A stretch of 64,000 nucleotides of DNA. Origin: a virus. The notes under the pieces were generated by a model. That model was not told the DNA's origin. It was given only the letters and a program-made list of their open reading frames with translations, and ran no database searches. Positions 1 through 64,000 of this stretch are shown here, in pieces. The DNA is taken from the IMG/VR virus record IMGVR_UViG_3300034073_004109, positions 18,419-82,418 of that record, one strand, 5' to 3'. The translations under genes and the position numbers were made by a program. Within the stretch, counting starts at the first letter, position 1; each line of letters begins with the position of its first letter.

Positions 1-324
1 CGCTACACCTGGAGTGCCGACGACGCCGAAGAGGCGCACGCAATCGCCCTGTCATCGGCAATCGACTACGCCCGTCTGCGGGACAAAGGTGTTTCTGAAG
101 AACACGCCAGGCAGGTTCTGGTGACCTCTTACTACCAGAACGCCATGGTTACCGGCAATCTCCGATCCTGGCTGCACATGCTTGATGTCCGCCTAAAAAG
201 TGATGCTCAATCAGAGATCCGCCATCTAATGGAGCTGATCTCAACAGAGGTTCAGCGCTGGGCGCCCGAAGTCCACGGCTGGTGGGCGAACAACCGCAAG
301 GGCAAAGCACAGCTCGCACCTTGA
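1..324 (+). CDS. thyX: Flavin-dependent thymidylate synthase ThyX, C-terminal part (5' end outside window)
   Basis: The frame is open from base 1 and shows 107 residues of what reads as the C-terminal half of ThyX, the FAD-dependent enzyme that methylates dUMP to dTMP. Visible family features are the ARQVL segment followed about 15 residues later by TGNLRSWLHMLDVRL, and then the SEIRHLMELIS helix. The FAD-binding RHR-type motif would lie upstream of the window. It probably supplies thymidine during phage replication. The next gene starts 1 base after the stop, so this is likely an operon. Confidence 0.85.
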   Translation, partial: RYTWSADDAEEAHAIALSSAIDYARLRDKGVSEEHARQVLVTSYYQNAMVTGNLRSWLHMLDVRLKSDAQSEIRHLMELISTEVQRWAPEVHGWWANNRKGKAQLAP

Positions 325-325
325 C

Positions 326-577
326 ATGTTCTCCAACGATTCCGATCAGTCTCTAGCAGACTTCATTAACAGCTTCGATACAGCAGAGGATCTCCCTGCT
401 CTCGAGGTCCATCACCTGTTTGACAAGCTCATCCAGTCTCACGGCCTCCTCAGCGAAGTTGTCGATTACCTCCAGCAGGACAACTTTGATCCCGAACTGC
501 AGGGCATGATCAAAGCCGCCGAGCAACTCACGGATTTCATCGTCATCACCTTCCAACAGCGCATGCCCCATGACTAG
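326..577 (+). CDS. Small acidic hypothetical protein
   Basis: 83 residues, not recognised. It is acidic and predicted mostly helical, with no cysteine pairs or membrane segment. It starts immediately after thyX and its end overlaps the next start by 8 bases, which points to co-translation in the thyX operon. Third codon positions favour C and G as in neighbouring genes. Confidence 0.6.
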   Translation: MFSNDSDQSLADFINSFDTAEDLPALEVHHLFDKLIQSHGLLSEVVDYLQQDNFDPELQGMIKAAEQLTDFIVITFQQRMPHD

Positions 578-1013
578 GCCTTCTCGTTTTGAACTGCTCA
601 GCAAGTTCTTCCCCGAGCTCAAGCAGCCTGGAACCCAAGGAGACAAAGAGGCTTCACTGCGTTTCAACACGCTGGCGTGTGAGGCGATCCTTGCCGATCA
701 ACTGCATCTCTTTGATATCGGGTTTCGGCACAACGGTCCAGGACTTCTGTGCGTGCGCCTCCGTGACGGCGCTCAATGCAGTGAATACCTGCCTGTTGAT
801 GACCTGCGAGTTGACCAGGCGGAAGCCAAGCGAGCTGGCGACAGCGATGTCGAGCAGTTCCTCGCTGATGCCATCTCCCAGATCGGCTCCACCAATTTCG
901 AGAAGTGCGGGCTTGTCCTGCTTATCGACAACAGCTCGATGCAAGTCTTCCCGATCGATCGTGACTATCCGGCCCGGGCAATCCAGGCCATGCTCGAAGA
1001 ATTTGCTGCTTGA
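570..1013 (+). CDS. Hypothetical protein in thyX operon
   Basis: 147 residues, not recognised. It looks like a soluble alpha/beta protein with no membrane segment. It overlaps the upstream gene by 8 bases and is followed 3 bases later by the methylase-like gene, so it belongs to the same rightward cluster. Confidence 0.65.
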   Translation: MTRPSRFELLSKFFPELKQPGTQGDKEASLRFNTLACEAILADQLHLFDIGFRHNGPGLLCVRLRDGAQCSEYLPVDDLRVDQAEAKRAGDSDVEQFLADAISQIGSTNFEKCGLVLLIDNSSMQVFPIDRDYPARAIQAMLEEFAA

Positions 1014-1016
1014 CCG

Positions 1017-1637
1017 ATGGGTGAACAACACAGGGCCCGCCTTGCTCCGCCCCAGGACTTCGTGCTTGCAGCACGCTCGGTCATGGGCGCCATCGACTTC
1101 GATGCCTTCGCGAATTCCGATATCAACAGGCTCGTTCAGGCCAGTCGTTTTCACGACCGTGACAAAGACGACCTCGAGCTTCTCCTCTCTCAACCATGGG
1201 ATCTGCCAGGAGACAAGCGCGTGCTTGTCGCCCCTCCCATGAGCGCCGTGCTCTCCAGGCGCTTGATCAACAAGACCCTGCGCGAGTACCGGGCCGGTCG
1301 AGTTAATCAGGCCATGCTTTGGATCTCGCATAACGAGACCATCATCAAAGCTCCATGGCTGTGGGACTTCCCCGCCTGTATGCCATTCCGCCGCTTGCGG
1401 CCGTGCTGGTGGGACGACGAACTGGAAGTCTTCCGCAACGTCGCGCTCTCGGACTGGTCTGCTGTTTTCTACTTGCCGCCGCCCGATCCCGTCGCCGAAT
1501 TCCAGAACCGTGTCTCTCGCTTTCACACCGTCTTCAGCGCACTGGGCCGCGTCGTCTTCAACGAGATGAGCGGCGAAGGTGACTGGGAGAAGTCCTACCA
1601 GGCGCTGCAGAAAAAGCCCTACAACTACCGTGAGTAA
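1017..1637 (+). CDS. Phage Dam-type N6-adenine methyltransferase-like protein, catalytic motif altered
   Basis: 206 residues that follow the pattern of the phage Dam (DNA N-6-adenine-methyltransferase) family: an N-terminal DFVLAARSVMGAIDFDAFAN segment, a central VLVAPPM segment at about residues 69-75, and a C-terminal SAVFYLPPPD strand. Active members carry NPPY or DPPY at the central position; here it is APPM (residues 72-75). The aromatic and the acidic/amide residues needed for base flipping and methyl transfer are therefore absent. It may be a DNA-binding decoy or a decaying enzyme. Family assignment is moderate; the motif loss is seen directly. Confidence 0.6.
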   Translation: MGEQHRARLAPPQDFVLAARSVMGAIDFDAFANSDINRLVQASRFHDRDKDDLELLLSQPWDLPGDKRVLVAPPMSAVLSRRLINKTLREYRAGRVNQAMLWISHNETIIKAPWLWDFPACMPFRRLRPCWWDDELEVFRNVALSDWSAVFYLPPPDPVAEFQNRVSRFHTVFSALGRVVFNEMSGEGDWEKSYQALQKKPYNYRE

Positions 1638-2064
1638 GTTTCACGTACCCGGCTCTGAGTGCGCGGCAGACGAGTTCCAGGCTCCTGATGGAGCCTGGTT
1701 CAGCATCTTCCGCGCCATTGTCTTTGACTCATGGCTGATTTGGCGCGATGCCTTGCCATCTGAGCCAGAGCTGCGTGAGCAACTCGACGGCTCAGCTTAT
1801 GACTGCGTCACGGCCCTGGCCAAGCAGCTCCATCTGTTCCACCAGTCGTTGCCTTGCTACCGGGGCCTCACAATCTCACCCTTCCACGTCTCGCGTTGGT
1901 GGGATCCAACCGATAGCGATCAAGCCTGGAATTCAGGAGGCTCGGTCCTGTTTTACATGGATGACTACAGCGCTGCTGACTTGATTCGGCTATGCGTCAA
2001 GCGTCCGGGACTCAAGCTTCGGGCTGTATCGCAGCGCTACGTTGAAGCATCCTTGGTGGAGTGA
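1630..2064 (+). CDS. Hypothetical protein (GTG start)
   Basis: 144 residues starting with GTG inside the end of the methylase-like gene (8-base overlap); the beginning reads MSKFHVPGSEC. The extended frame upstream of this GTG is a shadow of the preceding gene. It contains several Trp and Tyr residues and looks soluble. Not recognised. It is the last gene of the thyX cluster. Confidence 0.6.
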   Translation: MSKFHVPGSECAADEFQAPDGAWFSIFRAIVFDSWLIWRDALPSEPELREQLDGSAYDCVTALAKQLHLFHQSLPCYRGLTISPFHVSRWWDPTDSDQAWNSGGSVLFYMDDYSAADLIRLCVKRPGLKLRAVSQRYVEASLVE

Positions 2065-2065
2065 C

Positions 2066-2081
2066 TACCCAGTATTGGGTA
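2066..2081. other. Perfect inverted repeat between convergent genes
   Basis: TACCCA and TGGGTA flank a 4-base loop, giving a 6-bp stem between two convergent genes. There is no T-run on either side, so it could be a weak bidirectional terminator or an operator half. Little can be said beyond the symmetry. Confidence 0.3.
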
Positions 2082-2082
2082 C

Positions 2083-2370
2083 TCACTCTGGTAGGACCCT
2101 GGCTTCGCTGAAGGCCTTGCGGGCGCCCAAGGCGCCACTGCCGAAGTCCTTGAAAACTTGCCGCGCCTGGGCGATGGACTGCGCGCGCTCCTGCATCACC
2201 TCCAGGCCGCGCCCGCTGTCGATGCTCCGCAAGCCGCCCGTGCTACCGCCATAGGCATTGGCTGTGTGGGCTTGGCTTCTAGCCCTGGCTTGCAGGCGCT
2301 TGGCAGTCGCATCGCGCTGGGCCTGAGCGCCTAACGAGAAACCTCGAGCTTCTTTGTATCGGCGGTCCAT
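2083..2370 (-). CDS. Small Arg/Ala-rich hypothetical protein
   Basis: 95 residues rich in Arg, Ala and Gln, with an AQAQRDATAKRLQARARSQA stretch that is probably helical or coiled coil. It resembles the small basic internal virion proteins encoded at 36-44 kb in composition only. It is a lone leftward gene between two rightward ones. Confidence 0.55.
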   Translation of the reverse strand: MDRRYKEARGFSLGAQAQRDATAKRLQARARSQAHTANAYGGSTGGLRSIDSGRGLEVMQERAQSIAQARQVFKDFGSGALGARKAFSEARVLPE

Positions 2371-2445
2371 GGCTGCGCTCTATCGTTCAGACCGCTTGCC
2401 ACAGCATGGTCCTCTTCTTATCCTACTTCCAATAACAAAGGCGCC

Positions 2446-2877
2446 ATGAAACCCAAGACGCGGTTTGACCTTGTGCCATTTGCCGCACTCGAGGAGATTG
2501 CCGATGTCCTGACCTACGGCGCCGACAAGTATTCCGCCAATAACTGGTGCCGTGGTACCCCCTGGAGCCGCTATTTCTCGGCGCTCTGCAGGCATATCTT
2601 CGCCTGGTGGCGCGGCGAGAATACGGACCCCGAGACCGGGCTCTCGCATCTAGCCCATGCCGGCTGCTGCTTGATCTTCCTCATGGAATACCAGCGCAAC
2701 CGCTGGGGCGACGACGACCGTTTCGTCAAGCCCGACGGAGAAGCCTTCATGAAGCATGACGGCAGGCAGCCCCTGCATAGCCAAGCCCAAGCCTGCTGGG
2801 TCGATCGCACCGGCTCTCAGCGCTGCCAGGACATAGGCAGCTCTGAACTCGGCAACGATGACGACGGTTGCGAGTGA
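2446..2877 (+). CDS. dATP/dGTP diphosphohydrolase N-terminal-type protein (MazG-like/MazZ-type)
   Basis: 143 residues. The first 100 match the dATP/dGTP diphosphohydrolase N-terminal family (former DUF5664) common in phages: FDLVPFAALEEIADVLTYGA, KYSANNW, then RHIFAWWRGENTDPETGLSH and LAHAGCCLIFLM. The conserved Glu, His and Asp residues of the all-alpha NTP pyrophosphohydrolase fold are present. The expected role is hydrolysis of dNTPs to dNMPs to reshape the nucleotide pool, which fits the nearby thyX. In phages with 2-aminoadenine DNA a related enzyme makes dGMP, but no PurZ partner is visible here. The last 30 residues are unlike the family. Confidence 0.75.
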   Translation: MKPKTRFDLVPFAALEEIADVLTYGADKYSANNWCRGTPWSRYFSALCRHIFAWWRGENTDPETGLSHLAHAGCCLIFLMEYQRNRWGDDDRFVKPDGEAFMKHDGRQPLHSQAQACWVDRTGSQRCQDIGSSELGNDDDGCE

Positions 2878-2886
2878 CGCGTTGGT

Positions 2887-3228
2887 TCAGCCGATTCCGA
2901 ACTGGTTGTTGATCGCGCTGATCCGATCACTGAGTGCAGCCAGCTGATCATTGATTTGCTTGTTCAAGCCAGGGGGCTGCTGCTGCGCGGGGAACGCAGC
3001 TGCCTGCCTGGCCTGTTGCTGGCTCTCGGCCATGCGGCGGGCCTCGATGGCAGCTGCCTGAGCGAACGCGTTTTGCACTTCTGCCCGGGTAATCAGCTCA
3101 GGCATGGCCTGCTCGAGGGCACTGATGCGGCCGCTGGATTTCTTGTGCTGCGCTGCCAGGACCAGCCCCTGGCCGGAGAGCACGCCGATCAGCGCCGCTG
3201 CTGCACCGGCCACGAACGATTCGAGCAT
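2887..3228 (-). CDS. Small membrane-anchored protein with coiled-coil tail
   Basis: 113 residues. An N-terminal hydrophobic segment (about residues 5-27) is followed by a hydrophilic, Gln/Ala-rich helical region and a C-terminal heptad-like stretch. This topology suits a holin- or spanin-like protein and the next gene downstream is a wall-degrading enzyme, but no family was recognised, so a lysis role is inference. Confidence 0.55.
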   Translation of the reverse strand: MLESFVAGAAAALIGVLSGQGLVLAAQHKKSSGRISALEQAMPELITRAEVQNAFAQAAAIEARRMAESQQQARQAAAFPAQQQPPGLNKQINDQLAALSDRISAINNQFGIG

Positions 3229-3278
3229 GTCAATGGTGATCAGTCATCAAAATGTATCTCGTATCGCGCAGCCCCGCA

Positions 3279-4238
3279 CTACGACATCCGCAAAATCGCG
3301 CGCACTCGTCTTGATAACTCCTGCTCCTTGCCGCGTGGAACTTGCGCCGCAGGGACATCAAACGCTTGTCCGCTGTAGTGGTAGGAGTTTGGCGAGTGCC
3401 CGCCCACTGCATTCACTCCCTTGAGCTCGGTTGTCTTAATGCCGGCTTGGTTCAGTAATGACGCAGCGGCCCTGGCTTCTTCCGGCGTGGAGAAGGCCAG
3501 GTGCTCGTGGTAGTTCTCCCCGCCGTGGTCGTCTCGATATCCAGCATGGGAGCGATCACCTGTCAGATATTCGATGGGCTTGAACCCGCCTGCGGATGTG
3601 GCGGGTGTCATTGCATCGAGGCCGCCTGTCTCGACGATCTGCTTGGTCTCCTGCGGCGTCTCCGGATTCAGTGACGCGATTGCAACCGCCAACGGGCTCT
3701 GCGCTGCCATGCGCTGGCCGCTGGAGGTTCGTGCCACCGGTCGGTCCTGGTCTCCGCCAATCAGCGCGAGTGCTGTTGCTGCCACCGGATCCATCGTTTG
3801 CTGTGGCGCTGCAGTGCTGGCCACCGGCTGAACGGATGGGAGACCCCCGATCTCAAGTCCACCACCGCCAGACAGACTCGGCATCGGATCTTTGCTGGCC
3901 GCGCCGGCGGTTGTCCAGGCATTGATGCCGGAGCTCTTGAGGATCCTGGCTGCGGCCTGGGCGTTCTTCCAGGGATCCTTGAGATCGTCGTACGAGCGAA
4001 CACCAATATCAGCAAATTGCCTCAGTCGCTCTTGCCCTAGTTGATAGCCGGGCTGATCAATCATGTTGATCTGCCACAAGCCATAACTGTTGTCACCGGT
4101 TGCCCGGTTTGGGTTGTGCGCCAACGGGTTTAGACCTGACTCCCGTTTGGCGATATTCACCATCAAGGGAACTTTGTCCTCGGGGACCCCAGCGCGCCGC
4201 AGAAGCTCAGCTACTTGGCCTTCCGAAAGCGCCGCCAT
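3279..4238 (-). CDS. Lytic transglycosylase-like protein with C-terminal M15-like domain
   Basis: 319 residues in two domains. Residues 1-115 have the SLT lysozyme-like pattern: KRESGLNPLAHN with candidate catalytic Glu33, then SYGLWQIN. Residues 120-215 are low-complexity linker. The C-terminal 100 residues contain GGENYHEHLAFST and HYSGQAFDVPA, which resembles the His and Asp metal ligands of M15-type domains found at the ends of phage tail lysozymes. It is probably a virion-associated peptidoglycan hydrolase. The stop codon overlaps the start of the small membrane protein region closely, suggesting an operon. Confidence 0.7.
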   Translation of the reverse strand: MAALSEGQVAELLRRAGVPEDKVPLMVNIAKRESGLNPLAHNPNRATGDNSYGLWQINMIDQPGYQLGQERLRQFADIGVRSYDDLKDPWKNAQAAARILKSSGINAWTTAGAASKDPMPSLSGGGGLEIGGLPSVQPVASTAAPQQTMDPVAATALALIGGDQDRPVARTSSGQRMAAQSPLAVAIASLNPETPQETKQIVETGGLDAMTPATSAGGFKPIEYLTGDRSHAGYRDDHGGENYHEHLAFSTPEEARAAASLLNQAGIKTTELKGVNAVGGHSPNSYHYSGQAFDVPAAQVPRGKEQELSRRVRAILRMS

Positions 4239-4579
4239 CAGTCTTCAGATTCCAGGACAATTGCGTCCATGTCCAGTTCCATTGTGGCATTTTCCCACAG
4301 GCCACGCATATAATCTTCTGCTTCTTCGTCACTCGGGACGTAGCCAAAAATCTCAGCGAAGTCTTCCTCAGTCTCAGGCGCAAACAGCGTCGCCCCCTCG
4401 TCCATCCTGAAGATGTAACCAGCTGATCGCGTCGTCGACAGAAAGATCTGCTTCTGCCGAAATCGCGCCTCCCAGCAATCGAGTAGCGCAGCTTTCAATT
4501 CGTCCCTTGAGAGGTCGCTGATCTCGAGTTCGATGCGGCGCAGTAGGTACTGCTGTTCGTGCGTCAGGTTCTCGTCCAT
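4238..4579 (-). CDS. NblA-like small protein with acidic C-terminal extension
   Basis: 113 residues from the ATG at 4579. The first 60 follow the NblA pattern: LTHEQQYLLRRIE, then DLSRDELKAALLDCW and a short basic helix. NblA is the cyanobacterial adaptor (about 60 residues) that hands phycobilisomes to the Clp protease, and some freshwater cyanophages carry it. Here a roughly 50-residue acidic tail follows, ending in ELDMDAIVLESED, which classic NblA lacks. The gene abuts the transglycosylase-like gene (1-base overlap) and overlaps the HNH frame upstream. The match is by eye and short, so NblA function is a hypothesis. Confidence 0.5.
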   Translation of the reverse strand: MDENLTHEQQYLLRRIELEISDLSRDELKAALLDCWEARFRQKQIFLSTTRSAGYIFRMDEGATLFAPETEEDFAEIFGYVPSDEEAEDYMRGLWENATMELDMDAIVLESED

Positions 4580-4964
4580 GAGCCGATCCTCCGATGGTCC
4601 AGGGCTGAGCCACGCCTGGGCAGGAATATGGACGCATCCATTCCTCAATTCTGGCGGCTCGTTCAGTGCAGTAAAACTCCTGCTCTTGAAACCATTTGCG
4701 CCACTCCCGCACCGACCCCTTGGCGAGATTGCAGCGGCGGCAGGCGGGCACCAAATTGGAGCGCATGCTGCTGCCGCCCCACGCCCGTGGCTTGATGTGG
4801 TCCAGGGTGAGATTGAGCCGGCTCCCGGCTTCATCGCTATCGCGCCCGCAGTAGGCGCAGCAGCCCCACTCTTCCTTGATTGACTGCCGGAATCGGCGTC
4901 GCGCCGAACCCGGAGACAGATCGATGAGACTGAACACGTAGGTATCCCAGTGTTCCGGCGTCAT
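4374..4964 (-). CDS. HNH endonuclease
   Basis: 196 residues as an open frame, with a clear HNH core: zinc Cys pair CAYC (residues 36-39), DHIKPR (Asp55, His56), Asn70, second pair CRRC (75-78) and NLAKGS. It is probably a homing-type or packaging-associated nuclease. From about residue 125 onward the frame overlaps the NblA-like gene in another frame for 206 bases and reads like non-coding sequence. The true protein may be only about 125 residues of domain plus an accidental tail, or a stop may have been lost. Confidence 0.8.
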   Translation of the reverse strand: MTPEHWDTYVFSLIDLSPGSARRRFRQSIKEEWGCCAYCGRDSDEAGSRLNLTLDHIKPRAWGGSSMRSNLVPACRRCNLAKGSVREWRKWFQEQEFYCTERAARIEEWMRPYSCPGVAQPWTIGGSAHGREPDARTAVPTAPHRTRDQRPLKGRIESCATRLLGGAISAEADLSVDDAISWLHLQDGRGGDAVCA

Positions 4965-5147
4965 CGGCGATGGTCCGTCGTGACCTCACCGTAGGCAGAG
5001 CGATGCAGGGCGAAATCTGAGCGACCGATCCCGACTTCCTAGGATTGCAGCTTGCGAAGAGAAAGCTGTGGCATACTTCGCGCAGCAACGCACGACAGGT
5101 CGCGCATGACTGGGCAGGAGGCGCTTGAGCGCATCGCAGAGCGCGCC

Positions 5148-6398
5148 TTAGCGCAGCGTGATCTCCAGGCTCTCCAGTCCTCCGGGCCAGACAAGTTCGC
5201 TGACGAATTGCAGGATCACCGCCCGCAGTTCCTCGTCCGTCGCCAGTTCAAGCGTCCGCCGGTCTGCAAACAGCTCGACCAGAAGCTCATAGCGAGCTGA
5301 GCTATCCACTTGCTGCAGCGCCTGCAGCTGACGATGCAGCGCCGCCAACTTGTCCTCTAATCCATCGACTCCAGCAGCCTGCGCTGCCTGCAGCGCTGAG
5401 ATCTGATTGCGAATTGGTCCGGCTTCCGCTGGCTCCTTCTTTTCGCTGATAGCTGCGCTGGCGAGCTCCGCTGCCTTGGTGGTCAACGCATCAATCACCT
5501 TCCTGCGCACCACCTCGACGCGGATGCCCTGCCCGTAGCGAGCGCAAATGCGGTTGTGGCATTTCAGGCGAGGGACCGCCCGATCGCGGATGTTGTGCAG
5601 GGACTTGCCGCAGCTCTCGCAGCGCACCAGTCCGGTGAACAGATGCACGGTGTGAGCAGCTCTACCCCGCATGTTTGATCGGGCCTTGAGCTTGTTTTCA
5701 GCTTCCGCCCATTCCTGCCAGCTGATCAACGGTTTGGTCCCGCCGTGCTCGCCGCGCACGATGCCGCGCAACATCGGATTGGCAATCCAGCTTTTGACGC
5801 CCTTCGGGGTCCACTTCGATTGCGTCTTGGCGATCCAGCCAGAGACATTGAAGTCGAGCTCCATCAGCTCATCCCACATCTGGCGCGCGGCATCCCAGTG
5901 ATCCGGGCATGGCACGACGTACTGCCCGTCGTAGCTGTATCCAAAGGGAACCTTGCCGCAGGCGTAGTACCCCTGGGCCTTGCGTCGCCTCAGACCGTCT
6001 CTGACCTTGGCTGCCGTGAGCCGGCTCTGCATCTGCGAGAACACGCTCATCATCCCGGCCTGCACGAAGCCGCCGATCGACTCGGTTTCAATGGTGCCGC
6101 CGACCAGGGCCACCACCTTGGTGCCGCGTGCGGCACAGAGCTCGAGGAATGCCATGTCATCCCCCGAGCGGCTCAGGCGAGACTGATCCGCGACGACGAC
6201 CTCGTCGACGCCGCCGCGACCAACCAGGGCCCAAAGCTCATCCCAGCCCGGACGCGCGTTGCCCTTGAAAGCTGACCTCCGCTCGGAAATGACCCGCTCA
6301 CAGCCGGCACGCTTGAGCTCGACGACCTGGCCCTCGATCGACTTGTCCTGCTCCTCTTGGGCCGTCGAGGTGCGGGCGTATCCGATTCTCAAAACCAT
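5148..6398 (-). CDS. Serine site-specific recombinase (large serine integrase type)
   Basis: 416 residues from the ATG at 6398; the frame upstream is not protein-like. The resolvase domain occupies residues 1-145, with YARTSTAQ placing the nucleophile at Ser11 and DQSRLSRSGD supplying active-site arginines. The recombinase domain covers about 145-240, followed by a zinc ribbon (Cys260, Cys263, Cys280, Cys285) and a coiled-coil C-terminus. This is the architecture of large serine integrases, at the short end of their size range. It would integrate or invert DNA and suggests a temperate lifestyle. The attachment site is probably near one end of the gene but was not identified. Confidence 0.85.
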   Translation of the reverse strand: MVLRIGYARTSTAQEEQDKSIEGQVVELKRAGCERVISERRSAFKGNARPGWDELWALVGRGGVDEVVVADQSRLSRSGDDMAFLELCAARGTKVVALVGGTIETESIGGFVQAGMMSVFSQMQSRLTAAKVRDGLRRRKAQGYYACGKVPFGYSYDGQYVVPCPDHWDAARQMWDELMELDFNVSGWIAKTQSKWTPKGVKSWIANPMLRGIVRGEHGGTKPLISWQEWAEAENKLKARSNMRGRAAHTVHLFTGLVRCESCGKSLHNIRDRAVPRLKCHNRICARYGQGIRVEVVRRKVIDALTTKAAELASAAISEKKEPAEAGPIRNQISALQAAQAAGVDGLEDKLAALHRQLQALQQVDSSARYELLVELFADRRTLELATDEELRAVILQFVSELVWPGGLESLEITLR

Positions 6399-6520
6399 GG
6401 TTGACACACGCGCTGCAGGAGGCACACTTGCGGCGACCCCTGCTGGGGCTACGCAGCAGTAGGTCGACGGTATTCCAGAAACGAGTACCACCTAAGACAC
6501 ACGACAGATCCTCTGCAGAA

Positions 6521-6934
6521 ATGCAACGCATTACAGAAGACACCGCCCTGTTCGGTTGGACGGAGCGCGACCTCGCCCAAGAAGCTCACGAGCTCACGAT
6601 TTGCAGCATCGCAGTCGATGGACTCATGGAGCTCACCGGCGACGAGGACGATGACGAACTCGCCGCGAAAGTCGACAGCCATCCCGCCGCACGGAGCGCC
6701 TCGGCCTTCCAGGAGTTCAAGGACTCCATCGAGCTCAAAATCGAAGAGGCTTTCGAGCAGGCAGCTCTGGCCTCGCACCCGAACGCATTCAGCGCCGACA
6801 AAGTGACAGGTGGGCAGAACGTCACCAGAGTCACAGCCGTGTCCGCTGACGGCGGCAAGCAGGAGGGGGCATTGGTTGCGATCCAGGTTTGGGTGCCCTG
6901 GAGCGCCCTGCCCGATGGCTTCCTTGCGGCCTAG
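6521..6934 (+). CDS. Acidic hypothetical protein divergent from recombinase
   Basis: 137 residues starting at the ATG that gives MQRITEDTALFGW; the longer frame upstream is a shadow of the recombinase 5' region. It is acidic (GDEDDDELAAK) and soluble-looking. Not recognised. It is divergent from the serine recombinase with about 120 bases between starts, so it could be linked to recombinase regulation, but no DNA-binding motif was seen. Confidence 0.55.
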   Translation: MQRITEDTALFGWTERDLAQEAHELTICSIAVDGLMELTGDEDDDELAAKVDSHPAARSASAFQEFKDSIELKIEEAFEQAALASHPNAFSADKVTGGQNVTRVTAVSADGGKQEGALVAIQVWVPWSALPDGFLAA

Positions 6935-6961
6935 TCGAGATCCCCTGGCTCCGCCCGCTCG

Positions 6962-8347
6962 TTAACGGAAGAACAGGCCGCCTGCCTCCGAGAGCCCCAG
7001 CTCGGGAACCGTAAAGGGACCGAGCTTCCACTTCCCACCGCGCCGCCGCGCCGCCTCCGCTCGCAGCAACTGAGGATTAGCGCTTGGACCTTGGGCACCG
7101 AACGCCCCGGGGTCCAAGCGCTTTTCTTCTGCGCGCTGCCGCTGGCTGGGCTTGGTACTGCCGCCCAGCTGCGACACCACCGCGACGGGATTGCCGATGC
7201 GAGCGCCGGTGGCCACAGCCGGCAGCACCTGGGTCGCGGCTGCCGGTGCCAGGCGCTGCAGCGCACCTGCGCCCATGCCGACCACGGGAGCGGCAAGCAG
7301 GCCCGTGGCGTATTCCTGCGCTACCCGCTCACCCGCCTTGCGGACATTTCCGGTCTCGACCGCTTGGCGGAACTCCGGATCGAAGAGCGGAACCGATCCA
7401 GCTAGATCGGTCGTGGCATTGAAGCCAGTCCCGACAGCATTTCGCACCCTTTCAAAGGCGCGGCCAGCGCGAGCGTTCTCTGCGAACTGGATGGCCATGT
7501 CCTTCTCGTACGTCGCCGGGATCCTGGCGGGAGGATTCGAGAGGGCGCTGATCTTGTCCTGATAAGGGAAGATCCCTTCATCAGCCCAACCCCGTCCGAT
7601 CTCCAGGCTTCCGTCCATGGCGGCGTCTGAGAGATCAGCGGCGTGAATCGAGCCGCCAGCCGTCCAGCGCTTCGGGGTGTAGCGGCCTTCATCGACGGCA
7701 CGCTGATAGCCCTGAATCAATTCATCGGCGTACTTCTCGCCGCGAATCCGCGCAGTCCCAACATCCTGATCGGCGATAGCGCGAGTGTTGCGAGTCTGCG
7801 GGGTCGGCATGAAGCCTTCGTCCCAATCAAACTCGCCGGCATCCATGAAATCGAGGTCACCTCTCTTAAATGAGGGAGCGGCGAGATTGAAGACCCGGGT
7901 CAGATTTCCCTGCTTGGCTGTCAGGGAGTCTGCAAGCTTTTGGTCCCAGCTCCCTTCTCCGCCGGGCGCGAAGTAGCTGGGATCTACGCCCTGTTCAATT
8001 TGCTCGAGCTTCCGAAGCGTAAATGCTTCGCGATCCGGCATGGTGCCGTAATTCACGAAGTTGCTGTAGTTCGGAGTGCCAGGCCCTCGATCGGGCCCAT
8101 ACCATCCAGGGTTGCCGTGAATCGCGCCTGACGCATACAGCTTGTCGAGCGCTGCGTGATCCGTGACGTTCTCGAGAAGCTCGCCATAGACCGTGGCCGG
8201 GACATTCGAGAAACGATGCCCCGCGTCATGGATCGCAAAGGGGCCGGACTCCAGCGGCGGCTGGACATCAAGGCCATAGGGATTGACGAATTCCTCGCCA
8301 AGCTTCAGAACAGAAGTGCGCTTCTGACTTGGATCTCTAGGTGCCAT
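6962..8347 (-). CDS. Large hypothetical virion-type protein
   Basis: 461 residues from the ATG at 8347, which overlaps the stop of the upstream gene by 1 base. It is rich in Gly, Ala and Arg with a hydrophobic stretch near residues 340-365 (TGLLAAPVVGMGAGALQR). It resembles internal virion proteins encoded at 41-47 kb in composition, and no enzyme motif was seen. Confidence 0.65.
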   Translation of the reverse strand: MAPRDPSQKRTSVLKLGEEFVNPYGLDVQPPLESGPFAIHDAGHRFSNVPATVYGELLENVTDHAALDKLYASGAIHGNPGWYGPDRGPGTPNYSNFVNYGTMPDREAFTLRKLEQIEQGVDPSYFAPGGEGSWDQKLADSLTAKQGNLTRVFNLAAPSFKRGDLDFMDAGEFDWDEGFMPTPQTRNTRAIADQDVGTARIRGEKYADELIQGYQRAVDEGRYTPKRWTAGGSIHAADLSDAAMDGSLEIGRGWADEGIFPYQDKISALSNPPARIPATYEKDMAIQFAENARAGRAFERVRNAVGTGFNATTDLAGSVPLFDPEFRQAVETGNVRKAGERVAQEYATGLLAAPVVGMGAGALQRLAPAAATQVLPAVATGARIGNPVAVVSQLGGSTKPSQRQRAEEKRLDPGAFGAQGPSANPQLLRAEAARRRGGKWKLGPFTVPELGLSEAGGLFFR

Positions 8348-8625
8348 TACCAGCTCCAGTTGCAACTCCAGTAGCCCGGAGTGGTTTTGTCTTTTTTCTC
8401 GTCACAGTTGTGACGACTCTTGAAATCGGCGCGGCGATCCTCGTCGCCATGGCCGCCGCGCCCGCTTGGGCCATTGCGGTAGTTCTCCATCGACGGATCA
8501 CCGAAGCGCACGATCTTGTCGGTGTCGCCATCTTTGACGACCACCGCAAACTTCTTACTCTCACCCGGCGTGCGCTTGGGCTTGTTGTAGCCCTCGAAGA
8601 CTTCGCCGGCTTTGCGGACAGTCAT
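8347..8625 (-). CDS. Conserved small phage protein with RHNC...YWSC signature
   Basis: 92 residues. The core IVRFGDPSMENYR, then DFKSRHNCDEKKDKT and GYWSCNWSW, matches a small conserved phage protein type found in many marine and cyanobacterial phages (DUF5754-like from memory). Four Cys/His residues could bind metal. It overlaps the preceding gene by 4 bases (ATGA) and shares its N-terminal MxVRKAG sequence. Function unknown. Confidence 0.7.
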   Translation of the reverse strand: MTVRKAGEVFEGYNKPKRTPGESKKFAVVVKDGDTDKIVRFGDPSMENYRNGPSGRGGHGDEDRRADFKSRHNCDEKKDKTTPGYWSCNWSW

Positions 8626-8747
8626 GGCTTGTCCTTCTTCGGCACGCAGTTCGGCACCTTTTTGCCGTCTTTGACCTTCATGCCGATGGCCTCATAGCCC
8701 TTCCAGCACGCATCCTTGAGTTTGTCGCCTGCTTTGCGGACTGCCAT
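8622..8747 (-). CDS. 41-residue protein with WKGYEAIGMK...VPNCVP motif
   Basis: A very short gene: MAVRKAGDKLKDACWKGYE, then AIGMKVKDGKKVPNCVPKKD. The WKGYxAxGMK and VPNCVP elements recur in tiny proteins of many aquatic phages. The start follows the previous stop closely and the end overlaps the RHNC gene by 4 bases, so the two are translationally coupled. Function unknown; two Cys residues are conserved in this type. Confidence 0.7.
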   Translation of the reverse strand: MAVRKAGDKLKDACWKGYEAIGMKVKDGKKVPNCVPKKDKP

Positions 8748-8749
8748 GG

Positions 8750-9223
8750 TCAAGCTCTCTTGAGGAATCCAGGCAGGTCTTGGCCGTAATCAGGATTCTT
8801 GAGCAGGCGCTGACGCAGCTTCTCCCGCATCACCGGATCATTGGCATTCGGGATGCCTTCCACGTTCCGGCCAGGGATCTTGGGGTAACTCAGATCGAAG
8901 CTTGGACTGCCCGCCAGAATCTCAGGAGCTCCTTCTTCATCCCATTGCCCAGGGAACGCACGGTTCCGGTAGTCCTCCATCTGCTGCTCATATCGATCCT
9001 CTTCGCCCTCCTCCCAAGGGATGACAGGCATATTCGAGTAGTCGCCCTCTTGCGGGCCGCCACCAACCGTGTCTACTAGCGTTCCGGTGATGGCCTCAGC
9101 AATTTGCTGATCTTCTGGTGTCAGGATACGCGGATCGGTGCGACCTTGCTGCGACTGTCTGCCGATGTAATTCACTAGATCAGGCGACAGCCCAAGCCCT
9201 TCTCCAGCAAACGCTTGTCGCAC
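8750..9223 (-). CDS. Hypothetical virion-type protein
   Basis: 157 residues, acidic, Pro/Gly-rich in the middle, with the look of a disordered structural protein. It is not recognised. It precedes the two small conserved phage proteins by 2 bases in the same leftward operon. Confidence 0.55.
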   Translation of the reverse strand: MRQAFAGEGLGLSPDLVNYIGRQSQQGRTDPRILTPEDQQIAEAITGTLVDTVGGGPQEGDYSNMPVIPWEEGEEDRYEQQMEDYRNRAFPGQWDEEGAPEILAGSPSFDLSYPKIPGRNVEGIPNANDPVMREKLRQRLLKNPDYGQDLPGFLKRA

Positions 9224-9271
9224 TGTCCGGTAGTTAAGAGTTAGATCAAGTCTACAAAGACTTGCTTCTTC

Positions 9272-9487
9272 CTATTCCAAGTTCTCCTCCAAGATTGGCC
9301 GCAGTTGATCGGCAATCGGAAAGTGCCGCAGCAGTGCCTTGGCTTCTCGCCTGACTTCCCTTGGGATCCTCGGTGTCACTTTCGCGTTGGTCAGACGCAG
9401 CAAGAAATCGCGGGTCGCAACCACCGCTGCCACCCGCTGCGTTGTGCTGGAAATCTGAGCCCTAGGCCGCTGCGGAAAATTCAGCAT
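9272..9487 (-). CDS. BPSL0761-like small protein
   Basis: 71 residues. The segment VVATRDFLLRL followed by IPREVRREAKALLRHFP and an aspartate fits the BPSL0761 family of small helical bacterial proteins (TREFL...VRREAxxLLRHYP). The family has no assigned function. The gene overlaps the upstream small gene by 26 bases. It may be host-derived. Confidence 0.6.
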   Translation of the reverse strand: MLNFPQRPRAQISSTTQRVAAVVATRDFLLRLTNAKVTPRIPREVRREAKALLRHFPIADQLRPILEENLE

Positions 9488-9698
9488 CAGAAGCGCGGAT
9501 CGATTCCTCTTCTTCGTCGAACCACATCAGCCGGGCTTCGGCTACATCAGCGCCGACGCGCTCAACGTACATCCGGTGCAGTCCTGTGTACGTGAAGCAG
9601 TGCTCAACGCTTGGATTGCTGCGATCAAACAACTCGTAGAGATACTCCACGTAGTCCGCTCGGTTCTGATCCTGCTGAACAGCTGCTGCCGTTTTCAT
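9462..9698 (-). CDS. Small acidic hypothetical protein
   Basis: 78 residues from the ATG at 9698 (MKTAAAVQQDQNRADYVEYLY); the frame further upstream is not protein-like. It is rich in Tyr, Glu and Asp. Not recognised. It is the first gene of a short leftward operon facing the rightward block at 9805. Confidence 0.5.
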   Translation of the reverse strand: MKTAAAVQQDQNRADYVEYLYELFDRSNPSVEHCFTYTGLHRMYVERVGADVAEARLMWFDEEEESIRASDAEFSAAA

Positions 9699-9753
9699 TT
9701 CACATCGCATCGTGCTTTGCAAGGCTAGGCAGTCAGGAACCGCTTGCCAAGGC

Positions 9754-9781
9754 TTGCGGCCCGCCTGATCAGGCCCATAAT
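9754..9781 (+). promoter_or_regulatory. Candidate sigma-70-type promoter in divergent gap
   Basis: TTGCGG (9754-9759) and CATAAT (9776-9781) are separated by 16 bases, 24 bases before the GTG of the first rightward gene. It lies between divergent operons, where a promoter is expected. The hexamers match the bacterial consensus only partly. Confidence 0.3.
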
Positions 9782-9804
9782 GAGCCCGACTCATCGCGCT
9801 AGCC

Positions 9805-9957
9805 GTGGACCTGCCGACTCCCGAACAGATCGACGCTCACTACAAGCAGTGGTTCACCGAGAACTACGTCGCCCCCTGCGGCAAGACCCCGCCGACCGTG
9901 ATCGCCTTCGTGCAGGACGTGCTCGAGACCTTCATCAAACCGCAGCTCGAGCAGTGA
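9805..9957 (+). CDS. 50-residue hypothetical protein (GTG start)
   Basis: GTG-initiated small gene beginning MDLPTPEQIDAHYKQWF and containing the ENYVAPCGKTPPT segment. Its stop TGA shares a base with the next ATG (TGATG), which supports real, coupled translation. Codon third positions are strongly C/G. It is probably helical; not recognised. Confidence 0.55.
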   Translation: MDLPTPEQIDAHYKQWFTENYVAPCGKTPPTVIAFVQDVLETFIKPQLEQ

Positions 9958-10148
9958 TGGACGCCTACCGGCTATCACTGACCCGCAGCTACCCTGATGA
10001 GGAGTACTGCCAGACCATCACGGTTCGCGTCGAAACCGAGGAGATTCATGCCTTGGTGCATGCCTTCTCGGACTTCCTGGAATCCTCGGGATTCCCCAGG
10101 GCTTCGATCGCGGCGTCGCTTCAGTCCGCCGCAGCACGCATTCTGTAG
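9957..10148 (+). CDS. 63-residue hypothetical protein
   Basis: Starts at the ATG overlapping the previous stop (MDAYRLSLTRSYPDEEY). It looks like a small beta-alpha protein with C-terminal helices. Longer upstream reading in this frame is a shadow. Not recognised. Confidence 0.55.
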   Translation: MDAYRLSLTRSYPDEEYCQTITVRVETEEIHALVHAFSDFLESSGFPRASIAASLQSAAARIL

Positions 10149-10195
10149 GCCAAGGCGGGCGATGTTCTTACACTGAAGAGAGCATCGCCTGCTTT

Positions 10196-10333
10196 ATGGA
10201 TCCCACCACTGCTGCAATTATTGCGATCATCATTGCTGCCGGCAGTGAGATCATTGCTCTGCTGCCGATTCGCAGCAATAGCTGGATTCAACTGCTGCTG
10301 CGGGGACTGCAGTCGCTGTTCCCAAAGCGCTGA
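10196..10333 (+). CDS. 45-residue membrane protein (holin-like)
   Basis: One hydrophobic helix (residues 5-24, AAIIAIIIAAGSEIIALLP) followed by RSNSWIQLLLRGLQSLFPKR. Tiny proteins of this pattern (membrane helix, then NSxxQLxLxxLxxLFxK) recur in aquatic phages. A holin or other membrane role is possible. It overlaps the next gene by 4 bases. Confidence 0.6.
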   Translation: MDPTTAAIIAIIIAAGSEIIALLPIRSNSWIQLLLRGLQSLFPKR

Positions 10334-10590
10334 AGCCCGAAACGACGTGGCTCCTACGTTTCGGCGATAAGGGCTGGAGGTATCACCTCCAGAAGGCAGC
10401 GCAGGATCGCAAGTTCGAGGCGACCCTCAAGCCGCGCCTGGATGTGGCGATCGAGGACTGGCACCAGAGCCAGCCAGAGGCGGATCAGCCGCTCTACAGC
10501 CAATCACCTCCTGACCCGGAACTGCAGACAGGGGCGAGTCAACTGCTTGGCGGCGAGCAACGGCTGCGCGCTCCCTGGCTCAACGACTGA
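10330..10590 (+). CDS. 86-residue protein with probable CTG start
   Basis: The frame codes convincingly (KPETTWLLRFGDKGWRYHL, then KPRLDVAIEDWHQ) and C/G third positions are strong. There is no ATG, GTG or TTG before the conserved-looking part. The CTG at 10330 overlaps the upstream stop (CTGA), which would allow coupled initiation. The alternative is a GTG at codon 39, giving a much shorter product. Function unknown. Confidence 0.5.
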   Translation: MKPETTWLLRFGDKGWRYHLQKAAQDRKFEATLKPRLDVAIEDWHQSQPEADQPLYSQSPPDPELQTGASQLLGGEQRLRAPWLND

Positions 10591-10629
10591 TCTCGCAATA
10601 CCGACAGCAACGACTCACTTGCAGCTGCT

Positions 10630-11229
10630 ATGGATCCACTTTCGCAAATGCTGATGGCGACAGCCGGTACTTTGCCCGGGCCGCCTCCAGTAACCTTGAC
10701 ACAGCACGTCGCCACGGTCGATGCGGTCCAGGGTTCAGGTGCATTCGGCACAGGCAGCTACCAGGGAGGGACCGGCAGCAGTCAATCCCAGGCAGGCGTG
10801 CGCTGGGGGGGCTTTACTGGATCTAAATACTTTGAATGGAATGTCGACAACAGCTGGAGCAATAGCACTGGTTTTGTCGGAATCCTCAACGCCACGCACT
10901 GGAATGGCGGCCTGAGCTACGGCGGCAACACGGGGGAGCGGGCCATGATGTATCTCGGCAACAGCTTCTCCTACGGCGAAGGCACCGGCACATCGCAGAG
11001 CGGATCGGCGTTTACATTCACCAGCGGTGACATCTGCGGGTGCGTCTGGAATGAAGCAACAGGCAAGCTTGCGTTTTACAAGAACGGAGCCCTCGGCCCA
11101 GTGTTCACCAATACAGGCTTCATTGGTGGCACGATTTATCCTGCACTGTCCTACTGGACAGGTGCGCTGACCGGGACGCTGAGAAGCACGCCATCTGCCT
11201 ATGCCGGCAGCTACGTGCTACCTGTTTAG
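10630..11229 (+). CDS. SPRY-like fibre or adhesin protein
   Basis: 199 residues. After a 30-residue Pro-rich lead, the body has a SPRY-like beta-sandwich pattern: GSKYFEWNVDN, then GDICGCVWNEATGKLAFYKNG and IYPALSYWTG. Phage SPRY domains occur in adhesion or fibre proteins. It is adjacent to the leftward fibre genes, convergent with them, and probably part of the host-recognition equipment. Confidence 0.65.
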   Translation: MDPLSQMLMATAGTLPGPPPVTLTQHVATVDAVQGSGAFGTGSYQGGTGSSQSQAGVRWGGFTGSKYFEWNVDNSWSNSTGFVGILNATHWNGGLSYGGNTGERAMMYLGNSFSYGEGTGTSQSGSAFTFTSGDICGCVWNEATGKLAFYKNGALGPVFTNTGFIGGTIYPALSYWTGALTGTLRSTPSAYAGSYVLPV

Positions 11230-11241
11230 CCTCCCGTCGTT

Positions 11242-11589
11242 TTAGGTTACGTAATTCACCAAAGAGCCGCCTCGCCAGCGGCTACCGCCATCGTCGGTCA
11301 CAAACACCAGGACGTGCGTCTTGCCGGTGTTCAATGTTGGCGCCGTATCAGCAGGCCACTTCACCGAGGCCGGCCAAGTGATCGTGCCACTGGTATGTGT
11401 GATCTCCAGCGTGAAGCTGTAGGCCTTTGCTGCTGGCGCGTTACTGAAACTGAATGTCGTAGCGCCGTTGACTGTCTTGGTGAAATAGTTGCCAAGTGAA
11501 CAGTCAACATCAGATGCCGCTATAGCAACGGGTGGCTGACTGTAGAAAGCCGGCTGACTGGCTGGAGGTGCGAGAACTTTGCGGCCCAT
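11242..11589 (-). CDS. Short fibre protein, GTITWPASVKWP domain
   Basis: 115 residues beginning MGRKVLAPP. The body carries the common phage fibre motif TITWPASVKWPADTAPTL followed by HVLVFVTDDGGSRWRGG. It shares its N-terminal M-x-RK start with the two large fibre genes upstream, suggesting a common attachment peptide. Confidence 0.65.
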   Translation of the reverse strand: MGRKVLAPPASQPAFYSQPPVAIAASDVDCSLGNYFTKTVNGATTFSFSNAPAAKAYSFTLEITHTSGTITWPASVKWPADTAPTLNTGKTHVLVFVTDDGGSRWRGGSLVNYVT

Positions 11590-11598
11590 TTCTATTGA

Positions 11599-12804
11599 TC
11601 AGGTCATCAGAGCAGTCAATGCGCTGGCGTCGTAGATATCAATCTCCGTGGGGTGAGCTACGACCAGGTACTGCTTCTGGCTCCCGGCCAGGCGCCAGGC
11701 AGTACCGTTTAGTGACGGACCATTGATACCTTCCGCCCATAAAGCAGCCTTGCCTGTAAACGTGGGTTGGTTGCTTGCATTGAGCTCTGCTTTGAAGATT
11801 GTCCAGTACTGATTACTGCTCGTACCAGCGAAATAACCATCCCCCAGCGGAACGGTTGCCGAAAAGAAATCGCTCTGCGACGACCTGATTGGATAGGCCA
11901 TCCTCGGATTGGTATTACTAGCCAATAAACTGCCCGCGCCGTCTGTGACGATATATCTCCCAGTGCTTTGGCTCATGTATAAGGCCTTGCCGGTCAGGCG
12001 GAAGCCGACAAGATCGCTATACACATTTGTGCCCCCGCCGAAGATAGACGAGTTATACCCTAGATTTGTGGCCGTATTCGAGTAATACTCCTTGAAATAA
12101 AAACCGCTGCTGGCCGATCTGTGGTCATAGCCAACGCCGCACCGACCTTGCGTATCCGACCAATGCTGAAGTGCCGGGTAAGCACCGCCTGTTGAGCTGT
12201 AGGTGTTGAGTTGCAGGTCGCTGGAAAATGTATAATGCGAAGTGCCATTATAGGAATAAGTGCTAACCCACCCATAGCCGCTGCTGTCATACGTCGGCAC
12301 GATTAGGTTGTTATTAGCCCCGATATTCACACTGCTGCTTGGATGCTTGCGTGTAGGGACGTCTGCCCCCACTTCGCGTCCTGCGGACACCGTATTGCTG
12401 GTGGTGACAGTCGCACCCCATGACTGAACGCCATAGACGCTATCCTGATGAATTCGCCCTACAACTGCCAAGCGGCCTGGGGCGGGTTCTCCATAGGTTG
12501 TCGTCGACCAGCCTGTCCCTGAAGTATTGTTTATGCTTGATCCCGTGCCAAGGGTAACAACACCGGCTTCGCTGACCTGAAACGGCTGAGCAGTCCAGCC
12601 GCAACGGTTGCCTGGGTTGTCCCTTCCGCCGTACCCTAGTAAGAATTGATTCGCATTCAACTGGCTGACGCGACTAAATCGCAGACTATCGATCCAGGTA
12701 TCAGGAGTTAAGGTCGTTGTCGAAATGAGCGGCAGTGCGAACGACAATCCGCCTGCGCTACTTCCGCCGCCGCCGGTAACTGCCGTAAGAATCTTGCGCG
12801 CCAT
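11599..12804 (-). CDS. Fibre or receptor-binding protein, paralogue A
   Basis: 401 residues beginning MARKILTAVTGGGG. The body has repeated short beta motifs (GVVTLGTGSS, PALQHWSDTQGRCGV, DHRSASSGFYF) and the end reads EIDIYDASALTALMT. It aligns by eye with the gene at 13215-14441 along its whole length, so the two are tandem duplicates. The repeats suggest a beta-propeller or beta-solenoid receptor-binding body. Its exact ligand is unknown. Confidence 0.7.
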   Translation of the reverse strand: MARKILTAVTGGGGSSAGGLSFALPLISTTTLTPDTWIDSLRFSRVSQLNANQFLLGYGGRDNPGNRCGWTAQPFQVSEAGVVTLGTGSSINNTSGTGWSTTTYGEPAPGRLAVVGRIHQDSVYGVQSWGATVTTSNTVSAGREVGADVPTRKHPSSSVNIGANNNLIVPTYDSSGYGWVSTYSYNGTSHYTFSSDLQLNTYSSTGGAYPALQHWSDTQGRCGVGYDHRSASSGFYFKEYYSNTATNLGYNSSIFGGGTNVYSDLVGFRLTGKALYMSQSTGRYIVTDGAGSLLASNTNPRMAYPIRSSQSDFFSATVPLGDGYFAGTSSNQYWTIFKAELNASNQPTFTGKAALWAEGINGPSLNGTAWRLAGSQKQYLVVAHPTEIDIYDASALTALMT

Positions 12805-12830
12805 TACTGAAAGCCTCGCGTAATCACTTC

Positions 12831-13151
12831 TTAGAGCTCAGTCGCTGGCTCGGGGGAGCCGACAGGTTCAGTGACCGGTTCGTCACCTTGATCAGCCGAA
12901 TCAGCTGCTACCCCTTCATCAACCGTGGCTCTTGGGGGATTGCGAAAGAAGACCGAATAGTCTGGGATCTCGACGTTTTCAAGGCCAATCTCAATCGCGC
13001 GCTCAGGCAGCGCTCTGAGCTCTTCTCGGTAAGTCAAGGCAATCTGACGATTTTCCTTGGGATACGGCGCATCATCCAGCAGTAAAAAGTCAGATGCCGC
13101 CAGTGCCGCATTCCGCGCAGCACGCAGATCATCCATGCTGGTGAAGGCCAT
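12831..13151 (-). CDS. Phage tail assembly chaperone-like protein
   Basis: 106 residues. DLRAARNAALAASDFLLLDDAPY followed by YREELRALP matches the phage tail assembly chaperone family (RxxRNxLLxxSDWxxxPDAP...YRQxLRDLP) found beside tail fibres. It sits between the two duplicated fibre genes, consistent with helping fibre folding or assembly. The C-terminal third is acidic and probably disordered. Confidence 0.7.
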   Translation of the reverse strand: MAFTSMDDLRAARNAALAASDFLLLDDAPYPKENRQIALTYREELRALPERAIEIGLENVEIPDYSVFFRNPPRATVDEGVAADSADQGDEPVTEPVGSPEPATEL

Positions 13152-13214
13152 TGCAAACCGAAACCTTTCGTATCATCCTAATGGAGATGATTCTTCCTGC
13201 AGTGGCAGGGGGGC

Positions 13215-14441
13215 CTACACCATCAGGGCGGTCAAGGCCGTTGCGTCATACACGTTGACCATGCCGGGACCCATGAGCACCAAGAACTGCTTCTGGTCGC
13301 CGCCCAGGCGCCAGCATTGATAGCTCACCGAGGCACTTGGGGTTAGCCCCGACGAGCTAAGCAATGTCGCCTTTGGCGTGAGTGTGGCGTTATTGGATCC
13401 ATCTACCGCGACCTTGAAGATGACCCAGTTGCCACTGCTTGTAGGCTGTGCGAAGAAGTCGTTGCCAAGTGCGGTCGTTTGGTTGCCAAGGTAGGTTGAG
13501 CTACTTGCGAACGTAGGGCGACTCAGGGCCTTCGCTTGGGCTAGCACCGTCCCGTTGCCGCCAGTCACCAGGTATCTGCCGTTCCCATTGACATAAACGG
13601 CCTTACCGCCTACAAGGCGGTAGCCTGTGACGGTCGAGTAATTCGAATCTCCGAGAAGCGTGTTACTGTAGCCTAGATTCGTTGGCGTGCTGGAGCTGAA
13701 CGCCTCGATCATGTAAAAACCGCTCGAGGAGTCTCGATGGTCAGAAAGAATGCCGCATCGCTCCTGCGTGTCCGACCAATGTTGCAAGGCGGGGAAGCCG
13801 TAGTAGGTACTGGAGTAAGAATTGACAGTAGTCCCGGCCGCGTAATCGTAGTGACTGGAGCCGTTGTAGCTATAGCGGTTCCACGTGCCATAGCTATTCG
13901 TGGTATAGCCAGGTAGATATAAATTACTTCCGTTACCCACGCCAACAAGGTTGCCGCTATTGGGATGCGCGTATGAAACTCCCGTGCTGTAATCGGATCC
14001 CTGATTCCGCCCCGTGGTGACCGTATTATTGCTGGCGAATGTCGCACCCCAGCTCATGATGCTATAGGTGGTCCCACTCCAGTAGTGGCGCCCGATGACA
14101 GCGAATCGACCAGGAGCAGGCTCTGAGACGAACTGGGTAGTCGATATCGAGCTACCAGAACTATTGGTAACCGTAGAATTCGACCCCAGGGTGATAACAC
14201 CACTGTTGCTGACCTGAATGGGTCGAGCCTGCAGAGCAATGATATTACTTCCGGTGTTATAGCCAAATTCAACGTAACCAAACTGGTTAGCGCTGAGTTG
14301 ACAGCCCCCAGAGGAGTCCAGAGCCAGGCTATATGTACCGGCCCACGACGCGGAGGAGATCAGCGGAAGCGAAGTGATAATTCCGGCGATGGACCCGCCG
14401 CCACCGCCGCCACCTGACTGAACAAAGATCTTTCTGCTCAT
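13215..14441 (-). CDS. Fibre or receptor-binding protein, paralogue B
   Basis: 408 residues beginning MSRKIFVQSGGGGGG. It shares with paralogue A the N-terminal anchor, SEPAPGRFAVIGR versus GEPAPGRLAVVGR, the PALQHWSDTQ(E/G)RCG segment, the DHR(D/A)SSSGFY segment and the VNVYDATALTALM end. Loops between these are divergent, as expected for host-recognition surfaces. Confidence 0.7.
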   Translation of the reverse strand: MSRKIFVQSGGGGGGGSIAGIITSLPLISSASWAGTYSLALDSSGGCQLSANQFGYVEFGYNTGSNIIALQARPIQVSNSGVITLGSNSTVTNSSGSSISTTQFVSEPAPGRFAVIGRHYWSGTTYSIMSWGATFASNNTVTTGRNQGSDYSTGVSYAHPNSGNLVGVGNGSNLYLPGYTTNSYGTWNRYSYNGSSHYDYAAGTTVNSYSSTYYGFPALQHWSDTQERCGILSDHRDSSSGFYMIEAFSSSTPTNLGYSNTLLGDSNYSTVTGYRLVGGKAVYVNGNGRYLVTGGNGTVLAQAKALSRPTFASSSTYLGNQTTALGNDFFAQPTSSGNWVIFKVAVDGSNNATLTPKATLLSSSGLTPSASVSYQCWRLGGDQKQFLVLMGPGMVNVYDATALTALMV

Positions 14442-14471
14442 CGCTTACCCCCCTAGCGCTCCTTAACGCGA

Positions 14472-14807
14472 TCAGGATTCGAGGCCGTAGGCAACGAATG
14501 AAACATTGCCGGCGCTGCTGCCAACAAAAATGCGCGCGCCACTCTCCAAGGTGATACCAGTGCGCTCTAGGGCACTATTGGCTGTCACCGAGAAATCAAA
14601 CTCGATGTAGTACTGAGTGGCAATCGCGCCCGTGGTTGCTGTCACAGCTGCAGGCACAACAGCAATCTTGATGGTGTCAGCCGAGCTGTTTTGATTGCAA
14701 GCCGAGAGTATCAGCGTCGTGGTCGTGCTCGCCGTGACCAGAGGGGTCGAAGCGTAGGTAGGCGTACCGCCGGAGGGCTTAGCTGATCCTTTGATACCCG
14801 AAGCCAT
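14472..14807 (-). CDS. Small beta-rich virion protein
   Basis: 111 residues, Thr/Ser/Ala-rich, ending with LESGARIFVGSSAGNVSFVAYG, a pattern common in small phage structural proteins. The longer protein at 20777-21313 ends with a similar SGALIYVGVNAVL segment. It is probably a minor capsid or fibre accessory protein. Confidence 0.55.
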   Translation of the reverse strand: MASGIKGSAKPSGGTPTYASTPLVTASTTTTLILSACNQNSSADTIKIAVVPAAVTATTGAIATQYYIEFDFSVTANSALERTGITLESGARIFVGSSAGNVSFVAYGLES

Positions 14808-14862
14808 GATCCGATCGCAATGCTTGCGGCAAAGTGAATGCCTGGTCTCTCAAGTATAGAGA

Positions 14863-15027
14863 CTATTCGCCTGGTTCACTCAAGCGAGCCACCATGGCTC
14901 GCAGCGCCTTTGTTCGATCGACGACGCGCTGTAGCGGCTTCACCGCCTGCACGGAAGCCTGGCGAGCGCCTCGGTTGGAGGCGAGACGCTGCTGCTGTTG
15001 CTGAACGGCGCGCTTTTTGGCCTGCAT
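14863..15027 (-). CDS. 54-residue basic Gln/Arg-rich protein
   Basis: Starts MQAKKRAVQQQQQRLASNRG and is strongly basic and helical. It overlaps the upstream fibre gene stop by 4 bases (ATGA). The longer frame upstream is a shadow. Function unknown. Confidence 0.5.
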   Translation of the reverse strand: MQAKKRAVQQQQQRLASNRGARQASVQAVKPLQRVVDRTKALRAMVARLSEPGE

Positions 15028-15899
15028 CACGCAGACGCTGCGACGAAGTAGGCGTACTGCAGGAACGACGCCGTTGCCGTATAGGTGCCAGAGATCAGAA
15101 GCTGCCAGTTGGCAATCTCTGTTCCGTCGGTGATATTGACACCGTTGGCAATGTGATCTGTCAGGCAAAGGTAGTAGTCCAGGTTCGGGGCCGTTCCAAC
15201 AGACACCAGGTCTCCCTGGAAGTAGGCCGTTCCATTGGTATAGACGCCACGGGATTGCTGGCCGGATGCAAACCGCTGCCAGCGGCTGCTACTGGTGAAA
15301 TCCGTATAGAACGTACCCGACGTGTGATTCGCGAGCGCCCGGTAGGACTGCCCCAGGTGAATCACGGCATCGTTGACTTTGTAGTCGGTCGCAGTGGCCC
15401 AGGTTCCACGATGCTTGTATCCGCCAACAAGCTGCTCCCAGTACGTTGCGTTCGGGGGTTCGTTGCCAGTGCTGTTGGCGATGCAGCGATACACCGAACC
15501 GCCGTGGACAACGACGTCGTTGACTCCGTAAGCGGTCGCCGCGTTATAGGCGCCCTGACTGGCTAGGCCCTGAACAAAAACCTCCCAGTAGGTCGCATTG
15601 GGAGGCTGGTTCCCAGTCGATGCGGCAATGCACCGGTAGGTGTTGGCGCCACTCACCACCAGGTCGTTCACCTGGTAGGCAGTTGCCCCGTTGTAAGTAC
15701 CGCGAGCGCTGAGGCCCGAGACCATTTGCGCCCAGTAGGTCGTGTTACTGGGGCTCTGGCCGATCGTGGCGATCGAGCTGATATAGCAGTAAGCGTTGCC
15801 GCCGAAGACGACGACATCATTAAATTCGTACTGGTTCGCTGAGTTGTAGCTTCCCCGATAATGGAACCGCAGCTTACCGAGATCAATAACGGTGCTCAT
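15027..15899 (-). CDS. Fibre protein made of CBM5/12-like repeats
   Basis: 290 residues built from five or six roughly 45-residue repeats with the pattern RGxYNxATAYxVNDVVxxGGxxYRC followed by NxPPNATYWExxxxG. This is the carbohydrate-binding type repeat (CBM5/12-like) often used in phage fibres. Its neighbours are other fibre or virion genes. A role in binding surface glycans is inferred from the family. Confidence 0.75.
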   Translation of the reverse strand: MSTVIDLGKLRFHYRGSYNSANQYEFNDVVVFGGNAYCYISSIATIGQSPSNTTYWAQMVSGLSARGTYNGATAYQVNDLVVSGANTYRCIAASTGNQPPNATYWEVFVQGLASQGAYNAATAYGVNDVVVHGGSVYRCIANSTGNEPPNATYWEQLVGGYKHRGTWATATDYKVNDAVIHLGQSYRALANHTSGTFYTDFTSSSRWQRFASGQQSRGVYTNGTAYFQGDLVSVGTAPNLDYYLCLTDHIANGVNITDGTEIANWQLLISGTYTATASFLQYAYFVAASA

Positions 15900-16165
15900 A
15901 CGATCTCAACCTGCAGATGTCCAGGATAGGAAGTTGTCCAGCTGAAGCCCAGAAGCTTGTCAGACCACACCACCTGAGCGTAGTCGTCATCTCTGATTAT
16001 AGAGTCGTCCTTTAGCTTGACAAAGCTCCCATCGTCGTGGCGCACGACCTGAAAGGAGCCCGTCGCGGGATCGTATTTGAAGCCATAGGCAATCTTGCCG
16101 GCGGGCTCCGGAAACTCAACAACCGCTGGTGCGATGACCTCTTTGACCAGTTGAATCGAGCTCAT
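15896..16165 (-). CDS. Hypothetical virion-associated protein
   Basis: 89 residues, not recognised. It overlaps the fibre-repeat gene by 4 bases and the next gene by 1 base, so it is co-translated within the structural operon. It is mixed beta in character. Confidence 0.55.
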   Translation of the reverse strand: MSSIQLVKEVIAPAVVEFPEPAGKIAYGFKYDPATGSFQVVRHDDGSFVKLKDDSIIRDDDYAQVVWSDKLLGFSWTTSYPGHLQVEIV

Positions 16166-16512
16166 CAGACATCCTCGTAAACAGAGACCACGACATTGAA
16201 GCTGCCAACACCAGGCGCGGTCTGCGGGGCATCGGCTTTCACGATGTCACCGGCCAGCAGGACCATCTTTTCCGAGCCCGTCAGCCGCTGGGACTCACCT
16301 GAGCCCACCCGCAGATCCTTGCCGATGTAGTACAAGGTTCCGCCCGAATCGATCCACACGCTGACCGGCAGATCAAATGCCGTGACGTTGGTCACCGTCA
16401 ATCCGGTGATCACGGATTTCTTTGCTGCAGGAGTCGTATAGACGCTCACGGGAGCCGGAGCGCTCGGCGGACTCCCGACGGCTGCCGATGCTCCCCTGGT
16501 GAATGTTGCCAT
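16165..16512 (-). CDS. Small beta-rich virion protein
   Basis: 115 residues with alternating hydrophobic strands (ITGLTVTNVTAFDLPVSVWI, LYYIGKDLRVGSGES) typical of phage head or tail accessory proteins. Start and stop overlap its neighbours by 1 base each. Confidence 0.55.
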   Translation of the reverse strand: MATFTRGASAAVGSPPSAPAPVSVYTTPAAKKSVITGLTVTNVTAFDLPVSVWIDSGGTLYYIGKDLRVGSGESQRLTGSEKMVLLAGDIVKADAPQTAPGVGSFNVVVSVYEDV

Positions 16513-17009
16513 TATCCGAATGCCAGGATGTCAGCGATCGAGATCTGAGAACCAAGAGGCTGCCATGCGTTAATGACCCCTCCTAGGTACATGCTAAAGC
16601 TGCCACTCAAGCTGTTGTACCAGATGTCACCTTGCTCCACTCCAGTCGTCGGCTCACTGGATTGGACCCACAGCTGAGTCTGAACCGGATACCAGGCCGA
16701 AGTACTGCTGAGGTATACCTTCAGTAACCCATTGGCGGTGTCATACCAGAGCAATCCGTTATTCGCCGGGCTTGGCTCAGTGGTCCCGACGTCGACGGTG
16801 GCACCCGTGTTTCCCGAGATGATATTGATCCACGTCGTGCCATCGAAAATGCGGATCGTATTGTTTCCGGTATTGAACCAGAGGTCCCCCTCAACCGGCG
16901 TCGAGGGTGGGGTGGCCGACCGGATGACATTGGCCGAATGAACAATCCGGTCGCTATCTGGCAGCTCTTGCGGGAAGCCACCGACCAGTACCAGTGGATA
17001 CCGTTGCAT
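16512..17009 (-). CDS. Fibre-type protein with EGDLWFNTGNN repeats
   Basis: 165 residues with three related segments: TPVEGDLWFNTGNNTIRIFDG, ANNGLLWYDTANGLLKVYL and EQGDIWYNSLSGSFSMYLG. This short-turn repeat occurs in many phage fibre and virion proteins of aquatic phages. Tightly packed in the structural operon. Confidence 0.65.
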   Translation of the reverse strand: MQRYPLVLVGGFPQELPDSDRIVHSANVIRSATPPSTPVEGDLWFNTGNNTIRIFDGTTWINIISGNTGATVDVGTTEPSPANNGLLWYDTANGLLKVYLSSTSAWYPVQTQLWVQSSEPTTGVEQGDIWYNSLSGSFSMYLGGVINAWQPLGSQISIADILAFG

Positions 17010-17572
17010 CAGCTCAGCAGCAATGGAGTCTGGGGTTGGACATCAAGCTGTGTCGTGGATATCGCCTGCCCCACCATCGACAAGTAGATGCCTCCGCCTA
17101 CTGGTGGTGTGAGGCTGTAGGTGCCGTTGAGGCCCAGGAAATACTCGCTGCCTGCGGTTAGTCCTGCGAGACCTGCAATCTTGCCGCGCACGACAACGAC
17201 GACAGACGTGTCTGCTGCTGCGGAATCCCTCGCCAGACCAAGGACATTGGCCTCGTTCCGGGTCCCTGTGTTGCGGGCCTTGTAGACCTTGCCATCGGCA
17301 GCCATGTATACAGCATCTCCAACGGCCAACGCCTCGCCTGCGGTAACAGGCAACAGAGTCGACACATCAGAGGCTGGGCCGGCGCCTGAGATCGCGGAGC
17401 GCAGATCAATCAACGCCTGAATAACACCAGCTGTATTGCTGGGATATGACACAACAGTTCCTCCTGCAGCGGCAATGCATGCCGTGATGGCGGCGATAAT
17501 GCCTGATGTATTCTCGGCGTACCGTTCCTGATAGAGCGGCAATACCGATGGATTCAGAGGCTCTGTAGTCAC
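17009..17572 (-). CDS. Virion protein, capsid-decoration-like
   Basis: 187 residues. The second half (TAGEALAVGDAVYMAADGKVYKA, then EYFLGLNGTYSLTPPV) has the beta pattern of phage fibre-associated proteins. Function unknown beyond probable structural role. Confidence 0.55.
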   Translation of the reverse strand: MTTEPLNPSVLPLYQERYAENTSGIIAAITACIAAAGGTVVSYPSNTAGVIQALIDLRSAISGAGPASDVSTLLPVTAGEALAVGDAVYMAADGKVYKARNTGTRNEANVLGLARDSAAADTSVVVVVRGKIAGLAGLTAGSEYFLGLNGTYSLTPPVGGGIYLSMVGQAISTTQLDVQPQTPLLLS

Positions 17573-17610
17573 GGTAATGCTCTTGCCCCAGCTCGATTCT
17601 AAGTTCTCGC

Positions 17611-19029
17611 TCAGGGAACAATTACAGGCGCGCCAGTAGAACCAGCTTCGACACGCTCAATGAATGGATACGTCATCGAGCCAACGGTCACCGTCGACTC
17701 GAATTGCCCGCTTCCTGCATTGAAGATCCGGATCTGCTGAGAACCTCGCTCCAGCCACCAGTCGTTCTGCCGGCACCAAATCGCAAGCGGTTCTTCGCCG
17801 TCGTTCCAAAGCAGCGGTCGGGGATCTGGGCGAATGGCGTCCCGCACGTCCGAGCCTGGGAAGAGCTCGAGCCCAACCACCTCAGCCAACGACATGGCGT
17901 AGCGGTCGTAATTCACTTGGCGCAATGCGAAGTACTGATTGAAAACTCGCTGGCTATAACGCCCCTCCGATGCGCCTGCCACCTCAAGAATGTCTCGCTC
18001 TTCCTGCGTCGGATAATCACTTGGCTCATACCACGGGATACCGCATTGCCAGCGCAAGGCGTGCATGTGCTTGCACTCGCGCCGCTGGTCGATACGGAAT
18101 GGCAATGTCCGCCACTGCCGGTAGTAGCCCGCCCCTTGCCTTTCCCATGGCGCTCGAACGGTCCTGTTCGCATTCGGCATCGGGAATTCACGCATGGCCA
18201 TCCCAGCGCGATCGTCCTCGGGGTATTCAAGGTTTGCGAGCGCTCCACCCAGGTGATCCGGGCAGCAGCAAAACATCTTGAAGGAGGAGCACAAGTGCCG
18301 GCCGCTGGCAGTGTTCCAGGTCAGTGGCGCACTTGGGTCATAGTCGAGCGCTTTCCAGTAGATCCGGCCATTCCTTTCGATACGCCCTTGTGGTTTCGAT
18401 AGGTCGAAAATCAGGGTCATCGATCCCGGGTTGGCCGCAATCAATGTCAGCGCGATGCTGCCGACTGGCCGACTGATCAGGTCATCTGGGTAGTTCGTGC
18501 CAGAGGCTGTGTCCTCAAATTGGTCTCCAAGGAACACCGAAAAGATCCCAACCTGGGCTGGTGTGAGCACGCCTGAGACGTCGTAGGTCAGCGTGTGATT
18601 GGCTGGGTCCGGGTCAGACGTATTCACGCTGATTGCTGCAGCACTCAGCGGTTGCGGCAGAATGATGCTCCCGCGCGTCCGCATCCCGACATACCAGGCC
18701 CGCTCAGGACTGCTGCCGCTCGGAAAGACGGTGACGATGTCTTTCGACGTGCCATCAACAGCGCCAGTGACAAAGCGCGCAAGGCTGTGGATCTGGTAGT
18801 CAGCCCAGCTTCGGCCATTTCCGAAATAGTATTCCTGGCCTAGCTTCCAGCGCCGGTAATCTGATTCGCGGTTGTACGCCTCGATCACCGAGGGGAACGT
18901 CACCGAGCCGTATTCGCCGAGTCCCTGCCCTTTCGACGGGTAGACACCGCTCGCCTTTTGTCTCATGGGCTTGGACACAGGGCTCAAGCCGAAGCCCTGA
19001 TCCATGCGTGATCCAAGCCGCTTTGGCAT
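17611..19029 (-). CDS. Large virion structural protein
   Basis: 472 residues, not recognised. It is rich in Trp, Tyr, Arg and Pro, with a Cys cluster near residues 250-258 (FKMFCCCPDHLGG) and further Cys residues later. It sits between a virion protein and the Pro-rich repeat protein, so a tail or baseplate role is likely but unproven. Its start overlaps the next gene's stop by 1 base. Confidence 0.6.
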   Translation of the reverse strand: MPKRLGSRMDQGFGLSPVSKPMRQKASGVYPSKGQGLGEYGSVTFPSVIEAYNRESDYRRWKLGQEYYFGNGRSWADYQIHSLARFVTGAVDGTSKDIVTVFPSGSSPERAWYVGMRTRGSIILPQPLSAAAISVNTSDPDPANHTLTYDVSGVLTPAQVGIFSVFLGDQFEDTASGTNYPDDLISRPVGSIALTLIAANPGSMTLIFDLSKPQGRIERNGRIYWKALDYDPSAPLTWNTASGRHLCSSFKMFCCCPDHLGGALANLEYPEDDRAGMAMREFPMPNANRTVRAPWERQGAGYYRQWRTLPFRIDQRRECKHMHALRWQCGIPWYEPSDYPTQEERDILEVAGASEGRYSQRVFNQYFALRQVNYDRYAMSLAEVVGLELFPGSDVRDAIRPDPRPLLWNDGEEPLAIWCRQNDWWLERGSQQIRIFNAGSGQFESTVTVGSMTYPFIERVEAGSTGAPVIVP

Positions 19030-20774
19030 TACCGCCCGAAGCGCCGCGAGTAGTAGTCGGCGGCGGAACGCCCGCTACCGCTCGCTAGGGAGGAACCGTC
19101 GCCACCTGTTGAGCTCCGGCTGCCATAGCTCCCTGAGATCATCGAGCCGCTACCGGATCCGCGACCCGCTCTGCCACTTTGGTACGAGCTTGTACCAGAC
19201 GCCAGGCTGTAGCTGCCGCTGAATGGGCTGCTGCCTCTACCGCGACCGCCGCCTCTCAGGGTTTGCAGCCCGTACTCAGCGTCTTGAGCCTGCCAGTCAC
19301 GGAAGGCTTGATACTGCCCATCGTCGATGCCGGTATTGCCTGAACCTCCGGCCTCCGTACCTGCCGAAGTCGATGAAGCAGTTGATTCGCTTCGCGACTT
19401 CAGGAGCTCCTCGAACTGCCTTTGGTAATTGGCAAGCGTTTCTTCAAGTTGCTGCTTATATGCATCGTCGACGCCTGTTTGCTGCTTCTCCTCAAACTGC
19501 GAACCAAGTTGTTCGATTTGACTGGCCAGCTCATCCATCCTTGCATCGAACTGGCTGTTGTCTTGCTCGCTAAGCACCCGAGTGTCGTCACCCATTTGGA
19601 GCTCACCGCGCAGCGTCTCCTCTCGCTCTCGCCACGAGTTCTCATAGTCGACGCCCATCTGGTCCATTTGACTTTGATACTCGCCCAGCAGTCCCTCGGT
19701 TTCCTGGCGATAAGCCTCGTTTTCATCCCGGAGCGACTGCAGACTTTCGTCAAACCCCTGCTGCTGCTCATCAAACCTTGACTGAAAGTCACCTTGGGCC
19801 TCATCCCATTTCGATTGGAAATCGCTGCCTAGCTGGTCATAACTGGACTGCCAATTCTCACGCTCTGTATCGAATGTATTTTGCTGATCCGCTAAAGCCG
19901 TGTTCCTGCCCGCAATCTTGTCTCTCAGTTTTTGGATGCGGTCGTTGACATGGTTGCTCTTGGAGTTGCCGTTGTTCCCCTTTCTGCCGGGATTATTGTT
20001 ATTGCTCGGTAGAGCATTTGTCCGACCGCCCGCTAGAGGATTATTGACTCTGCCGCCTTGATTACCAGGATTGTCCTTCCCTGCGGGCGAGTTCGTTCGC
20101 GACGCTCCAGTCAGACCATTATTGACTTTGTTCCCCTGATTACCGGGCTTGTTCCGCGCCCCCGGTTTAACGGTATTCGCACCCTGAGCCTTGCTGCCGC
20201 TATTCCCGGGCTTCCCGGAAATCTGGCTGTTCCCCTTAACTTTATCCTTGGCATTCTGCGCCATCCGGTCAGCCGCGCTGACCTTTGCCGGTGAATCTTT
20301 GGCTTGATTGCCTGCCTGGTTTGAGCGATTCGTGATCTGCTGCTGCGCACGGCTAACCGCGCTCGCAGCTGCCCTCGGGTTTGATGCTGCCCTGCCTGGC
20401 TGGTTACCTTGATTAGGCCTCGGAGCTGGCGCAGGATTAGGCCTCGGCCTCGGAGCCGGATTAGGCCTCGGAGCCGGATTAGGCCTCGGAGCCGGAGCCG
20501 GATTAGGCCTCGGAGCTGGCGCAGGATTAGGCCTCGGCCTCGGAGCCGGATTAGGCCTTGGAGCTGGAGCCGGATTAGGCCTCGGCGCTGGAACTGGATT
20601 AGGCCTCGGGGCTGGGGCCGGATTAGGCCTCGGCGCCGGACCGGGATTCGGCCTTGGCGCTGGAGCCGGTGCTGGACGCGGCGCTGGGGCAGGGTTAGGC
20701 CTCGGAGCTGGTGCCGGGTTAGGCCTCGGCGCCGGAGCTGGGGCCGACTTTCTGCCGCCGCCTTTTTTCGCCAT
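19029..20774 (-). CDS. Pro/Ala/Asn-repeat and coiled-coil virion protein
   Basis: 581 residues in three zones. Residues 8-125 are near-perfect repeats of PAPAPRPN. Residues 125-290 are Asn/Gly/Lys-rich and probably disordered. Residues 290-465 form a long Gln/Glu coiled coil (DKIAGRNTALADQQNTFDTE and onward). The C-terminus is Gly/Ser-rich. It looks like an extended structural rod or an internal protein ejected with DNA. No family recognised. Confidence 0.65.
   Translation of the reverse strand: MAKKGGGRKSAPAPAPRPNPAPAPRPNPAPAPRPAPAPAPRPNPGPAPRPNPAPAPRPNPVPAPRPNPAPAPRPNPAPRPRPNPAPAPRPNPAPAPRPNPAPRPNPAPRPRPNPAPAPRPNQGNQPGRAASNPRAAASAVSRAQQQITNRSNQAGNQAKDSPAKVSAADRMAQNAKDKVKGNSQISGKPGNSGSKAQGANTVKPGARNKPGNQGNKVNNGLTGASRTNSPAGKDNPGNQGGRVNNPLAGGRTNALPSNNNNPGRKGNNGNSKSNHVNDRIQKLRDKIAGRNTALADQQNTFDTERENWQSSYDQLGSDFQSKWDEAQGDFQSRFDEQQQGFDESLQSLRDENEAYRQETEGLLGEYQSQMDQMGVDYENSWREREETLRGELQMGDDTRVLSEQDNSQFDARMDELASQIEQLGSQFEEKQQTGVDDAYKQQLEETLANYQRQFEELLKSRSESTASSTSAGTEAGGSGNTGIDDGQYQAFRDWQAQDAEYGLQTLRGGGRGRGSSPFSGSYSLASGTSSYQSGRAGRGSGSGSMISGSYGSRSSTGGDGSSLASGSGRSAADYYSRRFGR
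20409..20760 (-). repeat. Tandem DNA repeat encoding PAPAPRPN units
   Basis: About 20 units of a degenerate 18- to 24-base motif (plus-strand core CTCGGAGCCGGATTAGG) encode the Pro/Ala/Arg/Asn repeats. Copies differ mainly at synonymous positions, and the unit number is likely to vary between relatives by slippage or recombination. Confidence 0.85.
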
Positions 20775-20776
20775 GA

Positions 20777-21313
20777 CTAGAAGAAGCCGCCCTGGGCAAA
20801 CACGTGGACACGGGTCGACGCGCTAGGCGCCGTCAGCACGGCGTTCACTCCGACATAGATCAGCGCGCCGGAGGGCACATATAGGCCTGTGTTTTTCTTG
20901 TCGGTTTCCGATGCGAAGGTCGTCGTCGTCGCTGCAGGTCCTGCCAGGTTGGGTACCGGGACACACAGTGGCGGCAGCGAGATATTGGTGCGCTGACCTG
21001 CCGAGCTCGAGCCAATCGCGGCACTCGCGACGCACGCGGTGTTACTTGAGTTGATGCCGTTCGACGATGTCGCAACGCTCAGGAACACCAGCACTGTCGA
21101 TGCGGTAGTGCTGGCCTGGTTGGCAACGATCGAGATGCTGTCAATAATGCCGCCGTCGTTTGACGAACAGTCAACCAGCAATACACAGCCGCCGCCGTTG
21201 ACTGTGTTGAAGTCAGTCGAGGTATTGAGGCAGGCCGCGCCGCCGATCGTTGCAAACGAGTGCAACGGCCGGTCGACCAGCAGTGGCATTTTATTGCTGG
21301 ACGTCGTTGCCAC
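20777..21313 (-). CDS. Beta-rich virion protein
   Basis: 178 residues with Ser/Thr-rich strands ending in PSGALIYVGVNAVLTAPSAS. It resembles the smaller protein at 14472-14807 in its C-terminal half. Probably a capsid or tail accessory protein. Confidence 0.55.
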   Translation of the reverse strand: MATTSSNKMPLLVDRPLHSFATIGGAACLNTSTDFNTVNGGGCVLLVDCSSNDGGIIDSISIVANQASTTASTVLVFLSVATSSNGINSSNTACVASAAIGSSSAGQRTNISLPPLCVPVPNLAGPAATTTTFASETDKKNTGLYVPSGALIYVGVNAVLTAPSASTRVHVFAQGGFF

Positions 21314-21381
21314 TTACGGCCTCTCTAGTCTTCTCAGATTGTATCCAGAAATAGACTGTGGCGTTCTAAACGCAAGACGCC

Positions 21382-21834
21382 TCAGCTCATTGGCTCATTG
21401 CGACGAGGGCCGCCGCCTACTCCAAACCGAGTGCCCCGCGCCTTACGCGGGCCTTGAATCGGACCATCGCCCGGAGCACTACCCCAGCCGATATGGCTTT
21501 GCACCTCCGCATCGTCCGTCGCACCGCCCCCTTCAGCGAAGGCGCCCCACTGGTCAGGCCGGGTGAACTGTGGCGCCTCCTCGGTCGCATAGCGCTCACC
21601 ATCGCCATAGGGATTGCGGCTGTGAACGACATTGCCTTCTGAGATAAACGACTTTGCGTTCTGCGGATTATTTGGCACCGTGCCGCGAGCGTCCGCAAAG
21701 AACTGCTTGGCTTCCTTGTGACCCTCCTTGTTGAGGTACCACTCGTTAAAGCGTGTGCTGCGCTTAGGCCCTTGCCGATACTTCCGATCGACAAGACCCT
21801 CGCCACCCGGCTGCTTTTCTTTGCGGCGCTTCAT
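21382..21834 (-). CDS. Basic, disordered hypothetical protein
   Basis: 150 residues, rich in Gly, Lys and Arg, starting MKRRKEKQPGGEG. It is probably a virion-internal or DNA-contacting protein by composition and position. Not recognised. Confidence 0.55.
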   Translation of the reverse strand: MKRRKEKQPGGEGLVDRKYRQGPKRSTRFNEWYLNKEGHKEAKQFFADARGTVPNNPQNAKSFISEGNVVHSRNPYGDGERYATEEAPQFTRPDQWGAFAEGGGATDDAEVQSHIGWGSAPGDGPIQGPRKARGTRFGVGGGPRRNEPMS

Positions 21835-21843
21835 GATGACTCT

Positions 21844-23001
21844 TTAGAAAAGGCCTTGACCTTGATAACCGCCCACAGTCGGGAGTCCCGCTAGTTCGTT
21901 GCGGTTGCGCCAGATTTTTGCGTTCACCAGCTTCGTGAACTCGTCCACTCCTTCCGGCATGTTGAATTCACCAACAGCTCCTGCGGGAAGCTGGTAGCCC
22001 GTGGTCGCAGCGCTCTGGGGCTGCATGTTGAACGCGCCTTCGCCTGCGCCAGTGCTCTTGGCTTGAGGCACGATCGCCTGCAGTTCGGCCATCTTGCTTC
22101 GATTCACCCCGGCAACCATCCCCGGCTCGTTCCCGACGGTGACACCAGGAGCCACAGGCGCGCCGTCGTAAAGGGCGTACTTGGCATTCATCAATGCCTG
22201 CTCGCCCACTGTCGGCTTCACCTGATCAACCGTTGGGGCAGAGGGCACCCCGCCGCCCATGGTTGGTTGACCAGCAGGGAACTTCTTCATGTACTCGCGC
22301 AGGGCCATGCCCTTGTTCGCCCGTGCCCACTCAGCCATGGCGCCGGTGTAACCCATGCCCTGGATGATCTCGTCGATCGAGCCTTCGCCAAGGGCCCGCT
22401 GCGCGGCGTAGTAGCCAGCCAGGTTGTCGCCCTTGTATTTGTCCTGCAGGGCGAGATCTTTCATCGCCTTGCCCTGCTCGGTATTCCAGTACTCCTTGGA
22501 GGCGTACTGCTGCATCATGCGGCGCGCCTCGGATTCGCGTGCCGTACCTGCGGGTGTGACATGCGTTGTCCAGCTAGAGCCAGCCGAAGCCAGTGTTTCG
22601 TCTGGAGCGTTGCGGCCGTTCGGCCATTTCGATGGGTCGACCTTGCTGCCAACCTGATTCCCGTTCGGGCCCTTTAAGTCAGGATGCAGGAAGGGTGAGC
22701 CGGCGGGATTGCGAAGCCGGTCAAGCTCTTGCTGTTTTGCCGCTTTCGCTTTTGCCTTATTGGCCATGATGCGATCGCTTGCAGCCCCAACGCCTGGTAT
22801 CCAGCCCAGCCCATTCTTGGTTACCTGGTAACTCCAAATATCGTTGTTGAGCTTGTCTCGGTCATTCCTGACGTCGAGCAACTTTTTCGCTCGTGACTCC
22901 TGCTGCTGCCGAGCCTGGAATGCGGCATTCGCCGCAGCAAAGCTTGGCCAATTCTTTCCCTGGTCGTCGGTGTATGTACCGTTGGGATTGCGATAGCCCA
23001 T
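21844..23001 (-). CDS. Large hypothetical structural protein
   Basis: 385 residues, not recognised. The N-terminal 130 residues are helical and Lys/Gln-rich, the rest Gly/Pro/Ala-rich. Begins MGYRNPNGTYTDDQGKNW. Position between capsid-proximal genes and the Pro-rich rod protein suggests a virion component. Confidence 0.6.
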   Translation of the reverse strand: MGYRNPNGTYTDDQGKNWPSFAAANAAFQARQQQESRAKKLLDVRNDRDKLNNDIWSYQVTKNGLGWIPGVGAASDRIMANKAKAKAAKQQELDRLRNPAGSPFLHPDLKGPNGNQVGSKVDPSKWPNGRNAPDETLASAGSSWTTHVTPAGTARESEARRMMQQYASKEYWNTEQGKAMKDLALQDKYKGDNLAGYYAAQRALGEGSIDEIIQGMGYTGAMAEWARANKGMALREYMKKFPAGQPTMGGGVPSAPTVDQVKPTVGEQALMNAKYALYDGAPVAPGVTVGNEPGMVAGVNRSKMAELQAIVPQAKSTGAGEGAFNMQPQSAATTGYQLPAGAVGEFNMPEGVDEFTKLVNAKIWRNRNELAGLPTVGGYQGQGLF

Positions 23002-23004
23002 TGT

Positions 23005-23490
23005 CTACCTCCAGCTGATTGAGCCTGTTGCCTGGGCGATGCGCGTGCCCACGGCGGTGTCTGCTGGCCCCGGGATGGCCATGATGAATTCAGCGCCGGC
23101 ACGCTCAAAGGCGTAACGGCGAACCTCGTCGCGGCGATAGTTCGCCACATACAAGGTCTCAGCCAGTCGATCTACCTCCCGCAGGTAGACCTCCCGGTAG
23201 TCGCGATCAGCCTTCAGCGGATCAGACGAATAGATCGCACGATCCGTATCGCCTGTGATTCGCTCGATCCGGCTGGGCTGGGGCTGATCTTCAACACGGA
23301 AGATCTGCGAGACCTTGTACGCCTTGTCACAGCGATCAAGGTGCTCGAGCACCCGTGCGTAGAAGTAGCTATCAGGCACCCGCGCCATAGCCTCCTCCAA
23401 TCTGGCGACATCGCCAGCGGGTAGGTTGGCACCTACGTTGTAGCCCAGGTGAAACCTGCAGCGACTTTTGTCGTAGTTGTTAAGTTCCAG
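23005..23490 (-). CDS. Conserved-looking capsid-proximal protein with probable CTG start
   Basis: 161 residues if started at CTG (23490): LELNNYDKSRCRFHLGYN, then AGDVARLEEAMARVPDSYF. The coding signal continues upstream of the TTG at 23400 and of the internal ATG, and a GAGG sequence lies about 5 bases before the CTG. Charged helices dominate. Next to the HhH and capsid genes, it may be a head-completion or connector protein; that is inference. Using TTG instead would give 131 residues. Confidence 0.6.
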   Translation of the reverse strand: MELNNYDKSRCRFHLGYNVGANLPAGDVARLEEAMARVPDSYFYARVLEHLDRCDKAYKVSQIFRVEDQPQPSRIERITGDTDRAIYSSDPLKADRDYREVYLREVDRLAETLYVANYRRDEVRRYAFERAGAEFIMAIPGPADTAVGTRIAQATGSISWR

Positions 23491-23527
23491 GGAACCTCAA
23501 CGCGACCTGGGCCTCATTCTAAGAAGC

Positions 23528-23959
23528 TCAGCCGATGTAGATCAGATCTTCTGCAATCACCTCGTCCCAATCCACGCGGCCGATCTTGCGCAGTTGCTCG
23601 AGATTCTTGAATCGCTCGCCGGGCAGAGACAGGCGCAGCTCGACAATCTTCTTGGCGGTTGCGTAGCCAATACCCTTGACGTGCTTAGCGATGCCTTCAG
23701 CGGTGGCCACGTTGAGGTTCAAGCGGGTATCCGCAGGGATCGCGGATTCGGGCAGCTTGTCCTCATCCTCCTTGGGTTCTGCACTTTGGGGCTCGATCGA
23801 CACCCCAGTGCGACCCTTGCCGGGTTCGTACGAGACAAGATCAGCCAGGGCCACATAGCTCACAGAGCCAGTGCTGTTCTTGACCATCGCCCACTCCTTG
23901 TCGTGGTGGCCGATGAATTCAACGATCTGACCGTTCTTGGTGTTCTGGTACAGCGCCAT
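23528..23959 (-). CDS. Helix-hairpin-helix protein
   Basis: 143 residues from the ATG at 23959. The N-terminal 55 residues look like a small beta barrel, followed by an acidic linker and a ComEA-type HhH DNA-binding domain: LNLNVATAEGIAKHVKGIG, ATAKKIVELRLSLPG and FKNLEQLRKIGRV. It lies directly downstream of the capsid gene pair, separated by a strong terminator. It probably binds DNA non-specifically, perhaps at the connector or packaging stage. Confidence 0.7.
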   Translation of the reverse strand: MALYQNTKNGQIVEFIGHHDKEWAMVKNSTGSVSYVALADLVSYEPGKGRTGVSIEPQSAEPKEDEDKLPESAIPADTRLNLNVATAEGIAKHVKGIGYATAKKIVELRLSLPGERFKNLEQLRKIGRVDWDEVIAEDLIYIG

Positions 23960-23966
23960 AAGACAC

Positions 23967-24000
23967 AAAAAAGAGGGCGCCTGACTTTGCAGACGCCCTC
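23967..24000 (-). terminator. Rho-independent terminator after capsid genes
   Basis: On the minus strand GAGGGCGTCTGC and its complement CAGGCGCCCTC form a GC-rich stem, followed by a run of six T. It lies about 20 bases downstream of the second capsid gene and would limit read-through into the HhH gene. Confidence 0.85.
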
Positions 24001-24021
24001 ATTGTAGGGATAAACAACCGA

Positions 24022-24660
24022 TCAGGACTCGGTGATGAACGGCAGGTAAGTGCTGTTCACGTCGGGCACCACATCATCGATGTAGTAGCAGACTTCAACC
24101 ACGATCGGAGTACCGCCAGTGGCGGTGGAGGTCAGAGTGGAGCCAGCGGCGGTGCCGGTGCTGTCGGTGACGAACACCTTCAGAGTCTCGGCGCCGGTCA
24201 GAGCCACGGGAGTGATCAGACCTTTGCTGTTAGCGACGGGAGCCACGGTGCCGCCGGAGACGGCCACGGCCGAAGAGGTCGTGGAGACTGCGGTAGCGGT
24301 GATGGTGTCGTCGTTCGCCAGGGCATCGGCCACCTTCAGGCGGTTGGTGTTGGTACCAACCAGGCCAGAGAAGGCGGTGCCCACGCCACGGTCCTTACGC
24401 AGATCGGGCACGCGGATACCAACGCGGTAGATGTTGGCGCCAGCGGGCACGGTCAGACCGGTGATGTTCGGACGAGGCTTGTCGTCCTGACGCAGGTCGG
24501 GGCTAGGGATGGTGATATCGAAGCTGGTACCACCAGTTGCACCCACCAGTGCGTAGCCGATCACCTGGTAGTAGGTACGGCCGGGGAGAGCCACAACAGG
24601 CTGACCCTGGTAGCTGCTCAGTTCGGTAACCCAGTTACCGGGGTAGATCTTCTTCGCCAT
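24022..24660 (-). CDS. Capsid-associated (decoration-like) protein
   Basis: 212 residues, beta-rich, with Thr/Ser/Val-rich strands and a strong AGGAGG ribosome site upstream. It directly follows the major capsid gene and is flanked by a strong terminator, so it is probably expressed at high level like a head decoration or second coat protein. No family recognised. Confidence 0.6.
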   Translation of the reverse strand: MAKKIYPGNWVTELSSYQGQPVVALPGRTYYQVIGYALVGATGGTSFDITIPSPDLRQDDKPRPNITGLTVPAGANIYRVGIRVPDLRKDRGVGTAFSGLVGTNTNRLKVADALANDDTITATAVSTTSSAVAVSGGTVAPVANSKGLITPVALTGAETLKVFVTDSTGTAAGSTLTSTATGGTPIVVEVCYYIDDVVPDVNSTYLPFITES

Positions 24661-24676
24661 TGTTCGTTACCTCCTA

Positions 24677-25819
24677 TCAGTACACGAAGCTGTAGGCGAC
24701 GGTGATGAAGTCCTTGTTCAGGATCTCAAAACCGGCGAAGAGCGACCAGATCATGATAATAAAACGACTGAAATCGTCGTTGTTATTCAACAGGATCTGA
24801 GCGTTATTACCACCGATACCCACGCCCACGGCTTGAGGGCCGAAGAACAGCATGGGGGCGGCAGTGGTCACGGCAGAGGTGATCGACGCATCAGCGATGG
24901 TCACCTGCAGAGACTTCTCGGGGAGGTTGGTCGACTCGAACCAGCGGACACCCTCAAAGAGGAAGCCGGTAGGCATCACGGGCTGACCAGCCACGAAGCC
25001 TGCCTGGCCGTAAGCGGGACCCATGCCATAGAAGAAGTTGGCGTTGGGAGCCTGCTCGGGCTGCAGGGGGTTGACCATACCGTTACCCGCGTAACGAGCG
25101 ATCTCACGGAACGCGTCGTTCTGGCGCAGGTGCATCATTGCGGTGGGATCCGCGATGCAACGGTAGTAGCCATCGGCGAAGGTCGGGACATTGCGCTTGC
25201 GCATGTCCTTGACCACAGCCAGGAGGTCGGTCTTGACGTCGAACTTCGCAGACTGACCGGCGCTGTAGCTCAGATAAGGAGCAGCAGAACCCTTGGTCTT
25301 GTTCAGGGGATAGTAGTAACCACCCTGAGTGCTGTCGGCCTTGCCATTGGCTTCGGCTTTGAACAGCTCGTCAGCGAAGACGCGGTCGCGCCAACGGCGA
25401 TAGTCGTCCAGCAGAGTCAGCGAACCGATGCTCTGGTGGAACACATTCAGGTTGCCGGTGTCCAGCAGCAGGCGCTGGGCAGTCAGCAGGGTCTCACGAG
25501 CCACCTTGAAGGTGGACGGAGCGGTGGGATCAAGGGGATCAGCAGGACCGGTGTACTCCTTGAGCGTCACCAGGACCTTGTCCTTGACGATATTGCGGCT
25601 AGATGCAGTGCCCAGAGTTTGATCGGCAGTGCGCTCGCGGGAATCCTTGTTGCCAGGATTGCCCCAGAAGCGGTAACGATCGAGCTGAACAGTCTGGCCC
25701 GGCTGCTTGGCGAAGTCATGCACGACGACGGGCTCAACCGCCATCTCGATGATGTAGCCAGGGTGGGGCCGATAAAGCTCTGCGCCTAGCAGCTTGGGAA
25801 AGTCATTATCGATCCACAT
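24677..25819 (-). CDS. Major capsid protein
   Basis: 380 residues. Features consistent with an HK97-fold phage coat protein are the long helix region (residues 110-150), ADGYYRCIADPTAMMHLRQN, DAFREIARYAG and the GVRWFESTNLP strand. It has a good ribosome site (GAGGAG), its own candidate promoter and a downstream terminator after the following gene. The assignment rests on these patterns and position; identity by database search was not possible. Confidence 0.75.
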   Translation of the reverse strand: MWIDNDFPKLLGAELYRPHPGYIIEMAVEPVVVHDFAKQPGQTVQLDRYRFWGNPGNKDSRERTADQTLGTASSRNIVKDKVLVTLKEYTGPADPLDPTAPSTFKVARETLLTAQRLLLDTGNLNVFHQSIGSLTLLDDYRRWRDRVFADELFKAEANGKADSTQGGYYYPLNKTKGSAAPYLSYSAGQSAKFDVKTDLLAVVKDMRKRNVPTFADGYYRCIADPTAMMHLRQNDAFREIARYAGNGMVNPLQPEQAPNANFFYGMGPAYGQAGFVAGQPVMPTGFLFEGVRWFESTNLPEKSLQVTIADASITSAVTTAAPMLFFGPQAVGVGIGGNNAQILLNNNDDFSRFIIMIWSLFAGFEILNKDFITVAYSFVY

Positions 25820-25878
25820 GGGTCGACAGGCTCCTCAGCTGGTAGAAGAAACAGCACGCAGAACGCGCGCTTGCTCTT

Positions 25879-25906
25879 ACTATAAAGTCGATTTGTAGGG
25901 TGAAAA
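25879..25906 (-). promoter_or_regulatory. Candidate capsid promoter
   Basis: On the minus strand TTTTCA (25906-25901) and TATAGT (25884-25879) are spaced by 16 bases, about 60 bases upstream of the capsid ATG. The -35 region overlaps the conserved GTAGGGTGAAA element on the other strand. Confidence 0.4.
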
Positions 25907-25910
25907 AATT
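25895..25910 (+). promoter_or_regulatory. GTAGGGTGAAAAAATT element, copy 1
   Basis: This 16-base sequence is repeated with one change at 47642-47657 (GTAGGGCGAAAAAATT), and its core TAGGGTGAAA recurs before the terminase gene. Here it lies between the divergent capsid and LAGLIDADG genes. It may be an operator or a phage-specific promoter element. Confidence 0.45.
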
Positions 25911-26623
25911 TGGACGCGGCGGATGTCCGAGGCCTCCTGGGCCTACTCCTCCCTGACGGCAGCCTTGTCCCATATCGCAGTCCTGCAGGGGGTTACATCC
26001 AACTGACGTTGACTGCCGGGGTTTCTGAGTCCGCGTTTCTCGAGGACAAGGTCGCCGAATTTCGGCAATTCATCTCGACTTCGGCAGAAATTATTCCCTA
26101 CAAGACGCGCCCGCGCGCCAACGGCAAGACGACCGAGGTGCTGCGCTTTCGGGTCTCGACCAACAAGCTGCGCCCTGTTTACAACCTGCTCTACCCGGGC
26201 GGCGAACGGCAGATCACTCAGAACGCTCTGGATCTCCTTGGCGCCAAGGCTGCCGCGTGGTGCTGGGCCGAAGGAGCTCGGCTGAACCGTGATGGATCTT
26301 CGTGCCTAGCCCGCGTCGGTAACTCCGTCGATGAAGGACACATGGTGTCGTCGTGGATTGAAGTCCTCACCGGCGCACGCTCCGAGATCGAGGGAGAACT
26401 GATCAAGCCAAGGCTTCGTTTTGATGCCGAACAGACCCGCAAGATCCGGGAGTCCTTGGCTCCCTATGCACCGCCCAGTCGTCAACACCTTTTCACCGGA
26501 GAGCAGTGGGATGTCCACTCAATTCGTAGCGCGCGTACTGAGCTACAGCATCGGCAAGGGGAAAATTGCTCTCAAGGGGAGCCGCAAGAGGCCCTGGCTG
26601 GAACTCAAGCGACCCGAGACTGA
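25910..26623 (+). CDS. LAGLIDADG-type homing endonuclease-like protein
   Basis: 237 residues with a TTG start. Motif 1 is LLGLLLPDGSL (acid Asp16); motif 2 is AAAWCWAEGARL (acid Glu121); YNLLYPGGERQIT precedes motif 2 as usual in LAGLIDADG proteins. The last 33 codons read through the start of the next gene and are probably not selected. It lies immediately beside the capsid gene, a usual homing location, but no intron or intein was seen. It could be an active nuclease or a domesticated DNA-binding protein. Confidence 0.65.
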   Translation: MDAADVRGLLGLLLPDGSLVPYRSPAGGYIQLTLTAGVSESAFLEDKVAEFRQFISTSAEIIPYKTRPRANGKTTEVLRFRVSTNKLRPVYNLLYPGGERQITQNALDLLGAKAAAWCWAEGARLNRDGSSCLARVGNSVDEGHMVSSWIEVLTGARSEIEGELIKPRLRFDAEQTRKIRESLAPYAPPSRQHLFTGEQWDVHSIRSARTELQHRQGENCSQGEPQEALAGTQATRD

Positions 26624-27089
26624 GCGCGCGTATCTCGGTTCCCAGGTCTACCAGCTACGCAAACTCCATCCCGGGGAGCTCGAGATCTTCTGGGACCGAG
26701 TGCCAACCGAGGGTTTCTACGACCTCGATCGAGCCAGGATTCAAAGCGATGAACTCTGGCGCGCCTACGAGCTCCTCTACCCCCGCGACAAATTCACGCT
26801 GTCACCGACCGTGCTCGAGCTCACGGGGCTCCAGGGCGCTTGCGCGCTCTGGCTTGATCACGGCTCCTGGTATGGCCGAGCAGGGGAGATCACAGGGGGC
26901 TACAGCCCCCACGAGAAGAAGCTCATCGGTGAGTGGTTGACCTCTTTAGGCTTCGAGGCTGCGAACAAGCGCGTTGACAGCCGATGCCGCCTTTGCATCT
27001 CCCCTGATTCGATGCGCAAATTCATCCCGGCGATCCGCCCGCTCGTACACGCATCGATGCGTAGCAAGCTTCAACGTAAAAGGACCTAG
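26511..27089 (+). CDS. Second LAGLIDADG-like protein, motif 1 acid replaced
   Basis: 192 residues from the ATG giving MSTQFVARVLSYSIGKGK. Organisation parallels the upstream gene: motif 1 position reads VLSYSIGKGKI with Lys16 where the first protein has Asp16, then LYPRDKFTLSPTVLELTG and motif 2 ALWLDHGSWYG with Asp116. The two overlap by 113 bases and are probably diverged duplicates. The missing acid suggests this one is not an independent nuclease; it might pair with the first or bind DNA only. Confidence 0.6.
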   Translation: MSTQFVARVLSYSIGKGKIALKGSRKRPWLELKRPETERAYLGSQVYQLRKLHPGELEIFWDRVPTEGFYDLDRARIQSDELWRAYELLYPRDKFTLSPTVLELTGLQGACALWLDHGSWYGRAGEITGGYSPHEKKLIGEWLTSLGFEAANKRVDSRCRLCISPDSMRKFIPAIRPLVHASMRSKLQRKRT

Positions 27090-27249
27090 GCTGAATTCTG
27101 CCCCGAAGCAGAACTACGTCAGGGGCCTCCAGGAGCTCGAGTTTTTGTAGTTTCCTCGAGCTGGTGAGTGATCCGCCGTGCTCTTGATCACAGTGCGGCG
27201 GCGCCTGGAAATGATCTTCTTAGGATATTCAAGATCCTGCGGATCACCG

Positions 27250-27414
27250 ATGGCGATTCCAGAGAACCCTCCCAATACACCCGAGCAGAACAAGCCAAGC
27301 GAGCCGCGTCGCTTGGGCTCTGATTACTGCCTCGCTTCGGGACTTCGGCGCAAATTCCTTGACTTCTGCGACGAGAATCCGGGCGCAGAAGAGTGCCGCG
27401 TCTACGACCTCTAA
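27250..27414 (+). CDS. CP12-like small protein (C-terminal cysteine loop)
   Basis: 54 residues from the ATG at 27250. The N-terminal half is Pro/Glu/Asn-rich and disordered-looking. The C-terminus, FCDENPGAEECRVYDL, is nearly identical to the end of CP12 (YCDxNPxAxECRxYDD), with the Cys40-Cys49 pair spaced exactly as in CP12. In cyanobacteria this loop binds GAPDH and nucleates the GAPDH-CP12-PRK complex that stops the Calvin cycle in the dark. The PRK-binding N-terminal cysteine pair of full CP12 is missing. Cyanophages are known to carry cp12, so an auxiliary metabolic role is plausible. Confidence 0.7.
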   Translation: MAIPENPPNTPEQNKPSEPRRLGSDYCLASGLRRKFLDFCDENPGAEECRVYDL

Positions 27415-27472
27415 GGCTCAGGACTCCTTGAATCAATCTCTTAGACTGCATCAATCGCGATAACCCGGCCCG

Positions 27473-27913
27473 ATGGCGGTCTTTAATAAGCTGAACGGCT
27501 TTGTTGAACACCTCAGTCTGGGTGTTCACAATCTCTCGACCAATCAGCTGGTGCTCGCGCTCAGCAACGTCAACCCGACTGCAGAGGCGACCCCTCCCAC
27601 TGGAGCGACAGCCAACTGTGTGCTGGCCAACGTCACCCAGGTCTCCTATACCAACCTGAGTAGCCGCAACATCACCACCACCAGCTCTGCACAGGCCTCT
27701 GGTACCTACAAGCTGGTTCTCGCGGATCTGACGCTGAACGCGACAGGGACAGTCGGACCGTTCCGCTACATCTACGTCTTCAACGACACGCCCACCTCGC
27801 CAGCTGATCCGCTCATCGGCTACTACGACTACGGCACGTCGCTGACCCTCTCCAACGGCGAAAGCCTGACCATTGACTTCGACCAGGTGAATGGCGCTCT
27901 GACCCTGGCCTGA
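27473..27913 (+). CDS. Small beta-rich virion protein
   Basis: 146 residues beginning MAVFNKLNGFVEHLSLGVHN. The pattern, with LVLALSNVNPT near the start and YIYVFNDTP later, is typical of phage tail-tip or minor tail proteins in aquatic phages. It starts a rightward trio of structural genes. Confidence 0.65.
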   Translation: MAVFNKLNGFVEHLSLGVHNLSTNQLVLALSNVNPTAEATPPTGATANCVLANVTQVSYTNLSSRNITTTSSAQASGTYKLVLADLTLNATGTVGPFRYIYVFNDTPTSPADPLIGYYDYGTSLTLSNGESLTIDFDQVNGALTLA

Positions 27914-27933
27914 TCCCCTCGCCAGGATGAAGA

Positions 27934-29208
27934 ATGCCGACGCTTGTTGCTAATCGCCAGAGATATCAAGCCGAAGGCTCGGCGGCGGTCCTCACTTTTA
28001 CACGCCGCTTCTATGCAGACACCGGCGCATTCACTGCCAGTGGCGGCAGCACGCAGTACCCGCGCGGCTACTACCAGGCCCCTGTAACAGCAGTCTATGC
28101 CGTCCTTGGGCCAGAGGCTTACCCCAAGGCCAGTCTTCGCTTCTCTCTCTCGAGCGGCACTTTCTCGCGCGCGCCTGTGGCCGCCAGCTTCATCAGGGGC
28201 TACATCCTCTATTGCGATGCGGGCTCCTTCCTCGCGACGGGCGTAAGCAATTCGATCTTTCTGCACGCCCGGGTTATTGCCCCGATTGCGGCGTACGAGG
28301 CCGAAGGACCGGTCACCGCACTGCAGCGGGCGCTCATTTTTGACGTCTCTACAGCCGCCTTCACTTCCAGTCCCCAGGGCAGCGGCTTCCAGTTCCAACC
28401 GCCAGCACCCGCTTCCGGACAGCGGCGCGACAAGCCGCTCAATCCTTATGGAGGTAGCGACGACACAGGCGGCTCCTTCATCCGTCCCCAGTACGTCAAG
28501 TACAACTCTGCTCTCAAAGCCAAGAACTTCGGCCTCATCAGCAACCTGTTCTCAGTTGCCGAGGGTGAACTTGGCAGTCAGGCCGGATCCAATACCGCTT
28601 TCTTTGTCGTCGAAACCGATGGCCCTGCGCAGCTCTTCATTAAGAACAACACCACATCACCCTTCACTAAGAACTACCTATCAGTTGGTGTCCTTGACGC
28701 CGATCGCAAGCCACTACCGCTGAACCCGGACGGCTTCGCTTATCGCAATGACAACCACGCTACCGAGACAAACGAAGCAGCGGAGTCGCTCCCTGCTGGC
28801 GTGTACTACTTCACGATCTCCTGCAATCAGTGGCAAGCGATTCCTTTTAAGGTCACCATGCAGGTCATCCGGTTTAAGCCGCTCATCGGCGCTGCCGGAG
28901 GCACATTCGCGCCGTATGGTCGATTTGCTATCGCCAAGCTGTACAGCGCTGCGACCCTGACGGGTCCCATGTCGGGAACGATCCCACCCGATTCCAAGAT
29001 CGATCGTCTCTCCGGCGCAGCTACTATCGCCGCGATACCTGTACTGTCGCTTGCGATCATGCGCGGCGCTGCAGTTGGAACAATGGTTCCGTACGGCAGG
29101 CTCAAGCAAACTCATCGCATCTCAGGTTCCGCAATTGGCACCGGAAGCAGTATCGCTACCCTGAGTTCTGCCCCTCCCTACGGAGGAGGTTATGGGGGCG
29201 GCTATTAG
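27934..29208 (+). CDS. Large virion protein with Gly-rich C-terminus
   Basis: 424 residues. The first 150 contain repeated aromatic strand segments with AEGSA and YEAEGP turns. A middle domain around residues 185-320 has a pre-peptidase-like beta pattern (FVVETDGPAQLFIKNN, GVYYFTISCN). The C-terminus has repeated GAAxGTxxPYGR segments and ends GGGYGGGY. Probably a tail or fibre protein. Confidence 0.6.
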   Translation: MPTLVANRQRYQAEGSAAVLTFTRRFYADTGAFTASGGSTQYPRGYYQAPVTAVYAVLGPEAYPKASLRFSLSSGTFSRAPVAASFIRGYILYCDAGSFLATGVSNSIFLHARVIAPIAAYEAEGPVTALQRALIFDVSTAAFTSSPQGSGFQFQPPAPASGQRRDKPLNPYGGSDDTGGSFIRPQYVKYNSALKAKNFGLISNLFSVAEGELGSQAGSNTAFFVVETDGPAQLFIKNNTTSPFTKNYLSVGVLDADRKPLPLNPDGFAYRNDNHATETNEAAESLPAGVYYFTISCNQWQAIPFKVTMQVIRFKPLIGAAGGTFAPYGRFAIAKLYSAATLTGPMSGTIPPDSKIDRLSGAATIAAIPVLSLAIMRGAAVGTMVPYGRLKQTHRISGSAIGTGSSIATLSSAPPYGGGYGGGY

Positions 29209-29260
29209 AACTAGCCGGCTCCATGAACTTGCCAGAATGGTTCAGTAGAGAAGTAAGTCC

Positions 29261-29683
29261 ATGGCGTTCTCGCAGTATTTTGCAACCCAGGTATTGAACT
29301 GGGTCAAGGGATCTCCGTTTCCTACTGCGCTATCGAATGTCTACGTGTCCTTGCACACCGGTGATCCCGGCTCGGCTGGCACATCGAATGATGTAACCGG
29401 CACGATCAAAGGCAGTGCAACCCGGACTACTGTCTCGAGCGCAGCTTTTACTGCCGTCGCATCCGCATCAGGCGGCGGCTTCGAGATCACCAACACTGGC
29501 GTGGTTCAGATCACAACCAGTGCTGTGAATACAACAACCCAGACCGTTACGCATTTCGGCATCTGGGATGCCGCCACCGGTGGCAACTTCCTCGCCTCTG
29601 GCGCACTGACAACCTCCGTTGGTGTCCAGCTTGGTGACACCGTTCAATTCAACATCGGCGCTATGGCCGTGCGTGTGATCTGA
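29261..29683 (+). CDS. Phage tail-type protein (VYVSLHTGDPG family)
   Basis: 140 residues. NVYVSLHTGDPGSAG near the start, then ITNTGVVQI and VTHFGIWDAATGG, matches a widespread small phage tail or fibre-associated family. It is followed by a coupled 44-residue basic gene. Confidence 0.75.
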   Translation: MAFSQYFATQVLNWVKGSPFPTALSNVYVSLHTGDPGSAGTSNDVTGTIKGSATRTTVSSAAFTAVASASGGGFEITNTGVVQITTSAVNTTTQTVTHFGIWDAATGGNFLASGALTTSVGVQLGDTVQFNIGAMAVRVI

Positions 29684-29817
29684 TGGCCAAGGTCAAGAAG
29701 AGCCCAACCGGCGCCATCCACAAGGATCCGGTTGAGAAGATCACTCGCCAGGGGAATGGTCGACGCAGCCGCGCCAGTCACGGCCGCAAGCTGCGTCGGG
29801 GGCAGGGGAAGGGCTGA
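29683..29817 (+). CDS. 44-residue very basic protein
   Basis: ATG overlaps the previous stop (TGATG). The sequence is Lys/Arg/Gly-rich (MAKVKKSPTGAIHKDP at the start, KLRRGQGKG at the end) and probably contacts nucleic acid or capsid interior. Tiny basic proteins of this type are common beside phage structural genes. Confidence 0.6.
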   Translation: MAKVKKSPTGAIHKDPVEKITRQGNGRRSRASHGRKLRRGQGKG

Positions 29818-29830
29818 CGACTATCGTCCG

Positions 29831-30238
29831 TCAGGGCATCCCTACAGCGGCTCCCATCTGACCTGGGGTCAGGCCTAAAGCAGCGCCCGCTGGACGCTTC
29901 TGGCCGAACAGATCCAGTCCGATTGAATACTCGTCAGGGTTTTGCTGGATCATCTGTTTGGCAGCGTCCGAGTTGCGCTTGGTGAACCCGATAAACGCAC
30001 TCGGCCCTGACTCGCCTCCGTACCCGCCACGAATCGTCAACATGTTCCCGTTGGCGGCGTCACCCAACGGGAAAGTTGCTTCACCCTGCAATTCTCCGCT
30101 TTGCAGGTTGTAACCAGCCTGTACGTCCGTTCCGTACTTATTGCGATACATCGCCGTCGGCGCAAACGGAACCGCCTGGGGTTGGATCGACGCGCCAGGC
30201 ATCGTGACTGGATCAAAGAAGCCTGGTTGAGGTGCCAC
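29831..30238 (-). CDS. Hypothetical virion-type protein
   Basis: 135 residues, Gly/Pro-rich at both ends with a beta-rich centre (GYNLQSGELQGEATFPLG, MLTIRGGYGGESGPSAFIGF) resembling a short beta-meander. Not recognised. Downstream end of the long leftward operon. Confidence 0.55.
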   Translation of the reverse strand: MAPQPGFFDPVTMPGASIQPQAVPFAPTAMYRNKYGTDVQAGYNLQSGELQGEATFPLGDAANGNMLTIRGGYGGESGPSAFIGFTKRNSDAAKQMIQQNPDEYSIGLDLFGQKRPAGAALGLTPGQMGAAVGMP

Positions 30239-30270
30239 GATCCGCGATTAAAAATACATCTTAGAAAGTG

Positions 30271-31437
30271 TCAGTAATTCCAAACAGTAAACGGCTTTAC
30301 CCCCGCTCGTGCGTGGAAGCACCCGCCATTTCTGGTGTCGATATGGATAAAGCCTTTGGGGCGCCCATCGCCATACCCGCCGCTCCAGCGTTGAATCAGC
30401 CAGCGGTGGAAGTTCTCGAGTGATTCACCGATCGGATAAATATCGAGCGCCATGCCCTTTGTGTGGTACGAACCAGGGACGCCACCAACTTGTCGATTGA
30501 TTGGCTCAGGCCTGTAACCGCTAGTCACACCCAATGGGCCGTCCCAGCTCTTGCGGATGGCATCGAACTCCTTGCAGACCTTGATGATCTCTTTCTCTTC
30601 CTGGCTTCCCGCCTTTGGCTTACGCCTCGCGTCGTACTGAAGCACTTCGCCAACGGTGATATATTCGCCAACCCGCGCACCGAAATCTCCCCAGTTGATG
30701 GCGGTTGTTGGTGCTAAGCCAGGCTTGGCTGTCTCCTCTCGCCAGTGAGGTAGGAAGAGAACCCACTTTTCCGTACCTCCATTCAAGGTGACCCAGGCAT
30801 GGGAGTCAGCCGGGATCTCTTCCACTCGACTGATTGCAAGGGATTCGCCTTCCGCAAAGCTTCTCTTCCCGAGATCGGACAAATACCGACTCTCGATTGT
30901 GGCTTTCTTTAAGTAAGTCTGCTGCGTTGCAATGAATTTCATGATCCCATCCGATTCAGCATTCCACAATTTTGCTTCCGCCTTACGACGGTTTACCAGC
31001 CCTGGCAGCACCCTGCCGCCTGCCTTGACATACAGCTCGAGAGCATTGCTCATCTGCTGATAGATCTCAGGCCTCGCTGCCCCTTCGCGCAATACACGGC
31101 TAATCGTCTCGAAGCCCGGAGCGCCGTAGAACGAAGCGCCGAGGTTCCAAGCAAAACTCAGCAGCGCCGCTTGCCGGTTCGGCCCGAGCTCATTCCAGCG
31201 CGGGATTACTTCCAGCTTCGGCAGAAACTCTTTCTCCAGCATCACCTGCAGGTAGGACCTGCAGACATCGCCCTTGCAGACATCGCCCATCCTGACCGGT
31301 GTTCCGTTTGGATACCGAGTCAATCCAGCGCAGATTGTCGGGATCCCCACTGGGTCGAGGTACGCCTCGAGCTCAATTCCCTCAAACCGCTCGATCTCTC
31401 GAACGGCTATTGCCATCGTTTCAGGATGGATCGCCAT
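30271..31437 (-). CDS. Two-domain endolysin: GH24 lysozyme plus M15 peptidase
   Basis: 388 residues. The N-terminal domain (1-165) has the T4-lysozyme triad with exact spacing: Glu19 in FEG, Asp28, Thr34. The C-terminal domain (about 265-388) is an M15-type D-Ala-D-Ala peptidase: GYRPEPINRQVGG, SYHTKGMALDIYP with zinc ligands His325 and Asp332, and FIHIDTR with His365. It would cut both glycan and peptide bonds of cyanobacterial peptidoglycan. The linker (170-260) is unassigned. Likely the lysis enzyme. Confidence 0.9.
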   Translation of the reverse strand: MAIHPETMAIAVREIERFEGIELEAYLDPVGIPTICAGLTRYPNGTPVRMGDVCKGDVCRSYLQVMLEKEFLPKLEVIPRWNELGPNRQAALLSFAWNLGASFYGAPGFETISRVLREGAARPEIYQQMSNALELYVKAGGRVLPGLVNRRKAEAKLWNAESDGIMKFIATQQTYLKKATIESRYLSDLGKRSFAEGESLAISRVEEIPADSHAWVTLNGGTEKWVLFLPHWREETAKPGLAPTTAINWGDFGARVGEYITVGEVLQYDARRKPKAGSQEEKEIIKVCKEFDAIRKSWDGPLGVTSGYRPEPINRQVGGVPGSYHTKGMALDIYPIGESLENFHRWLIQRWSGGYGDGRPKGFIHIDTRNGGCFHARAGVKPFTVWNY

Positions 31438-31660
31438 AGATGTCCGCGAATCTCTTGGTCACGTGCGGAGCCGGTTCGCGCCCCTGCGCAATATCTGTTG
31501 CCACCTGCTCGGCCGCATTGTCGCTGTAGCCCTTCGACTTCAATAGCGCATACGTCTGGAAGAATGCATCCAGCGCATCATCTGCAGGTGCTGTGCCATT
31601 GACAGCAAAACGCCCTGCCAGCGCCGAGAAAATCTCATCGCTACCGGCAAGGCGCATCAA
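31421..31660 (-). CDS. 79-residue hypothetical protein
   Basis: Helical, acidic, overlapping the endolysin start by 17 bases, so probably coupled to it. Not recognised; an internal virion or lysis accessory role cannot be told apart. Confidence 0.55.
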   Translation of the reverse strand: MMRLAGSDEIFSALAGRFAVNGTAPADDALDAFFQTYALLKSKGYSDNAAEQVATDIAQGREPAPHVTKRFADIYGDPS

Positions 31661-31694
31661 GGTGTTTGCAGATGACTACATCGTAGTCAGCAAA

Positions 31695-32039
31695 TCAGCG
31701 ATAGATCAGCTCCATCAGATCCTCAGGGCTCATGCCTGATTGCTGCATGGTTTGCGCCAAGGCCATCTTGTTCTGGCCGAGGCCGGCCATCTTCGATACC
31801 TCAGCTGCGGTGTACATCGCCAAGGCGCTTGCCTTCGCTTCAGCTGTGCTTTGATCCATCTCGGCCGCACGAGCGCTGTCCTGGATCCCGGCCATTAACT
31901 GACGGGGTTCCTCTTCAGCGCGCAGTGCATCCTTGGAGCGCTGCACCTGCAGTGCCACGGGGACTTGCAGGGTTGCAGACGAGTTAGGTGCCGCATTCAA
32001 CGCCATCGCGTCGATGTTGGCACGAGGAGGCAACATCAT
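31695..32039 (-). CDS. Hypothetical helical virion-type protein
   Basis: 114 residues from tandem ATG codons at 32039/32036. Ala/Gln/Met-rich helices (AEAKASALAMYTAAEVSKMA). The frame upstream crosses a terminator and is not used. Probably structural. Confidence 0.55.
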   Translation of the reverse strand: MMLPPRANIDAMALNAAPNSSATLQVPVALQVQRSKDALRAEEEPRQLMAGIQDSARAAEMDQSTAEAKASALAMYTAAEVSKMAGLGQNKMALAQTMQQSGMSPEDLMELIYR

Positions 32040-32043
32040 GATG

Positions 32044-32065
32044 AAAAGCCCCGCCGTAGCGGGGC
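32044..32065 (-). terminator. Rho-independent terminator after scaffold gene
   Basis: Perfect 7-bp stem GCCCCGC/GCGGGGC with a 4-base loop, followed on the minus strand by TTTT. It closes the terminase-portal-scaffold transcription unit and sits directly before the next ATG. Confidence 0.85.
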
Positions 32066-32074
32066 GCGAATGAA

Positions 32075-33064
32075 TCAGGCTTCCGAAATCAGCAGCTTGC
32101 TGCGCAGGGCCTCGGGCGAGGCTTGGCTCAGCATCTGCCATGCGGCGGCGGGGTTGCGCTCGCTAATCGCAGAGAACATGCCCCAGAAATCATCACCCTC
32201 GCTGGCCTGAACGCCGGGGGAGGGAATGTCCATTTGAGGACGCTCGTAGACGGGAGCGCCGCTGTAGCGCATCTCGTTGGCGTACACCTCGGCAGCCAGG
32301 CGGTCTTCGGCGGTTTCGGTCGGGTAAGGACCTTCGGGACCGAAGAACTCGTTGACGTACTCGGCCAGCAGATCGGGATCGGTCAGCATGGTGTGGTACG
32401 CCGCGTTGTCCTCTGCGGCGGAGTTGATCACCAGCTTTGCGGCTTCCAGCGATTCAGCCAGCTGCTCAACCTGCTGCATCACCTGGGCAGTTTGAGTTGC
32501 CTGGGCCAGCAGTGCATCCTCTACGACGCAGGCGTAGCGGTTCAGAAGCGCAGGGGCCTCAAGACCGAAGTGCTCGAGAACCTCAAGACTTTCGTTGCTG
32601 ACGCTTTCGAGATACCCGTCGCTCGCGCTCGCCGTTGCGGCGTTGTTCCAGGTCGGCGCCTGTTGATACGTCGCCTGGGAATAGGCCTGCGTTTGAGGGA
32701 GCGGCGAAATCGGCGTCCCCGAAACGGAAGGGGCTGCTTGGTAGCTGGCTGCTTGCTGCCAATAGGCTTCCGGGGAGGGAGCTGCCTGTTGGGTCGGCGC
32801 CGAGTAGGGCACCTGCGATTGGGAGCTCCGCGTCGCGCTCAGGCTTTCGCTCAGTCGATTGAACGCCTCCTGCCAGGGATTCGCCTGCGCCACCGGCGCC
32901 TGCGAGTAAACCTGCTCCGCTTGTGGCGCCGTAGCTGTCGGGTACGAAGCTGGGGCGCTCTGGGCCGGCGCTGGCTGGTAAGCCACGGTCGACGCGGGTA
33001 CGCTCGACGTCATCGAGGGCTGCGGGGTCACCGGAGCCTGTGTCATCACTGTACTGTCCTGCAT
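32075..33064 (-). CDS. Probable scaffolding protein
   Basis: 329 residues. The first 160 are Pro/Gln/Ala/Ser-rich and disordered; residues 165-329 are acidic and helical (VVEDALLAQATQTAQVMQQV, YVNEFFGPEGP). Position downstream of portal, composition and acidic helical C-terminus fit a phage scaffold. Its first 482 bases overlap the end of the portal frame in another frame. A terminator follows 10 bases after the stop. Confidence 0.65.
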   Translation of the reverse strand: MQDSTVMTQAPVTPQPSMTSSVPASTVAYQPAPAQSAPASYPTATAPQAEQVYSQAPVAQANPWQEAFNRLSESLSATRSSQSQVPYSAPTQQAAPSPEAYWQQAASYQAAPSVSGTPISPLPQTQAYSQATYQQAPTWNNAATASASDGYLESVSNESLEVLEHFGLEAPALLNRYACVVEDALLAQATQTAQVMQQVEQLAESLEAAKLVINSAAEDNAAYHTMLTDPDLLAEYVNEFFGPEGPYPTETAEDRLAAEVYANEMRYSGAPVYERPQMDIPSPGVQASEGDDFWGMFSAISERNPAAAWQMLSQASPEALRSKLLISEA

Positions 33065-34796
33065 AGGTCAGCTCACGTTTCAAGAAGTCCAGGGCTCGGT
33101 AGACGTAGGGCGTCAGATCGAGCTGAGGGTCCGCAAGCAGCGGTAGGTCAGGAGCTTGCGGGTGGGGTGTCTGTCGCATCGTTTGAATGAGCGACAGGAA
33201 TGTGCCAATGCTTTGTTGCGTGGCTTGCGCCATCCGGAATGGATAGCCACTGAGCATCGCGCTGCGCTCTTCATCCGTTTTGTCGGGGAAGAGATACCTG
33301 AGAGCCTCGATGCTGTTGACACCGAGTTCCTGCAGGTTGCGCACAACAATGCTTGCATTCAGTATATCTTCTGCGGAATCCTCAAAGACCGGTCCCTGCC
33401 AACGCCATTCGATTCTGCGATCGCCATCAGGGATCAAGCCGACCACACCCGGCGGCAATTCTCTGGCCTGCACGGCCTCGGCAATGCTGGCTTCCAGTTG
33501 CTGCTTAAATTCCGCGAGAGTTGCCTCGTATGCCTCCATCGCCATCGCGAAATCTTCGCGAGTCTGAAATTCTTCGCGAATCGGCGCTTGCGGCTTTTCC
33601 ATCCCACTCGCCGCGGCGAATGAGTCCCTGAAGATCTGCTCCTCGTGGTAGATGATCAGGGCAAGCAATTTGCACAGGCCATACGTCAATAGCCCCCGGC
33701 AGCGGCGCTTAGCCGTTGTCGAGGCGCGGCCGTAGAGGGATTTGATCTCATAAGCTGTTGCGCCGGTTGAGACACCCAGCTCGTCAACGCCACCCAGCGC
33801 AGTACGGATTTCTTCTCGGTACTGACGCGCGTACAGGTTCTGGTCGCCCGACACGGCATCCGGCGTGACATACAGCAGTCGGTCCGTCGGCTCGACATTG
33901 GCGATGATCCGGGGAACCTTGAGTCCACCACCACCGCTGCCATAGGGCTGGCTTACTCGCGTGGACGGGCGGTTCCCTGCGTAGAACCCGCCTTGAGAAC
34001 TAATAGTTGGGCGACTTGCATCCTCATCGCCCGACTCCACAAGGTCCTGCTTCGGGCGACTCGACACCAGCGTCGGATTGCCGAAGAAATGGATGTTTGT
34101 CCGGATGTTCTTGACCAGATCGTCATGCGTAACGATCTGGTCTGCCAGCCAGTCGAACTCGCCGGTCGCATCCATGCCGGTCGAGCGCATCGTATTGAAG
34201 GCTTCGACGGCCGGGACAAATCCCAGACTGTTGATCAGCGTGCGCGTTTGACCAGCAGACAGCATTCCTGCTGTGAATGCAGAGTCGAAAGATGGCTTTT
34301 CTGTGCTGATCGTTTCTTTAATCTGATCACGCTTGACACGCAGCTTCACATAGCGCGTGGAGCCCCCGTCGCTGCCGGGCACCGACAAGACACCAAGGCC
34401 ATCACGCACAGTGAAGGAGTAAATCAGCTCGATCTCCTCGAGCTGGCCCGTTGCGTCGTAGTAAGCCCTGTAGTTCTCCTTGCTAAACCACATCAGGCGA
34501 TAGGTGTCCCTGATCGGCCTGAAATAGAACAGTCCTTTACCGTCGATCAGGAAATCGTCAACGATGCCCTCAAGGCGGCAGTCAATTTCGTTTTCCTCAA
34601 TCAGCTGATCGAGGAACTTCTTGCGAAAACCAAACGTGTCCTGAGACGGGTAGAACTCGACACCTTGACGCAGCATGAACATCTTCATCTGCGAGAGATG
34701 ACTGTTCACGATCATCGTGTCGGTACCACTCGTACCGTCACGCTTGCGCGCGGCTTCCAGGATCCGACGGAAGCGCTCGTTCGTAGCCTGTCTCAT
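32583..34796 (-). CDS. Portal protein
   Basis: 737 residues as an open frame. It follows the large terminase by 9 bases, as portals usually do. It has the portal-like mixture of an N-terminal helical region, a central stem (EEIRTALGGVDELGV, YEIKSLYGRASTTAKRRCRG) and a helical region with DSAEDILNASIVVRNLQELG. The last 160 codons overlap the scaffold-like gene and are Gly/Ser/Pro-rich; whether they are part of the protein is uncertain. Confidence 0.75.
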   Translation of the reverse strand: MRQATNERFRRILEAARKRDGTSGTDTMIVNSHLSQMKMFMLRQGVEFYPSQDTFGFRKKFLDQLIEENEIDCRLEGIVDDFLIDGKGLFYFRPIRDTYRLMWFSKENYRAYYDATGQLEEIELIYSFTVRDGLGVLSVPGSDGGSTRYVKLRVKRDQIKETISTEKPSFDSAFTAGMLSAGQTRTLINSLGFVPAVEAFNTMRSTGMDATGEFDWLADQIVTHDDLVKNIRTNIHFFGNPTLVSSRPKQDLVESGDEDASRPTISSQGGFYAGNRPSTRVSQPYGSGGGGLKVPRIIANVEPTDRLLYVTPDAVSGDQNLYARQYREEIRTALGGVDELGVSTGATAYEIKSLYGRASTTAKRRCRGLLTYGLCKLLALIIYHEEQIFRDSFAAASGMEKPQAPIREEFQTREDFAMAMEAYEATLAEFKQQLEASIAEAVQARELPPGVVGLIPDGDRRIEWRWQGPVFEDSAEDILNASIVVRNLQELGVNSIEALRYLFPDKTDEERSAMLSGYPFRMAQATQQSIGTFLSLIQTMRQTPHPQAPDLPLLADPQLDLTPYVYRALDFLKRELTYAGQYSDDTGSGDPAALDDVERTRVDRGLPASAGPERPSFVPDSYGATSGAGLLAGAGGAGESLAGGVQSTERKPERDAELPIAGALLGADPTGSSLPGSLLAASSQLPSSPFRFGDADFAAPSNAGLFPGDVSTGADLEQRRNGERERRVSRKRQQRKS

Positions 34797-34805
34797 TGGT
34801 CTATC

Positions 34806-36338
34806 TTAGTTCCACTCAACTTGAGCGCCACCACGGCGCATCAAGCCCTGGACAACGATATTCAGAGAGTCGGCACAGTCATCATGCGGTGCGTGCCCGA
34901 AGTTCACCACCTCATCGACCATGCCGCCGAAGTCGCGGTACTTGTTGAAAATGATCTTCTTGGCCTCGAACAGGCCGATAATTCCGCGCAGGCGAGCCAG
35001 CTTGTCGCCCCGGAAACCCTTCACTGGGCTGATGTTGATGTTGTACAGCTGCCACTCGTTGAACAGGATTCGCTTCAGGTCTCCCTCGAAGCTCTTCTGA
35101 TAAGCGACGACCTCGGGCCAGATCGTCACTGGCGAGGCGCTCGGGAAGTAATGGCCCTCCTCGTTAGCCGCCAGCAGGTTCCATTCGACTAACAGCTCGC
35201 AGAGTGCCTCCACTTTCTCGATGTTGCCCATCGAGCGCATGCGCCGGTAGTCGATCACATAGATCTTGTCGTCGACCCGTCCCGCCAACGTGAAGACGGT
35301 CCAGTCGTTTCGCTCGCTCATACCCGCCGAGAGGTCGATGCCTACGCCAACCGTGTCGTAGGTGTCTGGGACCTCGCCCTTGATGAACAGCTCCGGTGAA
35401 ATGCCGAGCTCCGTTGAGCGAACCGGTTGGTTCAGGTACTGGTACGAGAACGCCACCTTGTCGTCGCCCTGCAGTCGCAGCAGGTATTTGGTCGACCACA
35501 TCTCCGGCCAATACGACTTGGGCCTGCCATCGTCGTCGTACTGGATGGCCGATTGAGTGATGACCTTCCAGCCCTTCTGCTCCGTGAAAATTGTGGAGAA
35601 CAGATCGTCAAAGTGAAAGCGGGTCCCCAGTGCGATGGTCCGCCCGCCCTGGAAGATGGTTGGCACGATCACGTTCGTCCAGTTGCTTTCCATCTCCCGG
35701 CGAATATCCGGGTTGGCGATCGACGCTGCGCTCTTGATCGCGTCGTCGACCACCACGAGGTTGGCGCGTTTTGAGGTGATGGTGCCCTTCAGGCCAGCGC
35801 AGGCAATCGTGAACGCGTCTTCGCCGCGCACGTCGATCCCTGCAAACTCCCAGTCCAGGCTCCACAGCTCGTCAGACGTCCGCGTCTTCGATAGCTTGAC
35901 CGACGGGAAGATCTCCTGATACTCCCGCGACAGAATCAGATTCTTGATCGCTGCACTCTTGTTGCGCGCCACATCCACGTTGTACGACACGTAGAGGATG
36001 CGCAGCAGCTTCTTCGCTTCCGCGTGGCGGCCAATCAGCCACCCCAGCAGCATGCCAACCACCGTCGACTTCGCGCTACCACGCGGACTCAAGAGCACCG
36101 TGTTCGGGCCAGCGATATCCAAGAGGTGATCGCTGCTTTGCCCCGTCAGGAACGCACGATGCCATTCCTTCATGTGCCGAGCAGGCTTCTTGCCCATCAG
36201 CTCGCAGAAGTAGCTGAAGTTGTCCCGCGCTTTCAGCACATGAGGCGGGATCTCGACGACCTCCGGCTGTTTTTTGATTGCCTGCGCAGCTAGCTGAGCA
36301 CTGCGCCGGCGCGCTAGTGCAATCGAGGCATTGCTCAT
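34806..36338 (-). CDS. Terminase large subunit
   Basis: 510 residues. Walker A is LLSPRGSAKST (residues 82-92), Walker B LVVVDDA (194-200), and the C-terminal nuclease begins with GVGIDLSAG (Asp335). A later acidic cluster (HAPHDDCADSLN) supplies further metal ligands. The protein packages phage DNA through the portal. Upstream lies the probable small subunit, and an element TAGGGTGAAA is 18 bases before the ATG. Confidence 0.92.
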   Translation of the reverse strand: MSNASIALARRRSAQLAAQAIKKQPEVVEIPPHVLKARDNFSYFCELMGKKPARHMKEWHRAFLTGQSSDHLLDIAGPNTVLLSPRGSAKSTVVGMLLGWLIGRHAEAKKLLRILYVSYNVDVARNKSAAIKNLILSREYQEIFPSVKLSKTRTSDELWSLDWEFAGIDVRGEDAFTIACAGLKGTITSKRANLVVVDDAIKSAASIANPDIRREMESNWTNVIVPTIFQGGRTIALGTRFHFDDLFSTIFTEQKGWKVITQSAIQYDDDGRPKSYWPEMWSTKYLLRLQGDDKVAFSYQYLNQPVRSTELGISPELFIKGEVPDTYDTVGVGIDLSAGMSERNDWTVFTLAGRVDDKIYVIDYRRMRSMGNIEKVEALCELLVEWNLLAANEEGHYFPSASPVTIWPEVVAYQKSFEGDLKRILFNEWQLYNINISPVKGFRGDKLARLRGIIGLFEAKKIIFNKYRDFGGMVDEVVNFGHAPHDDCADSLNIVVQGLMRRGGAQVEWN

Positions 36339-36355
36339 GCCTCGAGTCTAGATTG

Positions 36356-36365
36356 TTTCACCCTA
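36356..36365 (-). promoter_or_regulatory. TAGGGTGAAA element, copy before terminase
   Basis: Read on the minus strand, TAGGGTGAAACAAT lies between the upstream gene's stop and the terminase ATG. It matches the elements at 25895-25910 and 47642-47694. It could be a promoter or regulator site for the terminase-portal-scaffold unit. Confidence 0.4.
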
Positions 36366-36367
36366 TT

Positions 36368-36880
36368 TCAGCGCTCGTCGGTGAGCATTGCCCACACCGA
36401 CTCGTAAGCTAAATCCAACGCGTTGGTGACATCCTCGTTCCCCTTGAAGATGGCACGCAACTCACGCATCACCTTGTCAGCCCCGGCCATGACCAGTCCA
36501 CGTCGATCCTGACTCTTGGTCAGTCGTTCGATTTCCATCACATGGCCGCGTAGCTCCTTGGACAGGTGGGCGATCCGCGTAGCAGCGGCATCTGCCTTAA
36601 TCAGATCCGCCTGCACCTGCTGCCTCAAGAAGTCGATGTCCGATTCGAGCTTCACGATTTCAGCGAGCATGATTTCTCGCCGATTCAGCTTGGGGTACGT
36701 TTTTGCCACCCAGGCCTCGAGATCAGTGAACGGCCCGTCGAATCCGAGGACCGAGGCGTACAACCAAATCTCGTAAATCGAATACGTCTTTTCTGCGTAA
36801 GCGAGGAAGCTCTCGCGGCGCCCGCTATCCAGCGCCACTAAGAACTGCTCAACTTCCCTCGGAGTTCGGCTTGCGTTCAC
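36368..36880 (-). CDS. Probable terminase small subunit
   Basis: 170 residues, highly helical with a coiled-coil-like centre (EIVKLESDIDFLRQQVQADL, AATRIAHLSKELRG). It is immediately upstream of the large terminase, the standard place for the small subunit. No helix-turn-helix was clearly seen, so the call rests on position. Confidence 0.5.
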   Translation of the reverse strand: MNASRTPREVEQFLVALDSGRRESFLAYAEKTYSIYEIWLYASVLGFDGPFTDLEAWVAKTYPKLNRREIMLAEIVKLESDIDFLRQQVQADLIKADAAATRIAHLSKELRGHVMEIERLTKSQDRRGLVMAGADKVMRELRAIFKGNEDVTNALDLAYESVWAMLTDER

Positions 36881-36893
36881 CTAGCAGTGGACC

Positions 36894-37955
36894 TCAACCG
36901 AAGAAGCGGGAGCCAGCCGAGCGGATCGCGCCTCTTGCGTCGCTCCGCAGACGGATCTGTTGCGTGCCCTCTTCTTGCAGCTTCTTGCGGTCTTCTACGC
37001 CTTGAGCCGCCACAGTCAAGCGTTCTTCCCTGCCCCGGGTTCCGATGTTCAGGCGCTCTTCCTCGCCCTGAACGCGGTACCCAAGCCGGTCCTGTTCGCC
37101 TTGGGTGATTCGAGACAGGCGATCCTCCTTGCCTCGAGCGCCGATGTTCAGGCGCTCTTCCTCGCCCTGCACTCGGTAGCCGAGACGGTCTTGTTCGCCT
37201 TGGGTGATTCGAGACAGACGATCCTCCTCGCCCTGAACCCGGTAGCCGAGGCGGTCCTGTTCGCCCTGAGTGACCCTAGATAGACGGTCCTGCGTGCCCT
37301 TGGTCTCTTCAAGGCGACGAGCTTCCGTGCCCTGCACACCGATCAGATCCCGAGCGAGTCCAGCCTCCGCACCCATCAACTTCATGGTGTTACCCGTGCG
37401 GAGGTTCTCGAGATTGCCCTGATAATTCCCCAGGCTGGCCAGCATTGCATCGTTGTACTGCTGGTACAGGCCCATGTTCATCATGGTCCCGGCTGCGTCC
37501 AGGCCCAGGCCGGCCACTGCGCCGCCGATGACTTCGTTGTCGGCATATTTATTGCCGATACCCGTTGCGAAGTCCCAGCCCTGGTCGAACATGGTGCCCG
37601 CCAATGTCTTGGTGGTGCCAGGCGTAAACCGTTGCGTGCTCGAGCTGATCGGTTGCGTTCCGATCGCGGTTGGTTGCGTCTGAATAGTCGTGGATTGCGT
37701 CGAGCTCGATGTCCTGCCTTGATTCCTACCTTGATTCCTGCCTTGATTTCTGCCTGCAGATGACCTCGACTGATTTGTCGAGCCAGACCGTCCACTGTTT
37801 TTGGCCTTTGCCTTGTTGACACTGTTGCCAAGAACAGTGTTTGTCTTCGCCTTAGTGGCAGGAGTTGCCTTCTTTGTGGCGGGCTTTGCTGCGACCTTGG
37901 TGGCAGCCTTTGTTTTTGCAGTACGCCGAGCAGCGCTGTTTGCCTTGCTTGCCAT
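36894..37955 (-). CDS. Histone-H1-like plus repeat coiled-coil virion protein
   Basis: 353 residues. Residues 1-60 are Lys/Ala-rich like the tail of histone H1 (ARRTAKTKAATKVAAKPATK). NQGR repeats follow, then a Gly-rich hydrophobic stretch and a C-terminal region of about ten heptad-like units (DRLSRITQGEQ, DRLGYRVQGEE, ERLNIGARGKE). The design suggests a DNA-associated internal virion protein. No family recognised. Confidence 0.6.
   Translation of the reverse strand: MASKANSAARRTAKTKAATKVAAKPATKKATPATKAKTNTVLGNSVNKAKAKNSGRSGSTNQSRSSAGRNQGRNQGRNQGRTSSSTQSTTIQTQPTAIGTQPISSSTQRFTPGTTKTLAGTMFDQGWDFATGIGNKYADNEVIGGAVAGLGLDAAGTMMNMGLYQQYNDAMLASLGNYQGNLENLRTGNTMKLMGAEAGLARDLIGVQGTEARRLEETKGTQDRLSRVTQGEQDRLGYRVQGEEDRLSRITQGEQDRLGYRVQGEEERLNIGARGKEDRLSRITQGEQDRLGYRVQGEEERLNIGTRGREERLTVAAQGVEDRKKLQEEGTQQIRLRSDARGAIRSAGSRFFG
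37030..37290 (-). repeat. Tandem 33/66-base repeat in virion gene
   Basis: DNA repeats with plus-strand units such as GGTCCTGTTCGCCTTGGGTG and GCGCTCTTCCTCGCCCTG encode alternating 11-residue segments. Units are near-identical at the DNA level, indicating recent expansion. Confidence 0.8.
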
Positions 37956-37975
37956 GACTTCAGTGACCGCCTAGA

Positions 37976-38542
37976 TCAAGCGAAGAGTGCGGCCCCGCCG
38001 AGGGCCAAGTTGGTGATCAGATTCAAGATATTGGCCGTACCCTGCTGCTGCAGCTGTTTCTCTGCAAGACTCGTCGTCTTGTCGTAATACTGCTGGTCTG
38101 AATCCAGGATCATCCGCAGACGATCCGTTGTGTTCAAGTCCAGGCGCTGCTCGTGATCGTAGTTGCGATCTAGCAGTCCACTTTGTGCGCCAACATTGGC
38201 CCTTAGCTTTTGATCGTATGCATTCGTGTCAATTGCCGTCTTCTGCTGAAGAAGAGGGATCTGAGCCTGGGCGTAGTCCAGAGTTACTGCGTTGTCAGCG
38301 GCGCGAGCCCGCGTCTGGGCCGCTGCTTGACGGTCGAAATTCTCCAGTGACTGGTTCGTCGTATTCTGCGTGCTTGAGCTACTTTGCCCACGTTTAGCAA
38401 GATCCGCCTGGAACTTCTGCCAGAGCTTATCTTTCTCCGGGTCCGAATAGCCGATCGTGCCGTCTGCCTTTACTCCAGCGCCTAACGCTTTGAGCTTGTC
38501 ACTGAGCTGCTTCTTCAGGAGGTCATCTACTGGGTTAGCCAT
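37976..38542 (-). CDS. Helical virion protein
   Basis: 188 residues, Gln/Ala/Asp-rich helices and a hydrophobic C-terminal segment (ILNLITNLALGGAALFA). Its stop-start overlap with the next gene is 1 base. Probably one of a set of internal or membrane-active virion proteins. Confidence 0.6.
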   Translation of the reverse strand: MANPVDDLLKKQLSDKLKALGAGVKADGTIGYSDPEKDKLWQKFQADLAKRGQSSSSTQNTTNQSLENFDRQAAAQTRARAADNAVTLDYAQAQIPLLQQKTAIDTNAYDQKLRANVGAQSGLLDRNYDHEQRLDLNTTDRLRMILDSDQQYYDKTTSLAEKQLQQQGTANILNLITNLALGGAALFA

Positions 38543-39153
38543 TACTTGCCGCCTGTCTGCTTCAGGAACTGCTCGAATAGCTCCATGTTACTGGTTGTTT
38601 TCGCCACGTCTGCCAGCGATCCAGGCTGCGGTGGGGCGTAGGTTGGAGTCGACTGGAATAGTGAGGATGCATCGACTCCTGTTGCCTTGGAATCCAACGA
38701 TGGCAATGGGCCGAGCCCCTTCAACGCCTCCGTTAGGCCGCCGGTGGAGCCAGCCATTCGGTTCGCGCGACTGACGCCAAGTGCATCTTCCGTTCGCGCT
38801 ACACCTAACAGCGTGTCGTAGGAGTTTCGTCGTTCCGGGACCGCGATTCTGGCCACCTGCGCCCCGGTTCCGCCTACGAGATTTAGGAGATTAGAAATTC
38901 GGCTCTGCCTGTCAGCGAGCGCATCTCGCTCGCGGTAGTAATCCAGTTGGTCATTGGCCCGCCTCGTAGCAGCTACCTCACCCAGCGCATCTCGCGCAAA
39001 GGCCATCTCCTGCTTGTATTTTTCAACCGGGAGATTCGCCAGCATTTCGCTGAAGCGACTTTCTTTGACATTCGAGAACCCCGGGACAGGCTCTACCTGG
39101 CGGAAACTCGCCGCGTAGTTACCTGCGGTGTTTGGGGAGAACAGCGAGAACAT
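38542..39153 (-). CDS. Virion protein, helical
   Basis: 203 residues, not recognised. The middle is helical and charged (YKQEMAFARDALGEVAATRR). Tight 1-base overlaps on both sides place it in the structural operon. Confidence 0.55.
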   Translation of the reverse strand: MFSLFSPNTAGNYAASFRQVEPVPGFSNVKESRFSEMLANLPVEKYKQEMAFARDALGEVAATRRANDQLDYYRERDALADRQSRISNLLNLVGGTGAQVARIAVPERRNSYDTLLGVARTEDALGVSRANRMAGSTGGLTEALKGLGPLPSLDSKATGVDASSLFQSTPTYAPPQPGSLADVAKTTSNMELFEQFLKQTGGK

Positions 39154-39878
39154 CAGCTAAATAGCGCTTGAGTCAACAGTGCCTGTTGGACCTGGGCGTT
39201 CTGCTGCGCATTCAATGCAGCAGTGTTCATGGTGTTCGCGAAGTTGTAGTCGCGGTTCACCGCTGCCTGCATCTTCAGGCGCTCGAAATCATCCGCCTGC
39301 TTCAGCTTGGCAATTTCGGCCATCAACGGGATCTGACCTTGCAGAGCCTCGTTCTCCAGCGCCATCTCCAGTCGACGCTGCTTGGCAAGGAGCTCTAGCT
39401 TGCGATCATCGGGATCCTCGCCAGTCACCAGGTTGTAAAGCCCGGTCATCGCGCCCTTACCGGCAGCGCCGCCGCCGGTGGCACCCAGAATTCCACCAAT
39501 GACGCCCCCAACCGGGCCTCCCATCGCTGTACCGGCTGCGACGCCAGCCATGCCACCAGCCAGGTTGCCGCCTGTTAGGCCCAGAGCTTGTGCAATGTTC
39601 TTGCTCAGTGGGTCGTCTTGATCGGCTAGTTCGGCGGCGCCGGCCAGGACTGCCAGCAATCCACCAGCACCGGCCAGCTTGAACTTATTGCCCCGCACCT
39701 TGTCCGCGAGTCCGTCTAGGAAGGCTTGACTGCCAGAAAACCGGCCACCCTTGCCAGGTGGTTTGGCGCGTTCGGCCGCCTCGGTTACGAGCTCCGTGGG
39801 AGACAGAGGAATCATCGCGTCCTGCTGCGCCTGACGACGTCGCTGCTCACCCTGCATATATCTCTGGGTAGGAGTCAC
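39153..39878 (-). CDS. Virion protein with Gly-zipper membrane segment
   Basis: 241 residues. Two Gly/Ala-rich hydrophobic stretches (AGAGGLLAVLAGAAELA at about 70-86, then GGMAGVAAGTAMGGPVGGVIGG) look like glycine-zipper membrane segments, flanked by charged helices. Such segments occur in ejected phage proteins that open the cell envelope. Function inferred. Confidence 0.6.
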   Translation of the reverse strand: MTPTQRYMQGEQRRRQAQQDAMIPLSPTELVTEAAERAKPPGKGGRFSGSQAFLDGLADKVRGNKFKLAGAGGLLAVLAGAAELADQDDPLSKNIAQALGLTGGNLAGGMAGVAAGTAMGGPVGGVIGGILGATGGGAAGKGAMTGLYNLVTGEDPDDRKLELLAKQRRLEMALENEALQGQIPLMAEIAKLKQADDFERLKMQAAVNRDYNFANTMNTAALNAQQNAQVQQALLTQALFS

Positions 39879-39916
39879 TTCAGCGCGTATCCACGATCCT
39901 TCGATTCTAAAAGGGT

Positions 39917-40723
39917 TTAATCCTGCATATAACTCAGTTTCTCTGGCTCAACCCAGGGGACTTTATCGGCGATGTTCTCAATCGTCATGCCGAGCTTTGG
40001 GCACTCGACGAACTTCGGCGCGTCAGGCCTGCTATCAAGGCACCGCGTACAGGCATGCACGTAGTCGGCATTGACGCGTCGATCTGGCTTTTCGCGCCAC
40101 TTACCATCCACCTTCTCGTAGCGCTCAGCGTCATAGGGGACTTCATATTCCTCGATGTATTCCCAGATGTCGTCGTGACTCCAGTCCTTCAAAGGGAACA
40201 GCAGCGATGCCTCTTGGGGTAAGACGCGTGCCCCAATCCTTGTACCGGCGTCGCCTCCAAGGACTACGTCGGTGTCACACCCTTTATGCCCGATCCACAC
40301 CGCATCGAAGTGCGGCATAACCAGTCCACGCTGCTTGGGGCGCCTCAAGATATCCAGGGCGCACACCCATGGCAGGTCCTCCGCCGGCTCCACAATCCCG
40401 GTCGGACATGTCAACTTCGTCCGGTTAAAGGTGTAGACGTTCTGCACCTCAAACTCATCACCCGTTTGCTGCATCGCCGAACACTCTGGGTACCAGCTAT
40501 GCACATGCAGCTCCCACTCGCGGATCATCCGATCCTGGAACGCGTACTTCCTTGGCTGCCATGGCTCCCTGAAGAACACCACGTCCGGCTTCAAACCAGC
40601 CCGATGCAGCAAGTGCAGCAAGACCATGCTGTCTTTGCCGCCAGACCAGCACGCAAGGGTCTTTGGGAATCTCGCAGCTGCAGACGCTATCCGCTCTTGC
40701 GTATCCCGATAGAGCTCTCTCAA
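39917..40723 (-). CDS. PAPS-reductase-family ATP pyrophosphatase
   Basis: 268 residues. The PP-loop SGGKDS is at 27-32, followed by HLLHRAGLKPDVVFF. Later features are KDWSHDDIWEYIEEY and a C-terminal Cys pair (HACTRC). This is the phosphoadenosine phosphosulfate reductase/DndC-type family, which activates a substrate with ATP. Phage members occur with unclear roles, possibly sulfur or nucleic-acid modification. It lies inside the structural operon with a 4-base overlap to the upstream gene. Confidence 0.8.
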   Translation of the reverse strand: MRELYRDTQERIASAAARFPKTLACWSGGKDSMVLLHLLHRAGLKPDVVFFREPWQPRKYAFQDRMIREWELHVHSWYPECSAMQQTGDEFEVQNVYTFNRTKLTCPTGIVEPAEDLPWVCALDILRRPKQRGLVMPHFDAVWIGHKGCDTDVVLGGDAGTRIGARVLPQEASLLFPLKDWSHDDIWEYIEEYEVPYDAERYEKVDGKWREKPDRRVNADYVHACTRCLDSRPDAPKFVECPKLGMTIENIADKVPWVEPEKLSYMQD

Positions 40724-41121
40724 ATCAGAGCGCCAGCTACCGCTCCACCGATACTACCAACTGCGCCGATAATTGACCCTGTCCTCGAGGCACCTGCCTG
40801 CGCGGATGCGGCATCTTTTTGTGCTTCTGCCAGAAGCTTCGACGACTTCAAGTCGCCCCAAGCCTTCAAGGCACTATTGGCTACATCCATCTCAGCTTGC
40901 TGCTCTGCCAGCGCGCCACCGACCAACGCCTTAGTGCCGCCCGCGTCAAAGATCCCTTCCCCGATCGGGATCGGGCTGACATCCATCTCGGCTTTCGCGC
41001 GGTAGCCCCGGGCACTATCTAGAAAATTCCCGCCGTCAAGGAATGATGTCGCGAACGGGCTTGCCTGTGATTCGTACTCGTCGTAGTACTTCGATCGGTA
41101 CGAGCCTGGTTTGAATGCCAT
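40720..41121 (-). CDS. Virion protein with C-terminal Gly-rich helix
   Basis: 133 residues ending GSIIGAVGSIGGAVAGALI, a glycine-rich membrane-type helix. The centre is Ala-rich and helical. It overlaps the PAPS-reductase-family gene by 4 bases (ATGA). Confidence 0.6.
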   Translation of the reverse strand: MAFKPGSYRSKYYDEYESQASPFATSFLDGGNFLDSARGYRAKAEMDVSPIPIGEGIFDAGGTKALVGGALAEQQAEMDVANSALKAWGDLKSSKLLAEAQKDAASAQAGASRTGSIIGAVGSIGGAVAGALI

Positions 41122-41141
41122 TGCTGTTGTCGTTTCGTGGT

Positions 41142-41573
41142 TTACCAGCCGCTTAGATTCCAGCCGCTCGTGGGCGACGATTGCCAGCCACTGGAGAAAT
41201 CAGTGGCCCCCGGCTTCCAGTCGTAATTGATATCAAGTCCGCCGATATCACCAGATCCCCATGTGTACCCCTTTGTGGGATCGCTCGCTCCGCTGCCGCT
41301 GCCCGAACCAATTTTGCTAAGGCCGCCGATCACGCCACTGGCAAGGCCACTAACGCCTCCCATGATCCCTTGGAACATGGTGGCATTTGCCATCTGTTGC
41401 CCGGCAAAGCGCGTTGCATCCGCGCCCGCTTTGGCGGCCTTGATTTGATTGCGAGCCACGAGAGCGTTTTTCGCCATGGCCGCTTCATCCTGGAAGTTGG
41501 CCAACGCCATGCCGCCGATGGCATCACCGATGTTGGACTTGAACCGGCCAAAGCCGCCAATCGGGGCAACCAC
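41142..41573 (-). CDS. Virion protein, Gly/Trp-rich end
   Basis: 143 residues. A helical Ala-rich N-terminal half (EAAMAKNALVARNQIKAAKA) is followed by a hydrophobic Gly-rich segment and a Trp/Gly/Ser-rich tail. It resembles the neighbouring 40720-41121 product in architecture, and the two may be related. Confidence 0.6.
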   Translation of the reverse strand: MVAPIGGFGRFKSNIGDAIGGMALANFQDEAAMAKNALVARNQIKAAKAGADATRFAGQQMANATMFQGIMGGVSGLASGVIGGLSKIGSGSGSGASDPTKGYTWGSGDIGGLDINYDWKPGATDFSSGWQSSPTSGWNLSGW

Positions 41574-41576
41574 TGA

Positions 41577-42956
41577 TTACACCTCTTCCAGGGGTTCTTC
41601 TTGAGGCGCGGTGCCTTTCATGGCCCTGCGCAGTGATTCTAAGACGTGTCCCGCCAAGGCCGTTCCGGTCAATGCTCCAGAACTATTCACCAGGACGCTC
41701 TTAGCAACCTGACGCTCGTTGGCATCAACTTGATCGCGGTAAGCCTTATGAGCGGCTTCGTATTCCGGGCGATGGACTTCTGTCTTTTTGCTGCTCTTTG
41801 TCACCCGAGTCAACCCCCTCTTGACGCGCTCCTCTTGCTCGAGGAACTCTCTCTTGAGGTTTTCGTACTCAAGACCCTTGCGCTGCGCCTGCTCGTACCC
41901 GCCAGCCGATGCGACCTTCTGCGCTCCGACCTTCATGCCACGCCGCGCACCGATCACCGCCGCTACCGCAGGGAGCACCCCAGTAGCCAAGGGGATGCTC
42001 TTGCCCATGAATGTTACTTCAGGGCCGTGAATGCCATCCATGGTGGCCTTGATTGGCAAACTATTCCCAAACAAATACGACTTGTACTCGTCGTATTCCT
42101 GCTTCGAGACATCGGGGCGCTCTTGGACGAACTCTTCGTATGGCAGCAGGGCACCAGTACGGCCGAGAAAGTAACGACTTGCGAGCTCGCCCACAGGGTC
42201 CGTGGTCTGACGTGGATCCACTTCACTTGGAAGTACAGCCTTGTATCCGGCTTCACGACTGAAATTGCCGATACCCATCGACATCGCAATCCAGGCCGGG
42301 GCCAAAGCCGCCATTCGCATGCCACGCCTTGTGATCAGTGGCGCATCCTGGCCGATGTATTTCCCTTGCCCGCTGTCTTGCTTAAATTTCTGCCCGGCTT
42401 CGTGCATGCCATGAAGCATGGCCACGGTCGTGATTGCTTGCGGGGCATTCAGGAACCACCAGATGTTGCGCAAGCCATCGGTGACTAGATCATTGGCTGC
42501 AACGCCCGCCGCCTGCGCCGCTTTGGCACGGTAATTACCAGTGCCCGCATTGACCTCTTCCGGTCCGTCAAGGCTTGGTAGCTTGCCAAGTTCAACCGTG
42601 TACCGGCGCAGCTCGGGATCATCGGCTCTTGCCTGGCTGAACTGCTCCCGCTCCGCCCGGTTGTAGCCGCCAAGGCGGATGCCCTCAGCCGCTTGCCTCG
42701 CCTTGCCAGCTGGCAGCAAGCTTGCCGCAGCGCGCCCCCACTCCGTGTCGCCAACCGTGTTCGGTAGTGCTTGCCTGGCTAGACCGAGTAGCGGGGATGA
42801 GGCAAGCATCCCGCGAATCGGCGAGACCTCGTACCCCTCGCTGCCAGCCAGCCGCGCGAGGTGCTGCTGGTACTCCTTCGAGCTCGAGTTGAAGGCCTGC
42901 TGGAAAACCCGCCCTAGATCATCCCAGGTCGGCTCGCTTGGGTAGCTAGGAGACAT
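41577..42956 (-). CDS. Large internal virion-type protein
   Basis: 459 residues, not recognised. Several hydrophobic segments (around residues 150-170, 225-245, 330-350) alternate with charged coiled-coil parts (RKGLEYENLKREFLEQEERV). Its start overlaps the next gene's stop by 11 bases. Probably ejected or membrane-interacting. Confidence 0.6.
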   Translation of the reverse strand: MSPSYPSEPTWDDLGRVFQQAFNSSSKEYQQHLARLAGSEGYEVSPIRGMLASSPLLGLARQALPNTVGDTEWGRAAASLLPAGKARQAAEGIRLGGYNRAEREQFSQARADDPELRRYTVELGKLPSLDGPEEVNAGTGNYRAKAAQAAGVAANDLVTDGLRNIWWFLNAPQAITTVAMLHGMHEAGQKFKQDSGQGKYIGQDAPLITRRGMRMAALAPAWIAMSMGIGNFSREAGYKAVLPSEVDPRQTTDPVGELASRYFLGRTGALLPYEEFVQERPDVSKQEYDEYKSYLFGNSLPIKATMDGIHGPEVTFMGKSIPLATGVLPAVAAVIGARRGMKVGAQKVASAGGYEQAQRKGLEYENLKREFLEQEERVKRGLTRVTKSSKKTEVHRPEYEAAHKAYRDQVDANERQVAKSVLVNSSGALTGTALAGHVLESLRRAMKGTAPQEEPLEEV

Positions 42957-43548
42957 ATTGACCTCCGATGATCTGCCTCGGCTGGCCGGAGCCGAGGGCC
43001 ATACCGCCAGTGCCGAGAGCGCCTGAGGTCAACAGCGCTGCAAGGGCCAGATTCATGTCCTCTTCGCTGTCTTGACCTTCCGCCTCGGACCGCTTGCCAC
43101 CCTGCTGTTGACTGACGTATTCGTCTAGCTGTGAGTTGTAGAACGCACGCGGCACAAAAAACTGGAGGGGCAAAGCAGCCACGTCTCCGATATTCATGCC
43201 CATGTCGGTCATTTCCCTGGCGTACTGCCTCGGGCTCACGCCTTCCGGGAGCGGCTTTGCGTCGAGGTTGTTCAACCGTCGCGCTGCCATATTGCGGGCG
43301 ACACCTCGACCCGCCAGGTTCCCGAGCAGTGACAGGCCCACGCTGGTAGCCAACTCCTCGCCGGCTGCCAACGCCCTGGCTCCCCCTTCGGTTCCGTCAG
43401 GCAGGCTCGAAGCAACCAATCCCGCTCCCAATAGCTCCGGGCCAAAGCGCAGCGCAAGCGATGCGTAGTCCTTACCTGACTTTGCAGGGAAAATATCCTT
43501 CAGCGCTCGTGTCAGCGCGGGGATGCCTGCAGCTAAACGGAGTCCCAT
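42946..43548 (-). CDS. Hypothetical virion-type protein
   Basis: 200 residues, Ala/Gly/Leu-rich with two weakly hydrophobic helices and a C-terminal MALGSGQPRQIIGG segment. It overlaps the gene after it and starts 2 bases after the gene before it. Confidence 0.55.
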   Translation of the reverse strand: MGLRLAAGIPALTRALKDIFPAKSGKDYASLALRFGPELLGAGLVASSLPDGTEGGARALAAGEELATSVGLSLLGNLAGRGVARNMAARRLNNLDAKPLPEGVSPRQYAREMTDMGMNIGDVAALPLQFFVPRAFYNSQLDEYVSQQQGGKRSEAEGQDSEEDMNLALAALLTSGALGTGGMALGSGQPRQIIGGQYVS

Positions 43549-43550
43549 TG

Positions 43551-43841
43551 TTATACGTAACCGGTGTCAGGGCCGTAGGGGCCGTTTGCGAAGTACTGAG
43601 CCCATTCACCCACAACAGCCTCAGCATCCGGGTCTTTGATCATCGCCCCGAATTGACCGTTCACTCCAAGATTCCCTGCTAGAAGATCACCAGCAAATCG
43701 CCCGGACGGCCGTTTGACGGGGCTGCCAGCCTCAAAACCCAGACCGCCGGCGATGTTCTCCTCTTGATCCTGCTTGCTGCGAATTGCTAGATCGAAAATT
43801 CGACCCTGCGTATCGGCATCTTCCGGGATCCTATAAGCCAC
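43551..43841 (-). CDS. 96-residue hypothetical virion protein
   Basis: Acidic, ending AQYFANGPYGPDTGYV. Not recognised. It is tightly packed in the structural operon. Confidence 0.55.
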   Translation of the reverse strand: MAYRIPEDADTQGRIFDLAIRSKQDQEENIAGGLGFEAGSPVKRPSGRFAGDLLAGNLGVNGQFGAMIKDPDAEAVVGEWAQYFANGPYGPDTGYV

Positions 43842-43898
43842 GCCAGTCGCTATAGCTTTTCAACATCCTAGCGATGACGCGGCTTTCGCTTCTTCTCT

Positions 43899-44408
43899 CT
43901 AATACTGTTCTTTTCTGCCGGGGTTGTATCCAGCATTGGGAGACGGGGCTTGCCGCTTTGGCGCGGTGCGTCCAATGCCGGCCGGTGCGGCGGGGCGCGG
44001 TGCCCTCACGGGACCCTTTGGCCCTTCAGGTCTTGCAGGCGCTGGTGCCTGCTGCTTCTGCACGGCAGGTCGACCGCTCATTTGCTGTCTCTCTGCTCGA
44101 TTCGCGCGAGCCCTATCCGCCCTTGCTTGCCGCTCCTCCCGCTCTTTCTGAGCCCGGCGGGCCTGAGCTGCAGCGATCTTTTCCTTGGCTTTTTGCTTGC
44201 CCTCTTCAACCACTGCCTTTGTGCGGGCAGCAATTGGTCCCTTGGCTTTCTTTGGCTTGTCTCCCTTCACGACTACGCGATCATCGCCACGCCGTGGGTT
44301 CGGCCGGTTGGCCCCGGCTGGGGCCGATTTCTGCGCATCGGCCTTACTCTTTCGATACGTGGCGACCTTGGCGACAGCGCTCTGGGCCTGCTTGCTAGCT
44401 CTCTTCAT
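43899..44408 (-). CDS. Lys/Ala/Arg-rich DNA-binding-like virion protein
   Basis: 169 residues, about half Lys, Arg, Ala and Pro, with a long basic helix (AQARRAQKEREERQARADRA) between disordered basic arms. By composition it is likely to condense DNA inside the capsid. No family recognised. Confidence 0.6.
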   Translation of the reverse strand: MKRASKQAQSAVAKVATYRKSKADAQKSAPAGANRPNPRRGDDRVVVKGDKPKKAKGPIAARTKAVVEEGKQKAKEKIAAAQARRAQKEREERQARADRARANRAERQQMSGRPAVQKQQAPAPARPEGPKGPVRAPRPAAPAGIGRTAPKRQAPSPNAGYNPGRKEQY

Positions 44409-44428
44409 TGTTGTATGAGGTTGGCCGC

Positions 44429-44668
44429 CTATTTGGCGATGACGTTCTTGTAAAAGTTCGCCTTCTTAACCATCTTAGAGCTGTATTCAGCCTTGTTCCC
44501 AAGCACCTGCTCGGCGAATGCTTTACGCCCCATTGGTGTATCTGCGTGCCCTGCTTTGGTCGCAGCAGCCGTGAAGGTGCCGCCGGTTCCGCCCTTGCTT
44601 GCCGGCTTGCTCATCTTCTTGAAGGCCTGGGTCAAACCCTTGGCCTTCTCGCGTTTTTCTTGGCTCAT
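44429..44668 (-). CDS. 79-residue basic protein
   Basis: Lys/Ala-rich and helical (KREKAKGLTQAFKKMSKPA). It overlaps the large upstream gene by 4 bases. It may bind DNA or capsid; function unknown. Confidence 0.55.
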   Translation of the reverse strand: MSQEKREKAKGLTQAFKKMSKPASKGGTGGTFTAAATKAGHADTPMGRKAFAEQVLGNKAEYSSKMVKKANFYKNVIAK

Positions 44669-47496
44669 CGGCCCATGACGCCCAGCAAGCGGCGCCGTGT
44701 CATTGCCGCACCTTTGTTAATCGGCTCTGACGGGTATTGGCCAGGTGCAACAGCATTCAGGTTGGAGTCCGGCGCTGCTTTGCTGCGCTGAGCGATCCTG
44801 TTGGCCAACAGCGCCATCGCCCGCTCTTGCGACTCACTGCCCACCTCGCTGCCAAGGGCGTTTGCCATGTCGTTGAACGTAGCGCCAGCAGGGATTCCGG
44901 GCACGGGAGCGGTGCCTTCTGGTGAGGGGCGATACGCCATGCGGATCCGATCTGCCGCCACGGGGTCATAGGTCGAGCGTCCAGCCGCGACGACATCCAT
45001 CTCAGGTGCCGCATAAGCGTCAATCTTGGGCAGCAGCCCCAAGTCGCTCGATGCGCGAGGCAGGCTCACGGAACCCATCGGCCGCCCTTGGCTCTCATCG
45101 GCCAGAACTCGCTGCACGATGAATGCCGCCTGGTCGCGATCGCCGCCGGTGTAGCGCGTGGCGTAGTCCACATACGACTCGACGGGATCCGCGGGTCGCT
45201 CCGGCTCCGCCAGAACCTGCTGATAGCCGCTGCGCTTGCGAAGGGTTTCAGCGCGATCCAGGTGGTCCTGGAATTCCGTCTCGTCCATGCCGCTGGACTG
45301 CAGCATCTCGATCAGCTGAGAGGCTTCGTCGGCGTCAAACGTCCGTGGCGCGTCTTCCACCAGACCTGCGGTGGCTGGTTCTGGGAACAGATCCACGCGA
45401 CGACCACCACTGATCTCCCGCTTCGCCTGCTCAAGCATCTCTGCGGCGTAGCTGCCGGGGGCGAACAGCGGCCTGCCGGGGTCATTGGCTGGAACAGTCC
45501 GCGTAATCGTCCGGCCGCTCTCTCCAGGCAGCGGGATTTCCACCGTGGTCATCTCAGCTGCTGCGCGCAGCGTTGTATTGGCGTCCACCTGGAAGCGCGC
45601 ACCGAACTGCGCGGCCGCATCAAGCGCTTCAGCGGGGGTCAGCGGGCGCGGCGCCTCCTGCAAGAAGGCCCGCAACTGCTTGCCAGCCGCAACCGCGCGG
45701 CTATCAGGCGCGTTGAGGTCGCCACTGCGGCGAGGATTGATGTTCGAGTACAGGCTCTCGACAGTTCCCCGCATGGGGGTCTGCACGCCGTACACCTCGG
45801 AGCCCTTGGCAACGGGCATTTCCCTGGAAAGCGCTGCTTCGGCGAGGATGTCGCGCAGAGCATTGCGATTTTCGGGCGGAATCTCCGCCGACAGGTTGCC
45901 TAATGCGCGGAAAAACTCTGTCTGGTCAACCTCTCCGTACTTTTTCTCCATGGTTCGCCGAATTCCGGCGTCATCGACCAGAGGAGCAAGCGTGATATCG
46001 CCGCGAACCCCCTTGCGCCGCCGTGAACTCACACCTTCAGAGGCTGTACGCGCGAATTCACGCGCTTCTGCGTAGTCGCGGTTGACCGGAGAGCCCACAC
46101 GGAAGAGCTTGTCGGTCTCATTGGTGACGCCATCGAGCACGTTTCCAGGCTCTGGGACCTGGCGCGTCCCTGACAGCACCTCCGTGTCGTACACCGGCAG
46201 CACTTCTTCGCCGTATTTCACCCCGTCCTTGGTGCGCCGCACGGTCGATTTGGTCAAATATCCAATCAATGAGTCCTTCGATCCTGTTGCTGCTGCTGCA
46301 ACCTGGCGGGCCGCGTACTCAGCCTTCGACAGAGGCCTATATCGACCCTCTTGATGTGCCTGCAGCAGAGCGCTGCGGCCGATGACCGGCGTTTTGTTCT
46401 CTTCGTTGATGCGATTGATGACCTCTTTCAGGCGAATTTCTTTCTCTCGCATGAACGAGGCTGTTTTGTCCTCGTCAACGTCGCCCTCCCGCTCGTATCC
46501 AGCAGGCACTCCGACCAGCTGGTTGGGGTCAATGGTCCCAATTGCCCTTTCCCCACCTTTAAGCCACTGACCATCCGGCTGCCGCTGCGATGCTTCGATC
46601 ACATAGGGAGGCGAGCCCGCGCCACCTGCGTCTTCGATATAGGTTTTTGCGCCTCGTTTCCTGAAATCTGGCTGCTTCTGGATCGTCTGAAGGTTTTTGC
46701 CAGAGCGCTTGGCCTCAAACTCCTCGGGATCTTCTGCTGAATAACCGGTGACGTCTACATTCCGCCCGGATTCGTCGCGGTCGTAACCCTCGACGCGTAG
46801 CATGTCCGCCAATTCCACGGCGTAGTCATCCAGGAACGCGCGCTCCTCTTCGCTGGTGCTAGCCCGGCGCATCATCTGCACCGTCATGAATGCTTGCTCA
46901 CTCTCGCTTAAGGGCTTTTTCGCGCCCTTATTGGCAAGCATCTGCTCGACGCGCTCAGGGGTATCAAGCGCAGCGAAAGAATTACCCTCTCTGACCATCA
47001 CATCGCGACGCGCAAGCCGCGAATCAGGCCGATACTGCGCGCCACTGCGACGTGTTCTGACTCGCGGATCGCTCTGCTGGTAGTAGTTATTGCGCACCTC
47101 GGTACCGGTCGGCAGCGTTTCGATGCCACGGCGCTGCATCAGGGGCTCCGCAGTTCCCGGAGCGGCCGTGGGAAGCGCTTGCCCTTCGCTTAATCGGACA
47201 TTCAGCGACAGCTGACTAGATGGACTGCCGCTATATAACTGCCCATCGGCAAGCATTTCGCTGCTTGGCGGCAGGTTGCGAGCGAGATCGCGCAACACCT
47301 GATCGCGCGCTTCAGGCGACGCGGCAGCTTGGCGTGCGAAATACCGCTGCACGCGCTCGAGGTCGCCCTGAATGCCCGGAACAACAGGAGGTAAGCCAGG
47401 GATATTCAGCTGGCTGGGGACCGCGCCCAGATTCCGGCGGGGGTCATAAGGGTCTTCCCAGCGGAAACTGCCAATTCCGCCAATCCCGAGCGCCAT
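44665..47496 (-). CDS. 943-residue virion protein, first gene of the leftward unit
   Basis: The largest protein in the window. It is mostly soluble, charged and Arg/Glu/Pro-rich, with no recognisable enzyme motif, membrane repeat or long tape-measure-type coiled coil. Begins MALGIGGIGSFRWEDPYDP. By size and position it may be a large ejected internal protein. It is the first gene after the control region. Confidence 0.6.
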   Translation of the reverse strand: MALGIGGIGSFRWEDPYDPRRNLGAVPSQLNIPGLPPVVPGIQGDLERVQRYFARQAAASPEARDQVLRDLARNLPPSSEMLADGQLYSGSPSSQLSLNVRLSEGQALPTAAPGTAEPLMQRRGIETLPTGTEVRNNYYQQSDPRVRTRRSGAQYRPDSRLARRDVMVREGNSFAALDTPERVEQMLANKGAKKPLSESEQAFMTVQMMRRASTSEEERAFLDDYAVELADMLRVEGYDRDESGRNVDVTGYSAEDPEEFEAKRSGKNLQTIQKQPDFRKRGAKTYIEDAGGAGSPPYVIEASQRQPDGQWLKGGERAIGTIDPNQLVGVPAGYEREGDVDEDKTASFMREKEIRLKEVINRINEENKTPVIGRSALLQAHQEGRYRPLSKAEYAARQVAAAATGSKDSLIGYLTKSTVRRTKDGVKYGEEVLPVYDTEVLSGTRQVPEPGNVLDGVTNETDKLFRVGSPVNRDYAEAREFARTASEGVSSRRRKGVRGDITLAPLVDDAGIRRTMEKKYGEVDQTEFFRALGNLSAEIPPENRNALRDILAEAALSREMPVAKGSEVYGVQTPMRGTVESLYSNINPRRSGDLNAPDSRAVAAGKQLRAFLQEAPRPLTPAEALDAAAQFGARFQVDANTTLRAAAEMTTVEIPLPGESGRTITRTVPANDPGRPLFAPGSYAAEMLEQAKREISGGRRVDLFPEPATAGLVEDAPRTFDADEASQLIEMLQSSGMDETEFQDHLDRAETLRKRSGYQQVLAEPERPADPVESYVDYATRYTGGDRDQAAFIVQRVLADESQGRPMGSVSLPRASSDLGLLPKIDAYAAPEMDVVAAGRSTYDPVAADRIRMAYRPSPEGTAPVPGIPAGATFNDMANALGSEVGSESQERAMALLANRIAQRSKAAPDSNLNAVAPGQYPSEPINKGAAMTRRRLLGVMGR

Positions 47497-47641
47497 TGAA
47501 CGCCACGCCGCGCACTGTGTACGACGAGTCTAAAGAATCTCACTTTTTGACCCTGCGCCTCGCGTGGATGAACGCATCGCGATTTTTCAGGAAATTATTG
47601 CTCAGCTCTATTTATTTCTGGGCCCAAAAACACCTTCCTCC

Positions 47642-47694
47642 GTAGGGCGAAAAAATTGGCCCATTTCACCATGGGAAAAATCGTTTCACCCTAC
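47642..47694. promoter_or_regulatory. Inverted GTAGGGYGAAA repeat
   Basis: GTAGGGCGAAA (47642-47652) and TTTCACCCTAC (47684-47694) form an 11-base inverted repeat with one mismatch around a 31-base centre that itself contains partial symmetry (TGGCCCA and CCATGGG). It lies about 150 bases upstream of the first leftward gene. It is a strong operator candidate. Confidence 0.55.
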
Positions 47695-48176
47695 AGAACG
47701 CGCCTCGCGGGACCCCTGTTGATTTTTGCTGCGGCGCGCGGTTTACATCAAACACCCCCCGCAAGTTGCGGGAGTCGCCAAACAAAAAAAAGACTGCGCC
47801 ACGCCCCTGCTTCGTTCGCGGCTAACGCTGTAGCCCCGCGCCCGCGTGCGCGCTGCGCGCGCTTATCGCGTTCGCTGCGTTGCGTTTGTAGCGAGAGAAG
47901 CCTGCTTCGTTTGGAAGCAAGCGAGCGAGCGAGCGTTACTTGTGGATAGCAGATGAGCAGCAGCTGAGCGCACGGAGGATCCGTGAGCAACAGGTGCTAG
48001 CAGATGCGCGCACACACGTAAGCAGGCGACGCGTTCATGCGCGTTGCGTCAGCGTTTCCACACGCAACCACCAGTACCCCGCGCACGCGCTCGGGCGCAA
48101 TCCGCGTCTCCACGCACCCCCGCGCCTTCGCGACTAGGGGGGCCTCATCCACTGCGGGTGGGTGTTTTTCTCCCTA

Positions 48177-48191
48177 TGAGAACCATTCTCA
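48177..48191. promoter_or_regulatory. Palindrome TGAGAA-CCA-TTCTCA
   Basis: A perfect 6-base inverted repeat with 3-base spacer, about 245 bases before the first rightward gene. It fits a dimeric repressor site. The identity of the regulator is unknown. Confidence 0.4.
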
Positions 48192-48406
48192 ACGGTGAAT
48201 CTCTTGTGCGCTACGCGCACTGATTCGCTGTTCTCTTCGCCCATGCGCTCGCCGCGCTCGCTTTGTGCTCCATCTCTCCACGCCTCAATACCCCGGAGCC
48301 ACCCACGCCATCCATTCCACTTGTCTCAGCTGAGTCTCATTGCGTCACGGGACACGACGCCCCGCCGCGCGCGCCGCGATCAGGGGCTCTGCTTGTGTCC
48401 CTCCGC

Positions 48407-48427
48407 AGCAGTGCATTTCGCGCTGCT
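48407..48427 (+). promoter_or_regulatory. Leader hairpin element, copy 1
   Basis: AGCAGTGC and GCGCTGCT form an 8-bp stem (one T-G pair) with loop ATTTC, ending 8 bases before the ATG at 48436. It is the first copy, upstream of the array, and has no strong terminator directly before it. Confidence 0.65.
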
Positions 48428-48435
48428 TGACTCCG

Positions 48436-48579
48436 ATGACACTGAAGTCTCAGATCAAGGCCGCACGCAAGGCTTTCGCCGCCGCTCGCGGTGAGCACCA
48501 GCAGCAGCGAGCTCTCGAGAAGCTGCAGTGGCTCATGTTCTGCCAACGCGTCTATCAGCAGCGCCACTACTTCGGCTGA
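48436..48579 (+). CDS. Array gene 1, 47-residue basic protein
   Basis: MTLKSQIKAARKAFAAARGE, then a helical Gln/Arg-rich body ending RVYQQRHYFG. Preceded by leader hairpin copy 1 and closed by a rho-independent terminator 5 bases after the stop. Longer upstream reading crosses the leader and is not used. Not recognised. Confidence 0.6.
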   Translation: MTLKSQIKAARKAFAAARGEHQQQRALEKLQWLMFCQRVYQQRHYFG

Positions 48580-48583
48580 CACG

Positions 48584-48618
48584 AACCCCCGCTTGGCTCA
48601 GCCAGGTGGGGGTTCTTT
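48584..48618 (+). terminator. Rho-independent terminator of array gene 1
   Basis: AACCCCC-GCTTGGC and GCCAGGT-GGGGGTT form a 12- to 14-bp stem with a TCA loop and T-rich tail. The same hairpin recurs after array genes 2 and 4. Confidence 0.85.
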
Positions 48619-48631
48619 CGTGTCCCTCACC

Positions 48632-48652
48632 AGCAGTGCATTTCACGCTGCT
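48632..48652 (+). promoter_or_regulatory. Leader hairpin element, copy 2
   Basis: AGCAGTG and CGCTGCT form a 7-bp stem around CATTTCA, 14 bases after the terminator tail and 8 bases before the ATG. Confidence 0.65.
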
Positions 48653-48660
48653 TGACTCCG

Positions 48661-48858
48661 ATGACCATCACCCTCAACCACAACTGGATCGACGGCGCCG
48701 CAGCTTGCGCGCTCCGCAGATCCATCGAGGTCTACACCTGGTACGGCATCGAGGGCGACTTCGACTACGACCACGAGGTGATCAACCCCGAGGAATTCGA
48801 GGCCGCCAATCTCCTGCTCCGCTCCACTCACCTCCCCGAGAGCGACTGCCCCTTCTGA
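48661..48858 (+). CDS. Array gene 2, 65-residue acidic protein
   Basis: MTITLNHNWIDGAAACALRR, then an acidic body (EGDFDYDHEVINPEEFEA). The ATG follows leader copy 2 with the same TTGACTCCG spacer as gene 1. Not recognised. Confidence 0.6.
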   Translation: MTITLNHNWIDGAAACALRRSIEVYTWYGIEGDFDYDHEVINPEEFEAANLLLRSTHLPESDCPF

Positions 48859-48863
48859 CACCA

Positions 48864-48897
48864 TCCCCCGCTTGGCTCAGCCAGGTGGGGGATTTTT
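48864..48897 (+). terminator. Rho-independent terminator of array gene 2
   Basis: CCCCCGCTTGGC / GCCAGGTGGGGG stem with TCA loop, then ATTTTT. Nearly identical to the terminators of genes 1 and 4. Confidence 0.85.
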
Positions 48898-48910
48898 CGT
48901 GTCCCAATAC

Positions 48911-48922
48911 AGCAGTGCATTC
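48911..48922 (+). promoter_or_regulatory. Leader element, copy 3 (primary sequence only)
   Basis: AGCAGTGCATTC directly abuts the ATG at 48924, so the 3' stem half is missing or would fall inside the gene (a GACGCTG at codons 4-6 could pair loosely). This is the most shortened copy. Confidence 0.5.
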
Positions 48923-48923
48923 A

Positions 48924-49109
48924 ATGTCCTTCACGACGCTGATCACTCCCTCCGGCAAATACGAGTACATCGCCAACGGCGACCAAACTCGCATCACCTT
49001 CTGGGCGCTGCGCGGCAACAAGCGCGAGTGGAGCAGATCCACCTCCGTCCCGACCGAGCTCGCTCGTCGGGACTACGAGTCCCGCAAGCAACGTGCGATC
49101 TTCGCCTGA
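48924..49109 (+). CDS. Array gene 3, 61-residue protein
   Basis: MSFTTLITPSGKYEYIANGD, then TRITFWALRGNKREW and a basic helix ending RKQRAIFA. It looks like a small beta-alpha protein. Not recognised. Its terminator differs from that of genes 1, 2 and 4. Confidence 0.6.
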   Translation: MSFTTLITPSGKYEYIANGDQTRITFWALRGNKREWSRSTSVPTELARRDYESRKQRAIFA

Positions 49110-49113
49110 CACC

Positions 49114-49146
49114 AAGCCCCTGCTCCCTTCGGGAGTGGGGGCTTTT
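49114..49146 (+). terminator. Rho-independent terminator of array gene 3
   Basis: AAGCCCCTGCTCC and GGAGTGGGGGCTT form a long stem with a CTTCG-type loop, then TTTT. Confidence 0.85.
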
Positions 49147-49160
49147 CTATGTCCTTCCTC

Positions 49161-49180
49161 AGCGGTGCATCTGCACTGCT
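49161..49180 (+). promoter_or_regulatory. Leader hairpin element, copy 4
   Basis: AGCGGTGC and GCACTGCT form an 8-bp stem with loop ATCT. Two positions differ from copy 1 (A to G on the 5' side, G to A on the 3' side) and both keep pairing, which supports an RNA structure. Confidence 0.65.
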
Positions 49181-49186
49181 TTAGCC

Positions 49187-49489
49187 ATGGCACGCGCCAT
49201 CCTCTTCGAGGCCAGGTCTATCGAGCAGGCCCTTGAAGCTGCGCACCTTACCGCCGGCGAAGCCTGGTTCTGCGTCAGCGAAGGCGTCCTCTGGATGCAC
49301 TTCTGCCTTGACCGCAGCGACCTGGCGAGCTGGCAGGAGGAGACCGGCCTGGGGGAGTGCACCGATGTGCACGACCCCGAGGTCTCCTTCGATGCCGAGA
49401 ACCCCGGCAACTGGTGCTCTCTCAGCTACGCCGCCCTCGGCGATCACAACGGCCTGGTCGACCTGCGCTACATCGTCCAAACCACCTGA
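49187..49489 (+). CDS. Array gene 4, 100-residue acidic protein
   Basis: MARAILFEARSIEQALEAAH, then GVLWMHFCLDRSDLASW and an acidic C-terminal half ending DLRYIVQTT. Mixed alpha/beta; not recognised. ATG is 6 bases after leader copy 4. Confidence 0.6.
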   Translation: MARAILFEARSIEQALEAAHLTAGEAWFCVSEGVLWMHFCLDRSDLASWQEETGLGECTDVHDPEVSFDAENPGNWCSLSYAALGDHNGLVDLRYIVQTT

Positions 49490-49494
49490 CACCG

Positions 49495-49529
49495 AACCCC
49501 CGCTTGGCCCAGCCAGGTGGGGGTTCTTT
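49495..49529 (+). terminator. Rho-independent terminator of array gene 4
   Basis: AACCCCCGCTTGGC / AGCCAGGTGGGGGTT stem with T-rich tail; near copy of the gene 1 terminator. Confidence 0.85.
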
Positions 49530-49542
49530 CGTGTCCCTCATC

Positions 49543-49562
49543 AGCAGTGCATTGGCGCTGCT
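49543..49562 (+). promoter_or_regulatory. Leader hairpin element, copy 5
   Basis: AGCAGTGC and GCGCTGCT form an 8-bp stem closed by a 4-base ATTG loop, 8 bases before the ATG at 49571. Confidence 0.7.
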
Positions 49563-49570
49563 TCACTTCG

Positions 49571-49759
49571 ATGCGCGCTTACCTCTTCGCGTACGCCGCC
49601 GGCACCGCCATCGCTTTCACGCTGATCGGTGCCATGCACGCCGCCGTTGCTCGGCTCGATCAGGCCACCCGCCAACAGTGCATCCGCCAGGACTGGCCTG
49701 TTCACCAGCACACCGCCCACACCGAGTTCTGCCGGACCTACATGGTCAAGGCCTTCTGA
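49571..49759 (+). CDS. Array gene 5, 62-residue membrane or secreted protein
   Basis: An N-terminal hydrophobic segment (YLFAYAAGTAIAFTLIGAMH, residues 3-22) is followed by a His/Gln/Cys-containing soluble part. It is probably a membrane-anchored small protein. Not recognised. Confidence 0.6.
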   Translation: MRAYLFAYAAGTAIAFTLIGAMHAAVARLDQATRQQCIRQDWPVHQHTAHTEFCRTYMVKAF

Positions 49760-49769
49760 TCCCACCAAT

Positions 49770-49802
49770 CCCCTCATCGGCCCGGCCGGTGGGGGGATTT
49801 TT
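49770..49802 (+). terminator. Rho-independent terminator of array gene 5
   Basis: CCCCTCATCGGCC and GGCCGGTGGGGG form a GC-rich stem followed by ATTTTT. Similar to the gene 7 terminator. Confidence 0.8.
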
Positions 49803-49815
49803 CGTGTCCTCTCTC

Positions 49816-49835
49816 AGCAGTGCATTTGCGCTGCC
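49816..49835 (+). promoter_or_regulatory. Leader hairpin element, copy 6
   Basis: GCAGTGC and GCGCTGC form a 7-bp stem with loop ATTT (the outermost A-C pair is lost). A GTG start follows after CTCACTCCG. Confidence 0.65.
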
Positions 49836-49843
49836 TCACTCCG

Positions 49844-50017
49844 GTGACACACTCCGAGCTCTTCGTTGGTATCGAACCCTCCGATCCCACCGACCCCAAC
49901 TCAGCTCCGCTCGCTCGGATCTACGGCTCCAAGGCCGAGGCCGAGCACCACACCCCCTTCGTTCAAACCTTCGCTGACTTCATGGCCAGCGACAACGACA
50001 CGACCCTGGTCTTCTGA
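49844..50017 (+). CDS. Array gene 6, 57-residue protein (GTG start)
   Basis: The GTG at 49844 is in the position where other array genes have ATG after the leader spacer. The product begins MTHSELFVGIEPSDPTDP and is acidic. An in-frame GTG inside the leader is an unlikely start. Not recognised. Confidence 0.55.
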   Translation: MTHSELFVGIEPSDPTDPNSAPLARIYGSKAEAEHHTPFVQTFADFMASDNDTTLVF

Positions 50018-50023
50018 CCAAGA

Positions 50024-50057
50024 TCCCCTGCCTGGCTCAGCCGGGTGGGGGATTTTT
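50024..50057 (+). terminator. Rho-independent terminator of array gene 6
   Basis: TCCCCTGCCTGGC and GCCGGGTGGGGGA stem with TCA loop, then TTTTT. Confidence 0.85.
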
Positions 50058-50071
50058 CGTGTCCCTTCTCA

Positions 50072-50090
50072 TCAGTGCCTTTGGCGCTGA
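50072..50090 (+). promoter_or_regulatory. Leader hairpin element, copy 7
   Basis: TCAGTGCC and GGCGCTGA form an 8-bp stem. Compared with the consensus, the second stem pair is changed from G-C to T-A on both sides, a clear compensating change. Confidence 0.7.
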
Positions 50091-50098
50091 CTGCTTCG

Positions 50099-50248
50099 AT
50101 GGCCCCTCACGAAATGACCACCGAGGAACTCCACCTGCTCGCCTGGGAACGCGCCGCTGCCTGCCAGCGCAGAGCCGCAGCCGGGCAGGACGACTCCGAC
50201 GAATTTGAGGAGCTCCTGCCTTTGCTCAACGAGCTCTGCTGCCGCTGA
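50099..50248 (+). CDS. Array gene 7, 49-residue protein
   Basis: MAPHEMTTEELHLLAWERAA, then an acidic helix ending LLNELCCR. Predicted helical; not recognised. Confidence 0.55.
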   Translation: MAPHEMTTEELHLLAWERAAACQRRAAAGQDDSDEFEELLPLLNELCCR

Positions 50249-50257
50249 CCCCATCAC

Positions 50258-50291
50258 TCCCCTCATCGGCACTGCCGGTGGGGGGATTTTT
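50258..50291 (+). terminator. Rho-independent terminator of array gene 7
   Basis: TCCCCTCATCGGC and GCCGGTGGGGGGA stem, then TTTTT. Confidence 0.85.
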
Positions 50292-50304
50292 CGTGCACTC
50301 ACTC

Positions 50305-50345
50305 AGCAGTGCATTTACCTTTCTCCCGGTCGCAAGACCGGCTGC
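50305..50345 (+). promoter_or_regulatory. Leader element, copy 8 with nested GNRA hairpin
   Basis: GCAG and CTGC can still pair, but between them lies a perfect 6-bp hairpin CCGGTC-GCAA-GACCGG (50326-50341) with a GNRA tetraloop. The ATG follows at 50350. Confidence 0.6.
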
Positions 50346-50349
50346 ATCC

Positions 50350-50862
50350 ATGGCTACCGCCATCACCAAGACCGATCTGGAAGCTCGCATCGCCGAGCTC
50401 GAGTCCATCCTCGCCACCAGCTCTGCAGCCAATGAGAACCAGGTCGCCCTGGTTGGCATGCTCAGAGCTGTCAAGCCGATCGAATCCAAGAACCCGGAGG
50501 CCAAATTCCAGGTCACCGCGATCCTCACCAACAACGCTCGTGAGCTGATCAACGGCCAAGAGACCCGGGTCGATCTTCCCGTCGATGGCCTCATCGCCAG
50601 CGACAACGGCAATGGCCCACTGGCTACCCAGCTGCTGGACATTGCTCGCAGCACCCGCTGGGCACGCATCCGCGTGACCGGCTTCTGGGTCCGCCGGGGC
50701 GAGATCGAAATCCGCAACAGCTACCTCAACGCCACCGGCAAGCAGCTGCGCGTCCAGTCCATCTCGGTCCTCAACTCTGAGCCCGCCGATCAGCCCGCGC
50801 TCGATGCCCCCATCACTGCGCCTTTCGCTGACGGCCCCACCGGCGAAGAGCCCAGCTTCTGA
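50350..50862 (+). CDS. Array gene 8, 170-residue protein, OB-fold-like
   Basis: From the ATG giving MATAITKTDLEARIAELES, a short coiled coil. Residues 55-145 are beta-rich (KFQVTAILTNNARELI, WARIRVTGFWVRRGEIEIRN, LRVQSISVL) with the spacing of an OB fold, and an acidic Pro-rich tail follows. The tail and fold recall single-stranded DNA-binding proteins, but this is a guess from pattern only. Confidence 0.6.
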   Translation: MATAITKTDLEARIAELESILATSSAANENQVALVGMLRAVKPIESKNPEAKFQVTAILTNNARELINGQETRVDLPVDGLIASDNGNGPLATQLLDIARSTRWARIRVTGFWVRRGEIEIRNSYLNATGKQLRVQSISVLNSEPADQPALDAPITAPFADGPTGEEPSF

Positions 50863-50884
50863 TCTGTAGCCACCGGGCTACACC

Positions 50885-50916
50885 GCCCCACTCGGTCCGC
50901 CGGGTGGGGCTTTTTT
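50885..50916 (+). terminator. Rho-independent terminator of array gene 8
   Basis: GCCCCACTCGG and GCCGGGTGGGGC form a stem with TCC loop, then six T. The same sequence recurs at 51251-51282. Confidence 0.9.
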
Positions 50917-50985
50917 ACTGCCTTCTTTATCACCTGGCGAGCGAATAGGCCCCCTGTCCTATTCTTTCGCCACTGACTACGCCCT

Positions 50986-51231
50986 ATGCGTTACTTCCTT
51001 CCGCTGCTGGTCGGCCTTGCCGTCCTGCCAGCCCAGGCTCAGTACACCAATCGCTGCAGCACCGACTACTTCGGGACTACCACCTGCAGAGACAGCTACG
51101 GCAACCGCCTTCGTATCCAGTCCGATCAATTCGGTAACACCACTGGTACCTACCAAGGCTTCGACGGCAGCTACACCCGCTGCAGATCCTACGCCGACTA
51201 CTTCGGCAACGTCACCACACGCTGCTACTGA
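50986..51231 (+). CDS. Small secreted protein with YFGN repeats
   Basis: 81 residues. A signal peptide (RYFLPLLVGLAVLPAQAQ, residues 2-19) precedes a mature part with repeated aromatic-Gly-Asn turns (TDYFGTTTC, QFGNTTG, DYFGNVTTRC) and four Cys. It is likely exported to the periplasm or envelope. No leader hairpin element precedes it; a terminator follows. Confidence 0.65.
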   Translation: MRYFLPLLVGLAVLPAQAQYTNRCSTDYFGTTTCRDSYGNRLRIQSDQFGNTTGTYQGFDGSYTRCRSYADYFGNVTTRCY

Positions 51232-51250
51232 GCTCCACCCGCATCCTCTA

Positions 51251-51282
51251 GCCCCACTCGGTCCGCCGGGTGGGGCTTTTTT
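51251..51282 (+). terminator. Rho-independent terminator after secreted protein gene
   Basis: Same stem as at 50885 (GCCCCACTCGG/GCCGGGTGGGGC) with six T. Two identical terminators 370 bases apart suggest duplication of the intergenic part. Confidence 0.9.
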
Positions 51283-51374
51283 CATGACTCGCCAACACAG
51301 CATGCGTCCTGTCTCTTCCATCACACGACGCCTTGGCGAGTACGACCTATCTTTCGCCCATCGCACTCAACATC

Positions 51375-51713
51375 ATGTTCATCACCGCTCAACCTTCCTT
51401 CCCTCCCGCCAATCAACTCCTCGAGCGCCTGCGCTCCACGGACTACCGCCGCCTGGCGCTGTCCGCCTGGAGCGCTTTTGTCACCGCCTGCGTCTATGTC
51501 TTCATCGCAGGGCAACTGACAAGGCGCGCTTACAACTTCCTTGCCCCACACCTCCTCACATCCCTGCGCGCAGCTGCACACGCCATTGAAACCACCCTCC
51601 CCGCTGAGGCCGCTCCAACTACTCCCCCTAAACTTCAGCATCCACCTCAGCAAACCAAGCAGCAGCGCAATGCCACTCGCTCAACTAAAGCTGCTCGCCG
51701 AGCAAGCCTTTGA
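51375..51713 (+). CDS. Small membrane protein
   Basis: 112 residues from the ATG giving MFITAQPSFPPANQLLERLR. A membrane helix spans about residues 29-48 (LSAWSAFVTACVYVFIAGQL); the C-terminus is Pro/Lys/Arg-rich. Its end overlaps the next gene by 44 bases. Not recognised. Confidence 0.5.
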   Translation: MFITAQPSFPPANQLLERLRSTDYRRLALSAWSAFVTACVYVFIAGQLTRRAYNFLAPHLLTSLRAAAHAIETTLPAEAAPTTPPKLQHPPQQTKQQRNATRSTKAARRASL

Positions 51714-51858
51714 CCTCCACGATCGTCTTTACAATGCCTCTATGACGGCCGCAATCAGAGGCGATCGGGCTACATCCGACCGCCTCCACTTCGTGGCCAA
51801 GAAAGCACTTAGCCGCTACGAGCGTCGGTATCATGCGTATAGCAGGGCAAAGACCTGA
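51670..51858 (+). CDS. 62-residue helical basic protein
   Basis: MPLAQLKLLAEQAFDLHDRL, then a basic helical part (FVAKKALSRYERRYHAY). Overlaps both neighbours (44 and 26 bases). Not recognised. Confidence 0.55.
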   Translation: MPLAQLKLLAEQAFDLHDRLYNASMTAAIRGDRATSDRLHFVAKKALSRYERRYHAYSRAKT

Positions 51859-52795
51859 AATCCTGCGCATCATCAGCTATCTCGTTGGCGGAGCCCAGGT
51901 TCCGCAAGAGAAGATCTGGCAGTCGTTCTCGCAACCGCGCGATTTCCTGATCGACCCCGTTCAACTCTCCCAGCTACAAGGCAACGCCGCTACTCAGCGC
52001 GTTGTCGCCAATACCGCTGCCTGGGAAGCGGGGCGCTCGCAGCAACCCGTCGACCTGGGCGCCGCCTACCTCGATCTCTACCTGCGCAAGCTCGGCCTTG
52101 AGACCAACCTCTCTGGTCTCGCCAAAATCCCCACTGCCTACTACCCCATCTCCGACGACATCCACTACAAGCGGCAATACAAGCCGGCCGGCATGGGTGC
52201 CAACCAGGACGAGCGCGGCACGGTCGTGGAGTTCATCAATCTCCCCAACACTCCAATGATGGACTGGGATACCCCCGGTCCCTACCACGCCGACCGCAAC
52301 GCCACCGTCCGGCACCTCGGCGATGTCGAGGAGCTCATCGAAAACTACACCGCCAACAATCCCGACTCCCGCATCCAGCTCTATCAAACACCCGGCGGCT
52401 TCCGGGCCTGGGACGTCGGTCAACGCATGAATGTCTCTGACTTCAAGCCCCACTTTGAGGAACTCAAGGTGGATCCCGACTACGCCCTGATTTCCCAGAC
52501 CGGACTAGGTCGGACCGTCGATGGTGTTGACATCGATCCGCCCGGCTTCCGCAGCCGCATTTCCCACAAACCCGCACGGACGGACTGGGTGGCTCAACCC
52601 ATCGCCACCTTTGGAGCTCGCACTCCTGATCCCACCAGCCAACGCCTGGTACAGGAGCTTCACGACGATCCAATCCGCCGCGCCTACCTCACCCAAAGCG
52701 GCGTCAGCCCTGCTGCCATCGCCGCCCTCAAAGAACACTTGCCCACCGCCTCTCAATCCCTTCAACAACAGCTGATCTCTCGCTTCGCGCTCTGA
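51833..52795 (+). CDS. 320-residue hypothetical protein, possible replication or primase-like
   Basis: The centre has IQLYQTPGGFRAWDVGQRM and a later GFRSRISHKPARTDWVAQP segment, a layout that recalls archaeo-eukaryotic primase-type proteins (Y-x-TPGG turn, then basic patch), but the metal-binding Asp motif is not clear. It is the first long gene of the rightward module. Treat the primase idea as weak. Confidence 0.55.
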   Translation: MRIAGQRPEILRIISYLVGGAQVPQEKIWQSFSQPRDFLIDPVQLSQLQGNAATQRVVANTAAWEAGRSQQPVDLGAAYLDLYLRKLGLETNLSGLAKIPTAYYPISDDIHYKRQYKPAGMGANQDERGTVVEFINLPNTPMMDWDTPGPYHADRNATVRHLGDVEELIENYTANNPDSRIQLYQTPGGFRAWDVGQRMNVSDFKPHFEELKVDPDYALISQTGLGRTVDGVDIDPPGFRSRISHKPARTDWVAQPIATFGARTPDPTSQRLVQELHDDPIRRAYLTQSGVSPAAIAALKEHLPTASQSLQQQLISRFAL

Positions 52796-52809
52796 TCTGA
52801 AACGACATC

Positions 52810-52841
52810 GCCCCTGCCAGCGCCGCTGGTGGGGGCTTTTT
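52810..52841 (+). terminator. Rho-independent terminator
   Basis: GCCCCTGCCAGCG and CGCTGGTGGGGGC form a long stem with five T after it. It precedes leader copy 9 with the usual TCGTG spacer. Confidence 0.85.
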
Positions 52842-52854
52842 CGTGCATTCCTTC

Positions 52855-52866
52855 AGCAGTGCATTT
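52855..52866 (+). promoter_or_regulatory. Leader element, copy 9
   Basis: AGCAGTGCATTT lies 14 bases after the terminator and 19 bases before the ATG at 52886. The 3' half of the hairpin is not conserved here. Confidence 0.5.
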
Positions 52867-52885
52867 GTCGTTTCTGGTCAATCGC

Positions 52886-53023
52886 ATGACTGAAATCAAA
52901 GACGTTCTCGGTGAGCTCTACCCCGAGATCGCCGACTTCCTGGCCGAGCAGGCTTACTTCAACCAGCTCGCCATGCAAGAGGAGTACGACCACCTCCTCG
53001 AGCTCATCCCTGCTCGGCAGTGA
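52886..53023 (+). CDS. 45-residue acidic protein
   Basis: MTEIKDVLGELYPEIADFLA, helical and acidic. It has a leader copy before it and a terminator after it, so it is an outlying member of the array. Not recognised. Confidence 0.55.
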   Translation: MTEIKDVLGELYPEIADFLAEQAYFNQLAMQEEYDHLLELIPARQ

Positions 53024-53042
53024 CGCGAGTTTCTGACACTCC

Positions 53043-53072
53043 GCCCCGGTGGCCCTGCTGCCGGGGCTCTTT
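53043..53072 (+). terminator. Rho-independent terminator
   Basis: GCCCCGG and CCGGGGC stem with a TGGCCCTGCTG loop region, then TCTTTC. Weaker T-run than the array terminators. Confidence 0.7.
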
Positions 53073-53121
53073 CATGTCAACCTGCACGCCAGGTCGGACG
53101 TAACGCAACCCCCATCACACC

Positions 53122-54813
53122 ATGCAATTCATCGTTCCATCCACCCTCCAGCAGCGCATCGCCAAGTACGACCCCGAACTGCGCCGCAGACTCAAGGCCG
53201 AGGCCGCTTCCCAGCGCTCGGCCACCCGGGGTCCCGCCTACCCGCTTGGCCTGCCGGTCGGACTGATCCCTCCTGAGATCGTCCCGGCCGACGCCTTCCT
53301 GCGGGCGCTGCAAACCATCAACACCTCTCCCGCCGTTCGTCAGCACGAGCACTGGCTCGACGACGACGGCAACTTCAAAGCCGTCATCTGGCATGCCAAT
53401 GCCGGCAGCGGCCGCAAACTCTGGGTCGCCGCCTACGCCGATCCCACCGAGGGGCTGCATCTGGCATGGGCCGCCAGACCAGGTGCAGCCAATGCGCCGC
53501 ACCGGCTTTACCTCTACGAGGGAACGCCCGGCTTTAACCCCTTCTGCTCTGATACCGCCGAGGATCTCGAGTGCGGTCGCTCCACCTTCCGTGTGCACCG
53601 CTGGCATTTCACAGAGGCCAGCGTCGCGAGCGATCCCCGCTACATCCACGTCGCCAACATCTGGACCGTTGGCCAAGGCAACGGCCGCGCCGCTTGCTCT
53701 GATCGCGAGTTCATCCAGCAGACAGGCGACCGCGTCCACCGCTACGCCACATCCATGCTCAGCAAGTCCTGGGAAGAGCGGGGCAACTGTCCCTTCGCTC
53801 GCATCCAGGACACCTGGACCTACATCCTTTTCAACTCAGGCGCACCGGCGAACTGGGTGCCGTCCCATTCAGACCTCCTGAAAGACACCCCCATTGATAC
53901 CCCCTGGTTCCGCAACCAGATCCAGGGCAGGCTCAACGACATGCTCACTGAGTACGACGCACCAGTGGCGTCGCCTCACCGCATTCGCAATCACTGGATT
54001 GCCCTGAAGGATCAGTGCAAGGGCCTCAAGCCCATCACTGAGATCTGGCCTGACGCCAGCCTTGATCATCTTCAAGCGCTCTGGCCGTTCAGCGAACAGA
54101 TCAGCCGGCGCCTTTCCATCGACGACATCACCTGTGCCAACCAGCGCTACAGCCCCGGCGGCTTCCGGGCGCATGGCGAGAACCCTGTGATCGCCTGGAT
54201 CAGGGAGCACCTGCCACTGGCCACCTACGTCCACTGGATGCGCCGTGCCGCCGAGGAGAAAGACAACTACTGGTACTCCGACATCCGCCAGTTCAACCAG
54301 CAACTGGCCGCCTACATCACCAATGGCATGCAGTGGTCCAACGAGCAGCAGCGCTGGGTTGGCGTGCGCGAGCTACCCAAGCCCAAGCGCCTGCGCCTCT
54401 CTGACCTCAACCGCCAACTGGAAGAGCGGCTCTGGAAAGTCAAGACCCCTGATGCACCCCTGCCTCAGGATCTTTTCCCGAGTCCCGTGCGCGTCACCAC
54501 CAGTGACACACGGCTCTCGTTCTTCCAGCCCAACTCCGTCCACCAGCTGGCTGAGTGGGGCAACGCCGTCCGCAATTGCGTTGGCAATGGCACCTACGCC
54601 GATCGCATCAAGAAGTTCCAGAACTTCATCGTGCTCGGCATGGTCGACGGCAAGCCCACCTTCACCATCCAGCTCAGCCACCGAGACGGCCGGCTCCACA
54701 CCGACCAGGTCGTCTCCATCTCCAACCAAGCACTGAGCGCCGACCAACGCCTGCTCTACCAGCAAGGCATGGAACTGGCGCTCATCCAGCAAGCCGAGGC
54801 ACTCGCTCAATGA
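53122..54813 (+). CDS. PcfJ-like protein
   Basis: 563 residues. The C-terminal third matches the PcfJ-like family: HQLAEWGNAVRNCVGNGTY, then FIVLGMVDGKPTFTIQLS and HTDQVVSISNQALS. PcfJ-like proteins occur on plasmids and phages with unproven function. The N-terminal 380 residues are soluble and Trp/Pro-rich and not recognised. A coupled small gene follows (4-base overlap). Confidence 0.7.
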   Translation: MQFIVPSTLQQRIAKYDPELRRRLKAEAASQRSATRGPAYPLGLPVGLIPPEIVPADAFLRALQTINTSPAVRQHEHWLDDDGNFKAVIWHANAGSGRKLWVAAYADPTEGLHLAWAARPGAANAPHRLYLYEGTPGFNPFCSDTAEDLECGRSTFRVHRWHFTEASVASDPRYIHVANIWTVGQGNGRAACSDREFIQQTGDRVHRYATSMLSKSWEERGNCPFARIQDTWTYILFNSGAPANWVPSHSDLLKDTPIDTPWFRNQIQGRLNDMLTEYDAPVASPHRIRNHWIALKDQCKGLKPITEIWPDASLDHLQALWPFSEQISRRLSIDDITCANQRYSPGGFRAHGENPVIAWIREHLPLATYVHWMRRAAEEKDNYWYSDIRQFNQQLAAYITNGMQWSNEQQRWVGVRELPKPKRLRLSDLNRQLEERLWKVKTPDAPLPQDLFPSPVRVTTSDTRLSFFQPNSVHQLAEWGNAVRNCVGNGTYADRIKKFQNFIVLGMVDGKPTFTIQLSHRDGRLHTDQVVSISNQALSADQRLLYQQGMELALIQQAEALAQ

Positions 54814-55007
54814 CCAAACCCGTACCCACAGGCGATAGCGATCCCACCCGAGATCAGCTGCTCAAGCTCCTTGCCGACCTCAATGCCCAGTCCAAAGCCG
54901 TAGGCGGCGTGGGCTTCGGCTTCTTCATGGACGGCAAGGGCAACACCTACTTCCAATCCTCAACCGACCTCGACACACCTGATCACCCTGAACTTCCCGA
55001 TGCCTGA
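54810..55007 (+). CDS. 65-residue hypothetical protein
   Basis: ATG overlaps the PcfJ-like stop (ATGA). MTKPVPTGDSDPTRDQLLKL, then GGVGFGFFMDGKGNTYFQSS. Small acidic protein, not recognised. Confidence 0.55.
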   Translation: MTKPVPTGDSDPTRDQLLKLLADLNAQSKAVGGVGFGFFMDGKGNTYFQSSTDLDTPDHPELPDA

Positions 55008-55009
55008 CC

Positions 55010-55087
55010 AATTACTACGAATCCGACTAACCGCCAACTATCACGAATCCAACTAATGGCTAACAACTACGAATCCGGCGCCACTCG
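55010..55087 (+). repeat. Three 26-base direct repeats (iteron-like)
   Basis: The core ACGAATCC occurs at 55017, 55043 and 55069, exactly 26 bases apart, inside units of the type AACTAYYACGAATCCRACTAA. The third unit lies within the first codons of the next gene (ATG at 55056). It may be an operator array or a small tandem duplication. Confidence 0.65.
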
Positions 55088-55529
55088 CGTCCCCGCCGGC
55101 TGCTTTGCCCCAGGCGGGGCCGAGGCAGCCGTCTTAATCAACGGCGAACTCCAGGACATTCTCGAACGAGATGACCGCCCAGAAGAGTTCGACGACTACT
55201 ACACAGGCTGCCTCGATACCGAGATGGGCGCCGATGGCTCCCTCTATCTCTCCAGCGGCGACGAATACTTCTGTCCCCTGAGCTTCGAGTACCTGATCGC
55301 GAAGCTCGCAGAACGCCGGCTCATCACCAAGAGCTTCGGCATCCAGCTCGCCTACTACTGCAGCAAGCTCCGTCCCGACGAACACGGCGGCATCTATTAC
55401 CGAGCCCTGCCCAGCGGCGAAGTTCTAGCCATCGGCACTCAGCTCGATGACCTTACCGACGAGCAATTCCGCTATCTCGTCAACGTCCGCGAACGCCCTG
55501 CCAGCTACACCTCAGCTCCCGACGCATGA
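55056..55529 (+). CDS. 157-residue acidic hypothetical protein
   Basis: MANNYESGATRVPAGCFAPG, then an acidic body with many Tyr residues. Its start lies inside the 26-base repeats, and the stop overlaps the next ATG (ATGA). Not recognised. Confidence 0.6.
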   Translation: MANNYESGATRVPAGCFAPGGAEAAVLINGELQDILERDDRPEEFDDYYTGCLDTEMGADGSLYLSSGDEYFCPLSFEYLIAKLAERRLITKSFGIQLAYYCSKLRPDEHGGIYYRALPSGEVLAIGTQLDDLTDEQFRYLVNVRERPASYTSAPDA

Positions 55530-55705
55530 ACTACTCCCTGATCTCTCAAGCCAAGCGCTCATCAAAGCGCATCACGATCACCATCCCCCATCACGTCTTC
55601 GATGCCGTGACTGCGGCCTCTGATCTCCAGGGCCGCTCCTTCTCCAACCTCGCTGCCTACCTCTTAGAGCGCAGTCTTCAATTCCTGCCCCAACTTGAGC
55701 CATGA
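55526..55705 (+). CDS. Ribbon-helix-helix DNA-binding protein
   Basis: 59 residues: KRITITIPHHVFDAVTAASD, then a helical turn RSFSNLAAYLLERSL. A beta strand with alternating Thr/Ile followed by two helices is the CopG/Arc-type ribbon-helix-helix layout. It is a likely small transcription regulator, perhaps acting on the adjacent 26-base repeats. Overlaps both neighbours by 4 bases. Confidence 0.65.
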   Translation: MNYSLISQAKRSSKRITITIPHHVFDAVTAASDLQGRSFSNLAAYLLERSLQFLPQLEP

Positions 55706-55893
55706 CCACCCACATCGAATCCACCTACATCGAAGACCGCCTCGCTGTTGGCACCCTCGCCATTGAGGGCTACCTCCCGATCGCCGAGCACTTGCACAAG
55801 CGACTCGAGCTACACGAATCCGTCGGTGACTGCATGCAGTTCACCCACGACTTCCGCAAACTCCTCGGCCCAATCGAGGACTACGCCCCGTAG
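55702..55893 (+). CDS. 63-residue hypothetical protein
   Basis: ATG overlaps the ribbon-helix-helix stop. MTTHIESTYIEDRLAVGTLA, helical and acidic. Its end overlaps the opposing leftward gene by 13 bases. Not recognised. Confidence 0.5.
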   Translation: MTTHIESTYIEDRLAVGTLAIEGYLPIAEHLHKRLELHESVGDCMQFTHDFRKLLGPIEDYAP

Positions 55894-56108
55894 CTCACCT
55901 CAGGCTGGTACCGGCCGCGCAGCGAGTATCCAGGCTCGCTGTGCTCCGGTGCCATCGCATGGAAGTCGCCCATCAGCGATTGCGGTACCAACTTCCCAGT
56001 ACCAAAGCCCTGGCGCAATCCACCAATGCTCCCATTGCTCAACCCCTCACGAATATCCAACCCCAAACCTGTACCCGCTAACCGCAGCGGAAAATCACTG
56101 TCCATCAC
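55881..56108 (-). CDS. 75-residue hypothetical protein (leftward island)
   Basis: MMDSDFPLRLAGTGLGLDIR, then Gly/Ser-rich turns (GGLRQGFGTGKLVPQSLMG), the look of a small virion protein. It overlaps the preceding leftward gene by 14 bases. Part of a three-gene leftward island in a rightward module. Confidence 0.5.
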   Translation of the reverse strand: MMDSDFPLRLAGTGLGLDIREGLSNGSIGGLRQGFGTGKLVPQSLMGDFHAMAPEHSEPGYSLRGRYQPEVSYGA

Positions 56109-56235
56109 ACAACCTGCACAACCGAACAGCTTCCTCAGCCATGTAGTAATACGACGTCCGATAGCGGCTCCTCGCCCGAAGAGCCGCTAATACCCGCTCC
56201 CAGATCTCACACTCCCAGGGCTCGGGCTTGGTCAT
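56095..56235 (-). CDS. 46-residue hypothetical protein (leftward island)
   Basis: MTKPEPWECEIWERVLAALR, then RYRTSYYYMAEEAVRLCRLC. Small helical protein with four Cys. ATG overlaps the upstream stop by 1 base. Not recognised. Confidence 0.5.
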   Translation of the reverse strand: MTKPEPWECEIWERVLAALRARSRYRTSYYYMAEEAVRLCRLCDGQ

Positions 56236-56831
56236 CAAGCCAGCTCGCGATTGCGTGCTTCCTGCTGTTCAGTTCCGTTCTGGATGTACTCCATCAGAGC
56301 CATCAGACCCTGACCGGCAGCAGTCAAGCCCATCACACTGCCACCTGTCGCAGCAGTGACCACGCCTGCACGTGCGATATCGCCACGCATGCCTTCTGCT
56401 TGCAGTTGCTCGTTGGCATACAACTGCGCCTGGCGCAGACGCTCCATCGGGCCAGAGCGACCATTGGCCGCCATGGATCCGATGAACCGAGAGCGCTCAT
56501 CCTTGTTGAGGCTCTGCAGGTTCTTGCGAATATCGTCCGGCGTCACATTGGCGGCATCGGTTGTGCCTGTATAGGCATACATATCCCGAGCCGACATCGG
56601 AGTCGACTGACCGCGGCTCATCCGGTTCAGCTGGGAAGCCGCTGCTTCTGCCAGCTCCTGATCGGTACGACCGCCTAGCTCTTTCGCGCGGCGGGTGTAG
56701 CGATCACCCTGCATCTTGGCGATCGAGCCCTCAAGACCGCTCCGATCTGCCTGTGCGCGCCGGATGATTTCATCCTTCAGTGACTGAAGAGGATTCACGG
56801 ATCTAGATGAAGCGCCTATGGGTGTCTTCAT
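56235..56831 (-). CDS. Virion-type protein with C-terminal Gly-rich helix (leftward island)
   Basis: 198 residues, charged helices followed by GVVTAATGGSVMGLTAAGQG. It has the architecture of the internal virion proteins at 37-41 kb, which suggests it is a structural gene displaced into the early-type module. Not recognised. Confidence 0.55.
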   Translation of the reverse strand: MKTPIGASSRSVNPLQSLKDEIIRRAQADRSGLEGSIAKMQGDRYTRRAKELGGRTDQELAEAAASQLNRMSRGQSTPMSARDMYAYTGTTDAANVTPDDIRKNLQSLNKDERSRFIGSMAANGRSGPMERLRQAQLYANEQLQAEGMRGDIARAGVVTAATGGSVMGLTAAGQGLMALMEYIQNGTEQQEARNRELA

Positions 56832-56861
56832 TCTAGATCTGTTTTTGTTTTGACCTCATGC

Positions 56862-56885
56862 AGCAGTGCATTTAAGAGGTCTGCT
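56862..56885 (+). promoter_or_regulatory. Leader element, copy 10
   Basis: AGCAGTGCATTT with AGCAG (56862-56866) pairing to CTGCT (56881-56885) around a 14-base loop. It is 25 bases before the ATG at 56910. No terminator precedes it; the upstream gene is divergent. Confidence 0.55.
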
Positions 56886-56909
56886 TCGTTTACTCATCCA
56901 TCCTTTCTC

Positions 56910-57248
56910 ATGGAACTCAACCTCGGCCCTCTCTCCTTCCGCGCCTATCGCGGCAATGGCTGGTGGAGCGCAGTCGGCGCTGTTGTCACCAACCGTGGAT
57001 GCGGCCTCGCTCAACGTGAGTCCGCCATCCGCGCCAGCGCCAAGTCCGAGCACCTCACCGACATCACCGGCAAGGACAACCCGGAAGACACCTTCACCTG
57101 CCCGGTGTCCGGTGAGCTGTTCTACGGCAAGACCGGCTTCTCACCCCTCAGTGCGCAGCAGGTCTACGCCGCAACCCTGATCAAGCGCGCCCAGGCCGTC
57201 GGCCTCCAGGACGCCAAGGCCGCAACCGCTGAGCTGGCGAACGCCTGA
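56910..57248 (+). CDS. 112-residue hypothetical protein
   Basis: From the ATG giving MELNLGPLSFRAYRGNGWWS. Contains a Cys pair (FTCPVSGELFY) and a helical end. Leader copy 10 precedes it and a terminator follows, so it is another detached array-type gene. Not recognised. Confidence 0.55.
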   Translation: MELNLGPLSFRAYRGNGWWSAVGAVVTNRGCGLAQRESAIRASAKSEHLTDITGKDNPEDTFTCPVSGELFYGKTGFSPLSAQQVYAATLIKRAQAVGLQDAKAATAELANA

Positions 57249-57254
57249 TCCCTT

Positions 57255-57292
57255 GCCCCGGCTTGCAAAACGTAAGCCGGGGCTTCCCTTTT
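57255..57292 (+). terminator. Rho-independent terminator
   Basis: GCCCCGGCTTGC and GTAAGCCGGGGC form an 11- to 12-bp stem with an AAAAC loop, followed by TTCCCTTTT. Confidence 0.85.
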
Positions 57293-57309
57293 CTGGAATC
57301 CCCGCCACA

Positions 57310-57579
57310 ATGCGCAAGCCACGTCATGCACCGGATGACCCAGGCATGTCCATCGATCCCAGCCGCTATCGCCACCTCCTTGCTCTGCGTGATGAGGCGG
57401 CTCGCCTCTGCGCTTCTGCTGAGGCCGAGATCGGGCCGTCCCCGACATCGGGCGAACTCCAGGCTCTCCGCCGCATCCGCTCGATCCAGCACAGCTTCGA
57501 GCAGCGCATCGCCCAGCTCGATCGAACGCTTCCAGATCACCCACTACCAGAAGAAGCTCCTGATCCTTCTCGTCCATGA
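57310..57579 (+). CDS. Helical protein upstream of Gp157-like gene, possibly frameshifted
   Basis: 89 residues from MRKPRHAPDD; an internal ATG at 57346 is the alternative. Coding quality is good to RIAQLD and then falls off. From about 57523 a different frame, +1 relative to this one, reads well (ERFQITHYQKKLLILLVHD to 57721) but has no start codon. The two look like halves of one gene with a 1-base shift, or a programmed frameshift. Confidence 0.45.
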   Translation: MRKPRHAPDDPGMSIDPSRYRHLLALRDEAARLCASAEAEIGPSPTSGELQALRRIRSIQHSFEQRIAQLDRTLPDHPLPEEAPDPSRP

Positions 57580-57721
57580 CACACACACCAACCTCCAATG
57601 GATCGTCCAGTGCGCCGACCCGTCGGACCTCGCGCACTACGTCCTCGAACTCCACGCCGGCACTAACGACCGGATCCCCGACTTCCTTGTATCACCTGGG
57701 TCTGCAAGCCCAAGAGATTAG
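57523..57721 (+). other. Coding-like frame without a start codon
   Basis: Frame with strong C/G third positions: LILLVHDTHTNLQWIVQCAD, then HYVLELHAGTNDRIP. No ATG, GTG or TTG precedes it in frame. It joins the upstream gene by a +1 shift near CTCGATCGAACG. It ends inside the start of the Gp157-like gene. Confidence 0.4.
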
Positions 57722-58220
57722 TGGCGAGATCGCCCTGGCTCTTGAGCTCATCGATTCCGAGGACATCGAGGAAAGAGAGACCGGCGAGGCGCTGATTCAG
57801 CAGTACTTCGCCGCCAAGGGAGAAGTCGAGACCAAGGCAGACAACTACTGCTTCGTGATTCAGAACGTCCTGCGTGATCGCGCTCGCTTCCGTAAGGAGC
57901 AAGCCAAGCGCGAGTACGAGCGTCTCGTCTCCTTGGCCGAGTCCGATGAACGCAAGGCGGACCGCATGGAACGCCTGCTCATCGACGTGCTCACCAAGCT
58001 CGACCCCGGCCAGAGCCGCTTCGATCTCCCGCGCTACCGCATCTCCAGCCGGAACAGCACCTCCGTCGAGATCACTGACGAGGACCTCATTCCTGAGGAC
58101 ATGCTCCGCATCAAGACCACAACAGCGCCCGACAAGACCCTGATCAAACAGGCCATCCAGTCCGGCCAAGACATTCCCGGCGCACAACTGAAGACCAACA
58201 CCAACTGGACCATCAAATGA
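57687..58220 (+). CDS. Siphovirus Gp157-family protein
   Basis: 177 residues if started at TTG 57687 (MYHLGLQAQEISG). The body matches the Gp157 pattern: an ALELIDSEDIEERETGEALI coiled coil, CFVIQNVLRDRARFRKEQAK, and a C-terminal part with SVEITDEDLIPEDMLRIKT, TLIKQAIQSGQDIPGA and a final strand. Gp157-type proteins are linked to phage recombination or resistance functions. An ATG at 57576 exists, but the extra sequence is a Ser/Thr-rich shadow. Confidence 0.75.
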   Translation: MYHLGLQAQEISGEIALALELIDSEDIEERETGEALIQQYFAAKGEVETKADNYCFVIQNVLRDRARFRKEQAKREYERLVSLAESDERKADRMERLLIDVLTKLDPGQSRFDLPRYRISSRNSTSVEITDEDLIPEDMLRIKTTTAPDKTLIKQAIQSGQDIPGAQLKTNTNWTIK

Positions 58221-58441
58221 ACCGCCACTACCAACTCGACTGGCCCACCTTCATTGACAACAAGCACGCCATCCTCGAGACCATGCAGCACTACGGCGGC
58301 AACTTCGCCCAGAAACTTGCCGCCCTTCTTATTTGCTCAGACCCCGGCAGGCTCAGAGCTAACTTCCTCGCCAATCTCGACACCATCGCCGAGTACGCGC
58401 CGGGATCTCCCCTCTTTCAAAGGACCCAGAAATCCTCCTGA
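58217..58441 (+). CDS. 74-residue hypothetical protein
   Basis: ATG overlaps the Gp157-like stop. MNRHYQLDWPTFIDNKHAIL, a helical acidic protein. Not recognised. Coding quality falls over the last 12 codons. Confidence 0.5.
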   Translation: MNRHYQLDWPTFIDNKHAILETMQHYGGNFAQKLAALLICSDPGRLRANFLANLDTIAEYAPGSPLFQRTQKSS

Positions 58442-58654
58442 TTTCTTCCTGGTCCCGACCCCAAACCGCAAGCAGCGCCTGCTCACTCCCAACCCCGGGA
58501 GCCCAGCAGGTCGCTGCTTTCTCGCAGACATCGGCTCGATCCTCTGTGATCCCCCCAACCTCTACCGCCGTCTGGGCCCTGCTCTCCTTCTGTCTCCAGA
58601 AGAAGCCGACTTCGTTGTCTCTGTCCTTCGCTCCAGCCACTACTCCGTTCAACC
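58442..58654 (+). other. Gap with coding-like frame, no start or stop
   Basis: No complete gene was found. One frame (DFFLVPTPNRKQRLLTPNPG, then GRCFLADIGSILCDPPNLYR) has coding-type codon use but lacks a usable start and runs on into the next gene. It may be a remnant or a frameshifted gene. Confidence 0.3.
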
Positions 58655-59251
58655 ATGGCAACCCGCATCGTCACAACAGACCCCAAGCAAAGCAACAAAT
58701 CACCTGACTACTACTACGTCCGCTTCAACGACAAGACTCCTACTGGAACCGAGAAAACCTTCTCCTTCCCTAAGGCTCTCGCCGGCATCATCTCCAAGAA
58801 CTATATGTTCGACGACTCCGCTCTCAAGTGGATCGACCCGGTCGGCTGGGTTCTTCAGCTCGATTTCGACGCTGCGCCAACTGAAGATCCTCAACTCCCT
58901 CCTAACCCTGAAGCCGGGTGGTCCGATCCTGACCATCTCACTGCCATCGCTCTCCCAGGGCCAGCACCCCAGCCCGTCATCCCGAATCGCGGCGTGACCC
59001 CGCAGACCGCGCGCAAACATGCCGCTGCTGCACTGGCTGCCGAGCACAACTTGCCGGTCGAATTCCTCGAGCGGCTCTGGCTCCTGGGCCGGGGGCAGAA
59101 CTTCATGGCCAAGCTGATCGGCGTCAGCGAGAAGCCCAGGCCCGAAGTTGCTCAACGCCTCGTTGTCACCGCCTTCATCGACTACTGCAGAGGCGAAGGC
59201 GTCAACCTCGGCGAGCAAGAAGAGAAGCTCCTGCGCACCCTGGCTGGCTGA
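58655..59251 (+). CDS. 198-residue hypothetical protein
   Basis: MATRIVTTDPKQSNKSPDYY, then a beta-rich part, a Pro-rich linker and a C-terminal helical domain (EEKLLRTLAG). The stop overlaps the next ATG by 1 base. Not recognised. Confidence 0.6.
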   Translation: MATRIVTTDPKQSNKSPDYYYVRFNDKTPTGTEKTFSFPKALAGIISKNYMFDDSALKWIDPVGWVLQLDFDAAPTEDPQLPPNPEAGWSDPDHLTAIALPGPAPQPVIPNRGVTPQTARKHAAAALAAEHNLPVEFLERLWLLGRGQNFMAKLIGVSEKPRPEVAQRLVVTAFIDYCRGEGVNLGEQEEKLLRTLAG

Positions 59252-59463
59252 TGAATCGATCAGCTCTCTTCCGCAAGGACCCCTGCCTCAAGCTCGCCCT
59301 CGAGCTCGGTTTCACCATCACGCCCGGCCGCAGGCACTGGCATCTCAGCCACCCGAATGGCAATCACACGATTGCTTCTTTCGGTCGCAAGCGCCACGCC
59401 CGCAGCGAACGCAACACCATGGCCGCCATCAAACGGGCGGCCCTTCTTCCTGTAGGTCCATGA
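59251..59463 (+). CDS. HicA-like small protein
   Basis: 70 residues. LALELGFTITPGRRHWHLSH followed by NHTIASFGRKRH and a helical end resembles the HicA mRNA-interferase fold (GF-x-GSHxxY...). The usual Gly-Ser-His is Arg-Arg-His here. No HicB antitoxin partner was found next to it, so it may be a repurposed RNA-binding domain. Confidence 0.45.
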   Translation: MNRSALFRKDPCLKLALELGFTITPGRRHWHLSHPNGNHTIASFGRKRHARSERNTMAAIKRAALLPVGP

Positions 59464-59621
59464 ACCACCCCTACCTCTATCCAGACGAGGCCCCCTGGAC
59501 CGACGACTACTACGAACTCCGCGCCATTCGTAACCACAACTTCAAGCCCGATGACCAACCTGAAATCACTGAAACGTACCTTGATGGCCTTTGCGCTCAT
59601 GCTTCAGCCACTGAGTGCTGA
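59460..59621 (+). CDS. 53-residue acidic hypothetical protein
   Basis: ATG overlaps the previous stop. MNHPYLYPDEAPWTDDYYEL, then AIRNHNFKPDDQPEITETYL. It overlaps the next gene by 71 bases. Not recognised. Confidence 0.5.
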   Translation: MNHPYLYPDEAPWTDDYYELRAIRNHNFKPDDQPEITETYLDGLCAHASATEC

Positions 59622-59889
59622 GGCGCGCACCGTCACCGCCACTGTCTACGACGAGTGGTATCACGGCCGCACCGCCTACTGCGGCCAGACCTACATCCAC
59701 TGGGGTGTCAGCGCCGCTCACCCCTGGCTGCCCTGCGGCACCAGGGTCCGCGTTTCCCATAAAGGCAGATCGCTGACGGTCCCGATCACGGACCGCTGCG
59801 AGTGCAACTCAATCGACCTCTCCGCCGGAGCGGCCTGGCGCCTTGGCGTCCCGCTCGACGGCATCGCTTCTGTACAAATCAGCTACTGA
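59551..59889 (+). CDS. Exported double-psi beta-barrel (RlpA-like) protein
   Basis: 112 residues. Signal peptide (residues 1-24, ending LSAEA), then TVYDEWYHGRTAYCGQTY, PCGTRVRVSHKGRSLTVPI and CECNSIDLSAGAAWRLGVPL, the RlpA/expansin-type double-psi barrel with its GTxVxV and ITDR-type turns. RlpA proteins act on peptidoglycan. Four Cys may form disulfides. It may modify the envelope during infection or help lysis. Confidence 0.7.
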   Translation: MTNLKSLKRTLMAFALMLQPLSAEARTVTATVYDEWYHGRTAYCGQTYIHWGVSAAHPWLPCGTRVRVSHKGRSLTVPITDRCECNSIDLSAGAAWRLGVPLDGIASVQISY

Positions 59890-59892
59890 TTT

Positions 59893-60300
59893 ATGAACCT
59901 CATCGCCCGCATGCTTCAGCCGCTCGTTGCCGCTGAAGTCAAACGCCAGATCGACTCGATTGACTACAGGCAAATCGCCGACTGGATGTGTGTCGTCGCC
60001 CTGGCCGAACACATCAGCGTTCGCGGAGTCGCCGAGCAGATTGATGTCAACGACATTGCTTGCGAGCTCGATGTCAGCGACATCGCAGATGAACTTGATC
60101 ACGCCAAGGTCGCAGACGAGATCCGCCTCGACAATCTTGCCGCTGAGATCCGCCTTGACGAGCTCAGCCGCGAGATCGACTACTGCCAGCTGGCCGAGCA
60201 GGTCTCCTTCGATGACCTTGAAGCCAAGCTCGATTACAGCCAGATCGCCAAAGAAGTCGCCATCTTCCTGTCCCGTAAACACCTCCGCTTCCATGACTGA
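59893..60300 (+). CDS. Tandem-repeat protein (IAxEID repeats)
   Basis: 135 residues, mostly about ten 9- to 11-residue repeats of the type DVSDIADELD, HAKVADEIRL, DNLAAEIRLD, DYCQLAEQVSF. Similar repeats occur in proteins of aquatic phages. The repeat is acidic-hydrophobic and may form a solenoid. Function unknown. Confidence 0.65.
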   Translation: MNLIARMLQPLVAAEVKRQIDSIDYRQIADWMCVVALAEHISVRGVAEQIDVNDIACELDVSDIADELDHAKVADEIRLDNLAAEIRLDELSREIDYCQLAEQVSFDDLEAKLDYSQIAKEVAIFLSRKHLRFHD

Positions 60301-60622
60301 CCCCGCTTTCAACCTCGCTCAACTCGAGCACAGACCCAACTGGTACCAACACCTAGACGCCGTGGAAAACGCCATCGCAGCAGAAGATGAGCTCTACCGC
60401 ATTCGCTGGCGGGCCGGCTGGACCTGCGACGAGGGCGGCTGGTACGCACCCGACTGCACCCATGAGTACGACTGGATCCTCTGCGGGTATCCCTTCCCAG
60501 AGGAACCTGGCTATCAGGAATGGGCCGATGCCTTCTGGCATTACGAGCGCCTCGACAGCGAGCAGCACGCCGATCCCGCTGGATCTAGCGTTAACGCTGA
60601 GTCGCACAGCCACCCTGAATAA
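60293..60622 (+). CDS. 109-residue hypothetical protein
   Basis: MTDPAFNLAQLEHRPNWYQH, then a Trp- and Glu-rich body (CDEGGWYAPDCTHEYDWILC) with four Cys. It overlaps the repeat protein by 8 bases. Not recognised. Confidence 0.55.
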   Translation: MTDPAFNLAQLEHRPNWYQHLDAVENAIAAEDELYRIRWRAGWTCDEGGWYAPDCTHEYDWILCGYPFPEEPGYQEWADAFWHYERLDSEQHADPAGSSVNAESHSHPE

Positions 60623-60653
60623 CCACGAAGCCAACCAGCGCGCGCAGGTTCCG

Positions 60654-60854
60654 ATGTACGACCTCCTCGACATCGCCTGCGCCGCCCAGGCCGCCCTGGA
60701 GCACGAGAAGATCTCTGAAAAGGAATACGCCTTCAAGCACGTCCTCAACCGAGTCTTCGGTTACATGACTCCCGAGGCCAAGGCCGAGTTCAACGAATGG
60801 GTCGACCGCAAGGGTTGGCGCGCCAAAGAAACCATCATCCTCTCGACTACATGA
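60654..60854 (+). CDS. 66-residue helical protein
   Basis: From the ATG giving MYDLLDIACAAQAALEHEKI. The end overlaps the next gene by 4 bases. Helical and charged; not recognised. Confidence 0.55.
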   Translation: MYDLLDIACAAQAALEHEKISEKEYAFKHVLNRVFGYMTPEAKAEFNEWVDRKGWRAKETIILSTT

Positions 60855-61045
60855 ACCTTGACCAGATCCGCGCGTCAGTTGACGCCGGGCGCACCGTCTT
60901 CTGGCGTCATAAGTCCTACCGCGTCGTCAAATCACCCGACGCTGACGCCTACCTCGTCTGCCACAACAACGGTCAGTGCTTCTCCATCACTGGCCCCGAC
61001 GGCAAGACACTCCTCTGCAACGAAGTCGACTTCTCACTGAACTGA
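60851..61045 (+). CDS. 64-residue protein resembling small conserved phage proteins
   Basis: ATG overlaps the previous stop. MNLDQIRASVDAGRTVFWRH, then YLVCHNNGQCFSITGPDG. The IxxxVxAGxTVxW start is shared by small proteins of many phages. Function unknown. Confidence 0.6.
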   Translation: MNLDQIRASVDAGRTVFWRHKSYRVVKSPDADAYLVCHNNGQCFSITGPDGKTLLCNEVDFSLN

Positions 61046-61053
61046 GATCGCCC

Positions 61054-61815
61054 ATGGATCTGACCCTTCTCGCTGGGCGCTACAACGCCCTCAGCAACGA
61101 CGCCTACCACGCCTTCAGGCGCTCGGCTGAGAGCGGAGAAGATCCATGGACCGCAGCCATCAACGCAGCCAGAGTTCCCGATGACGAGTGGTCGCGCTGG
61201 AATGATCCGCCGATCCTCCTGCGTGACCACAAGCCCAGGGCCTGGCGCGTTGATACCGACTTCATCGACATCCTCGAGATCCCGTCCTTCCTCTCGCTCA
61301 TCGAGTGCCAGCGGCTGATCGACGTCATCGACTCCTCGCTCAGCCCCTCACTCGTTACCCACGGCCCAGACGACTACCGCACCAGCTCCACCTGCTATCT
61401 CGATAGCGCCGATCCTGACCTCACCACCCAGCTTGACCAGCGCTTCGCTGATCTGCTGGGTGTCCCGCCCAACTTCTCCGAGTCACTGCAGGGCGCCCGC
61501 TACGACAAAGGCCAGTACTTCAAGGAGCACCACGACTGGTTCGACCCGCACCACTACACCTGGCTCGAGCACGGCAACCTCGGCCAGCGCACCTGGACCG
61601 TCATGGTCTATCTCAACACCGTGGAGCAAGGCGGCGAGACCTACTTCCCTGAGATCGAGCGCGCCTTCGCCCCCATTGCCGGCACCGCCCTGGCCTGGAA
61701 CAACCTCTACGAAGACGGCACACCCAACGAGGACACCCTGCACGAAGCACGGCCCGTCCTCGCCGGACGTAAATACGTCATCACCAAGTGGTTCCGCTCC
61801 AGGCCTGCTGCCTAG
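61054..61815 (+). CDS. 2-oxoglutarate/Fe(II) oxygenase, prolyl 4-hydroxylase type
   Basis: 253 residues from MDLTLLAGRY; upstream extension is a shadow. The C-terminal domain has YDKGQYFKEHHDWFD (Fe ligands His159, Asp161), LNTVEQGGETYFPEI, and LHEARPVLAGRKY (His230 ligand, Lys240 for 2-oxoglutarate). This is the prolyl 4-hydroxylase-like dioxygenase family found in many cyanophages. Substrate unknown. The N-terminal 70 residues are not part of the domain. Confidence 0.85.
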   Translation: MDLTLLAGRYNALSNDAYHAFRRSAESGEDPWTAAINAARVPDDEWSRWNDPPILLRDHKPRAWRVDTDFIDILEIPSFLSLIECQRLIDVIDSSLSPSLVTHGPDDYRTSSTCYLDSADPDLTTQLDQRFADLLGVPPNFSESLQGARYDKGQYFKEHHDWFDPHHYTWLEHGNLGQRTWTVMVYLNTVEQGGETYFPEIERAFAPIAGTALAWNNLYEDGTPNEDTLHEARPVLAGRKYVITKWFRSRPAA

Positions 61816-62324
61816 CAGCCGCGCAGGATTGCCTTGAGGAACCAGGCAGCCTTGCTCGCTGCCGCCACCAGCTCAGCCATGTAGTTCGCCACATCGATGG
61901 CGCCCACCTGCTGAGCGCTCGGCTCGATCTGCACCGCCAGGTCAGCCAGGTCGTCCAGGTTCTTCAGGTACACGGCAAGCATCTCCTTGCCGTTGTGCGA
62001 TTCCACGTTCTGGAAGCAGGGCAGCGCATCCTTCAGGCCGCATGCACACATCGGCATCCAGAAGTCCTGCGCCCGCACGAACTCAGCAACGGTGTCGAAC
62101 TGCTCGAGATGCGCCTCGTACTGGCCCTTCAGGAACTGGTGCACATCTAAGAAGTTCGCACCCTCATAGTTCAGGTGGATCAGATGGCTCTGCGTTTCCA
62201 TCTCCTTGAGGAACGCCGCCAGCATGATCAGCTGATTCACCATGCCAGCGCAGGGATTGCGCAGCTCATCAGCCTCTGCCACCACGATCGCCATGGGCTC
62301 TTGACCATGGAGCATGCCCTGCAT
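61812..62324 (-). CDS. Dps-like ferritin-fold protein
   Basis: 170 residues from the ATG at 62324 (MLHGQEPM is an alternative start). The centre has QSHLIHLNYEGANFLDVHQF and EAHLEQFDTVAEFVRAQDFW, the Dps pattern (His, then Asp and Glu of the ferroxidase site between subunits). Dps proteins bind iron and DNA and protect from oxidative damage. It lies opposite to the surrounding genes and overlaps the hydroxylase by 4 bases, tail to tail. Confidence 0.65.
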   Translation of the reverse strand: MQGMLHGQEPMAIVVAEADELRNPCAGMVNQLIMLAAFLKEMETQSHLIHLNYEGANFLDVHQFLKGQYEAHLEQFDTVAEFVRAQDFWMPMCACGLKDALPCFQNVESHNGKEMLAVYLKNLDDLADLAVQIEPSAQQVGAIDVANYMAELVAAASKAAWFLKAILRGC

Positions 62325-62361
62325 TGTCGTTCGCTCTGACCGCCAGAGCACACTCTATCCA

Positions 62362-62405
62362 GCCCCGCCAGGCAGCCCAGATCTGGGTTGTCAGGTGGGG
62401 CTTTT
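62362..62405 (+). terminator. Rho-independent terminator on the plus strand
   Basis: GCCCCGCC and GGTGGGGC form the stem base with further pairing (CAGGCAGCCCAG / CTGGGTTGTCAG), then TTTTG. The upstream neighbour on this strand is beyond the leftward Dps-like gene, so the terminator seems to belong to a transplanted cassette. Confidence 0.8.
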
Positions 62406-62420
62406 GTTGTGCACCGCTTC

Positions 62421-62432
62421 AGCAGTGCATTC
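62421..62432 (+). promoter_or_regulatory. Leader element, copy 11
   Basis: AGCAGTGCATTC lies 16 bases after the terminator and 18 bases before the ATG at 62451. Only the 5' half of the hairpin is clear. Confidence 0.5.
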
Positions 62433-62450
62433 AAGTGACCTGTCATCAGC

Positions 62451-63092
62451 ATGACTTCTGCTCTCACTCCTGCCCACTCCGACCACGAACTCACCGAGAT
62501 CCCGGCCGATGGGCTCTGCCCCGCCAGCCCTCAGCCCAATGTCAAAGTCCTCGGCATCGACAACGGCCGGCTCTACTTCTATTCCGAAACCCCAGGTGGT
62601 ACCAGGGATTACCTACCTGAGGGAGCCTGCGCGATCTACGGCGCCATCCTCGATGCCTCCGTTGCCAAGTACGGCAAGGCCGGCGAGCGCAAGGGCAACA
62701 CCTGGGACGCCGACCGCGACCACCTCAGCCTGCTGATCCAGTCACCGACCCTTGGCCTGCAGTACCGCCTGCTCATCCCAGCGCACGCAAGCCAAGTCTC
62801 ATATCGGACTCTTCTGGGTCACCTGGTCACACTTGACCTGCGAGCCACGGCAGTCAAACTGGAAGCCAAGCCCGGCAATACGCACGGCGTCACCATCTTC
62901 AACGTCTACCTGGACCCCGTCGGCTTGCCGCAGAACCAGGTAAAGGGCAACTGGATCGGCCCCAGCACGGCCGACCTCCAGATCGCAGTTGACGCCTGCC
63001 GCCGCTCCCTTGGCCTCCCTCCTCAATTTCCCGAATGGGTGACTCCAGCATCCCCGACTCCATCTCAGGAGACCAGCTGCAGCGACTACTGA
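62451..63092 (+). CDS. 213-residue hypothetical protein
   Basis: MTSALTPAHSDHELTEIPAD, then a mixed body (LEAKPGNTHGVTIFNVYLDP) and a Pro/Ser tail. The end overlaps the next gene by 58 bases. Not recognised; a nucleic-acid-binding role is possible but unsupported. Confidence 0.55.
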   Translation: MTSALTPAHSDHELTEIPADGLCPASPQPNVKVLGIDNGRLYFYSETPGGTRDYLPEGACAIYGAILDASVAKYGKAGERKGNTWDADRDHLSLLIQSPTLGLQYRLLIPAHASQVSYRTLLGHLVTLDLRATAVKLEAKPGNTHGVTIFNVYLDPVGLPQNQVKGNWIGPSTADLQIAVDACRRSLGLPPQFPEWVTPASPTPSQETSCSDY

Positions 63093-63619
63093 GTCGCACT
63101 CTGGAGCTGCCGAACTCCTTCGTCATCCCCGAACTCAACCTCGGGGATGGCGACGTCAGTCCTGGCGGCATCTGTGACCTGCAGGTCCCGCTCATGCAGA
63201 TCATCAACCGCTCCACGCATGGGACCAACCTCATGCAGGAGTTCACCGCAGCCCTGTATCTGCTGCACTCCGTCGGCGAATGCCTGCAGCGGCGGCAGAA
63301 GCAAGCCAAGGCAAACACCGAGCCATTCAACCGGCTCAGTATGTCGGAGCGCCTCGAGATCCTCGAGGTTCTGAACGAATACATCACCGTTCACTCCGCC
63401 ATTGTTCAACTCGCAGAGCGGCTACATGTCGCTTTCATGATGGGCTCCAGTCAGGAAACCATCATCAATATCCGTAAGCGACTTGGCGATGAAGCCTCTC
63501 TTGAAGAGGTCCGCAGTCACCTGATGGTCGGCGACGGCTTACTGCAATCGCTCGGTATCGAGCGCAGCACCTTCACCGACTACATCAACAAGTTCGATCA
63601 GTTCGATCACCTCAGTTAA
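63035..63619 (+). CDS. 194-residue hypothetical helical protein
   Basis: From the ATG giving MGDSSIPDSISGDQLQRLLS. Acidic, helical, with LMQEFTAALYLLHSVGECLQ. Not recognised. It overlaps the previous gene. Confidence 0.55.
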   Translation: MGDSSIPDSISGDQLQRLLSRTLELPNSFVIPELNLGDGDVSPGGICDLQVPLMQIINRSTHGTNLMQEFTAALYLLHSVGECLQRRQKQAKANTEPFNRLSMSERLEILEVLNEYITVHSAIVQLAERLHVAFMMGSSQETIINIRKRLGDEASLEEVRSHLMVGDGLLQSLGIERSTFTDYINKFDQFDHLS

Positions 63620-63643
63620 CACCCACTTCGTCCTTTCTCAACC

Positions 63644-64000
63644 ATGTCCTACAACCTCACCAAGTCCGACCGCAAGCTGTTCCGTGGCAATGCAGCTGGT
63701 GTTGACGGCTCCATGGATACCACCTCCATGCTTGAGCTGGTCAACGGCAACTTCGAGATCATCAACGAGCCCTGCCACGGCTCTGATGGCCGGGCTTACA
63801 ACGATCACCGCCTCTGGCTGCGCAGCGACAACCGCGATGCCCTCGGCCAGTTCGGCACCCTGCGTGTCCCGCACCAACCCACCAGCGTTGTCCAGCACTA
63901 CAAGGACTTCTGTGCCAGCTCCGAGAAGGCCGTCACCCTCGATGTGATCGGCACGATCGACGGTGGCAAGGTCTTCTACATGGCCTCCAAGCTGCACGGC
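63644..64000 (+). CDS. DUF932-like phage protein (3' end outside window)
   Basis: 119 residues visible from MSYNLTKSDRKLFRG. The features HHRLWLRSDNRD-type (here DHRLWLRSDNRDALGQFGTL), then VVQHYKDFCASSEKAVTLDV and GTIDGGKVFYMASKL, match the DUF932/phage-plasmid-like protein family, whose role is unknown. The start is preceded by a pyrimidine-rich CTTCGTCCTTTCTCAACC leader and no AGGAG. The gene continues past the window. Confidence 0.7.
   Translation, partial: MSYNLTKSDRKLFRGNAAGVDGSMDTTSMLELVNGNFEIINEPCHGSDGRAYNDHRLWLRSDNRDALGQFGTLRVPHQPTSVVQHYKDFCASSEKAVTLDVIGTIDGGKVFYMASKLHG

Follow-up and report, generated by a model that had tools for sequence, protein, structure and literature searches.

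The window, a stretch of 64,000 nucleotides from an IMG/VR virus record, carries a short gene beside the major capsid gene, divergent from it and 3' of two LAGLIDADG-like open reading frames (ORFs). Translation of positions 27250-27414 on the plus strand gives MAIPENPPNTPEQNKPSEPRRLGSDYCLASGLRRKFLDFCDENPGAEECRVYDL followed by a stop, with the coordinates and frame of the original prediction, and the product is referred to as mini-CP12 hereafter. It is a free ORF of 54 amino acids in which no enzyme fusion and no further domain were found. The ATG or GTG start giving this length is common to relatives of equal length, and in-frame starts also exist upstream. The minus-strand translation of the same interval is an open frame without any CP12 feature. 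The gene and the parts of its product are:

27250..27414, plus strand: mini-CP12 coding sequence, 54 amino acids plus stop (PF02672 match above the cut-off; orthologues at the same locus)
27250..27336, plus strand: residues 1-29, variable low-complexity N-terminal segment (pN, alignment, low pLDDT)
27337..27366, plus strand: residues 30-39, SGLRRKFLDF, predicted conserved helix before the loop (family alignment; AlphaFold2)
27367..27396, plus strand: residues 40-49, CDENPGAEEC, loop of the CP12 disulfide type, C-x3-P-x4-C (spacing in 43 of 44 relatives)
27397..27411, plus strand: residues 50-54, RVYDL, exact CP12 C-terminus with the acidic penultimate residue D53 (D or E in 44 of 44)

The original prediction had read the end of this protein as the C-terminal loop of CP12, with exact cysteine spacing but no N-terminal Cys pair, and a search with the CP12 profile (PF02672, Pfam), proposed at the time as a check, bore out all three points. 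Residues 35-53 aligned to profile positions 52-70 of 70, that is the last 19, with a score of 27.3 bits against a curated cut-off of 22.7 (E = 6.5e-6); positions 1-51 were unmatched, and the N-terminal Cys pair is absent from the protein by both sequence and profile. The C-x3-P-x4-C spacing is followed by xxY[DE]x and the end of the chain, a feature of the CP12 family, and mini-CP12 terminates exactly where CP12 does. It was the sole CP12 match in the whole 82,418-base (82.4-kb) record (E = 2.0e-6), and among 14 control genomes the cut-off was passed only by Synechococcus elongatus. The closest solved relatives were cyanobacterial CP12 chains crystallised with GAPDH, for example 3zdf_C, 6gfo_E, and 3b1j_C.

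IMG/VR was scanned for relatives with the window protein, alignments, and the capsid protein as queries, and after removal of duplicates 44 non-redundant mini-CP12s were recovered from loci of the S-EIV1-like phage type. C-x3-P-x4-C-x5-end was kept in 43 of these, and the penultimate residue was D or E in all 44, preceded by Tyr in 33. L069 has lost the second Cys, while L007 and L008 have lost the Tyr and retained the acid; going by their sequences, these natural variants show that the loop can decay. The AWD_VEE core, which makes the PRK contact, was found in 0 of 44 family members. The window protein has an extra cysteine, C27, kept only in part of the relatives. Residues 1-29 are not conserved across the family, and in their place 16 of 44 members carry an N-terminal CxDGxC, each time together with an FFxPI-like motif; a CTGACxRHC cluster occupies the N-terminus of four other members. 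Marine mini-CP12s with the CxDGxC and FFxPI-like motifs were L047, L048, L058, L060, L062, L063, L162, L167-L170, and L175, and this marine N-terminus is possibly a second functional module.

A tree of 66 related loci, with the gene in 40 and missing from 26, required five gains or losses, three of which were forced by well-supported branches. Where mini-CP12 is missing, the two flanks lie about 200-290 bases apart. Its neighbours are the major capsid gene and a fiber/head-protein-like gene (PF23140/phrog_240), and in L009, L052, L066, L068, L129, and L133 the stop codon of mini-CP12 and the start of the gene that follows overlap (TGATG/TAATG). Conservation of the CP12 end in the same slot in dozens of related viruses suggests a stripped-down tool altering host carbon metabolism. 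Matches to Klebsiella, Gordonia, and Stenotrophomonas in tblastn searches (E of 4-10) were at chance level and were set aside.

Purifying selection on the C-terminal 25 codons is strong for the most part, and the N-termini are mostly free. In most pairs pN was 0.02-0.17 and pS 0.48-0.91 over these 25 codons, with the most divergent pairs reaching a pN of 0.25, and dN/dS was 0.01-0.13 in computable pairs save L009/L052 (0.41). Low pN with high pS, in a frame conserved in tens of contigs, argues that the mini-CP12 match is not a chance one. The first 29 codons were nearly unconstrained when the window was compared with L005 or L006 (pN 0.49-0.62) and were better conserved in close marine pairs, with L062/L063 showing a pN of 0.09 against 0.12 at the C-terminal end. 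The conserved unit in the window's clade is thus helix, loop, and tail. AlphaFold2 placed a helix at residues 31-42 and gave a block pLDDT of 80-83 for residues 31-50, a low pLDDT for the majority of residues 1-20, a mean of 66.1, and a pTM of 0.40; the modelled helix is consistent with the CP12 fold and is not proof of it. By analogy with E79 of CP12 and E362 of GapB (PMC4436894), the D53 tail would be expected to enter the NADP site of GAPDH.

By its closest major capsid and terminase matches, the source phage is an S-EIV1-like cyanophage. The major capsid protein was 70% identical to that of S-EIV1, its sole match among 50,697 phage records, and the terminase was 51% identical to that of the same Synechococcus phage, the next best match being at about 25%. 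The host of S-EIV1 is Synechococcus from an arctic lake, and with psbA in relatives this agrees with the cyanobacterial host proposed originally; at the level of gene content, either mini-CP12 or psbA in the relatives points to such hosts. Each of eight long relatives, S-EIV1 included, has one CP12 copy. In S-EIV1 (KJ410740.1) this is an ORF in the complement of about 5931-6071, directly before PurM, where no CDS is annotated; it has 45 amino acids from its only ATG and 58 from stop to stop, ends in MRFYNWLICKLFKRCEIEIIKSPTAAFKSYCEENPSSRSCRIYDV, and scores above the CP12 cut-off. The CP12-tail ORF before PurM is also located at L002:2923-3060. No talC was found in the eight long relatives or in the window's phage, and the record holding the window has no psbA, so the pentose-phosphate package of T4-like cyanophages is not evident here.

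Among contigs of at least 46 kb, psbA occurred in 1 of 12 with mini-CP12 and in 9 of 9 without it (uncorrected Fisher p = 3e-5), a count from which contig G011, carrying psbA and a sub-cut-off CP12 match, was left out. Mutual exclusion of the two genes was nevertheless rejected, as both occur in the shorter contigs L070, L071, and L207, and the traits are clade-structured and follow phylogeny, with one supported independent pair only. The psbA genes were located at L064:458-1579 and in contigs G006-G016.

Comparison with known CP12s placed the likeness at the very end of the chain. Against canonical CP12, including that of Acaryochloris, and against picocyanobacterial and T4-like CP12 (with hhalign in the latter case), profile-profile alignment of the mini family covered the last 21 columns only (probability about 97%, E about 1e-11). 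Canonical CP12 (PF02672; Thermosynechococcus, S. elongatus; PDB 6gfo, 3zdf, 3b1j) shares with mini-CP12 the last about 21 residues, comprising the C-x3-P-x4-C loop, the CRxYD end, and the termination point, but has about 75-90 rather than 54 amino acids, an N-terminal Cys pair, and the AWD_VEE core. The T4-like cyanophage CP12s (phrog_627) and the two-Cys CP12s of picocyanobacteria resemble mini-CP12 in having the C-terminal loop and neither the N-terminal Cys pair nor AWD_VEE, and those of T4-like isolates are also phage-borne. They are, however, full-length, with an N-terminal domain common to host genes (IDEHI..D..RH..EL..L..YK..HP..DP) that mini-CP12 does not have. The T4-like proteins of S-SZBM1, S-CREM1, S-MS29, and SynMITS9220M01 (the last as a hypothetical protein) aligned over their whole length with marine Synechococcus two-Cys CP12, whereas the window protein matched phrog_627 only at positions 60-74 of 75 (E = 0.014). 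Since the annotated T4-like cyanophage CP12s retain the complete picocyanobacterial two-Cys protein, the loop-only form is a distinct variant.

Other CP12 tails set limits on what is new here. Phage CP12-like proteins resembling the carboxy-terminal region only and without the N-terminal Cys pair have been described previously (PMC3906501), so the missing Cys pair by itself is not new. S-CAM7 encodes a 51-aa hypothetical protein, AOV62221.1 (H15/L142), which is likewise very short and ends in CEENPWDLECKIFDL, but it belongs to another phage family (Kyanoviridae), has an unrelated N-terminus, and has no PHROG match; loop-only phage CP12s are therefore not unique to the S-EIV1-like lineage. The S-EIV1 ORF is also C-terminal-only and ends as mini-CP12 does, but it lies before PurM rather than on the capsid side and has no SGLRRKF. 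The plant GapB extension and Chlamydomonas ADK3 carry the CP12 loop without the PRK-binding half (PMC4436894, PMC9406205); these tails are fused to an enzyme, whereas mini-CP12 is a free peptide and is predicted to act in trans. What is distinctive in mini-CP12, on these alignments, is that the entire N-terminal half is gone. Judged by profile match, locus, and selection, mini-CP12 is a real, conserved loop-only variant of phage CP12, found unannotated in its lineage.

Phage CP12 is a textbook case of a virus diverting the carbon flow of photosynthesis. The reading I favour, at a probability of roughly 60%, is that mini-CP12 is a genuine gene of S-EIV1-like cyanophages in which CP12 has been reduced to its GAPDH-binding module, and that it acts as a plug on host GAPDH, does not recruit PRK, and thereby spares NADPH. 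The module would consist of the short helix, the C-terminal Cys loop, and the tail, carried on a variable leader. Disulfide formation, GAPDH binding, inhibition, and a metabolic benefit are what I infer for it: in the oxidised form, with a Cys40-Cys49 disulfide, the tail would occupy the NADP pocket of the host's Calvin-cycle GAPDH (Gap2), plugging would lower NADPH use, and NADPH would be kept for nucleotide synthesis. There would be no bridging to PRK because AWD_VEE and the N-terminal half are absent.

Set against established work, the protein has, in sequence terms, all that is needed for GAPDH and nothing of what is known for PRK. As summarised in PMC9514657, replacing Cys4 by Ser abolishes GAPDH binding and replacing Cys1 by Ser abolishes PRK binding (Wedel and Soll, 1998). 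The original prediction had taken the missing Cys pair to mean that PRK is not bound; the pair is indeed absent, but its absence alone does not abolish binding, since in Synechococcus PCC 7942 a two-Cys CP12 nevertheless assembles the complex with PRK and GAPDH (Tamoi, 2005, as given in PMC9514657). For this reason the absence of AWD_VEE, a segment (AWD_VEEL) that contacts PRK in CP12 (PMC11257934), is the stronger argument for lost PRK binding. The acidic end of the CP12 and GapB tails enters the NADP site (PMC4436894), inhibition of GapDH2 reportedly seems to matter more than binding of PRK when cells acclimate to glucose in dark phases (review PMC11257934), and phage CP12 expression is high during infection in the light (PMC5082946). 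Several observations speak against plugging, among them the absence of talC and psbA from the phage and the decayed loops of L069 and L007/L008. In Synechocystis, CP12 mutated in the AWD_VEEL core resembled the knock-out and failed to slow NADPH decay (PMC9514657), so a coreless loop may be insufficient, and in algae GAPDH is inhibited only about two-fold by the binding of CP12 alone (PMC4436894).

This partial inhibition by CP12 alone equally favours the main rival, in which mini-CP12 acts as a decoy that frees PRK, and so does the loss of the PRK-binding half alone, with strong selection on the GAPDH end. The phage CP12 literature, however, points to inhibition of the Calvin cycle (PMC5082946), and a simpler gain would be protection of NADPH by inhibiting GapDH2 (PMC11257934), which leaves freeing of PRK an unlikely explanation. 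The tail could instead be a docking tag for GAPDH, with the N-terminal segment, such as the marine CxDGxC and FFxPI-like one, as an effector bringing another partner; this would fit the invariable pairing of these motifs in the 16 members, the L062/L063 N-terminus that is as conserved as the C-terminus, and the use of CP12 tails as appendages in GapB and ADK3 (PMC9406205). In the window's own clade, however, the N-terminus is short and unconserved (pN 0.49-0.62) and would hardly be a specific effector, and docking is accordingly improbable.

A role in the virion would be in keeping with the structural-gene neighbours and the stop/start overlaps with the following gene, yet the sole conserved part is the CP12 loop and the S-EIV1 copy lies elsewhere, making such a role very improbable. 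That the ORF is spurious, or a decaying remnant merely resembling CP12, is hardly credible: it is short, mostly unannotated, missing from 26 of 66 related loci, and damaged in its motifs in L069 and L007/L008, but the CP12 match exceeds the curated cut-off, the frame is conserved, dN/dS is mostly at or below 0.13, and the gene sits at the same locus in divergent contigs.

As a natural protein keeping the GAPDH half alone, mini-CP12 would separate action on GAPDH from action on PRK. If it inhibits, GAPDH alone would be the phage target; if it is a decoy, phages could also keep the Calvin cycle running. At 54 amino acids the peptide lends itself to synthesis and assay, the variants with a lost Tyr or a lost Cys are ready controls, and the S-EIV1 isolate with its own copy offers an infection system. 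A bolder version, which I regard as possible but doubtful, is that a large uncultured S-EIV1-like lineage has pared CP12 down to a free GAPDH plug of about 20 conserved residues, uncoupling GAPDH from PRK control, and that a new redox-type CxDGxC and FFxPI-like module, recruiting a different partner, has taken the place of the lost half in one clade. The result would be a minimal metabolic switch open to re-purposing, of a kind not known in hosts.

Several further elements were observed around the gene. Between the capsid gene and mini-CP12 lie two overlapping paralogous ORFs (25910-26623 and 26421-27089, plus strand), the first with a weak LAGLIDADG_2 match (24.1 bits against a cut-off of 25), and relatives share this overlap. 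In relatives, group I introns (Rfam RF00028) were found inside the major capsid gene at L005:3837-4239 (minus strand) and L009:3206-3505 (minus strand); the window's capsid gene is uninterrupted, and the L009 one contains a further interruption of 1.2 kb that had no Rfam match.

A strongly conserved structured RNA of about 113-126 nt (27100-27212, plus strand) ends 38 bases before the mini-CP12 start codon and folds into three hairpins around a junction with a covarying loop-loop (kissing-loop) pseudoknot, AACUAC/GUAGUU. Of the pair cells in 45 distinct copies, 95.8% were standard, against 80.9% in shuffles and at most 44% when slid; both sides had changed in 26 of 36 pairs, and the pseudoknot was 100% paired with three covarying pairs. 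Rfam gave no match to it at threshold, the first hairpin being weakly like CyVA-1 (18.6 bits), and it is probably an undescribed phage RNA family. There were 49 full-length relatives and a truncated one, and 78 viral contigs matched the core pattern. The RNA always accompanied the pair of LAGLIDADG-like ORFs next to the capsid gene, whether mini-CP12 was present or not, and a CP12-specific riboswitch was rejected because loci lacking mini-CP12 carry the RNA equally. In the truncated copy (L005:5943-6016) the 3' half is deleted and the 5' half is joined directly to an intact mini-CP12 start (GTG).
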